Below are positions 1 to 32,342 of a stretch of 32,342 nt of DNA, one piece after another. Positions within the stretch are counted from its first letter, which is position 1. Every line of letters starts with the position of its first letter. Made by a program: the position numbers and the translations under genes. A model generated the notes under the pieces. It did not search any database. It saw nothing but the letters and a program-made list of their open reading frames with translations, and had not been told where the DNA came from. The stretch comes from a virus, in the IMG/VR virus record IMGVR_UViG_3300039159_000068, positions 4,165 to 36,506 of that record. One strand, given 5' to 3'.

Positions 1-224
1 GCCATTAGCTGATCGATGCCGAGTATTTGAGGCGATGCCGCATTAAGCGCGGCGACCAGTTTTATTTCCTGCGCGGTCAGGCTGAATGTCTCACGCAAAT
101 AGCCTGCCACATCGTCCACCCGGCCCGACAATTCCTCGATCAGGTAAAGCCCATGTTCCAATCGCTGATCTGGGGGCAGCGCCATCACTTGCTGTTTTAG
201 CGTGTTCATGGGAAGTCCATACAT
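1..224 (-). CDS. Partial winged-helix-like regulator (3' end outside window)
   Basis: The frame is open from an ATG at 224 to the window edge (about 74 residues seen), with AAGGA nine bases upstream. The protein starts MYGLPMNTLKQQ. After a predicted helical region it has a stretch (LTAQEIKLVAALNAA, then a Q-I-L-G-I-D-Q-L segment) that resembles the start of a winged-helix DNA-binding domain of the OmpR C-terminal type. It lies just past a strong terminator that closes the tail/lysis operon, so it may be a separately controlled or read-through regulator. A second in-frame ATG lies at 209. The DNA-binding role is inferred from pattern only, and the rest of the domain is not visible. Confidence 0.6.
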   Translation of the reverse strand, partial: MYGLPMNTLKQQVMALPPDQRLEHGLYLIEELSGRVDDVAGYLRETFSLTAQEIKLVAALNAASPQILGIDQLM

Positions 225-242
225 GGCGATGCGTCCTTGTTC

Positions 243-274
243 AAAAGCCCCCGCCACCGTTCCGGGCGACGGGG
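243..274 (-). terminator. Rho-independent terminator after the tail-fibre gene
   Basis: Read on the minus strand, CCCCGTCGCC (274-265) can pair with GGTGGCGGGG (258-249) across a six-base loop. This gives ten pairs, two of them G-U, followed by GC and TTTT (246-243). It lies 17 bases after the fibre stop and about 20 bases before the ATG at 224, so it should end late leftward transcription. Confidence 0.7.
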
Positions 275-290
275 TTTCATCTATGACGGT

Positions 291-1820
291 CTAGTAGTCG
301 CTCATGACGTAGATTTTAGCGACCTCGATAGCCTCCGGCGCCGCGCGAGCGCCGTTGCGCGCCTGAAAGTTCAGGCCCATCCCGTTATTTTCCCCCGGCA
401 AATCGTCGCTGTATTCTGTGTCCAGAACAAGAACGCCAGTGCTGATGTTAGTAATCTTCACCCTTACCGACGACGCGTTAGGTGGGCAAAACATCATCAG
501 ATCAAAGCCGTGATTTACGTTGCGCGCGGCATCAGCGCCCAGATCGACTTTGACAGCCGTTCCCGCTCCATCGTTACGCATGAAAAACAGGTTACCCGTG
601 TCGGGGTCCGTTGAATCGTAGCCAACGCCGAGCATGTTCGTCAGTGCAGACGGGTTGCCAGCAAGTGCCACTGAGCTGCTAGACAGGCCGAAAAACTTCT
701 GCCCACCGTTCAGGTTTATGCCGATGCCGAATTGCGCGCGCAAAAAGAACCCGCCAAACCCCGGTGAGCTGCCCCTGAACCACTGCGGATCTGATCTGAT
801 TCCGCACTGTTGCCCGGGTGCAGACGAAGTAATGCCACGTATCCGCTTTATCGCTGCCCACCGGACTGTCGATGCAAAGGTTTGCAAAGTGGTAATCGTG
901 CCCACAGTCAAAACACCTGTTCCGACAGACGATATTGAGTTGGCGCGCTGGGGGCTGACCAGCGTAATGCTATTGCCGTGCAGACCCACCTGCAACGCGG
1001 TGTCGAGGCCATTCGGGCCGAGTATCTTCGGCTGGATCAGCCCTGCATACGACTGCGCATAAAGCGCCATGCCGCCCGCTGCCGGGGTTGCCGGGTCTGC
1101 GGTATCCATCAGTCGCAGGTTTCCAGCGTCCACCTCAACATTCGCCGCACCGCCGAATGCGCCTGCGTCGTTGAACTGTAGCTTGCCGGTTGCGCCACCG
1201 GGCGACCCTCCACCGCCCCCGCTTGGTGTGACCCATGCGGAATCGAAGTCTGTTGCCGACGACTTTTGAAGCACTTGTCCGGTTGTGCCGCCGACGGGCA
1301 CACCTGCGCCATCCGCCCCCGTCGCCCCTGCCGGTCCTTGAATACCCTGCGCGCCGTTGGTTCCGTTGGTTCCCGGCGCACCCGTCAAGCCTTGGATGCC
1401 CTGTGCGCCGGTCGGCCCTTGGATGCCATCCGCACCCGTCTGCCCTTGAATACCCTGCGCGCCGTCCGCGCCCGTCAAGCCAATGGGGCCTTGCGGTCCG
1501 ATGGGGCCTTGGATGCCTTGCGGCCCCTCTGGACCGGGCGGTCCAATCGGCCCCGGCTCGCCGCCACCAGTGCCGCCACCAGCAGGCCCAGCCGGGCCTT
1601 GGATGCCTTGATCGCCCGTGTCGCCCTTTGGCCCGATAGGCCCCGTCAAACCAATCGGCCCCGTCAAACCAATCGGCCCCTGAATGCCCGATGGACCTTC
1701 TGGACCCGCAGGCCCGACGCCACCACCACCGCCCCCGCCCAGGCTTACCGCGACTTCAAACTGTTGAGCGCCCGAAACCGTGACAGCCGGGCCTTCTACC
1801 GTTGTGATCTCGACCAGCAT
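291..1820 (-). CDS. Collagen-like phage tail fibre protein
   Basis: The protein has 509 residues. Residues about 35-180 are Gly-X-Y triplets ([20 protein letters not shown] and similar) interrupted by Gly-rich linkers, as in trimeric collagen-like phage fibres. Next comes a segment of the type [15 protein letters not shown]...AWVTP, common in phage fibres, and then a non-repetitive C-terminal part of about 300 residues that should form the receptor-binding or jelly-roll tip. The ATG at 1820 overlaps the TGA of the preceding gene (TGATG); an in-frame TTG at 1823 is less likely. As the last gene before the operon terminator it fits a host-recognition fibre. The collagen triple helix is family knowledge; the receptor is unknown. 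Confidence 0.85.
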
Positions 1821-2107
1821 CAAATCACCTTCAAGTTCATCAGTGGCAGACCAATGCTGTCGCCCGGCCCGTTGATCTGCAAACGAAAGCCATAGGTGCC
1901 AACCGGGATAGGTGCGGTCCCCTCGATCAGCACCTCGAACGCACCGCCCGCCGCATCCGTGATCGTTGCCGACACTCGGCCTTCGATCTGCGGCGCGGCG
2001 CCAAAGACTTCGACGGTCCTGCCGACGAGGCTGACGGGCGCGCCCTCGCTTGTTATTGCCAGCACGATGCGCACATCGCTGCCGCTTGTTACCCGCAAAA
2101 TCGTCAT
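1820..2107 (-). CDS. Small baseplate/fibre-associated protein, BppU N-terminal-like
   Basis: The protein has 95 residues and starts [13 protein letters not shown] chose the ATG at 2107 because AGGAGA lies five bases upstream; the frame stays open to 2158 but has no other good start. The pattern (a request for 'default' values, then [12 protein letters not shown], then [15 protein letters not shown], then [11 protein letters not shown]) looks like the beta-sandwich N-terminal domain of phage baseplate upper proteins (BppU type). This suggests an adaptor that attaches the fibre to the tail tip. It is translationally coupled to the collagen-like fibre downstream. The family assignment is by pattern and moderate. 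Confidence 0.6.
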
Positions 2108-2132
2108 TGGTTTCTCCTGATTATCCCGGCCA

Positions 2133-2327
2133 TTACCAGCAGCCGCGCGCGCGGCCAAATTCGTTATGGGCCAGCACGTCGCGCGCCTCGGCCTCAGTCA
2201 TTGCGTCAATCGTCGCGGTGGTTAGCCGGATCTGCTTGAACCCGGCGCAGCTATTGCTGCCTGTCCCAACGCTCACGCAGCCGCTGCTTAGTGTCAGCAT
2301 CAACAGCAATCCTGTTATCGACTTCAT
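2133..2327 (-). CDS. Rz1-like outer-membrane spanin lipoprotein
   Basis: The protein has 64 residues. MKSITGLLLMLTLSSGC is a short lipoprotein signal peptide with a lipobox ending at Cys17. The mature part is about 48 residues and contains few prolines, unlike lambda Rz1. The start at 2327 lies inside the Rz-like gene in another frame, and the stop lies beyond it, the overlapping Rz/Rz1 layout of known two-component spanins. The lipidated protein should sit in the outer membrane and join the inner-membrane spanin to fuse the two membranes at lysis. The role rests on lipobox and position, not on sequence identity. Confidence 0.75.
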   Translation of the reverse strand: MKSITGLLLMLTLSSGCVSVGTGSNSCAGFKQIRLTTATIDAMTEAEARDVLAHNEFGRARGCW

Positions 2328-2490
2328 TGCGAACCTCGTATGCTTTTGCATCGGCCCGGAGACCCTTGTTTTCTGCCCGCACAGCGCCGCTGCGCTTGCC
2401 AGACCACCATGCACCCACCAGCGCAGCCACCAGCGCCACAGCGCCCGCTAGTGCGCGCTTGATCCATGTGGGGATGATTGCCCAGATCAT
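2251..2490 (-). CDS. Rz-like inner-membrane spanin
   Basis: The protein has 79 residues. An N-terminal membrane segment (about residues 9-28, rich in Ala, Val and Leu) is followed by a charged helical periplasmic part (about 30-79) with coiled-coil character. This is the i-spanin design, although shorter than lambda Rz. The ATG overlaps the TGA of the holin gene (ATGA). Together with the overlapping lipoprotein it should form the spanin complex that bridges the periplasm after the endolysin has acted. Confidence 0.75.
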   Translation of the reverse strand: MIWAIIPTWIKRALAGAVALVAALVGAWWSGKRSGAVRAENKGLRADAKAYEVRNEVDNRIAVDADTKQRLRERWDRQQ

Positions 2491-2666
2491 GTTGCACCGC
2501 CGTGGCGTTTGGCGACCGCATAGCCGACCTCGACCAGCGCGCCGATGGCAAGAGCCACGACCGTCACAACGTCGGGGTCCGCAGAAAGCATGTCGCCCTG
2601 CGCGGCACCGATCACCAGGCCGACGCCATAGCGCAGCACGATCCGCGCGATTGGAAAGAAGTCCAT
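2487..2666 (-). CDS. Putative holin, Pam3-gp28-like
   Basis: The protein has 59 residues: MDFFPIARIVLRYGVGLVIG, then an acidic ADPDVV turn, then VVALAIGALVEVGYAVAKR. Two hydrophobic helices are separated by a short loop, followed by a basic C-terminus. The layout and wording (LRYGVG...ADPDVV...E.GYA.A.R.GG) match what I know of the Pam3-gp28 family of putative phage holins. The ATG overlaps the endolysin stop by one base and the TGA overlaps the spanin ATG, so the lysis genes are coupled. Holin action (timed holes in the inner membrane) is inferred from family and position. Confidence 0.75.
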   Translation of the reverse strand: MDFFPIARIVLRYGVGLVIGAAQGDMLSADPDVVTVVALAIGALVEVGYAVAKRHGGAT

Positions 2667-3421
2667 CAGTGGGTGCTCCCCTTGCCTGAAAACAGCACCG
2701 CCAGCGCGGCCTTGATAATTGCCCAGATTGACACGGCTGGCGGGACGCTAGGAATTGGCGGCAAACTGACCGCAGCGGGCTTTGGTGCTAACGGTTGATC
2801 GCCCATGCCCCCCGCCTCGATGATCGCCCGCATGAACACCTGATGGAACGCCGCATACTTCGCGCCGTTCAGCTTCACGTCGCCGTTCATTATCGCCCGC
2901 GCCGCGACAGGCGCAAAGCCCGCACCGTTGCCAAAGTCTGCCAGCCGCTTGCCCGTATATCGCCCCGTGGTCATGCCGTGCATGATCGACGCAACAGCCT
3001 TGTCAGGCCGCAAGATGGCCTCGGGCTTTTCCATGATCGCCACCTTGGCGTAGTTGTCGCGTCCGGTCAGTTGGTCGATCCCGCCGCCGCGATAATCCCA
3101 ACCATCATCAGTGCCGCGCCGATTGCCCAAGCGGTCGCCGTAGACGCTGTTTGCCAGCGCCCTCGGCTTGCCTGCAAACTGCACCGCCTCGGGACGGGTC
3201 GGCCACACCTGCCGGATCCGCGCCGCGCTGTAGTTCATCCGCTCGCGCACGGGCGTCAGCTTGGCCTCGCCCCATCCCGTCGCCAGTATATATGCGGTAT
3301 GCTGTGCCGACAGCCCCTTGGCGTGCGCGGCATCAAGGATCGCATCGGCCACCTGAACCTGCACGGGCAACAGCGGGCCAAACGCCGCGCGCACCACGGC
3401 GAAGAACGTCGATCGGTTCAT
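2666..3421 (-). CDS. Endolysin, glycoside hydrolase 19-like, with C-terminal membrane segment
   Basis: The protein has 251 residues. Residues about 40-185 follow the phage GH19/lysozyme-like pattern: ATGWGEAKL with the probable catalytic Glu52, a second Glu60, NSVYGDRLGN (91-100) and DDGWDYRGGG (105-114). Such enzymes cut the sugar backbone of peptidoglycan. A Pro/Ala-rich linker (about 210-230) leads to a hydrophobic helix (231-245), unusual for a soluble endolysin and suggesting membrane tethering. The ATG at 3421 has GGGGAG seven bases upstream; an in-frame TTG at 3436 is less likely. It lies between small membrane proteins and the holin. Confidence 0.85.
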   Translation of the reverse strand: MNRSTFFAVVRAAFGPLLPVQVQVADAILDAAHAKGLSAQHTAYILATGWGEAKLTPVRERMNYSAARIRQVWPTRPEAVQFAGKPRALANSVYGDRLGNRRGTDDGWDYRGGGIDQLTGRDNYAKVAIMEKPEAILRPDKAVASIMHGMTTGRYTGKRLADFGNGAGFAPVAARAIMNGDVKLNGAKYAAFHQVFMRAIIEAGGMGDQPLAPKPAAVSLPPIPSVPPAVSIWAIIKAALAVLFSGKGSTH

Positions 3422-3425
3422 CTCG

Positions 3426-3833
3426 TCACTCCCCAAATGTTTCCGTCAGCCACACCGGATGCAGCGGAATCCATCCCCACAGCACCACCCGCCACTCAGC
3501 GGTCATCACCTTGACACCCGGCATTGCAAGGCACGGCGCAAGCCCCGGATTGATCTGGAACCGCACGGTGTCAAACGGGCGTGGCTGGAACAGGTTTTCG
3601 CCGCTCACCTCGCACTCGGATCCTGTCGATGGCACGAAGACCTCAGCCCGCCAGCGCGCCGTTACAGCCCCGAGCGGCGTTTTTCGGACGATCACCAGAT
3701 TTTCATCGCTTAGGCCGATGGATACAGGGCGGATAAAAAACCACGACTGCGACAACGCTGGCAGCAACGCGAAAAAGAACAGCGACACCAGCGCCAGCCG
3801 AAGCGCCAGCCTTGATTGCATCGCCCGCATCAT
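3426..3833 (-). CDS. Unknown exported or membrane-anchored protein of the lysis region
   Basis: The protein has about 135 residues. It starts MMRAMQSRLALRLALVSLFFF, giving an N-terminal hydrophobic helix (about 8-28) that acts as a signal anchor or signal peptide. The rest is a beta-rich domain with Cys residues (SECEVSG, APCLAMPG) that could pair in the periplasm. A Trp-rich segment (WRVVLWGWIPLHPVW) comes near the C-terminus. The ATG overlaps the TGA of the upstream gene. I do not recognise the family. Its place directly before the endolysin suggests a role in lysis or in superinfection/envelope change, but this is inference. Confidence 0.65.
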   Translation of the reverse strand: MMRAMQSRLALRLALVSLFFFALLPALSQSWFFIRPVSIGLSDENLVIVRKTPLGAVTARWRAEVFVPSTGSECEVSGENLFQPRPFDTVRFQINPGLAPCLAMPGVKVMTAEWRVVLWGWIPLHPVWLTETFGE

Positions 3834-4054
3834 TTGAACCACTCCGCGATCCTGCCAATCGCTGTATCCCATGACGCGATAAACGCCGCGATGCCGCCAA
3901 GGGTGACGATGATCAGCCGCGAGAAACGCCCCCACTGTTGAACGCCGCGATAGGTGTTTATCATCTCATTCAAAGTGGCCCGGTCAGCCTCGGGCCAATG
4001 CTCCGCTGCGACCAACTTTTCGAGACGGTCGATTGTATCAGTCTGTTGAGTCAT
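3830..4054 (-). CDS. Small single-pass membrane protein
   Basis: The protein has 74 residues: a soluble N-terminal half (MTQQTDTIDRLEKLVAAEHW..., likely helical), then RFSRLIIVTLGGIAAFIASW as one membrane helix and a short C-terminal tail. The ATG overlaps the upstream TGA (ATGA). Similar one-helix proteins occur in phage lysis cassettes as accessory holins or antiholins, and the adjacent endolysin and holin make that plausible. I cannot assign a family. Confidence 0.65.
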   Translation of the reverse strand: MTQQTDTIDRLEKLVAAEHWPEADRATLNEMINTYRGVQQWGRFSRLIIVTLGGIAAFIASWDTAIGRIAEWFK

Positions 4055-4377
4055 GCGGGCCACACGATCAAGGGCATTGATGCCAGCAACGCCGCCCGCT
4101 CGGGCAGGACGCCCGTCGCCTGTGCGCTGCCTAGCGCGGCAAGGGCGGTAAGCCAGACTGCATCGCGCCACGCCACAAACGCCGCCGCCTCGCTGGCCCA
4201 AAGCGGCACGGTGGAGGTGGTGTAAGAGGCGATGTGCGCGGCAGAGTTGTAGTTGCGCTGCCGTGATACGTCCTCGACATGCGCGTTGATGGCCGCAGTC
4301 ACTTCGGCCTGATACGCGGCGATTGCTTGCGCCTGCGACTGCGCCGCGCTGATAACTTGAGTGAAGTCAATCGTCAT
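4051..4377 (-). CDS. Phage tail-region protein, fibre-assembly-like
   Basis: The protein has 108 residues and starts MTIDFTQVISAAQSQAQ. The N-terminal half is helical. The segment RNYNSAAHIASYTTSTVPLW...AFVAWRDAVW is of a kind often seen in small proteins encoded beside phage tail fibres (DUF4376-like or fibre-assembly type). The ATG at 4377 overlaps the TGA of the gene before it. It probably helps fibre folding or is a minor tail component. The family match is by memory of the pattern and not confirmed. Confidence 0.6.
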   Translation of the reverse strand: MTIDFTQVISAAQSQAQAIAAYQAEVTAAINAHVEDVSRQRNYNSAAHIASYTTSTVPLWASEAAAFVAWRDAVWLTALAALGSAQATGVLPERAALLASMPLIVWPA

Positions 4378-4673
4378 TGTGCGCCCCCCGGCAGGCTGAC
4401 CGGCCCGCCCGCTGCCGTGATCGGCGCGGGAAACCGCGTTTCTTCGTCCGCGTCTGTGCCGTGCGGCAGGATCAACGGCACCGTCAGCACGCCGCCTTGG
4501 TCGCGGGTTACGTCGCCTCCAATCCATGCGCTGCCGATGGCGGCGCGCGGCAATCTATCGCCAGCCATCAGCGGGCCGAAGTCCAGCGCATCGCCGTTCA
4601 GCGTCAGCACATCGCCCGCGACCGATGCGGTTAAGGTCTGGTCCATGCGAACCGGCGAGAATGTCAAAATCAT
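4374..4673 (-). CDS. Conserved phage protein of unknown function (MILTFSPVRMD type)
   Basis: The protein has 99 residues. Three ATG codons in a row begin at 4679. The third (4673) sits seven bases from AGGGGG and gives MILTFSPVRMD, so I chose it. The pattern of alternating strands (LTASVAGDVLTLNGDALDFG, then VLTVPLILPHG) looks like a small beta domain. Similar proteins with the same opening occur next to tail genes in alphaproteobacterial phages, without known function. It is coupled by ATGA to the next gene. Confidence 0.7.
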   Translation of the reverse strand: MILTFSPVRMDQTLTASVAGDVLTLNGDALDFGPLMAGDRLPRAAIGSAWIGGDVTRDQGGVLTVPLILPHGTDADEETRFPAPITAAGGPVSLPGGAQ

Positions 4674-4685
4674 CATCATGCCCCC

Positions 4686-5045
4686 TTAGAACCAGCGACC
4701 GATGGCGGTGTAACCAAACCGAAAGTCATCGGTCAGCGATATTGACGAAAAAGCGCGGATTGCGCCGTTGGTGAGTGCCGTCTCCGTCGGGCTTCCATTT
4801 ATAGTAACCCACCCATCTGTATTGTTTGCGAACCCGCCACGGATCTGAACAGCGGGGGCGATGCTAAAAGCTGCGGGAAACGTCGGAACGGGAATGGCGG
4901 TGTTGGTAAACAATGCACCCCGCGCGACGGTGACGGCCAAAGCCGCCGTGGTAAAAGCGTGCCAGCAGATCTGTGTGCCATCAGCCCACCGCGTAAACTG
5001 GCCGTTGGCATTGCCGCCCCGCTCGACAACCGCCCCAGTCGGCAC
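4686..5045 (-). CDS. C-terminal part of tail-tip/fibre protein, split from upstream part by a frameshift
   Basis: This 119-residue frame starts at a GTG (VPTGAVVERGGNANG) but is open back to 5126, where a TGA ends it. The reading before the GTG (LLTTGAGPAQAFRRGNIVGTVSHT, given here in two parts: LLTTGAGPAQAF and RRGNIVGTVSHT) is sensible protein. The motif GTVS..GGVPTGA.VERG.NANG..TR.ADGTQICW is familiar from C-terminal domains of alphaproteobacterial phage tail proteins. No Shine-Dalgarno is evident. The simplest reading is that this is the end of the 4981-5790 gene in the +1 frame. A separate short gene is less likely. Confidence 0.6.
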   Translation of the reverse strand: MPTGAVVERGGNANGQFTRWADGTQICWHAFTTAALAVTVARGALFTNTAIPVPTFPAAFSIAPAVQIRGGFANNTDGWVTINGSPTETALTNGAIRAFSSISLTDDFRFGYTAIGRWF

Positions 5046-5790
5046 GCCCGCCGTGTGAGATACCGTGCCGACGATGTTGCCCCGACGAAACGCTTGCGCA
5101 GGGCCTGCGCCCGTGGTCAGCAGCCGTCACGTCGCTGGTCGTCTGCACGGGCGGCAGGAATTGCCCGATGCTGACCGATGTGCTGGCCCCGGTTTTTTGC
5201 CGGATATCCAGCCCGCCAGCCGGTGTCAGCGGAACGTAGAAGACAGCGTTCAACGCCACCGCCGCGATACCCGCCGACGCCGTGGGGTATATCAGCGCGC
5301 CCGCCGCAATGGCCGATGATAGCGCCGCCGCCGATGCCGTCTGCGCCGTGGTCGATGCCACAAGAGCCGCCGCGTTGGACGCCAACAGCGCGGCGTATAG
5401 CGCAGGATCAAGGTTGACGTTAAAGCCCGGAACCGCTGGCACTGGATTGTCCAGCAACTGCTTGACGGTATAGCTTGCCGCCGCGCCCACCTGCACCGCG
5501 CCCATGTCAAGCGTGACCCGCTGCGACATTCCGCCAAAGGGATCAGCCAGTGTAACCGTGAGCCCGATGCGGTAGAACGTGCCGCGCAGGCCCGAGGTGT
5601 TGCGCCACAGCACGGCCCCCGCTGGCATATCGCCGTTTGGGAGCAGCGCATAGCTACGCTCGATATTGCTCACCACATCGCCTAGCGTGTCGGTGTCATA
5701 GCCCGACAGCGTAAATCGTGCGACGGCATCCACCGGGGCCACGTTGTTGGGCAGGACAAAGCGTCCCGTGATAAGGGATGTTGTCGCCAT
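4981..5790 (-). CDS. Tail-tip/fibre protein, N-terminal part; reads into wrong frame after about 5126
   Basis: The ATG at 5790 has GGAG six bases upstream. Residues about 1-95 are a beta-rich domain (MATTSLITGRFVLPNN...), and 96-220 include an Ala-rich helical stretch and QFLPPVQTTSDV. After about 5127 the frame encodes an Arg/His/Cys-rich tail that looks like out-of-frame translation, while the sensible continuation lies in the +1 frame (to 4686). Removing one base near 5120-5130 would give a single protein of 367 residues. This may be a real mutation, a sequencing error or programmed frameshifting. Role: probable tail tip or fibre attachment, from position after the tail hub. Confidence 0.65.
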   Translation of the reverse strand: MATTSLITGRFVLPNNVAPVDAVARFTLSGYDTDTLGDVVSNIERSYALLPNGDMPAGAVLWRNTSGLRGTFYRIGLTVTLADPFGGMSQRVTLDMGAVQVGAAASYTVKQLLDNPVPAVPGFNVNLDPALYAALLASNAAALVASTTAQTASAAALSSAIAAGALIYPTASAGIAAVALNAVFYVPLTPAGGLDIRQKTGASTSVSIGQFLPPVQTTSDVTAADHGRRPCASVSSGQHRRHGISHGGRADWGGCRAGRQCQRPVYAVG

Positions 5791-5815
5791 TGCAGTCTCC
5801 GAATGTCAGGGGGTG

Positions 5816-6388
5816 TTAGGCGATGCCGCCAAGGCAATAAAAATCGAAATTAGCCGTGTTGGCTGATTGGTGCCAAGATAGCTGGAACGCATTGCAGCCA
5901 GCCGGAACGGTGTGCGTTCCCGATGCCAGAAACAGAAAGTTTAATGACCCAGATGATGGATTTCTAGCGGCTGATGCTGAAAAGTTAAACGCACCTGTTT
6001 GCAGGTTAAGACGCATTGACCCAGCGATACTGCCGCCGCCATCGGTGCCGGGAAAATTCGTGTTCACTATGTTTTGCCATGCGCCATAGGTTGAACCGTT
6101 ATTGCTGGAATAGCGGGCGCGCAAAATACGATCTGCCGAAACACTGCCAGTCAGATCAGCACGAACCAGCCCCATTCGGTCGCAGTTCGTATAACCGACT
6201 GCCGTGGTATCAACCACCGAAACAGCCCCCATTGATATTCCACCAAGGGAGACGCCTTGCACGCGCGGCGCACCCGGCGCACCCTCGGCAATGGAGATTG
6301 GATTGTCCCGAAGCGCCAAGCCACTCGCAGAGGTGATTGGCTTGCCGACCAAAAAGATCGCGTTAAGAAGCGTTGTCCAAGATGCCAT
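5816..6388 (-). CDS. Tail protein of unknown function
   Basis: The protein has 190 residues (MASWTTLLNAIFLVGKPITS...). It has an N-terminal short helix and then a beta-rich, Ser/Gly/Ala/Asn-rich region such as NNGSTYGAWQNIVNTNFPGT, typical of small structural proteins at the tail tip or fibre. The start lies three bases after the stop of the tail hub gene. I do not recognise a named family. Confidence 0.7.
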   Translation of the reverse strand: MASWTTLLNAIFLVGKPITSASGLALRDNPISIAEGAPGAPRVQGVSLGGISMGAVSVVDTTAVGYTNCDRMGLVRADLTGSVSADRILRARYSSNNGSTYGAWQNIVNTNFPGTDGGGSIAGSMRLNLQTGAFNFSASAARNPSSGSLNFLFLASGTHTVPAGCNAFQLSWHQSANTANFDFYCLGGIA

Positions 6389-6391
6389 GCT

Positions 6392-8155
6392 TTAATTCCA
6401 CTGATAACCGTTGGAGCCGTCAGGCAACAAGCCCGCAGCGTCAGCCCACCAAGCGCCATCCGCCTTTTGCAGATCGCTCGCCGCCGCATAATCCGGCGCA
6501 TCGTTCGCCACCCATGACGCGAACTTTCCGATTAATTCGTAGGTCTGCAAGTCAAGCGCATATATCTCACCCATCTTAACCTCCTCCCAACTGATAACTT
6601 GCCAGCGCGAAGAAAGCACCCGGCCCTCAGCGTCCACAATCTGCCGCTGCGTTACGTCGCAAACATCGCCAATCGTAATTGCCCGATCCTTGGAAGTGAC
6701 CTGAATTGTCAAAAACCTTGGCACGTCCCGATAGCGCGACAATATCCGGCTGATGACCTGTTGCGCATGTGCAGCCGTGCCGACCCATCGCGCCGTGATT
6801 TCCAGCGTGCGCGCCTCACCGCCAGCGCGGGGATCTTCGTTTTCGCCCTCAACAGTCGCATCCACAACAAGATAATTTGCCTTGTCGTTCTTGGTGTAAT
6901 CCTTCGGCCCGTAGTAAACGAAAACCCGCGTCAATGTGCTTTCAGGTTCGCGCTTGATCCGCACGCTATCGGCGACAATGTTCGACACTCCATCAAGCAA
7001 CGTCACCGCGCCCCTTGGCGGGCGGATGGCCTGCATCTTGACCTTGGCCGCGTATTCATCCCACCACACAAAGAACATTCCCTGCTGGCACGTCTCGCCC
7101 ATCAGATCGAATACAGGCGTGGGAGTCGTGATAACCGCCGTGCTGCGAAGCGTCGAAAGGTAGGTTTCACCCTCATCAATCCACATCGGCCCATCAATCA
7201 AAGCCGCACCAACAGGCGTGTGGTTTTGCAGCAGGTCACGCGCGCATTGCCACGTCGGCACGTCCTCGTAATAGCCAATCCGCTGAACCCGCGCATCAAT
7301 CGCCGCAGATGCCGCGACACTGCGCAACTGCCCACGAGCCACAGCCACGTCATAGATGCCCGGCTCAACAGTCACATGGCCAGAATAGAGCATGATTTCA
7401 GAGCCGATAATCAGCCCCTTGCGGGTGGATATGCCAAAGGCTTTTGACAGGTTTGTTTCGTCATTGGTCAGAACCCGGATCGTGCTTTGCGTGTCGTCAA
7501 TGGCGCTGATCAATCGCACGTCCATGGCATCGGGGAACAGCGACCGCTTGCCCTCGGCCTGCACCAATGGAGATACACCGCTGATCGTGACGCCCCCGTT
7601 TCCATCCGGCCCGTCGATCTTGTCCACAGCGTAACGCCGCTGACGAAACTCACTCAATTCCTGCCCCGCGTAGCCGTCATAGACGACCAACTCCATGCCG
7701 CCAAAGAACCGATTGCGCGCGGCCCATACCGACCAGAACGTGCGGTCAGGCAATGCCCCCCGGTCGGCGGTGTAGAAGTCTCCAACATGATCGTCCCAAG
7801 GAAAGTCGCGCATTGAAACCCGGCAAGTCGCCTGCACACCAAACGGGCTTTTGCCCTCCAGCACGCCAGCCGCGTTTACTTGCGCCTTTGACGTGCTGAC
7901 GCTCAGGCCATCAACCGGAATGCAGTTCGTGCGGATCTGGTTTGTGACCGCGAAGTCACCGAAAGCGAATTGACCGGGGCGGTTGCTGATGAACATCCAC
8001 TCGATTGTCCCGCTGTTCACAAAGGCCGTTTGCGCCTTGCACGTCGGCCATGTCTGGAAACACTTGGGCGTGCCAGTTGCGGGGCAAGCCCCCACACCGA
8101 AGCGCAGGCTGCAACGCTTTTGCCGAAAGCCGACAATCTGGACCGGATCAAGCAT
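6392..8155 (-). CDS. Large tail tip / baseplate hub protein with N-terminal four-cysteine motif
   Basis: The protein has 587 residues. It begins with a four-Cys cluster (Cys15, Cys24, Cys32, Cys39; ...CSLRFGVGAC...KCFQTWPTC). I know this pattern from tail proteins of long-tailed phages, and it may bind a metal or Fe-S cluster as in lambda gpL. The middle contains repeated beta segments with hub features (DGYAGQELSEFRQRRYAVDKI, split by strands), and the C-terminal part (SRILSRYRDVPRFLTIQV, then ITIGDVCDVTQRQI) resembles the ring-forming hub fold. It follows the distal tail gene with an eight-base overlap, in the usual hub position. The exact name is not certain. Confidence 0.75.
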   Translation of the reverse strand: MLDPVQIVGFRQKRCSLRFGVGACPATGTPKCFQTWPTCKAQTAFVNSGTIEWMFISNRPGQFAFGDFAVTNQIRTNCIPVDGLSVSTSKAQVNAAGVLEGKSPFGVQATCRVSMRDFPWDDHVGDFYTADRGALPDRTFWSVWAARNRFFGGMELVVYDGYAGQELSEFRQRRYAVDKIDGPDGNGGVTISGVSPLVQAEGKRSLFPDAMDVRLISAIDDTQSTIRVLTNDETNLSKAFGISTRKGLIIGSEIMLYSGHVTVEPGIYDVAVARGQLRSVAASAAIDARVQRIGYYEDVPTWQCARDLLQNHTPVGAALIDGPMWIDEGETYLSTLRSTAVITTPTPVFDLMGETCQQGMFFVWWDEYAAKVKMQAIRPPRGAVTLLDGVSNIVADSVRIKREPESTLTRVFVYYGPKDYTKNDKANYLVVDATVEGENEDPRAGGEARTLEITARWVGTAAHAQQVISRILSRYRDVPRFLTIQVTSKDRAITIGDVCDVTQRQIVDAEGRVLSSRWQVISWEEVKMGEIYALDLQTYELIGKFASWVANDAPDYAAASDLQKADGAWWADAAGLLPDGSNGYQWN

Positions 8156-8930
8156 TGCCCGTCACTCCGAAAGTCACGCTGATGGACATCCGGTCGTTTG
8201 GGATCGTGCGCTCGGGAATGACCGGCCCGTTCGTATACGCGAAAACAACCGACTTGGGAAACTTGCCTGGGCGGTCCGCCATAAATGCGGGGCGCGATTT
8301 CAGATCATCAAGCAGCCTCGTCAGATAAGCCTCGGCCCATGCCTCCGACAGATAGTCAATCTTCATGCTTGCTGGAACGGATCGCCGGGTCACATAGCGC
8401 CCAAGCCATTGTCCGCCATCGCTGACTGGCGTGCTGTATTCATCCTGCACCGCCCGCTCAAAGCTGACCGAACCGACATAATCAGAACGCTGCGGAAACT
8501 CTAGCACGTCGCCAAAGTAGATCACACCGACCGTTGGAATTGCGCCCGTGAACTCAACCCGCATCCGGTCGCGCACCTTGCGCCGGATCAAGAAGAAAAT
8601 AGGGCTATCGTCTGTTGGCACGATGCTTGCGATTGTCACCCATGCCGAGCCGTTCCACTCATTAAGGTTCACAGTCGCGCCGACCGTGCCGCAGTTGTGC
8701 GCAGCTATCCCGCAATAGCTGGTTTCCGCGCTTGTGAACGTCAGCGTCCAAGTCGCAGGAACCGCCGTAGGACGCCACCACTGCGCGGTGTTGGCGTTGG
8801 AGGCATTGGCCGCGGGGAAGCCAGCCGCCGCCGTAGACGCCGCCACCGCGCCGCTGAAAGGCATCGCGCCGATTCGCGGATGATCCAGAGGGTAAGCCAC
8901 GCCCGCAAAGCCAGGCTCAAACACGATCAT
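8148..8930 (-). CDS. Distal tail-like protein
   Basis: The protein has 260 residues. Residues about 40-150 form a galectin/discoidin-like beta sandwich (WTLTFTSAETSYCGIAAHNC, then LNEWNGSAWVTIASI, then VGVIYFGDVLEFPQ). The C-terminal half has YVTRRSVPASMKIDYLSEAW and a short loop-rich end. It lies between the tape measure and hub genes, where distal tail (Dit) proteins lie. The start overlaps the tape-measure stop (ATGA). The carbohydrate-binding idea is inference. Confidence 0.7.
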   Translation of the reverse strand: MIVFEPGFAGVAYPLDHPRIGAMPFSGAVAASTAAAGFPAANASNANTAQWWRPTAVPATWTLTFTSAETSYCGIAAHNCGTVGATVNLNEWNGSAWVTIASIVPTDDSPIFFLIRRKVRDRMRVEFTGAIPTVGVIYFGDVLEFPQRSDYVGSVSFERAVQDEYSTPVSDGGQWLGRYVTRRSVPASMKIDYLSEAWAEAYLTRLLDDLKSRPAFMADRPGKFPKSVVFAYTNGPVIPERTIPNDRMSISVTFGVTGNA

Positions 8931-10801
8931 GCGCGCACCAGATTGATTACCCGGCCCTGTCGCAGGCCGTCGTTGATTTGCGTGAATAGCCCCTCGATGG
9001 AGTTGCGCGAGAACGTGTCACCGACCAGTGAGATATTCGCCACCGATTGCGGCGCAGCCGGTGCCGCGCCCGATCCCGCCGAAGATCCACCGCCGCCGCC
9101 GCCGGGCTTGGCAGACTTGATGTTCTTCACCGCATTCAAGCCAGTCCCCAATACCTTCTCAAACGCCACAATGTTTTGAGGGAACGGCAGCCTCAGCGCT
9201 TCGGTCGCGCCCGTCCAAGCGTTCACCAGCGCTTGCGCAATGGCGAACTTCTTGGAACCCTGAAAAAGCGTGCCAAGCGTAGACATGATCTGCGTTGCCA
9301 TGCCCTGCGTTGATGCCACAGCCCCGTCTGTCAATACGCTGACCGCCGCGTTCACCAAGGCGCTGCTTTCGGCAATACCGTTGGCAAGGCCCTGACCGAT
9401 GTATCCGCCGATTTCGTGGAACACGCGAGAAGGCGATTGAATGTCAAGCATTTCGCGCATCCACTGGGGGAGCATCGCGCCAAGTTCATAAATTTTGGCT
9501 TTCAGTTCCTCCCACTTAAGCATGATACCATCAAGCAAGCCTTGGATCATCTGACTTCCGATTTCCAAAAGCTGCGCCGGGATAGTCCGCACATATTCCA
9601 GAAACACGTTGAACTGATCGCTCATAAACGTCACAGCGCCGCCAACCGCATCGCGCGCCGATTGCCCAAACCCGACAACCGCCGCCAAGCCATCCGCAAA
9701 AGCTGTAGTGATGAACTCCGCGACCGTGCTGATGATGGACTTGATGTCATCGCCCCATGTCATCCATGCCGCCACGATCAATGACGCCGCTGCAATGAAA
9801 AGCCCGATAGGCCCGGTCGATGCAATCAACAGGCTAAGCGCACTTGAAACCAAGCCAATTCCTATCAGGATGGGACCGCCAAGGCCCAAGGCCGTTCCGA
9901 TCAACGCCGCAGCCTCAAGCACAGGCCCCGGCAATCCCGCGAACCACTCGATTACCGTGCCGATCTGCTTCACCACCTCTTGCAGCGCGGGGATAACCTT
10001 TTCGATCATGGCGGGGATCAGAACATTTACAAATACGGGCATCAACTCATTGGCGATTGCAACGCGCAGGCCTTGAAAGCCGTTTTGCATTTCGTCCAGC
10101 TTGTCGCCAAACTTCTCCGAAGCGTTTAGCGCCTCGGTTGACATGACAATCCCCAACTCGTGCGCGCGGTCTCGCATCTTTGCAATCTCGCCAGACGATC
10201 CAGCCAGCTTGCCGCCAAGGTCCGCACCCGACCGCCCCAGAAGGTCAGTTGCCACAGCCGCCGCAATCGCCGGATCTTTGGTATCCGAAAGCGTTTGCAA
10301 CATCTTGCTGAAAGCCGCTTCGCTTGTGACCGTGCCAGACGCCAATTCCGATTGGGAAATGCCGATCTGCTCAAAAGCCGTGATCGCCGACTTTGACCCC
10401 ATCTGCGCTTCGCCAAGCAGCTTGGTTACTCGCGTCATTCCGGCTGCTAGTTCATCCTTTGAAACAGCCGCAACCTGACCGATAGCGAAAGCCATCTCTT
10501 GGAAATAGTCGGTAGACACGCCCGCGCCGCGCGCAAACTTGGCCGTGGCATCGCCCGAATCCGCCACGTTCTTTGTAAGCGCAAAAGCAGCGCCAGCCGC
10601 CGCCGCGATGCCAGCCGTGGCAATTGACAGCCCCGTGCCAAGTCGCACAGCATTATCACCGAACTTGTCCAGCCCGCGTGCGGCCTTGGCAGACGCGGCC
10701 CGCAGGCCATCCATCGCGCCCTCGCCCCGCGCCATTTGCCGGATCAGGGGGCCAACATCCGCCGTCACATCAATGGCGACTTCACCGACTACCTTTGCCA
10801 T
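8927..10801 (-). CDS. Tail tape measure protein
   Basis: The protein has 624 residues. An N-terminal helical region (AIDVTADVGPLIRQMARGEGAM) is followed by TMP-type alternation of coiled coil and hydrophobic stretches. Residues about 285-350 are strongly hydrophobic (PGPVLEAAALIGTALGLGGP, then ILIGIGLVSSALSLLIA). The segment EMLDIQSPSRVFHEIGGYIGQGLANGI is a conserved tape-measure C-terminal motif. Tape measures set tail length and are ejected into the cell. The ATG follows the TAA of the chaperone frame directly. For a tape measure this is short, implying a short tail (roughly 90 nm at 1.5 angstrom per residue; this is estimated). Confidence 0.92.
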   Translation of the reverse strand: MAKVVGEVAIDVTADVGPLIRQMARGEGAMDGLRAASAKAARGLDKFGDNAVRLGTGLSIATAGIAAAAGAAFALTKNVADSGDATAKFARGAGVSTDYFQEMAFAIGQVAAVSKDELAAGMTRVTKLLGEAQMGSKSAITAFEQIGISQSELASGTVTSEAAFSKMLQTLSDTKDPAIAAAVATDLLGRSGADLGGKLAGSSGEIAKMRDRAHELGIVMSTEALNASEKFGDKLDEMQNGFQGLRVAIANELMPVFVNVLIPAMIEKVIPALQEVVKQIGTVIEWFAGLPGPVLEAAALIGTALGLGGPILIGIGLVSSALSLLIASTGPIGLFIAAASLIVAAWMTWGDDIKSIISTVAEFITTAFADGLAAVVGFGQSARDAVGGAVTFMSDQFNVFLEYVRTIPAQLLEIGSQMIQGLLDGIMLKWEELKAKIYELGAMLPQWMREMLDIQSPSRVFHEIGGYIGQGLANGIAESSALVNAAVSVLTDGAVASTQGMATQIMSTLGTLFQGSKKFAIAQALVNAWTGATEALRLPFPQNIVAFEKVLGTGLNAVKNIKSAKPGGGGGGSSAGSGAAPAAPQSVANISLVGDTFSRNSIEGLFTQINDGLRQGRVINLVRA

Positions 10802-11026
10802 TTACCAGAAGTCCCCGGTGTCATTACCATTCAACATGTCGCGGATCGCCTTTTTATCTTGCCCCGATAGACGGGAACGCTTCGCCTGATCCCCGTCCGC
10901 AAGCGTCTCATAGAGCCACCAGAAATGACGGGGAGGCATTTGCCAAAACTCGGAAGGGGCTATCCCGAGTGTTTTGACCGCGATTTGGAACGCGGTTTTG
11001 ACGAAGCGAAAGTCTCCCCCGGCGCG
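10802..11026 (-). CDS. Tail assembly chaperone extension, gpT/DUF2376-like, read by -1 frameshift
   Basis: This frame is open from just after a TGA (11029-11027) to a TAA (10804-10802). It has no good start before an internal ATG, yet its translation (FVKTAFQIAVKTLGIAPSEF, then WQMPPRHFWWLYETL) is a typical DUF2376/gpT-like chaperone segment with the 'LGIAP..FW.M.P' signature. It overlaps the 3' end of the gpG-like gene. The whole gene 10802-11370 is 569 bases and becomes 190 codons after a -1 shift, giving a 189-residue fusion. Like lambda gpGT, the long form should recruit tail-tube subunits to the tape measure. Confidence 0.8.
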   Translation of the reverse strand, partial: RAGGDFRFVKTAFQIAVKTLGIAPSEFWQMPPRHFWWLYETLADGDQAKRSRLSGQDKKAIRDMLNGNDTGDFW

Positions 11027-11370
11027 TCACCGCCGCCGCCATCGGTTGATCCATCAAACAAGACCGCAACAAGCTGTTGCATCGCGTTCACCGCGAATAT
11101 CTCTTTGACCTGATCACTATCACCACCATTCGCAGCCCGCATGATTGAGGCGTCAATCTCCCGCTTAACCTCAACGTCAGAAACCTTCACCCCGGCGAAG
11201 CGGAGCAGAACGCCCATTGCCATCGCAAGCGTGAAGAACTTCGGCTTCGTTGCGAATGACTGCAATTCGGCAAGCGTCACGACCTCCTCAAGCGCCGCGC
11301 CAGCTTGAAATGCGCGGCTTTCAGGGATGCGAACATCCTCGCCTTTCCACTTCAAAACAATGTCTGGCAT
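10960..11370 (-). CDS. Tail assembly chaperone, short form (gpG-like)
   Basis: The protein has 136 residues (MPDIVLKWKGEDVRIPESRA...). Residues 1-50 form the usual chaperone beta domain (LKWKGEDVRIPESRAFQAGA) and 50-110 a helical part. The end, KPRSKSRSKHSG, is a low-complexity tail formed after the probable frameshift site. The ATG at 11370 overlaps the TAA of the tube gene. It lies between the tail tube and tape measure genes, the standard place for gpG/gpGT, and binds the tape measure during tail assembly. Confidence 0.8.
   Translation of the reverse strand: MPDIVLKWKGEDVRIPESRAFQAGAALEEVVTLAELQSFATKPKFFTLAMAMGVLLRFAGVKVSDVEVKREIDASIMRAANGGDSDQVKEIFAVNAMQQLVAVLFDGSTDGGGGDAPGETFASSKPRSKSRSKHSG
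11016..11020 (-). other. Probable -1 ribosomal frameshift site (run of five G)
   Basis: In the minus-strand reading GCG CCG GGG GAG ACT, the GGGGG run lets the ribosome slip back one base, giving GGG GGA GAC TTT and then the DUF2376-like frame. It sits between the -1 frame TGA (11029-11027) and the zero-frame stop at 10960, so a shift there connects the two frames. A TCA AAA motif lower down is a weaker alternative site. Confidence 0.6.
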
Positions 11371-11774
11371 TATGGCGTCACCACCCAAGTGATCGGGCCT
11401 GAAGATGCAAGCGTCATGCTGTATTCGCCAGCGCCATCATGTGCGGCCTCAATTTCATAAGACGAAAAGTAAAATTGGCCCGACGCTGTGCCGATACCCT
11501 CGATGCGGACTTCGTATTGCCCAAGAAGCGGGGTTGTCGCGCCAAGCGCCTGCCCGATCAGGCCAGGCCCATCAATCAAACCGCTGGCGGTAATGTCCAC
11601 CGAACTAACGCTGGCTTCATTATGCAACTCGCGCCAACCCGCGCTTGACTTATCGGTCACGTCAATGGATTCGTTGTTAATGCTGATGCTGTCAGAGCGA
11701 CCACCAGCGACAGCGACGGCGCTTGGCCCCGTGCCTGCATAAACCTTGATCTTTCGACCTGCTACCTTAGCCAT
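11370..11774 (-). CDS. Major tail tube protein
   Basis: The protein has 134 residues. It begins MAKVAGRKIKVYAGTGPSAVAVAGG with the typical tube opening, then DSISINNESIDVTDKSSAGW RELH (split). The pattern of a 'new-species' segment (IDVTDKSSAGWRELH) and C-terminal strands (GEYSMTLASSGPITW) is that of the TP901-1/phi13-type major tail protein. AGGAG lies eight bases upstream of the ATG. It polymerises into the tail tube. The gene lies between tail terminator and chaperone, as usual. Confidence 0.85.
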   Translation of the reverse strand: MAKVAGRKIKVYAGTGPSAVAVAGGRSDSISINNESIDVTDKSSAGWRELHNEASVSSVDITASGLIDGPGLIGQALGATTPLLGQYEVRIEGIGTASGQFYFSSYEIEAAHDGAGEYSMTLASSGPITWVVTP

Positions 11775-11788
11775 TGCCTAAACTCCTG

Positions 11789-12184
11789 TCAGACAGTTTC
11801 GATTAATCCGCGATATTCGCAGACGCCGTGGAATGACCCGTCACTGACGCGGGTTACATCGCTCATTTCCCGCCGAAGCAGAATTAGGCTTTGTCCTTGG
11901 ATTTCGATTTCGCCATTGTGCATCCGGGCATAGACTTGCCCTTGAATGTCCTTGGTCTCTTTCATGGATGCCGTGCGGCTGCGAGTGTGAATGCGCGCCA
12001 CAAAATCAAATCCGTTGCGGTCTTTTGCATCCATCGGGGCGAAGACGATTGCGCCGACCTCCACATAGGGAAACACGGCAAGCGAGGCCCCGTCAGCGGC
12101 TTGCGGGGCCACGTCGTAGGCGCGCAGGCCAAGCGCCTGTAGCGCGCTAAAAAGCGCCCTCTGTGTCTCGAACTCTGCGGGCAT
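11789..12184 (-). CDS. Tail terminator / DUF3168-type neck protein
   Basis: The protein has 131 residues. The pattern 'FETQRALFSALQALG' then 'FPYVEVG' then 'HTRSRTASMKETKDIQGQVY' and an RYRGLIE-like C-terminus follows the DUF3168 family, which caps the tail tube and joins it to the head. AAAGG lies seven bases upstream of the ATG. The order connector, head closure, gp10-like, terminator, tube is the classic HK97-like order. Confidence 0.85.
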   Translation of the reverse strand: MPAEFETQRALFSALQALGLRAYDVAPQAADGASLAVFPYVEVGAIVFAPMDAKDRNGFDFVARIHTRSRTASMKETKDIQGQVYARMHNGEIEIQGQSLILLRREMSDVTRVSDGSFHGVCEYRGLIETV

Positions 12185-12186
12185 GG

Positions 12187-12612
12187 TTAAACCTTTGCAG
12201 CCTTGGCGGCTTTGCGCGCCTTGCGTGCCATCGCGCTCGTAAGCTTGTCAGCGTAGACCTCAAGATAGCGCGACTGAATTTCCGCCTTGGTAGCCTGCAA
12301 TGCTTTTAGAAACATTGCGTCTTCGCGCCCGTCAGGGCCTTGGCCGTATTCCCGAAAACGCCAGTAAAAACTCTTGCGATTGGTGTTGGCGACAACCTCG
12401 GCTTTCAGAACGTCGCGCGACCCGCGCGCCCGCTTATGGCCGATGCCAGCTTTTAGGTCGCCATCATCGCTTGGGGCGTTAGCTTTCGCATCTGCCGACA
12501 TGCCCTTTGCCAGATCAACCACCGTTGCGCGCATGATGTTGGTCGCCTCATTTGGGGCCAATTCCAGCAGGGTCCGCTTTACGTCCTCGATACCACTGAT
12601 GGTGATGGTCAT
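12187..12612 (-). CDS. HK97 gp10-like head-tail joining protein
   Basis: The protein has 141 residues. It has the gp10-family layout: N-terminal IEDVKRTLLELAPNEATNIM, then the middle 'ADAKANAPSDDGDLKAGIGHK' around residues 42-62 (split when read), then NTNRKSFYWRFREYGQGP and a basic C-terminal tail. AAGGAC precedes the ATG closely. The protein links connector and tail tube. The Lys/Ala-rich end (ARKAAKAAKV) is typical. Confidence 0.85.
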   Translation of the reverse strand: MTITISGIEDVKRTLLELAPNEATNIMRATVVDLAKGMSADAKANAPSDDGDLKAGIGHKRARGSRDVLKAEVVANTNRKSFYWRFREYGQGPDGREDAMFLKALQATKAEIQSRYLEVYADKLTSAMARKARKAAKAAKV

Positions 12613-12682
12613 AGTCCTTTGGTCCCATCAGGTCCGACACGGCGCAACATTTTCCTATCGTCTGAAAAATCAATCGTCGGTC

Positions 12683-13015
12683 TCATTGCGCCACCCCGCG
12701 TTCAGCGTCGACCCACATTCTCAACTTGCGCGACCCATAGCGCCGGATGACGCGGATATTGTAAAACGCACCATCCCAGATCAGGCCATCAAGTTCGGTT
12801 AGGTCGGATCTGCCGTAAACCTCAAAAGTCGTCATCTGCGTAGCGTTCATCCGGCCCTCGCCTTGGCCCTCGCGCGCGCCCTTGAAGCTAACAGCAGCCC
12901 AGACAATGGCATCTGTCGGCACGTTGCCCCAAGCCTCGGTGACACCGCCGCCGCCGTCCGGGGTGGCTGTCTTGCGGCGGAATGTAATCCGCTGATCCAT
13001 CGCGCCCGCAGTCAA
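12683..13015 (-). CDS. Head closure protein (SPP1 gp16-like)
   Basis: The protein has about 110 residues. I prefer a TTG start at 13015 because GGAGG lies five bases upstream (13025-13021) and it overlaps the TGA of the connector gene; an ATG at 13027 and a second at 13000 are alternatives. The pattern MDQRITFRRKTATPDGGGG, then WA.V..KGAREGQ, then TTFEVYGRSDLTELDGLIWDG and the YNIRVIRRYGSRKLRM part match head closure proteins, which seal the portal vertex below the connector. Confidence 0.85.
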   Translation of the reverse strand: MTAGAMDQRITFRRKTATPDGGGGVTEAWGNVPTDAIVWAAVSFKGAREGQGEGRMNATQMTTFEVYGRSDLTELDGLIWDGAFYNIRVIRRYGSRKLRMWVDAERGVAQ

Positions 13016-13509
13016 ATTCGCCTCCATCGGATCGCGTCGATTATCGCGCCAAGGGCAAGCGGCATTTCATGCCCGCTTTCGCCAACAGCCGAGCGGTTCT
13101 CATACCAATGGCCGACAAGCAGTTTCACGGCCATCTGTGCCACAGGCAGCAAGCCGGGCCGCATCTCGCAAACGAATGTCACGTCGCAAGCCTCCGTGAC
13201 CTCGACGCGCGGCCCCAAGGCCGTTGCCGTGATCGCAAGAACAGCAGGCCCCGCCTGATAAGCGGCCGTCGCCAGGGTTACGTCGGGCATCGGCAGAACA
13301 ACGCCGCCAGCACTCACGGACACGCGCCATTCCTGCGCGCCGATGCACCGCCCCAATACGCCAGTCCAGCCGTCCAGATGTGCAACAGCAGCCTGTGTCA
13401 TCGCAGCAATCAAGGCTCCATCTTCGTCATTCGTCACACGCAGGTGATCCTTGACGGAATGAAGCCATACGACTGAACCAGTCGGTGCGGTCACGAGAAT
13501 TGGGGTCAT
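13012..13509 (-). CDS. Head-tail connector protein (gp6-like)
   Basis: The protein has 165 residues. It follows the gp6/adaptor pattern: SVKDHLRVTNDEDGALIAAMT at 18-38 (split), 'AAVAHLDGWTG' and the C-terminal 'MAVKLLVGHWYENRSAVG', a signature of the phage connector family. AAGG lies seven bases before the ATG. It sits between the capsid and head closure genes. Twelve copies bind below the portal in known phages of this kind. Confidence 0.88.
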   Translation of the reverse strand: MTPILVTAPTGSVVWLHSVKDHLRVTNDEDGALIAAMTQAAVAHLDGWTGVLGRCIGAQEWRVSVSAGGVVLPMPDVTLATAAYQAGPAVLAITATALGPRVEVTEACDVTFVCEMRPGLLPVAQMAVKLLVGHWYENRSAVGESGHEMPLALGAIIDAIRWRRI

Positions 13510-13530
13510 TGCGGGGCCTTCAATCTACTC

Positions 13531-13558
13531 AGAGAAAGGGGCGAGTTTTCCCCGCCCC
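13531..13558 (-). terminator. Possible terminator or attenuator after the capsid gene
   Basis: On the minus strand GGGGCG (13558-13553) pairs with CGCCCC (13543-13538) around a nine-base loop. It is followed by TTTCTCT (13537-13531), a weak U-rich tail. It lies between the capsid stop and the connector start in a 64-base gap. It may tune the abundance of capsid versus tail transcripts. Confidence 0.4.
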
Positions 13559-13573
13559 CTCTGTCAGAAAAGA

Positions 13574-14827
13574 TCAGGTGGCGGAAACGCGCATCAGCTT
13601 GATAGCGTTTGTGTCGAGAAGGCGACCGCCGACACGCTTTGCCATCGGCAAGCGAACCCAGCCCACTTTGGTGATCTCATCGCGCGCCATCCAGATGCCG
13701 GGAATGTCCGCAATGAGGTAGCCCTTGCTGAAGTCACCGAAGGCAACCGGGAAAGTGCCCGCGCCGATATTGGGCATGTCCTCGGCAATCGTGATCGCCT
13801 TGCCGTCAATGGTGTCGCTGTCAGCGGCGCTGACTGCCGGGGTGAGCAAGTATTGCCCCGTGGTGTCTTTCACCTTGGCCAGAGTCGCCAACACGATGCT
13901 GTTCATCACCCACCGCGCTCCAGCCCGATAGCCTGCTTTCAAGGTGTATTGCAGATCCTTGAAAGTATCGAAGGGGTTGGTTGCAAGCGCTGCGGCCTGC
14001 CCGGTGATCACAGCCTGCAAGGTGCCAAACGCCCGCGCGGCGTCTGCCGTCAGAACGGGTGCCGGGCCAGCCAGAAACCCGGTCGGGCGGTTGGTGCCGT
14101 TACCCGAGACAAAAGCCGTTCCCTCAGTGATCGCGAACATTTGCGCGCCGCGATCAGCAAGCCATGCCTCAACGTCGAAAAAGAGATCGTTGATCGAATG
14201 GCGGGTGGCCTCGGGAACAGCCGAGATTTCCCCGAACGTCGGGACAACATCATTGAGGTTGGGCGTCGCGGTTGCCAGGGTGCGCGTGCCGATTTCGCCG
14301 ACCCACTCACCGCCAAAACCGTTGCTGTCCACAAGCTCGTGATAGTCGGTCGTGCCTGTCTGAACCACGCGGGCAATCTGCCGGATCGGCGAAATGTCCT
14401 GAATCTGCTGCATGATCTGCGCGGCAATCACCTTGGGCAGCGCAAAGCCGCCCGAAGCGCCGACAGCCACGCGAACATCAGCCGCTTTCTCTTGCAGGCT
14501 GAACAGACGCTGATCGGCGCCGCCATTCGCGCCCTTGCGCATGTAGTCGAGGAAGGCAGCTTTGTGCTCGTCTGCGGCAGCAGCGGACACAGGGCCACCG
14601 GGTCGACCCACCTTGGTCTCGATTTCGGCGAGGCGCGCTTCAAGCGCCTTTTGCGCCAGTTCGCCTGCCTGCTTGGCAGCGAGACTGGTGGCCAGGTCGA
14701 TCTCCATGCGCGCAAGCTTCTGATCGGTCACAACATCAGCAGCTTTCACGCCGTCCATTTCAGACCGAATGGCCGAAATGGTCTTGTTGCCCTCCTCGAT
14801 GAGGGGCTTGAGGTCTTCGAGAGACAT
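13574..14827 (-). CDS. Major capsid protein, HK97 family
   Basis: The protein has 417 residues. Residues 1-100 are a charged helical scaffold-like domain (delta domain) removed by the prohead protease. The E-loop, P-domain and A-domain features follow: RQIARVVQTGTTDYHELVDS, GGEWVGEIGTRTLATATPNL and ETGRH-like 'SAVPEATRHSINDLFFDVEA'. The protein forms the icosahedral shell. AAGGAA lies eight bases before the ATG. The order portal, protease, capsid fits HK97-like phages. Confidence 0.95.
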   Translation of the reverse strand: MSLEDLKPLIEEGNKTISAIRSEMDGVKAADVVTDQKLARMEIDLATSLAAKQAGELAQKALEARLAEIETKVGRPGGPVSAAAADEHKAAFLDYMRKGANGGADQRLFSLQEKAADVRVAVGASGGFALPKVIAAQIMQQIQDISPIRQIARVVQTGTTDYHELVDSNGFGGEWVGEIGTRTLATATPNLNDVVPTFGEISAVPEATRHSINDLFFDVEAWLADRGAQMFAITEGTAFVSGNGTNRPTGFLAGPAPVLTADAARAFGTLQAVITGQAAALATNPFDTFKDLQYTLKAGYRAGARWVMNSIVLATLAKVKDTTGQYLLTPAVSAADSDTIDGKAITIAEDMPNIGAGTFPVAFGDFSKGYLIADIPGIWMARDEITKVGWVRLPMAKRVGGRLLDTNAIKLMRVSAT

Positions 14828-14892
14828 GGTAAATTCCTTATAAGGGATCTGGACGCTTCACATCGTTCGGTCCAGGGGTGCCACTTGGGCGG

Positions 14893-15507
14893 TTAAATTT
14901 CGGCCCGTGCCCTAAGCAACCGAGCCAGTTCATCCGCACCATCGACAGCGCCGCGCGTGTCCTTGATGCCGTAATACCCGTCCGCCAGAAGCTTCCGGGC
15001 TACCGAACGGGAAAACCCAGCGCGAAGCGTGAGCATCCGTTCAATCTCGTCGCGCGGCATGTCAGCAGCCTTCACCGCGTCAACGCGTGCCATCTCGTTC
15101 ATCGGGAAAGTCACAAGGGACACTTCCCACAAATCCGCCTGCATGATGATCCGCTTGCCGTTGCGATCCATGCTCTTGACGATGCGATAGCCGATTGACA
15201 GCCCGTCAATCGCGCCCGCCTTGGCCAGTTCATAAGCCTCGGCACCCTTGCGGATGGTCGTCAGAAGCCGCCCCTTGACGCGAAGCCCCTTGCCGTCCTC
15301 GGCCATCTCATCCCAGACGCCGATCACGTCAGCAGCGTCGTGCTGCATGAGCATCTTCACCTTGCGCCCGGATTGAAGCGACGTGGTGAAAGCGCCTTGC
15401 GCCACAATGTCGTTGCCGTTGTCCGTCACATCAAAAACCGAGCCGTAGCCTTCGATCACGCCTTGATCGTCAGCCTTCCACTCCAGTTCAAGGTGCTTGT
15501 ATTCCAT
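14893..15507 (-). CDS. HK97-type prohead protease
   Basis: The protein has 204 residues. AGGAGG six bases before the ATG at 15507 decides the start; the open frame reaches 15561. The triad pattern of prohead proteases is seen: KMLMQHD with His56, IDGLSIGY with Ser104 and ADLWEVS with Glu129. It cuts the capsid delta domain. The gene overlaps the end of portal by 20 bases and precedes the capsid. Confidence 0.93.
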   Translation of the reverse strand: MEYKHLELEWKADDQGVIEGYGSVFDVTDNGNDIVAQGAFTTSLQSGRKVKMLMQHDAADVIGVWDEMAEDGKGLRVKGRLLTTIRKGAEAYELAKAGAIDGLSIGYRIVKSMDRNGKRIIMQADLWEVSLVTFPMNEMARVDAVKAADMPRDEIERMLTLRAGFSRSVARKLLADGYYGIKDTRGAVDGADELARLLRARAEI

Positions 15508-16708
15508 TGGTTGCCTCCTGGGGATGCATTGCACCCCGTGAAACCGTATTGGCCCAGCCATCAGACACAGGATTAAGCCCCATTTCGGCCCGGATTTCGT
15601 TGACTGTCATCCATGCGGACTGCCCACCGGCGCCAAGCGCCTTGGTGTAGTAATCGGCCTGATCCTTGAAGTCGCCGCGGAGAAGGTTGCGCTCATCAAG
15701 ATCAATCGTCAGGCCGGTTACGTTGCCCAGAATGTCGCGGTTTGCCGCCTGCTCAAAGCGTTCGATCCACGGGCCAAGCGTGTGAATGACGTGCATCCTA
15801 AACATCTGCTCGGCGCTGGCATACGTCGCGGCTTTATCGGCCTGCATCAGCATGATCGGCTGAACCCGAAGCGCCCGCGCGATCTCCTCAATCTGCAAGC
15901 GCCGCGTTTCAATGTGCTGCGCGTCAACGCTCGTCATCGTCATCGAAGAAAACTTTGCGTCACCGTCCAGAACAGCAATTCCGCCATCGCCGTTAGGCCC
16001 GTAGCGGTCTTGCCATGTTTCGCGCAGCTTCTGAGCCGTCTCCGGTGCTAATTTCTGTGCAAAAGACAGGATTCCCGAGGGTTTACCGCCGTTGCCAGCC
16101 AGCTTTGATTGTTGCTTCTCCAGCGCGCGGGAAAGCCCGATCGCCTCGCGCGCCTGCCGCACGGCGGGTATTGCCTTGAACCCATCCAAGGACGGGCCGC
16201 GAAGGTAGAAAACCTGGTCCAATTCAAAGAATTCGTGCGACTTGTCCGAGTGGTCTACCCTGATATTAAGGGTCCAGTCGGACCGCTGCTCAACCGACCA
16301 TGACCCAACCGGGACTGGAAGCAGCTCCCGGACCTCTCCATTTACTACATTCTTGATCGCAATCGCGCCCTCGCCGAGAACCGCGTTGAAAATCATCCCC
16401 TCGCGAAACTCATAGGACGTTTGCCATGCGTTCGGTCGCACAGCCAACAGCCGGTGTGCCCAATGGTCGGGCTGCTGCTGCCATACGCTCAGGCCGGAAG
16501 CTTCATCCTGAGATACGGACATAACCCTGACGGGCATTTGCCCAATGCCCTCGGCGATAACCCTTGCGCCGCAAAAAACTGCCGTCACATCAAGCGCCGT
16601 GCGCTCGTTTACAGTCTCGCCCGAGTAAGTGCCCCACCCGATCCATCCAGCCATCGCGCCGAGCTGGCTGACGGTGTAGGTCGTGCTTTTCTTCAGCCAT
16701 CCAAACAT
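15488..16708 (-). CDS. Portal protein, HK97 family
   Basis: The protein has 406 residues. It has the typical beginning (FGWLKK...), VNERTALDVTAVFCGARVIA, 'MPVRV', 'WQTSYEFREGM' and MLMQADKAATYASAEQMFRM. It forms the dodecameric ring through which DNA enters. The ATG overlaps the TerL stop by one base (TGATG); a TTG at 16711 is less likely. Confidence 0.95.
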   Translation of the reverse strand: MFGWLKKSTTYTVSQLGAMAGWIGWGTYSGETVNERTALDVTAVFCGARVIAEGIGQMPVRVMSVSQDEASGLSVWQQQPDHWAHRLLAVRPNAWQTSYEFREGMIFNAVLGEGAIAIKNVVNGEVRELLPVPVGSWSVEQRSDWTLNIRVDHSDKSHEFFELDQVFYLRGPSLDGFKAIPAVRQAREAIGLSRALEKQQSKLAGNGGKPSGILSFAQKLAPETAQKLRETWQDRYGPNGDGGIAVLDGDAKFSSMTMTSVDAQHIETRRLQIEEIARALRVQPIMLMQADKAATYASAEQMFRMHVIHTLGPWIERFEQAANRDILGNVTGLTIDLDERNLLRGDFKDQADYYTKALGAGGQSAWMTVNEIRAEMGLNPVSDGWANTVSRGAMHPQEATNGIQAP

Positions 16709-19530
16709 CAAAGCACCATCAACCCATTCTCTTCGATATAGGACGGCAGGTGAACGCCAGCCCGCGCCGTCGCCGCGCCAACAGCCATCGCCAATGCAAC
16801 TGCCATGTCTATCCTCGCCGTCGACTTGTGTTTTGTAAACCGCCGCAAATCCGCTGGCGAACGGTCAAACGTAGCCGACATGACAGCCGACCGAAGCGCC
16901 GGGTTAACATGCACCCTGATCCGCTTTTCCATGATCAGCGTTTCCAGTTCATCCACCGAACCCGGCATCCAAAGTTGGATTTCCTCGCCGTCATCAGTCT
17001 CGCGCTTGCGTTTATTCCAGCCCTGCGGATGGTCAAGGATTGGCAGGCTTGCGCCCATGTCGCCAAGGATGCCCTCGAAGTCGCCAATCAGGTAATTGTC
17101 ATACGCCACGAAGTCCAAATCATAGGCGTCCGCATCGTCAAGCAAATCCTGCGCGACAAAATCCAGCCGCGTTTTCTTGCCCGGCGTGGCGGTCACATAT
17201 CCAGCCTCTGCCCACAAGTGATAGGGCGCACCGTCCTTCTCAGCCCGTGCCAGCATCGTGTCCGCTGGCGTGTAGCCGTGAACGAAAGCTGCAAAATTGG
17301 GCTTCCCGTCTTCGGTCTGCCCGTCATCAAACAGCAAAGCCTTGGCGGTAAGGTCGGTCTTGGCCGAAAGATCGAGACCACCCCAACACTTCTTGCCCGC
17401 AAAGTCCTCAATCGTCAGGCCGGGGTCTTCCACCGACTGCCACATGTCGCGGCTGATCCACGCCGATTCCGCATCTGTCCATTGGCAGAAGTGCAAGCGC
17501 CGGATGCCGTTTGCCTTCGCCGCAATGTCCTTCGCCTGCTTGACTTGGATTGCCAGATATTCGGCTGTAATCGTCACGCCCAGAAGCGGGTTTGCCTTAA
17601 TCCAGCAGGATGGGTCAGTGAAGGGATCGTCCTTGTCGTCAAGCGCGCAGACATAGGCGAAGGCCGTGTCGTCATCGACCTCGCCCGCCGCAACCGCAAC
17701 CGCGTGCTTGCGTTCCTGCCAGCAAATGCTTTTACGGTCGCTGCCCGAGTTGGTAATCATCACCAGCAACGGCTGTTCCCGAAACTTGAAACCTCGCTCT
17801 AGGATCTCGATCACGCCGCCGTCAGGATGCTCGTGGACCTCATCACAAAGTGCAAAATGTGGACGCGGCCCTGAACCTGTCTTTTTCGTTTCACGCGATA
17901 CCGGGCGAAAGAAACTGCCCGACTTCATGTGCGCCAAGTTGTATTCCCGGCCCGGCCCGCCAGATCTGCGGATGACCCGATCCAGCGCCGGGGCCTTGTC
18001 AACCATGCCGACAGCATCACGGAATAGAATGCCCGCCTGCTCCTTTGTCGCGCCTGCCGCATAAATCTGCGCCGCGGCCTCGCCGTCCGATACCATGCCA
18101 TAAAGACCAATCGCGCCGACGAACGGTGAGTTATGGGTCGGAACCATTTCGCGCCCGCAAAGGAACATGCTGTCGGCAGAGTTCACAGTGATGCATCGGA
18201 CCGCAACGCTTGGAACCGGGCGGCACGCAACGATGCGCCGATCTGATGAAAGCCTGCGGCGTTCGTGTGCTTTTACCTGTCTCTCTGCCTTCCGGGCCAG
18301 CTTGAATACGGGGGTGTCCCAAGGCGCGAAGAAACACACCCGATACTTTGCGCTGATGTCCCTGCCATTCAGAGTGGCGCGACCTTCAATCAAGCTAGCC
18401 TTCAACCCAAGAGAAAGAGCCAGTTCCAGAACGCCGTCGGCGAGCGACTTGTTTGTCGCCGTGTATTCGCACTGCCCCGTCTTTGCGATGCTGCCGTCTG
18501 TGTCCATCAAACCTTGCAGTAGAGCCAAACGCTGCGCCTTGGACCCGCGAAGGTATGCCTGTGGGATGTGCTTATTTCTCAAGACAGACAGGCTGCGCAG
18601 CCGCTCCATAAGTGTGTTGCCGCGAACGCCGCGACCCTCGCTAAGTGAATAGCGGCCAGTTGTGTTCGAGTGCCGTTTCTGCTGGAGCACAGCCTGACCG
18701 CAAGCTGCAATCTCTTCTAAGATTTGGTGGTCGTCATAGGCACAGGTCAGACGGGCGCAGTCGCTATCACCATCCCCCAGCCAAGCGCCCAGAACATAAG
18801 GTGGAACAGTGAAGGACGCTTCTGGCAAATCAAGCGCGCCACATAGTGAAACGCTATGGTTGGCAGATTGATATTTCCCGTTAGAGTTTCGCAGGGTTTC
18901 CGCAATCTCGCGCGTCGTTTTGATTGTTACGCCGCCCGGTTTAGGCCTGCGGTGTTCAGTCTCCCAAAGGTGTTCGGCAGACGCAACAATCACCGCGCCG
19001 TCGTCAAACTTGACCTCGTAGCAGTCGCGGTCGAACGAAAAGGGATGCGCGTGCGAGACGCGGCACGGTTTCCCGTCGCTGCCTAGCACTTCATCACCAT
19101 CGGACAGCGCGCCCATTGTCGTCCAGCCTGTTGGCGTCGGGATAGGTGTATCAACCGCCAACGCCTTGCCGTTTCCCTTGCCTTGCTCGATGTAAGCCCG
19201 GCGAAACCTTCGCTTGCCAGTCTTGGCCCACTTCCACCCGAACAAAGAACCAGCCGTGAATTGCTGCGAAGGCTCAAGGTTGAATGGCCGACCGTCAAAC
19301 TGGCCGTCACTCAGCCGCAGAACCGTGCCGCAGAACCGATAGAACCTTTCAGCCGCCGCTGTATCCCACACCAGCCCGCGCTTTGGCCCGTCGACCAGAT
19401 CCCGCATATGCCGCGCGCACGCATCCCGAACGTGCGGCCCCGCTACGATCTCGCCCGCGATGACCGACTGCGCGTAGGCTGTCGCCGGGTCAGTTGATAA
19501 ATTCATCGGCGGGATCTTGGCCTTCTTCAT
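16708..19530 (-). CDS. terL: Terminase large subunit with intein in Walker A
   Basis: The precursor has 940 residues. Residues 1-122 and 468-940 are the extein (595 residues after splicing), the usual TerL size. The Walker A Q-GKGNGK-S is split: Lys122 ends the N-extein, and Ser468 starts the C-extein. Walker B is ALCDEV (Asp563, Glu564). The nuclease metal ligands fit Asp720 (GLDLSAKTDL), Asp811 (FVAYDNY) and Asp909 (RIDMAV). The motor cuts concatemers and packages DNA through the portal. Starts possible: ATG 19530 or ATG 19506; no Shine-Dalgarno decides. The gene begins inside the TerS gene. See the intein entry for the insert. Confidence 0.93.
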   Translation of the reverse strand: MKKAKIPPMNLSTDPATAYAQSVIAGEIVAGPHVRDACARHMRDLVDGPKRGLVWDTAAAERFYRFCGTVLRLSDGQFDGRPFNLEPSQQFTAGSLFGWKWAKTGKRRFRRAYIEQGKGNGKALAVDTPIPTPTGWTTMGALSDGDEVLGSDGKPCRVSHAHPFSFDRDCYEVKFDDGAVIVASAEHLWETEHRRPKPGGVTIKTTREIAETLRNSNGKYQSANHSVSLCGALDLPEASFTVPPYVLGAWLGDGDSDCARLTCAYDDHQILEEIAACGQAVLQQKRHSNTTGRYSLSEGRGVRGNTLMERLRSLSVLRNKHIPQAYLRGSKAQRLALLQGLMDTDGSIAKTGQCEYTATNKSLADGVLELALSLGLKASLIEGRATLNGRDISAKYRVCFFAPWDTPVFKLARKAERQVKAHERRRLSSDRRIVACRPVPSVAVRCITVNSADSMFLCGREMVPTHNSPFVGAIGLYGMVSDGEAAAQIYAAGATKEQAGILFRDAVGMVDKAPALDRVIRRSGGPGREYNLAHMKSGSFFRPVSRETKKTGSGPRPHFALCDEVHEHPDGGVIEILERGFKFREQPLLVMITNSGSDRKSICWQERKHAVAVAAGEVDDDTAFAYVCALDDKDDPFTDPSCWIKANPLLGVTITAEYLAIQVKQAKDIAAKANGIRRLHFCQWTDAESAWISRDMWQSVEDPGLTIEDFAGKKCWGGLDLSAKTDLTAKALLFDDGQTEDGKPNFAAFVHGYTPADTMLARAEKDGAPYHLWAEAGYVTATPGKKTRLDFVAQDLLDDADAYDLDFVAYDNYLIGDFEGILGDMGASLPILDHPQGWNKRKRETDDGEEIQLWMPGSVDELETLIMEKRIRVHVNPALRSAVMSATFDRSPADLRRFTKHKSTARIDMAVALAMAVGAATARAGVHLPSYIEENGLMVL
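18130..19164 (-). other. Intein with LAGLIDADG homing endonuclease, class 3 (WCT) type
   Basis: Residues 123-467 of the TerL precursor (345 residues) form an intein. It starts with Ala (ALAVDTPIPTPTGWTTMGAL), not the usual Cys or Ser, and ends VPTHN before Ser468. The WCT set is present: Trp189 in block B (AEHLW), Cys446 in block F (VRCITV) and Thr465 in block G (PTHN). This marks class 3 splicing, where the block F Cys starts a branched intermediate. LAGLIDADG blocks are VLGAWLGDGD (246-255) and LLQGLMDTDG (337-346), both with their acidic residues, so the homing endonuclease looks intact. It interrupts the ATP-binding loop, the most conserved site. Confidence 0.9.
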
Positions 19531-19870
19531 CCGGCGCTTGCACCTTGCTACGATCTACCGGCGTCCCGCCCATAGAACTCAACAACATTCTCATTTGCGC
19601 AAACACCGCGACCGGGCATTCGGGGTCAGTGTCAATCACGCTTTGCAGCATAACCGCCAGCCCAACCACGCGCCGATCCGACCTGCCAAGCCAAGGCATG
19701 TCCTCGTTGAACTCATTCCAGATTTCCACCTGGTCGGGCGTGAACCGCTTAGGCGCCGGGCCGAGCGATTTAACCTTAGGCTCCTTGCGATCTGCAAATC
19801 GGCCAGCGTTCTTAGCTACTGCGCCAGTGATCTTTGCCACCGCCTGCGGTAGCCTTGGACGGCCTGCCAT
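19490..19870 (-). CDS. terS: Terminase small subunit, P27-like
   Basis: The protein has 126 residues and starts MAGRPRLPQAVAKITG. GGAG lies eight bases upstream of the ATG at 19870; the frame is open to 19915. The opening GRPRLP and the stretch LGPAPKRFTPDQVEIWNEF follow P27-family small terminases, which recognise pac or cos DNA and regulate TerL. It overlaps terL. Confidence 0.8.
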   Translation of the reverse strand: MAGRPRLPQAVAKITGAVAKNAGRFADRKEPKVKSLGPAPKRFTPDQVEIWNEFNEDMPWLGRSDRRVVGLAVMLQSVIDTDPECPVAVFAQMRMLLSSMGGTPVDRSKVQAPDEEGQDPADEFIN

Positions 19871-19961
19871 TTCAAAAGCTCCATTTTGTGGACGTGTCAA
19901 AAAGGCTTTCCACACCGGTCCCCCGTCGAGTCTTTCCAGACTTTCGCCCCCCCCCTGCCCG
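19871..19961. other. Noncoding gap between HNH and TerS genes; possible cos region
   Basis: This 91-base gap holds a run of nine C (19947-19955) and a short inverted repeat AGTCT-GGAA-AGACT read on the minus strand. In many HNH-carrying phages the cos site lies between HNH and the small terminase. No proof of cos is seen here: no known cos sequence is recognised. Confidence 0.35.
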
Positions 19962-20756
19962 TTAATTCACCGCCCACCATGCCTTTACGGCCTCGATTTG
20001 GCTGTGCATTGCCTCTTTGCGGTCTGGATCTGCCTTGATACGGGCGATGCAAACGCTTTCAGGCGTGCGCAACAGATGGATTGTGACGTTTCCGAGCGCA
20101 TCTCGCCATGCGTTGCGCTCGTCTTGGGTTGGTGCGGTCGCGATTAGGTAGCATATGCCGTTTGTCTTTCGGCTCAGTGCGCGTATTTCCACGTCACGCA
20201 GGCTGAACGCGGCCCGGTATATCTCTTTTCTTGTGTCCCACTTCGTTCCGCCCACTCGCTCTCGCAGCAGATCGAAGTCGATCACCGTGTCTTCGGTCTT
20301 TGCGTTGGCCTCGATGTAAGTTGACTTGCCTGCCGCTGGTGGGCCTGACACCAGCACCACAGGAATGCCGCTTGGCCTCACGCCGTCTGGTATGCTGTAG
20401 CCCCACCGCTTCGGGCCGGTTGGCCACCCGTCTGCGCTGATGGTTATCTTGGCGCGGCCTGATCCGCGTTCGATTGCGCTCTTGGCGTCGTGGCAGTCGC
20501 GGCACAGGCTTTCGAGGTTGCCTGGCTCGTCGTCGCCGCCCTTGGACTTAGCGACGATGTGGTCGACTGCGTGGTCGTAGGGCTGCAAGCCAAGTGGTGT
20601 CAGTCGTCCGTCACGATTGCAGGCTTGGCACAGATACATGTCGCGCTTGAGTATCGACAGGCGCAGCTTGGTCCATGCTGTTCCGTATCCACGGTCATGG
20701 CGTGATCCGTGGTTGCCTTTCCATCCGCCGTTGGGTTTAGTGACAGGATCATCCAC
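19962..20756 (-). CDS. HNH endonuclease fused to a P-loop kinase-like domain
   Basis: The protein has 264 residues. The N-terminal domain (about 15-100) is HNH with CQACNRDG (Cys43, Cys46), DHIVAKSKGG (His66), and CRDCHDAK (Cys85, Cys88, His89). The C-terminal domain (about 125-264) has Walker A VSGPPAAGKST (137-146 region), a DFD segment (160-162), and a helical lid typical of AAA or polynucleotide/nucleoside-kinase-like proteins. Start GTG at 20756: no ATG fits. HNH proteins next to terminase help cos cleavage and packaging; the added ATP/kinase domain may phosphorylate or repair ends. The fusion is an inference about function. Confidence 0.82.
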   Translation of the reverse strand: MDDPVTKPNGGWKGNHGSRHDRGYGTAWTKLRLSILKRDMYLCQACNRDGRLTPLGLQPYDHAVDHIVAKSKGGDDEPGNLESLCRDCHDAKSAIERGSGRAKITISADGWPTGPKRWGYSIPDGVRPSGIPVVLVSGPPAAGKSTYIEANAKTEDTVIDFDLLRERVGGTKWDTRKEIYRAAFSLRDVEIRALSRKTNGICYLIATAPTQDERNAWRDALGNVTIHLLRTPESVCIARIKADPDRKEAMHSQIEAVKAWWAVN

Positions 20757-20767
20757 AGGAGACCCAC

Positions 20768-21025
20768 ATGCGCATTATAGTCGCCTTTGCCTTTGTCGCT
20801 TCACTTGCCGCCTGCGTCCGCACCATCGACACGCCCGCCATCACGGGATTCAATGGCGACATGGTGTTGCTGCAAGGTGCTGGGCTATACGCTGGAGGCG
20901 CGCCTTTGCCAGAGCACACCGAGGCGGCTCAGGAGTTGTGCGCCACGAGGGACAAGGACGCGCGCTTTGGATCGTCGCGCCGCGTCGGCGAATTGCGCCT
21001 GGAATACACGTTCATCTGCCTTTGA
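20768..21025 (+). CDS. Small plus-strand lipoprotein, likely moron
   Basis: The protein has 85 residues. MRIIVAFAFVASLAACVRTI has a signal peptide with lipobox LAAC at Cys16. The mature part has two Cys (one in QELCATRD, one in FICL), possibly a disulfide. AGGAG lies six bases before the ATG. It is the only gene on the plus strand between 0.3 and 30.8 kb. Convergent to 21036-21188 and divergent from the HNH gene (start 12 bases away). A plus-strand gene among minus genes that encodes an envelope lipoprotein is the moron/lysogenic-conversion layout, such as superinfection exclusion. No family is recognised. Confidence 0.75.
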   Translation: MRIIVAFAFVASLAACVRTIDTPAITGFNGDMVLLQGAGLYAGGAPLPEHTEAAQELCATRDKDARFGSSRRVGELRLEYTFICL

Positions 21026-21035
21026 GGGCAGCGCA

Positions 21036-21188
21036 TCACTTGAGGTTGTAATACAGCACAGCGCCGTCTTTGCCGGTGATGGCAACGCGTTCTTGCGCGG
21101 CGGGCTGTTCGTTAGGGCCGAAGGTTGCGGTGCCTGCGCCGATTGCAGACACGATCAGCACGGCCTTGACGATTGCGAGCAATTCCAT
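21036..21188 (-). CDS. Small membrane protein
   Basis: The protein has 50 residues (MELLAIVKAVLIVSAIGAGT...). It has one hydrophobic N-terminal helix and then a short soluble tail that ends with TGKDGAVLYYNLK. GAGG five bases before the ATG at 21188 decides the start. It is the first gene after the terminator at 21217-21245, so it belongs to the late operon by read-through or a separate promoter. Function unknown. Confidence 0.6.
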   Translation of the reverse strand: MELLAIVKAVLIVSAIGAGTATFGPNEQPAAQERVAITGKDGAVLYYNLK

Positions 21189-21216
21189 GTGGGCCTCGTG
21201 GTGTTGGGGGAAACGC

Positions 21217-21245
21217 AAAAAGCGGCCACCTTTTCAGGAAGCCGC
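21217..21245 (-). terminator. Rho-independent terminator between early and late blocks
   Basis: On the minus strand GCGGCTTCCT pairs with AGGTGGCCGC (one mismatch, one G-U) around a GAAA-like loop. TTTTT (21221-21217) follows directly. It lies about 40 bases after the stop at 21284 and 30 bases before the ATG at 21188, so it would end the replication-block transcript unless antiterminated. Confidence 0.7.
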
Positions 21246-21259
21246 CTCGCATTGTATCC

Positions 21260-21287
21260 ACCCTACCACCGATTGTGCTGCTGTCAA
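21260..21287 (-). promoter_or_regulatory. Candidate late promoter (TTGACA / TAGGGT)
   Basis: On the minus strand a perfect TTGACA (21287-21282) is followed by 16 bases and TAGGGT (21265-21260), only a half match to TATAAT. It overlaps the stop of the 21284 gene and lies just ahead of the terminator. That order (promoter, then terminator, then late genes) resembles lambda pR'-tR'. The -10 is poor, so this is tentative. Confidence 0.4.
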
Positions 21288-21892
21288 GGGGTTGTGTGTA
21301 GTTGGCGCAGCGCCTCCACCGCCAGCTTGCCAAGCGCGGTTGGGCTGCGGTCACGCCAGAGCGATGCGTCACCCATGAAGCCGTCAAGCGCCCCGCGCAA
21401 GGCCCAGATCATCTGCGGGAATGTCATCGCCTTCATGCGCGCATCCCATGCGGCCCATACTGACTTGGCGGCTGCAACGCGCTCGTCATGCGTGCGCATG
21501 TCCACCCGCAGGGATGGGTCGGTCTCCAGCCGATCAGGGATGAAGCCAATTGCCGCGCCTTGCGGGTTGCCGGTCTGGCCCACGTAGATCATGCGATAGT
21601 TTCGGTGCGCCGCGCTGATCGCGCCCCATGCGTCCAGAAGCTGTGCGCGCTCGTCGCCGTGGGTCAGGTGGACAATGCAGCGCCCCAGGTCGGTTTCCTG
21701 CGCGGGATCAAGCGCGTCCTTGCCGGTTAGGCCGGTATGGCGCTCACGGGCGGCTAAGGCTGTCATGCGTGCATCCTCCGGTGGTTGGTTGGTGTGGGTT
21801 CGGTCGCGGCCCGATGGGCGCTGGCTGACGGATTGACCGCCCGCGAGGCTGATGGCGCGCTTGCGGGCGCGGCGTTGGTTCTTGCTGATCAT
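21284..21892 (-). CDS. Phage protein of unknown function
   Basis: The protein has 202 residues. The ATG at 21892 overlaps the TGA of the small gene before it (ATGA), which supports this start. An internal ATG at 21766 has GGAGG eight bases upstream and could give a 160-residue form. The first 43 residues are basic and disordered. The rest has helical sections (DERAQLLDAWGAISAAHRNY, VGQTGNPQGAAIGFIPDRLE). I do not recognise the family. It is the last gene before the block terminator. Confidence 0.65.
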   Translation of the reverse strand: MISKNQRRARKRAISLAGGQSVSQRPSGRDRTHTNQPPEDARMTALAARERHTGLTGKDALDPAQETDLGRCIVHLTHGDERAQLLDAWGAISAAHRNYRMIYVGQTGNPQGAAIGFIPDRLETDPSLRVDMRTHDERVAAAKSVWAAWDARMKAMTFPQMIWALRGALDGFMGDASLWRDRSPTALGKLAVEALRQLHTTP

Positions 21893-22014
21893 CGCGCGCC
21901 CAAATCCTGCGCCACAGCGCGGTTACTGCCCTTCCGGGCATCCGCACCGCCTGAAACGCGACCTGCCCCCGTGTCGGCGCTAAAAGCCGGGTTTCCCGTC
22001 AATCTATCGGCCAT
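21889..22014 (-). CDS. Small coupled protein, 41 residues
   Basis: The frame MADRLTGNPAFSADTGAGRV... ends at a TGA that overlaps the next ATG (ATGA). AAGGA lies seven bases before its ATG at 22014, and its start lies within the 3' end of the gene before it. Tight coupling on both sides supports a real gene. Gly/Ala/Asp-rich, no visible domain, function unknown. Confidence 0.5.
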   Translation of the reverse strand: MADRLTGNPAFSADTGAGRVSGGADARKGSNRAVAQDLGAR

Positions 22015-22229
22015 GGGTCGGTTCCTTTGCTGCGTGTGATGCCCGCGCGGCGGTCCGCCGTGCGCAGACGCTTGCCGAGTGCGTAGCTGCGGAACCCGTT
22101 TTGCGTGCGCTGCCGTGGGTCCATCGTGCTGTCGGACATGACGCCCTGCGGGATGATCGTAGGCTCGGGGATGGCGGCGGGGTCGATGCCGTATTCAGCC
22201 GCAAGGCGCGCGCGGTCATGGGCGGTCAT
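21999..22229 (-). CDS. Small phage protein of unknown function
   Basis: The protein has 76 residues (MTAHDRARLAAEYGIDPAAI...). AGGAG lies eight bases before the ATG, which also overlaps the TGA of the methyltransferase (ATGA). The second half is basic (RTQNGFRSYALGKRLRTADRR) and could bind nucleic acid or a partner. It may be a small accessory protein; a control role near the switch from early to late genes is only inference. Confidence 0.6.
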   Translation of the reverse strand: MTAHDRARLAAEYGIDPAAIPEPTIIPQGVMSDSTMDPRQRTQNGFRSYALGKRLRTADRRAGITRSKGTDPWPID

Positions 22230-23221
22230 ATCAATCGCTCCTGTCGTGATGGCGCACAGGCTGGCGAAAACCAAAGCGTTTCGCGTCCGGCATTTTCACG
22301 ACCGCGCCCATCCCCTTGTGAGCCAAACCCGCCGTGCGCTTTCCATGCAAATGCAGACCAATCGCCGGGCATTGCGTGCTCGGTGTCGTATCCTGCAAGG
22401 CAGATCAGCATATCGGGGCGCTTACCTGCCTCTATTGCCCAATCCCGTGCAGCGGCGGCGCAATCATCCTCGGTTGCGTAAACGGATGATCGCTCGGCCA
22501 TCGCATAGGGCGGATCGAGGAAAACGGCGGTTTTGCCATGCCGCCACGTTACGCTGTCGCCAGTCACCCGTGACCAATCGCCGTGACAGACGCGAACCAT
22601 ACGCAAGCGGTCGGCAAGGCGGGTAAACATATCGGCAATCCCCTGCCCGGATGAAAGGTGTGGCATTTGGCGGTTGATCCCCCGCCCGGCGTCGCCAAGG
22701 TGTGGCATTTGGCGGTTGATCCCCCGCCCGGCGTCGCCAAGGTGGGGCATTTTGCGGTTGATCCCCAGTCCGGCGTCTTTCAAACATTCCTCCCCCGTCC
22801 ATTGCCACGGGCCATCGCCAGACGCAAAATTGCCACCAATCCAGGCGCAAATCCCCCACACCCACCAGCCTGCGACTTGCGCGTCGTAACCGTTCGGATT
22901 TCCCAAGCATCGCGCCAATCTTTCCCGGCCTTCGGTGATCAGCCAATAATGCCGCGCGGCAAGATCGGCCTCATTTACGGGATAGTCAGCCCATCGCGCC
23001 ACATCATCAGGCGCGGCCTGTATTGCGCGCCAGAAATTCGCTACATTGCCATCGGCGTCGTTAATCGTCTCAACTTTGCCAATCTGAGGCCGCGCCAGCA
23101 AAACCGCGCCCGACCCGAAAAACGGCTCGACATAGTTTTGCACATCGCCAAACCGCCGCCATATTTCATCAGCTACTTTTCGCTTTCCGCCAAACCACGG
23201 AAACGGGGCTTGCAATGTCAT
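22226..23221 (-). CDS. D12-class DNA adenine methyltransferase
   Basis: The protein has 331 residues. Motifs: FPWFGGKRK (7-15), motif I VEPFFGSGAV (31-40) and motif IV FLDPPYA (234-240). This is the Dam/D12 class, which methylates N6 of adenine in a short target. The ATG at 23221 overlaps the TGA before it. A stretch at 150-189 consists of three repeats of about 14 residues (GDAGRGINRQMPHL), located before the target-recognition region. Its role may be protection from host restriction or regulation; there is no partner nuclease nearby. Confidence 0.88.
   Translation of the reverse strand: MTLQAPFPWFGGKRKVADEIWRRFGDVQNYVEPFFGSGAVLLARPQIGKVETINDADGNVANFWRAIQAAPDDVARWADYPVNEADLAARHYWLITEGRERLARCLGNPNGYDAQVAGWWVWGICAWIGGNFASGDGPWQWTGEECLKDAGLGINRKMPHLGDAGRGINRQMPHLGDAGRGINRQMPHLSSGQGIADMFTRLADRLRMVRVCHGDWSRVTGDSVTWRHGKTAVFLDPPYAMAERSSVYATEDDCAAAARDWAIEAGKRPDMLICLAGYDTEHAMPGDWSAFAWKAHGGFGSQGDGRGRENAGRETLWFSPACAPSRQERLI
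22656..22781. repeat. Three tandem 42-bp units inside the methyltransferase gene
   Basis: Units begin at 22656, 22698 and 22740. The first two are identical over 42 bases; the third differs at several positions. The unit keeps the reading frame and encodes about 14 residues (GDAGRGINRQMPHL). There is no spacer, so it is a tandem duplication, not CRISPR. Confidence 0.9.
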
Positions 23222-23703
23222 TCCATCCACCGCACCAACTCGACCCAATCGTCAACCACGCCCAGCATCTGCGCCTCACTGTGCAGCCACGACGTAGCCG
23301 CAGGCCACCCGTCACGATCCATCGGCGTGTTGTGGTGCTTTGCCCAGACCCAAGAATCCAGCCGATCGGCAAAGTGCAGCCATCGCGCGTCATGTTCGGG
23401 AAGGTCTGGAAATGCCCCGAATATGGCCTCTAGCGCATCGCGTTCGATTTTAGCCAGCCACACCGCCAGATCGGGATACTTGTCCTTTACCGTGGCACTC
23501 ACGTCGCCCACGGCCCATTCCCCGCCGTCATGGATCAACGCGGCGGTCATCAGGTCGAGCGTGATCTTGGGATGCAGCTTCCTGAGGTAGCAGGCCACGC
23601 GCCACTGGTGGCCTGCGTTGCGGTCATTCGTGCCGGATAGCCAGCAATTCGTATGCCAACGAATGACCTGTCCCGCCTTGAGGATGTCAAAGATCGCGCT
23701 CAT
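23218..23703 (-). CDS. HD-domain nucleotidase, YfbR-like
   Basis: The protein has 161 residues. HD motifs: His32 (AGHQWRVA), His58-Asp59 (ALIHDGGEWAVGD) and Asp113 (FADRLDSW). These form the metal site of HD phosphohydrolases, and the layout is that of 5'-deoxynucleotidases like YfbR, which cleave dNMPs. In phages such proteins adjust nucleotide pools. The ATG overlaps the TGA of the gene before it. Confidence 0.85.
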   Translation of the reverse strand: MSAIFDILKAGQVIRWHTNCWLSGTNDRNAGHQWRVACYLRKLHPKITLDLMTAALIHDGGEWAVGDVSATVKDKYPDLAVWLAKIERDALEAIFGAFPDLPEHDARWLHFADRLDSWVWAKHHNTPMDRDGWPAATSWLHSEAQMLGVVDDWVELVRWME

Positions 23704-24146
23704 TCCCGCGCCTCGATCTTGGCGTCATGCTTGGTCGCGCGCCACAACGCGTATTTGCCCCCGTTTTGGATGACACAATCATATTCGATCTGGCCCGTGC
23801 GGCTCATCTCGGACAGGAACCCAGATGCGTTCTGCATGGATTGGAACAGGCCCTTCTGGTTCATGTGCGCGAATATCTCGCGGGTGGATCTTTCACCGTC
23901 GCCGATGAATTGCAGCACGGCGTCAAAGCGCTGTTGCTTCATCTGCATCTGCTTTGCCTGGTAGGCCATCAGCTTAGGCCCCATCGCGGTTAGCGTGACG
24001 GCGGGTGCAGCGCCGGGCCTGCGGCCATTGTCGCGCTCGGATGCGTGCGCGGTTTTCCGCATGTGCGCCGACAGCATGGCGCGCAGTTCGGGCGTCACTT
24101 TGGACGGGTCAAGGTTGCGGATCAGGGCTTGGATGTTGGCGGTCAT
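23700..24146 (-). CDS. Probable winged-helix DNA-binding protein
   Basis: The protein has 148 residues (MTANIQALIRNLDPSKVTPE...). The C-terminal half QRFDAVLQFIGDGERSTREI, then GFLSEMSRTGQIEYD and IQNGGKYALW, has the helix-turn-helix plus wing pattern. The N-terminal half is helical and basic. GAGG lies nine bases before the ATG. A regulator or DNA-binding accessory for replication is plausible; the family is not identified. Confidence 0.65.
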   Translation of the reverse strand: MTANIQALIRNLDPSKVTPELRAMLSAHMRKTAHASERDNGRRPGAAPAVTLTAMGPKLMAYQAKQMQMKQQRFDAVLQFIGDGERSTREIFAHMNQKGLFQSMQNASGFLSEMSRTGQIEYDCVIQNGGKYALWRATKHDAKIEARE

Positions 24147-24157
24147 TGTGCTGGTCC

Positions 24158-24739
24158 TCAAAATGGAATTTCGTCGTCAAGCGCGACTTCAAGCGCGGTC
24201 GGCTGGCGCACGGCGGAAATGGTCGCGCCGGGGAAGGCGGTCTTGATGGCGTCGACGGTTGGCAGGCTGTCCTGATAGCCCTGCAACAGGTGCGCGACCT
24301 CTTGCATGGTCAGGATGGTCAGGCCGGGGTGCGCGGCTTTGGCGGCGGGCCAATGCGCGGTATCTCGGATCAAGCCATAGGTCAGGCCGCAGGCTTGCAG
24401 CTGCCACACGTCCGATGATGCCTGAGGGCACCCTGCCGCCGCTGCTTCGGCATCCATGGCGGCAAGGCCTCGGATGCAGACAGCGGCCCAAGCGGCGGTG
24501 TCGGTCGGGTTGGATGCGTCGTAAGCCTCGTTCAACCTGCCGACGCTGAAGGCGTATTTTTGGTTCATCTCGGCACTGACCAACTCGGGCAGTCGGTCGA
24601 CGCCCCATTTCAAATCCATGGCGCGGGTTGCAGTATCCAGCGGGCCAAGCGCGAAGTCTGATTTGATTTCGTCGGGTGTCGCCTTCGGATGGATAAGGCG
24701 GTCGTCTTTCCGCTGTCGTTGGGGGGCGCGCTGCGTCAT
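24158..24739 (-). CDS. Conserved phage protein of unknown function
   Basis: The protein has 193 residues and starts MTQRAPQRQRKDDRLIHPKA. Similar proteins (basic start, DDKLIHPKATP..., LGPLDS, WGVDRLPELV, AMDAAA) are known from Rhodobacter-type phages and their genomic neighbours, with no assigned function. The region is helical. The ATG lies at the edge of the repeat region 24763-25013, and may overlap the stop of a candidate small frame (24736-25029). Confidence 0.7.
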   Translation of the reverse strand: MTQRAPQRQRKDDRLIHPKATPDEIKSDFALGPLDTATRAMDLKWGVDRLPELVSAEMNQKYAFSVGRLNEAYDASNPTDTAAWAAVCIRGLAAMDAEAAAAGCPQASSDVWQLQACGLTYGLIRDTAHWPAAKAAHPGLTILTMQEVAHLLQGYQDSLPTVDAIKTAFPGATISAVRQPTALEVALDDEIPF

Positions 24740-25029
24740 GCCAAAGCCCCCGAATTTTGAAAGGGCACAAGGCACAAGTGTTTCCTATTCCGCTGGTGTT
24801 TCTTGTATTCTTCTCTTTTTCCCTCTTTTTGGCCCTTTTTGGCTGTTTTTCTCATTTCAGCTCTACCCCCCTCTTTACTTGTGCCCTTGTGCCCTTTTGT
24901 AAGAAAAAAAATAGAAAACAGCAGCTTATGAGGGCACAAGTTAAGATTCCAACTTGTGCCCGACTTGTGCCTTGTGCCCAAAAGGGCACAAGCATGGCTT
25001 TCAGCTTGTGCCCTGCTTTCAAAGGTCAT
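24736..25029 (-). CDS. Uncertain small protein spanning the nonamer array
   Basis: A 97-residue frame starts with an ATG at 25029 preceded by GGAGGGG, overlaps the helicase stop and ends by ATGA with the next gene. These signs favour a real gene. But the product is Lys/Arg/His-rich with odd composition (KGQKEGKREEYKKHQRN) and is created largely by repeats and a purine-rich tract, so the frame may be fortuitous. I keep it as low confidence. Confidence 0.3.
   Translation of the reverse strand: MTFESRAQAESHACALLGTRHKSGTSWNLNLCPHKLLFSIFFLTKGHKGTSKEGGRAEMRKTAKKGQKEGKREEYKKHQRNRKHLCLVPFQNSGALA
24763..25013. repeat. Array of nonamer CTTGTGCCC repeats, candidate iteron origin of replication
   Basis: Eight exact copies of CTTGTGCCC or its complement GGGCACAAG lie at 24763, 24878, 24886, 24932, 24953, 24971, 24984 and 25005, with two eight-base copies at 24771 and 24964. 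They occur in both orientations. Copies at 24971 and 24984 form a perfect nine-base stem around AAAA. A pyrimidine-rich stretch (24779-24877) and an A-rich run (24895-24920) lie between groups. It lies directly 3' of the primase-helicase gene, as in SaPI origins. Iteron-origin function is inference. Confidence 0.7.
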
Positions 25030-27538
25030 TTTGCCCCTCCGACGTGTCTAGAATTGCCCGCAATTCAGCGGCTGTTGCACCGCCCAAAAGGGCCGATTTC
25101 TTGAACCAAAGCCGCCGATTATTGCCTTTCCATTTGACTGTTCCGGGCAATGCCACCCACCCCGCGCTTGCCAGTGCGCGTGCCATCCGGCTGGTGTTCA
25201 GACGTTGTGCGGTCGCACCCATGATCGCTTGATTGAGGCAATCTGTTGCCAGCAGGTTTTCGGTGACGCCATGCCAGCCAAGGGCGATAGCTTCTTCAAC
25301 GTCGATCTGGTCTGGCGTTCTGGTCGACTGGATCATGGCTTGCTTGTGCGCGGTGATCTCGGGCCCGGCCACGCGGTCAAACGTGTCTAGGGGCACGTTC
25401 AGCAGCCAGCCCCGGATAACCTCGGGCTCTTGGTCAATCGCGCCGTGCAGGGCATCCCAATATGGCTTGTCGAACTCGGCAAGCATGGCGGCGCGGTCGT
25501 CAAATCTGGTCTTGAACACACCCCATCTTCGGTCGCCCTCATCAAGCGCGAGGGCGTCCATGTAGTTGGTCAGGGCCAGATAGTTGGTGACGTTCTTTAC
25601 CTGCTTGCCGTCTTTACCCTTTCGCACCACTTCCACCGAGTCGTTGGTTATCAGAGGTTTCAGCTTGTTCATGGCGTCGTGTCGGCTGTTGCCGTGAACC
25701 CTGATTTCCTCCAACACCTTGACGCATGACCCTTCGGCCCATCCGGTGAAGTCTGAAAACATGGTTTCGGGGCTAACCGGGCCCACGTTCATCGTGCCCA
25801 TGGCGGCGGTCAGCATCTTGGCAAGTGTGGTCTTGCCGTCTCCTTGCACGCCCACGATGATCGGGGCCCACAGGATCTTTACGCCGGGGCGCCTGACGTT
25901 ATGCGCCATCCATTGAATGATGATCGCGCCGGCTGGGCCCAATATGTTCAGGATATGGCGCTCGCAAAGCTGCCAAGCTGGCTTGGCTTGCCATTCTGGA
26001 TCGGCCTTGGGCACGCTCTTGCCCATGTAGCTGTTGATAAAGGGGATTCCCCCACTCATGACGTGCAGATCGCCTTGCAGGTCGGGCCGATACATCGTGC
26101 TATGGGCGATAGTGCCGTTCAGGTATTCCACCAGCGTCTTGGCGGGCGGATACTTCTTTTCGGTGACGCCGTCCTTTGTTGGTATCAGCACGGGTCCGGT
26201 GATCGGGGCCATTGCCAGGTTGAAGGCGTTGACGCCCATGATGCGCCCGGTCGGGATATGGTAAAATTCGTTGTCGCCTGACAGGAACGCCCATTCTTTC
26301 AAGGCCCGCGCCTCTGGGGTTAGTGCATCGTCTGGCGTTGCGGCGGGCGGGTTGTCCGGGTTTGCCTCGGGGCCCGCCTCTGGCCTTGTCTTGGTCGCGG
26401 CTTGCGGTGCCGGACCTGGCGGGCCAAAGTCATCGCCGATTGGCATTTCCAGCGCGCCATGCACGGGCCCGACTGTCGGTGGGTTGATCTCACGCCCGTA
26501 TGCCCTCACAGCGGCCTTGTAGTCGCCTCTGTGTTCATAATGAACGAACAGGTCAAAGGCATCGCCATAGCAGCAATGATCCTTTACCGCGCCGATAGCT
26601 GCCGCCATGTCGGAACCGGACAGGGATACCCATGTCACGCTGTCAAACAGCCGCACGGCATAGCTGCCGCTGGATTGGTTGGGGCTTTGCCAGTGATCGG
26701 ATTGACCCTGTTGCTTATACCCGTATTTCGCCATCAGGTTTTGCAGGTCATGGCGTTCGTTGAACACCTCGACCGGGCTTGCATCCTCGTCAGTTAGGCG
26801 CTTTGCGCGTGCGGCCTGCCGTCTGTCGGATGCCTCTTGCGCGGCCTCTCCCACGGCGGCACGCAGGGTTTGGCGGCGCTTGCCTATGGCGCTGTCGTCG
26901 TTGATCCGCAGTAACGCGCCCCGGTTTAGGTGAAAGTCATAGAACAGCGGCGCGCCATCCGGCCCCCGGCGCTCGGGCGGCACATTGGGCAGGAAAACAA
27001 GCTGCCCGGTGCGGTCTAGGGCCCGGTCGCACTTGACGCACTGGAACTGGTAAAGATCGAATATTGCACCTTGGGTTTCCTTGTATTCGGAACCCGGCAG
27101 GGGTGGCGATATGAAGGTCAGCACCCGCCACTTGCGATTGTCTGCCGTGGCCGAACTGCTTGAATACACGATGAACGATGCGCCATCGCCAAAAACGGCG
27201 GTGGTTGCCTCGACCACTTCGGCAAGCGACGGGTTGCCCTCGTCTATGTCGACTGGCAGGACGTGATAGGCCCCATTGGCCCGCTGTGCCTCGTGGCTGC
27301 GCGCATCGTGCCCGATGTAGTCTGACCCGATGAACCAAGGTGCATCCATCTTGGGCAATGATGCCGGGCGCTGCGCAAGTGCGGCAATTTCCTTGCCGGT
27401 GATAAACCCATAATCCTTGCCCGCGGATTCGTGCGGGTTTGGAACGTCGCCATCTTTGGTTGATATGACAAGAGCGTGCGTGTCGCTGCCCCCGTTGCCT
27501 GTGACCATGCGCGGCCCGACTGTGACGGTCATGTTCAT
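25019..27538 (-). CDS. AEP-type primase fused to a D5/SF3-type helicase
   Basis: The protein has 839 residues. The N-terminal part has the archaeo-eukaryotic primase DhD motif VDIDEG (Asp97, Asp99) and a Trp/Arg strand (NRKWRVL, 134-140). A Pro-rich linker (about 370-405) leads to the helicase part with Walker A GVQGDGKTT (563-571), a Walker B-like segment (VKVLEEIR, 606-613) and ALTNYMDAL (655-663) near the sensor, as in DUF5906/VirE-type helicases. It should start and unwind replication forks. A C-terminal domain (about 740-839) may be a winged helix that reads the nonamer array just downstream. The ATG overlaps the preceding TGA. Confidence 0.9.
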   Translation of the reverse strand: MNMTVTVGPRMVTGNGGSDTHALVISTKDGDVPNPHESAGKDYGFITGKEIAALAQRPASLPKMDAPWFIGSDYIGHDARSHEAQRANGAYHVLPVDIDEGNPSLAEVVEATTAVFGDGASFIVYSSSSATADNRKWRVLTFISPPLPGSEYKETQGAIFDLYQFQCVKCDRALDRTGQLVFLPNVPPERRGPDGAPLFYDFHLNRGALLRINDDSAIGKRRQTLRAAVGEAAQEASDRRQAARAKRLTDEDASPVEVFNERHDLQNLMAKYGYKQQGQSDHWQSPNQSSGSYAVRLFDSVTWVSLSGSDMAAAIGAVKDHCCYGDAFDLFVHYEHRGDYKAAVRAYGREINPPTVGPVHGALEMPIGDDFGPPGPAPQAATKTRPEAGPEANPDNPPAATPDDALTPEARALKEWAFLSGDNEFYHIPTGRIMGVNAFNLAMAPITGPVLIPTKDGVTEKKYPPAKTLVEYLNGTIAHSTMYRPDLQGDLHVMSGGIPFINSYMGKSVPKADPEWQAKPAWQLCERHILNILGPAGAIIIQWMAHNVRRPGVKILWAPIIVGVQGDGKTTLAKMLTAAMGTMNVGPVSPETMFSDFTGWAEGSCVKVLEEIRVHGNSRHDAMNKLKPLITNDSVEVVRKGKDGKQVKNVTNYLALTNYMDALALDEGDRRWGVFKTRFDDRAAMLAEFDKPYWDALHGAIDQEPEVIRGWLLNVPLDTFDRVAGPEITAHKQAMIQSTRTPDQIDVEEAIALGWHGVTENLLATDCLNQAIMGATAQRLNTSRMARALASAGWVALPGTVKWKGNNRRLWFKKSALLGGATAAELRAILDTSEGQNDL

Positions 27539-27843
27539 TGTTCGATTAGGTCACAATCGGCGGCTGCGCCCTCGTTTGCGTCCTTTACGGCACAAGAAAT
27601 CATGACGTGAACCGCCGACCAGCCATCTACGGCGCGCTCCGGCCTGCGTTGCCCTTTGGCCTTATGCGGCCAGAAATTAAGCTCGATTGGCTCGTCCGAT
27701 CCATCATCCAAAAAGGCTTGAACGTGCCATGGGGCTTTGACGGGGGATGGCTGGAAAAATCGGATATTTGGGTAGCATTCAACAAGCAAATCAAACTGAT
27801 CGCAGTTTGCACGCTCGAAAGCGTCTCTAAAAAAGTATTGCAT
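27535..27843 (-). CDS. Small phage protein of unknown function
   Basis: The protein has 102 residues (MQYFFRDAFERANCDQFDLL...). The stretches APWHVQAFLDDGSDEPIELN and FWPHKAKGQRRP suggest a small mixed alpha/beta domain. AAGG lies seven bases before the GTG/ATG pair; the ATG at 27843 is chosen. It is ATGA-coupled to the primase-helicase. Function unknown. Confidence 0.6.
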   Translation of the reverse strand: MQYFFRDAFERANCDQFDLLVECYPNIRFFQPSPVKAPWHVQAFLDDGSDEPIELNFWPHKAKGQRRPERAVDGWSAVHVMISCAVKDANEGAAADCDLIEQ

Positions 27844-27870
27844 CACGCGGCCTTATCCTGATGAAGTGGC

Positions 27871-27893
27871 CCGGCCCCCAGATCGGGGACCGG
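27871..27893 (-). other. Hairpin in the gap before the small gene
   Basis: On the minus strand CCGGTCCCC (27893-27885) pairs with GGGGGCCGG (27879-27871) around a five-base GATCT loop (one G-U). No U-run follows, so it is not a classical terminator. It may be a processing, stability or translation-control element between the SSB and the next gene. Confidence 0.5.
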
Positions 27894-27915
27894 ACGATTC
27901 TCTAGTTGGATGCCC

Positions 27916-28917
27916 TTAAAAGGGCGCGTCGTTTGGTGCGTCGACAGGGGCTGCAACCCCTGTCGACGCCATTACATGGCTGTCACCGCCCGGCAGATCG
28001 TCGACCACGGCGGCATCGCCAAAGTCATCGCCCAGCCCGTCGCCGCCATACTCCGCCTTGGTCACGACAACCGCGTCCAGCAGCAGCGACACGCCGCCCG
28101 ACTTGTCTTGCGGGTTGACGGATGGGAACGCCAAGACGCGCACATGGCCGACCGAACCGCCCCAGATCTTCTTGTCTGCAAGGTCTTTGTGGTCTGCCCC
28201 GACCACGGTTGGTTCTTTGTTCAGCTTGCCGTCATTGGACATTGCGCCCTTTTTGGCCGTGAACTGTGCATCGCCGGTATCTTTGCCCTCGGCGTCTTTC
28301 AGCTTTTTCAGGCCGAACACCGTCCCGAAGGCGGGCAGTTTGGTGTTGCGGGTCTGGCAGTCCTGATAGTGCGCTTTCATCTGTTCAAAGATCGGCTTGG
28401 CCTCGGTGTAAGGCATGGTCCAAGCCAGCGAATAGCCAGCGCCCTGTGCATTGGCAGGGCAAGGCTCCGAACGCTCGGTCGACGGGTTGTAGCGATACGG
28501 CTGGTCAAGGCGGGGCCATGAGAAAGCTACGTTTTTGAATACGAACTTCTTGAAGTCTGGGTTTGCCATTGCGTGTTTCTCCGTGTGGCTCGTGTTGCTG
28601 GCAGATGACGCCTCTGCCTTGGCGATACGCGCGGCGGCTTCTTGCGCGCCGTGCAATATGGATTGTTGATCGTCGCGCGCTGCGTCGATGCGCTGCGAAA
28701 GATCTGGACTGTAAGCGCCGATTGCGTCGATCAATGTTTGTTCGGCTTGGATGTATTCATCCAAAGCGGCTCTTGTTTCGCAGCTTTCGATTGCCGCGAT
28801 GACCTTGCGGGAGTGCTGTTCAGCGCGGGCATAGGTGACAAAACGGATGCCCATTTCATCAGCGCCACGCGATACAACATCGGGCTTTTCCATAAAGGTG
28901 AAGGGATCGGCCAGCAT
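27916..28917 (-). CDS. ssDNA-binding protein, DUF2815 (gp2.5-like), with N-terminal extension
   Basis: The frame has 333 residues. From residue 117 (MANPDFKKFVFKNVAFSWPR) it is a DUF2815/T7 gp2.5-like OB-fold protein, with an acidic C-terminal tail (GDGLGDDFGD, AVVDDLPGGD) typical of SSBs. The first 116 residues are a separate helical segment (EQHSRKVIAAIESCETRAAL). An internal ATG at 28569 has GGAG nine bases upstream, so a 217-residue SSB may also be made. The ATG at 28917 overlaps the exonuclease stop. It should coat ssDNA during replication and recombination. Confidence 0.78.
   Translation of the reverse strand: MLADPFTFMEKPDVVSRGADEMGIRFVTYARAEQHSRKVIAAIESCETRAALDEYIQAEQTLIDAIGAYSPDLSQRIDAARDDQQSILHGAQEAAARIAKAEASSASNTSHTEKHAMANPDFKKFVFKNVAFSWPRLDQPYRYNPSTERSEPCPANAQGAGYSLAWTMPYTEAKPIFEQMKAHYQDCQTRNTKLPAFGTVFGLKKLKDAEGKDTGDAQFTAKKGAMSNDGKLNKEPTVVGADHKDLADKKIWGGSVGHVRVLAFPSVNPQDKSGGVSLLLDAVVVTKAEYGGDGLGDDFGDAAVVDDLPGGDSHVMASTGVAAPVDAPNDAPF
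27938..27969. repeat. Perfect 13-bp inverted repeat inside the SSB coding end
   Basis: GCGTCGACAGGGG and CCCCTGTCGACGC are separated by CTGCAA. It is fully symmetric and lies about 25 bases before the SSB stop. It could form a strong RNA hairpin or be a protein site. It overlaps the codons of the terminal Pro/Ala/Asp tail. Confidence 0.85.
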
Positions 28918-29582
28918 CACCAGCCTACCGCCGTAAAGCGCGCGTGGATCGCCCGCACGCGGGCCACGTCATCGCGGCAATACTCTGCAATTTTGGCGTG
29001 TTCGCCCGCCGCCCAAGCCGCCGCAACCATTGACCCGTCAAAGCCGTCTTTGCCGGGGATGCCCAAGATGCCGCACAGATCGTGCAGGCTTATGCGGTTG
29101 GTGCCGCCTGCCCACATGCCCATGGTGTCATTAACGCTTTTATCCCATGGCTTTGGGTCGCGGGGCAGGCAATGCGCGGGCGGCAGGGTGATTCCCAAGA
29201 CAATCGCGCGCTTGCGCAGGAATGCGATGTCAAAGCCGGTAACGTTGTGACCGACCAGCGTTTCGGCGTGGTAGCGGTCCAGGTCGTTGAAGAATGCCTC
29301 GATCACCGCGCGCTCGTGCTGGATCGTTTCGGCATGTTCGCACTTGATTTCGCCGTCGCCTTTCGCCCATGCGATTGTGCAGACGTGACCGCGCCCGCCG
29401 TCAAAGCTGGTTTTGGCAAGAAGTTCGGCGGCGGCGGATTCGGCGTTTTCGGCCATCCAAGCGGCGATGGATTCCGGCTTTTTGATCGTGGCGGGCGGCG
29501 CTACCTTTTCGGCGAGTTCCATCGCATAGAATGGGTTTTGGCTTGGTAGGGTTTCGACGTCGAAGAAAACAAAATGGTTCAT
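28917..29582 (-). CDS. DEDDy 3'-5' exonuclease, DnaQ/PolB-exo-like
   Basis: The protein has 221 residues. Exo I is FFDVETLP (Asp8, Glu10), Exo II GHNVTGFDIAFL (Asp118) and Exo III YCRDDV (Tyr201, Asp205). This is the DEDDy class. It should trim 3' ends in replication or recombination. The ATG at 29582 has AGAGG seven bases upstream and overlaps the TGA of the nuclease gene before it. Confidence 0.88.
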   Translation of the reverse strand: MNHFVFFDVETLPSQNPFYAMELAEKVAPPATIKKPESIAAWMAENAESAAAELLAKTSFDGGRGHVCTIAWAKGDGEIKCEHAETIQHERAVIEAFFNDLDRYHAETLVGHNVTGFDIAFLRKRAIVLGITLPPAHCLPRDPKPWDKSVNDTMGMWAGGTNRISLHDLCGILGIPGKDGFDGSMVAAAWAAGEHAKIAEYCRDDVARVRAIHARFTAVGW

Positions 29583-30013
29583 TGCGTCACCTCTGGTGAT
29601 GTGGCCATCATTTCGGCGGCAAGATAAGCCAGCCCGTCGATGCTGATTTCGGCCCAACCATCGTGGACCGCCGTCCCGCCGAAGGCTCCGGCGATTGCGG
29701 CCATGGGCACTGACACAACGGTTCCGGCGCGGTCGAAGCGGTAGACGACGGCGGGAAACTTACCTGCGGCGGCGGCGGCTTTGGCGGCTTGATCGCGCCA
29801 AGCTGGCTTGCATGTGCGGCCATCGGCGTATCGTTTGCACTCGATAACGAAGGGAAATGCCGGGTCGTCTGCGATCAGGTCGCCATGGTCGCCAGCGCGG
29901 TATTGCTCCAGGTCGCGTTTAAAGGTGATGCCGGTCAGGCCGAAAAGTTGCGCGGCAATCTGGCGTTCAAAGGTTGCGCCTTTGTTTCTGCTATTGGCCT
30001 TTGGCGGCTTCAT
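29579..30013 (-). CDS. PD-(D/E)XK nuclease, Holliday junction resolvase-like
   Basis: The protein has 144 residues. KGATFERQIA (Glu16), GDHGDLIADD (Asp45) and VIECKRY (Glu58, Lys60) fit the PD-(D/E)XK core of Hjc/RecU-like resolvases and related phage nucleases. I chose the ATG at 30013 (GGAG nine bases upstream). The same frame is open to an ATG at 30196 that overlaps a stop, but that extra part is Pro/Ala/Arg-rich and lacks protein character. Likely role: resolving branched replication intermediates. Confidence 0.8.
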   Translation of the reverse strand: MKPPKANSRNKGATFERQIAAQLFGLTGITFKRDLEQYRAGDHGDLIADDPAFPFVIECKRYADGRTCKPAWRDQAAKAAAAAGKFPAVVYRFDRAGTVVSVPMAAIAGAFGGTAVHDGWAEISIDGLAYLAAEMMATSPEVTQ

Positions 30014-30192
30014 TTTTGGCAACTCCGAATGTTGTTTTGGGGCGGCTTCACAGCGGCCACGCGCCGCCCCGGTTTCGTGGCGAAAGTCCCGCTTGGAACG
30101 GACTGCCGCTGAGAATAAAGGCCCCGGCCACGCTGGGAGGAACGCAGCCGGGGGAGTTAGCCGCGCGGGGGAGTGCCGCGCAGCAGGCAGTG
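30014..30192 (-). other. 180-base leader between HTH gene and nuclease gene
   Basis: There is no separate gene here. It is GC-rich and open in the frame of the nuclease. It has possible stems such as GCGCGG with CCGCGC. An ATG at 30196 overlaps the stop of the upstream gene, so a longer nuclease form is possible but unlikely. A leader or attenuation role cannot be excluded. Confidence 0.35.
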
Positions 30193-30495
30193 TCATGCTG
30201 TGCCCATCAGGTATTCAACTGCTCCGGGTATGCGGGCGCAGGCGATGGCGACAAAGGGGCCGGATGGTGCGGACTTGCCAGCCAGCCAATCTCGCGCGGT
30301 CCGCTCGTCAATACTGAAGAAGGCGGCAATGTGGGTCGGGCTGGTGCTGATGTGCGACCTGATAAGTCCTGCAAAGCGGTCGGGGAATACGCGCCGGAAG
30401 CCGTGCAGATCGGCGGGGAACTCCCCGGATGACAAAGCGGGCGCTTTTGGCGAAAGGTTGGTGACAGCCAAGGAGGCCCGCAATGCTTGACCCAT
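30193..30495 (-). CDS. Phage HTH regulator
   Basis: The protein has 100 residues. The stretch HISTSPTHIAAFFSIDERTA, then RDWLAGKSAPSGPFVAIA, is a helix-turn-helix of the phage CII/regulatory type common near immunity genes of alphaproteobacterial phages. The N-terminus is a helical lead. The ATG overlaps the Cro-like stop (TGATG). It probably activates or tunes early genes; target unknown. Confidence 0.7.
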   Translation of the reverse strand: MGQALRASLAVTNLSPKAPALSSGEFPADLHGFRRVFPDRFAGLIRSHISTSPTHIAAFFSIDERTARDWLAGKSAPSGPFVAIACARIPGAVEYLMGTA

Positions 30496-30758
30496 CACGA
30501 CACATCGCCAGAAGAAAGCGCCGTAGATTTCGTCCGCCTAGACTGATTGCGGGCGTGAACATCAATCATCCATTCCGGGGTGATCTGTATGCCCCGCAAC
30601 CGCGCCGCTTTCAGGACATGCGCCTGCCAATCGGCGGGGATGCGCTTCGCCGTTGCCCACTTATGAACAGCAGCCGGATTTGCGCCGATTTCATCCGCTA
30701 AAGCTTTGCGGGACGGCCATTGGTCGATCAACGACGCTACTGTAAGTTTTTCTAACAT
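30495..30758 (-). CDS. Cro-like HTH repressor
   Basis: The protein has 87 residues. MLEKLTVASLIDQWPSRKAL leads to the HTH (ADEIGANPAAVHKWATAKRI), the Cro/YdaS pattern. It is the first gene of the leftward operon and is divergent from the repressor at 30847. The ATG at 30758 lies at or within a few bases of the predicted transcription start, so the mRNA is leaderless or nearly so. GGGGGC lies directly before the ATG and is too close to act as a normal ribosome binding site. Confidence 0.8.
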   Translation of the reverse strand: MLEKLTVASLIDQWPSRKALADEIGANPAAVHKWATAKRIPADWQAHVLKAARLRGIQITPEWMIDVHARNQSRRTKSTALSSGDVS

Positions 30759-30764
30759 GCCCCC

Positions 30765-30793
30765 AGATAATGGAAGAAGCTTCCATTAGTCAA
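30765..30793 (-). promoter_or_regulatory. Leftward early promoter
   Basis: On the minus strand TTGACT (30793-30788) is followed by 17 bases and TTATCT (30770-30765); CATTAT (30772-30767) is an alternative -10 with a 15-base spacer. The operator at 30768-30788 fills the spacer, so bound repressor must block RNA polymerase. Transcription would start at or near the Cro-like ATG. Confidence 0.6.
30768..30788. promoter_or_regulatory. Operator O1 (perfect 9-bp arms)
   Basis: TAATGGAAG, AAG, CTTCCATTA is a perfect inverted repeat. It is the best copy of the TGGAAG-N3-CTTCCA family found at four places around the repressor gene. Confidence 0.8.
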
Positions 30794-30796
30794 GAG

Positions 30797-30811
30797 TGGA
30801 AATATCTTCTA
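30797..30811. promoter_or_regulatory. Operator O2 (imperfect)
   Basis: TGGAAA, TAT, CTTCTA matches the operator with two changes in twelve arm bases. It lies upstream of the repressor and overlaps a possible -10 (TATCTT, 30803-30808) for the rightward repressor promoter, which suggests autoregulation. Confidence 0.6.
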
Positions 30812-30846
30812 TTGCGGAAAAAGTGGAGTGCACCCATCATGAACCT

Positions 30847-31143
30847 ATGGAATATTCTCGCAAACCCGAGCCAACGTCCCCGGAAATGGTGACGCCCAGG
30901 TTGATCGCTCTTAGGGTCGCGCTCGGCCTGTCGAAGGCCGATTTTGCAGACATGGTGGGGATAGACCGATCCAGCTACAGCAAGATTGAAAAGGCCCATA
31001 AGCCCCTACTTCCCAAGGATGCGCACCGCATATGGGAATTATACGCTGTAGACATGAACTTTCTCTACTTGGGACGGCTTGACGGCCTGCCTTCAAGCTT
31101 GTCCGCCAAGGTCATAGCCAACCTGAACGGCCAAAAACAGTAA
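30847..31143 (+). CDS. XRE-family lysogeny repressor-like protein
   Basis: The protein has 98 residues from the ATG at 30847. An in-frame GTG at 30823 or 30796 and an ATG at 30886 are alternatives; a start at 30796 would read through operator O2 and is less likely. The HTH_3 domain is clear: PRLIALRVALGLSKADFADM, then VGIDRSSYSKIEKAHKPL. There is no C-terminal S24 peptidase, so it is a short repressor that cannot self-cleave in the SOS response. Its gene is flanked by the four operators. Confidence 0.8.
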   Translation: MEYSRKPEPTSPEMVTPRLIALRVALGLSKADFADMVGIDRSSYSKIEKAHKPLLPKDAHRIWELYAVDMNFLYLGRLDGLPSSLSAKVIANLNGQKQ

Positions 31144-31283
31144 AGCTGTTGAACTCCCACACCAGATTTCGCGCTGACCCAAAACAGTAACCGCGCGCCA
31201 GCCGGATAATCCTGCATTTTAAACCCTCGGAAATTTGTTCACGATTTACCCCATGATGGGTGATTTTGGCATTTTGTCAATAT

Positions 31284-31298
31284 TGGAAGTTTCTTCTA
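31284..31298. promoter_or_regulatory. Operator O3
   Basis: TGGAAG, TTT, CTTCTA matches the operator consensus with one change in twelve arm bases. It lies just upstream of the rightward -35. Confidence 0.65.
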
Positions 31299-31306
31299 TT
31301 TATGTG

Positions 31307-31335
31307 TTGACGGTGGAAGAAGCTTCCATTAATTT
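31307..31335 (+). promoter_or_regulatory. Rightward promoter with operator O4
   Basis: TTGACG (31307-31312), 17 bases and TAATTT (31330-31335) form the promoter. TGGAAG, AAG, CTTCCA (31314-31328) lies inside the spacer, the same design as the leftward promoter. It should drive 31369 and later genes and be repressed in the lysogen. Confidence 0.65.
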
Positions 31336-31368
31336 GAACCCACGCCCAACACCGGGCCGGGGATAACG

Positions 31369-31548
31369 ATGATGACCACGCAAAGCAAAACAGATCAAAA
31401 ATACGGCAAGGCGATGGGAGCCGCCGCGTTTGCTCGTGGTGTCATTTGCGCCCCGACCATGGACGCCGAACTGCGCAGCGGTCCGATGAACGTCGATATT
31501 TTTAAGGGCTGGCATCGCGGATGGATGGAAGCATCCATCGCCGCCTAA
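31369..31548 (+). CDS. Small RMF-like protein
   Basis: The protein has 59 residues (MMTTQSKTDQKYGKAMGAAA...). The pattern G..A...G...P..........FKGWHRGWMEA resembles ribosome modulation factor (RMF), whose end has 'WLGGWREA'. RMF pairs ribosomes in stationary phase; a phage copy could affect host translation. GGGGAT lies close upstream. It is the first gene of the rightward operon. The link to RMF is a pattern match only. Confidence 0.6.
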   Translation: MMTTQSKTDQKYGKAMGAAAFARGVICAPTMDAELRSGPMNVDIFKGWHRGWMEASIAA

Positions 31549-31608
31549 CCGCCCCCCCGCCTGCCCCGCACGCGGGCAGGCCACCCACCCCCCACAAAGG
31601 AGACTGAC

Positions 31609-31800
31609 ATGACCGTCGTCCCAGAACTTATACGCCTGCTCCGCGTAGAGGAGCGCCGCGACCCTGTTGATCAAGCATTTTTTGCGCTGAAAAGTTTGTC
31701 GAAGGATCAAGTGGATGCGCTGATTGCCATCCTGACCAAATTCAACAAGGACCGCCCCTACGCCCGCCGCGTGTCGGTGTCTCAGGAGCTTGCAAAATGA
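31609..31800 (+). CDS. Small helical protein of unknown function
   Basis: The protein has 63 residues (MTVVPELIRLLRVEERRDPV...). AGGAG lies six bases before the ATG. The stretch KSLSKDQVDALIAILTKF is helical. The TGA overlaps the next ATG (ATGA), so it is coupled. No family recognised. Confidence 0.7.
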   Translation: MTVVPELIRLLRVEERRDPVDQAFFALKSLSKDQVDALIAILTKFNKDRPYARRVSVSQELAK

Positions 31801-32342
31801 CGATCATACTCACCCGCAACACTGACATTCTTTTCGCCGAAGTCGCGCAACACCTTGCCGCCGACGCGCTGATCAAGCGCGAGTATTGGAACCATGACAC
31901 CGGCAAGGGCTGCTTTATTGGATGCCTGACGCATTCAAACAATCCCGCGCCAGCTTTCGAGCGGTTCGGCTTGCCCGTTGCGCTTTTGCGCGTTGCGGAG
32001 AGTATCTTTGAGGGTTTGCCGGATGCTGATGGCAAGGCGTTTTTTGCAGCTATGCCTTATGCTGTTGCCCGCGATGGCAAAGACCTGAGCCGGGTTGTGT
32101 GGGCTTTCCTTGCGGCTGAATTGCGGGCGCTGCCGAAAGTGACCGACGCTATTCAGGCGGTGATTGATCCGGTTATCGCGGGCATGGATTTGCTTGCAAA
32201 TGGCAATGAGTGGCCAGCCGCCGATGCCGTCCATGCCGCCGCCGATGTCGCCGCCCGTTCCGCCCGTGCCGCCGCCAATGCCGCCTATGGCGCAGATTCC
32301 GCCGCCTATGCCGCCCATGCCGCCCGTTCCGCCGCCGCCGCC
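31797..32342 (+). CDS. Phage protein with Ala-rich repeat tail, cut by window edge
   Basis: About 182 residues are seen. The first 140 form a normal domain (ILFAEVAQHLAADALIKREY, ALPKVTDAIQAVIDPVIAG). From about 142 on there are degenerate Ala-rich repeats (AADAVHAAADVAARSARAAA, NAAYGADSAAYAAHAARSAA) written in GCC codons, running to the window edge. Such tails occur in phage proteins of alphaproteobacteria with no known role. The end is missing. Confidence 0.75.
   Translation, partial: MTIILTRNTDILFAEVAQHLAADALIKREYWNHDTGKGCFIGCLTHSNNPAPAFERFGLPVALLRVAESIFEGLPDADGKAFFAAMPYAVARDGKDLSRVVWAFLAAELRALPKVTDAIQAVIDPVIAGMDLLANGNEWPAADAVHAAADVAARSARAAANAAYGADSAAYAAHAARSAAAA

Follow-up and report, generated by a model that had tools for sequence, protein, structure and literature searches.

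A bidirectional iteron array directly 3' of an AEP-SF3 initiator gene as a probable replication origin of a tailed phage

Ten short repeats at positions 24763-25013 of a tailed-phage sequence very probably serve as the site where its replication begins. The origin would be of the iteron-based SaPI/P4 type and bound by the C-terminal winged helix of the phage initiator. The window, i.e., the whole stretch of DNA analyzed (32,342 nucleotides), comprises bases 4165-36506 of a 36,506-base viral record, which is linear and metagenomic and has no end repeats. Direct observations comprise the unique repeats and where they lie, the domains of the adjacent protein, and the retention of the array position in relatives, together with a covariation of the iteron with the C-terminal winged helix and its recognition helix in the branch of relatives with a RecA-type helicase (RecA/RepA branch). 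We infer that the winged-helix rule of this branch also applies to the SF3 branch, to which the window belongs. An initial annotation had named the region a candidate phage origin with a SaPI-like layout; the conserved 3' position of the array, the covariation of iteron and C-terminus, and correct predictions in further loci all strengthen that proposal.

The array consists of eight exact copies of CTTGTGCCC and two copies of CTTGTGCCT, six on the plus strand and four on the minus strand. The first cluster contains an exact CTTGTGCCC at 24763-24771 (-) and a CTTGTGCCT at 24770-24778 (-), which overlaps the preceding copy at a 7-bp step. It is followed by a spacer at 24780-24869 (+), which is AT-rich and ~83-85% pyrimidine on the plus strand and is a candidate unwinding region. 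The second cluster begins with two exact CTTGTGCCC copies at 24878-24886 (+) and 24886-24894 (+), set at an 8-bp step, and an A-rich run at 24901-24918 (+) lies in the AT-rich part of the array. Next, CTTGTGCCC at 24932-24940 (-) forms an inverted pair, with arms of 11 bp, with the exact copy at 24953-24961 (+). A CTTGTGCCT at 24964-24972 (+) is followed by CTTGTGCCC at 24971-24979 (+), which forms a further inverted pair across AAAA with the exact copy at 24984-24992 (-). The last CTTGTGCCC (25005-25013, +) and the stop codon that ends the initiator gene are 5 bp apart. AT content was 0.57-0.65 over most of 24780-24960, versus 0.40 genome-wide. All ten copies listed by the initial annotation (eight nonamers and two eight-base copies in both orientations within 24763-25013) were thus re-found, and the low-GC region, the pyrimidine-rich tract (24780-24869), and the A-rich run (24901-24918) that it had described were present as well.

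A count of the nonamer in the full record had also been suggested. CTTGTGCCC occurred eight times in the 36,506 bases, with every copy inside the array, and the reversed control pattern of CTTGTGCCC had 0 occurrences in the whole 36,506-base record. When the 281-bp array segment was shuffled 2,000 times, the maximum for any 9-mer was 4 copies, versus the 8 observed. Outside the array, CTTGTGCC was found once more, at ~27589, and a single CTTGTGCCG copy at 27588-27596 (-), ~50 bp upstream of the primase-helicase start codon, may be due to chance. In viral contigs, no second nonamer array was present among the matches listed for pairs of CTTGTGCC. The loci with at least 4 copies of TTGTGCC, the window excepted, carried them nearly all on one strand and mostly at spacings that are multiples of three (among the matches listed); repeats with such spacings are probably coding. 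In the L048 locus, four TTGTGCC repeats at 211-281 are spaced by 20-22 bp, which, unlike the spacing of coding repeats, is not a multiple of three; they are possibly another iteron array. An Rfam search gave no match. The GC skew of the full record had its cumulative minimum at window position 23810 and its detrended minimum at 19994, and it showed no clear switch at the array.

The initiator gene next to the array (25019-27538, -) encodes an 839-aa protein with an AEP primase, an SF3 helicase, and a C-terminal winged helix. The AEP primase module, ~residues 1-350 (26489-27538, -), contains a DxD motif at D97/D99 and a conserved R138. The SF3/DUF5906 helicase module covers ~residues 405-720 (25379-26326, -). 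In the AlphaFold2 model, a winged helix is predicted at residues 742-813 (25100-25315, -; block pLDDT mostly 71-90), and we propose it as the putative iteron-binding domain. Its predicted recognition helix comprises residues 782-791, TSRMARALAS (25166-25195, -, same model), and a role of this helix in recognition is suggested by the covariation of helix and iteron in relatives. The AEP-plus-SF3-like-helicase reading of this gene given at the outset agrees with a DUF5906 match (E=9e-17) and with fold matches to NrS-1 and S-2L. In Foldseek, the 839-aa protein matched the NrS-1 helicase region (E=1.8e-9), and the primase half matched the AEP domain of cyanophage S-2L (PrimPol) with a probability of 1.00. 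PDB sequence searches with the AEP or C-terminal alignments gave no significant match.

The primase and helicase halves of the protein are closest in sequence to different phages: the primase half shows ~47% identity to Roseobacter phages CRP-811/821/823/831, and the helicase half shows 47% identity to Paracoccus phage KLEP18-1. A plasmid search yielded four weak matches only, to the helicase half. A conserved ORF lies beyond the array at 24158-24739 (-); it shows 31-34% identity to the ORF at the same place in CRP phages and had no match in Pfam or PHROG. Genes for terminase, portal, capsid, and tail proteins are all present in the record. The terminase large subunit (940 aa; 16708-19530, -) carries an insertion of ~350 residues (~120-468) with LAGLIDADG/homing-endonuclease matches, a probable intein.

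The Foldseek search also matched the 839-aa protein to PriRep1, a SaPI protein, bound to dsDNA (7pds; probability 0.98). As described in PMC7581432, SaPI origins are located directly downstream of rep, carry iterons, and are recognized by the Rep C-terminus, and the same layout is proposed for SCCmec, with Cch2 and a putative ori. The likeness of the window to SaPI and SCCmec would include a self-loading initiator helicase, iterons just 3' of its gene, recognition by the C-terminus (proposed for the window), and several helicase families in one layout (PMC7581432). Multiple short repeats lie directly 3' of the initiator gene, the AT-rich stretch 24780-24869 is flanked by the iteron clusters 24763-24778 and 24878-25013, and a replicative helicase domain is combined with a C-terminal DNA-binding domain (SF3/DUF5906 plus predicted winged helix), as in SaPIs. 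In contrast to SaPIs, the window belongs to a tailed phage that carries head and tail genes of its own, has other hosts, and has CTTGTGCCC in both orientations, and its relatives join the same AEP module to RecA-type, VapE-like, D5-type, or DUF927 helicases. Because the record encodes terminase, portal, capsid, and tail proteins, the window was not filed as a SaPI; assignment to SaPI proper, a helper-dependent satellite, was rejected.

The alpha protein of satellite phage P4 combines a primase, an SF3 helicase, and a C-terminal origin-binding domain acting on iterons. The window initiator likewise has a primase, an SF3 helicase, and a C-terminal predicted winged helix, together with iterons (comparison based on PMC4234260), but the P4 alpha primase is of the bacterial Toprim type and not an AEP (PMC4234260). 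A P4 alpha-type initiator (Toprim primase plus SF3) was rejected since the primase half of the window protein folds as an AEP. NrS-1 is similar in that AEP and SF3 occur in one phage protein, and it gave the best solved-structure match of the helicase part (6k9c/6k9e); as in the NrS-1 group, an AEP with a conserved DxD and an SF3 helicase are present in one chain. For NrS-1, only two copies of an 8-nt recognition sequence are reported, at the centre of the genome, and an iteron array is not described in the passages covered (PMC7102993). CRP-822-type roseophages are the closest relatives of the AEP half and have the gene order nuclease, SSB, primase-helicase, array, and conserved ORF, but they differ by a RecA-type helicase and by TATAAA or TACAAA iterons. 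The helicase of CRP-type relatives folds like RSF1010 RepA, whereas the RSF1010 functions are split over three proteins, RepA/RepB/RepC (PMC4234260).

The protein of pRN1, ORF904, resembles the window initiator in having AEP, SF3, and a C-terminal winged helix, with an essential origin 3' of the gene (PMC4234260). That origin is a 100-nt stem-loop without iterons (PMC4234260), and the window array folds better than its shuffles (z -4.6), with a 17-bp stem that is a perfect inverted repeat. A large stem-loop might therefore be what is recognized in the window, instead of iterons, although we consider this very unlikely. Apart from one base pair, the stem is made up entirely of inverted iterons, so the iterons account for it, and relatives keep arrays in both orientations and change the repeat word together with the recognition helix, as expected for the reading of bases. 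The pRN1-type class, a large 3' stem-loop without iterons, was rejected for the window, in which iterons are present.

Arrays 3' of homologous genes were sought with the primase half as query, which yielded 69 loci from viruses and 5 from genomes. As an unbiased measure, the most frequent 7-mer was counted in the 300 bp that follow each gene, with a threshold of at least 5 copies. Such a 7-mer was present within 300 bp in 43 of 66 relative loci versus 11 of 1,863 background windows. In most of the remaining AEP-module loci, the array was located one or two ORFs further downstream; a group of AEP relatives taken as array-less was rejected as such, its arrays being displaced by one or two ORFs. 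The array position was kept whether the AEP was joined to an SF3/DUF5906, VapE-like, D5-type, DUF927, or RecA-type helicase. The repeat word differed between nearly all groups of relatives: it is GGCACAAG in the window and ACTACAAA, TTGTATAAA, CTACGATT, TTTAGGACA, ATGTGAAA, CTACATA, TGCGCCACC, CCTGTCCG, and others elsewhere. In two genome loci of Paracoccus and Cereibacter (L205, 8879-9000; L206, 8897-9020), an AEP ORF is followed by a separate DUF927 helicase ORF and, directly after it, by an array of TTGTTCCCC. This TTGTTCCCC resembles TTGTGCCC of the window. The SF3 half retrieved few relatives. KLEP18-1 and L009, which share the SF3 plus winged-helix half (44-47%) and lack this AEP, lacked an array next to the gene; the KLEP18-1 genome as a whole showed none either, and the distant Vibrio phage L209 had no array. 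The possibility that relatives keep the protein and lack the array, which had been named as a counter-argument to the origin reading, was not borne out by the AEP-sharing relatives, nearly all of which carry arrays; the array-less KLEP18-1 and L009 have only the SF3/winged-helix half in common with the window protein.

Two further patterns were noted among the relatives. A second class of C-termini, ending in ...GRVGEMN/GRVGEQ (L140, L159, L161, L171, L173, L174, and L193), has displaced arrays one or two ORFs downstream, made of ~12-bp TCCAGTGACGCA/TCCAGTGGCGCA-type repeats in inverted pairs. In the RecA-helicase branch (L133 at 6163-6330, L141, L149, L158, L135, and others), a CCYWTARGG-like palindrome lies between inverted iteron pairs and stays nearly constant while the iteron word changes.

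The covariation of protein and iteron was evaluated in 26 non-redundant relatives with a RecA-type helicase (RecA/RepA branch), whose loci are related and not independent. With primase and helicase controlled, iteron similarity correlated with C-terminal identity (partial r 0.535, permutation p 0.0005); the value for the primase given the rest was 0.12 (p 0.10), which is not significant. As measured in this branch, iteron identity follows the C-terminal winged helix; it follows neither the primase nor the core of the helicase. Array and winged helix appear to coevolve. Between CRP-821 and CRP-823, identity is 96% over the primase and 99% over the helicase but 67% over the C-terminus, and the two phages have different iterons. 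CRP-831 shows 85% identity to CRP-821 over the primase but 99% over the C-terminus, and both phages carry the same iteron. In the DNA comparison of CRP-821 and CRP-823, identity drops from ~-380 to +200 around the stop codon, and the flanks (helicase and downstream ORF) are mostly 90-97% identical. Judged from these alignments, the C-terminus and the array form one exchangeable cassette in Roseobacter (CRP) phages.

The same data bear on two other functions of the repeats. With the primase gene on one side and the beginning of the following gene on the other, the array occupies a leader position, and it could be an operator for transcription of the conserved downstream ORF operon (leftwards from 24739), to which a repressor or the initiator itself would bind, and not an origin. 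In the L264 locus, moreover, a methyltransferase gene separates the array from the primase gene, and the array has remained next to the downstream ORF. We regard an operator as quite unlikely, because the iteron follows the initiator C-terminus, whereas the downstream ORF is ~81-95% identical across the CRP iteron types, and because ten copies in 250 bp around an AT-rich spacer exceed the needs of an operator. A scan of 24500-25300, limited to the sigma-70 type, found no sigma-70-like promoter, and near the array neither a sigma-70 promoter nor a terminator scored above chance. Alternatively, the repeats could be template sites for primer initiation by the AEP domain, with no binding by the winged helix. 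GTG is the priming motif reported for related AEP enzymes, pRN1 ORF904 and NrS-1 polymerase (PMC8718748); CTTGTGCCC contains GTG, and every window iteron gives GTG on one strand. This alternative is most improbable given that the iteron type tracks the C-terminus and not the primase, and that the iterons of several relatives (TATAAA, TACGATT, and TACAAA) have neither GTG nor CAC. The two roles, primer start and winged-helix binding, could coexist.

The binding of iterons by the winged helix is further suggested by a correspondence between iteron type and a few residues. AlphaFold2 modeling of the relative L137 gave PDSAYSGAVKSLIQ as helix 3 of its winged-helix domain, and the helix residues were mapped by alignment across 54 distinct C-termini (80 of the 284 relatives were listed). 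Among the 54 C-termini, helix SSYxN pairs with iteron TATAAA, SAYxG with TACAAA, GAYx[AS] with TACGA, SAYxT with TACATA or TACAGA, FDQ with TCCTAAA, and WRD with TTCACAT. The TATAAA and TACAAA classes each recur in backgrounds that are ~50% identical over the rest of the domain. With the rest of the C-terminus controlled, six helix residues correlated with iteron type (partial r 0.46, p 0.0005). Conversely, with the helix controlled, the remaining C-terminal residues had a value of -0.08 and added nothing.

Because the C-terminus and the array are adjacent, the covariation may be partly explicable by linkage alone. They lie within ~0.5 kb, and the swapped tract spans exactly both, so the covariation might be a by-product of one recombination tract that says nothing about binding. 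We consider this unlikely, since the same helix residues and iteron core recur in ~50%-identical backgrounds (TATAAA and TACAAA classes), the remaining C-terminus contributes nothing once the helix is given, and the match of helix and iteron in L264 holds across an inserted ORF. For L264, where the gene is not directly followed by an array, the helix residues predicted TACATA; densely packed CTACATA repeats were indeed found ~780 bp further on, beyond a cytosine-methyltransferase-like ORF (5693-6463) inserted between the primase-helicase gene and the array, which is intact. Rules fixed beforehand matched in four of the four newly fetched loci that they covered (L300, L326, L335, and L345), a moderate test only, because these loci are related to known classes. 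The alternatives weighed here each explain part of the facts, and none explains the correspondence of helix residues across divergent backgrounds.

For the origin reading, the following mechanism is proposed. The 839-aa protein would act as a self-loading initiator, with its C-terminal winged helix binding the CTTGTGCCC iterons in both orientations. The bound protein would assemble, probably as opposed SF3 hexamers, beside the AT-rich and pyrimidine-rich spacer, which the SF3 ring would melt and unwind. The fused AEP domain would then prime, and extension is probably carried out by a host polymerase, because no DNA polymerase was recognized among the proteins scanned.

The initial annotation had held that the system may be new. 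This is only partly right: SaPI origins already show such a layout; the family and its helix-iteron correspondence were not found described. In the literature covered, to which most subscription journals did not belong, neither origins of this family nor a correspondence between helix and iteron in phage initiators was found. In the CRP-phage paper (PMC12629253), the words 'repeat', 'primase', and 'intergenic' do not occur, and 'origin' occurs once, outside a replication context in the passages covered. The window carries a tailed-phage AEP-SF3 initiator with a new iteron on a known layout; what looks new is that tailed phages fuse the AEP to several helicases and that helix and iteron correspond.

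The analysis supplies a probable origin for marine and other alphaproteobacterial phages, which is missing from the annotation of the CRP phages examined. One primase module is joined to at least five helicase types, and the rule of a 3' iteron array is retained. The protein sequence by itself could suffice to predict origins, as it did in L264 and in four other loci. The match of helix and iteron bears on how initiators and origins change jointly without a non-functional intermediate, and it reduces this question to small binding and plasmid tests. We think it reasonably probable that a widespread family of tailed-phage initiators reads its iterons through a small set of residues in one recognition helix, and that the C-terminus and the array are swapped as a specificity-changing cassette while primase, helicase, and flanks remain unchanged. 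If so, free-living phages would possess a naturally occurring, multi-allelic system of origin incompatibility in which the helix predicts the iteron by a code, and the window would be the AEP-SF3 representative of this helix-coded system.
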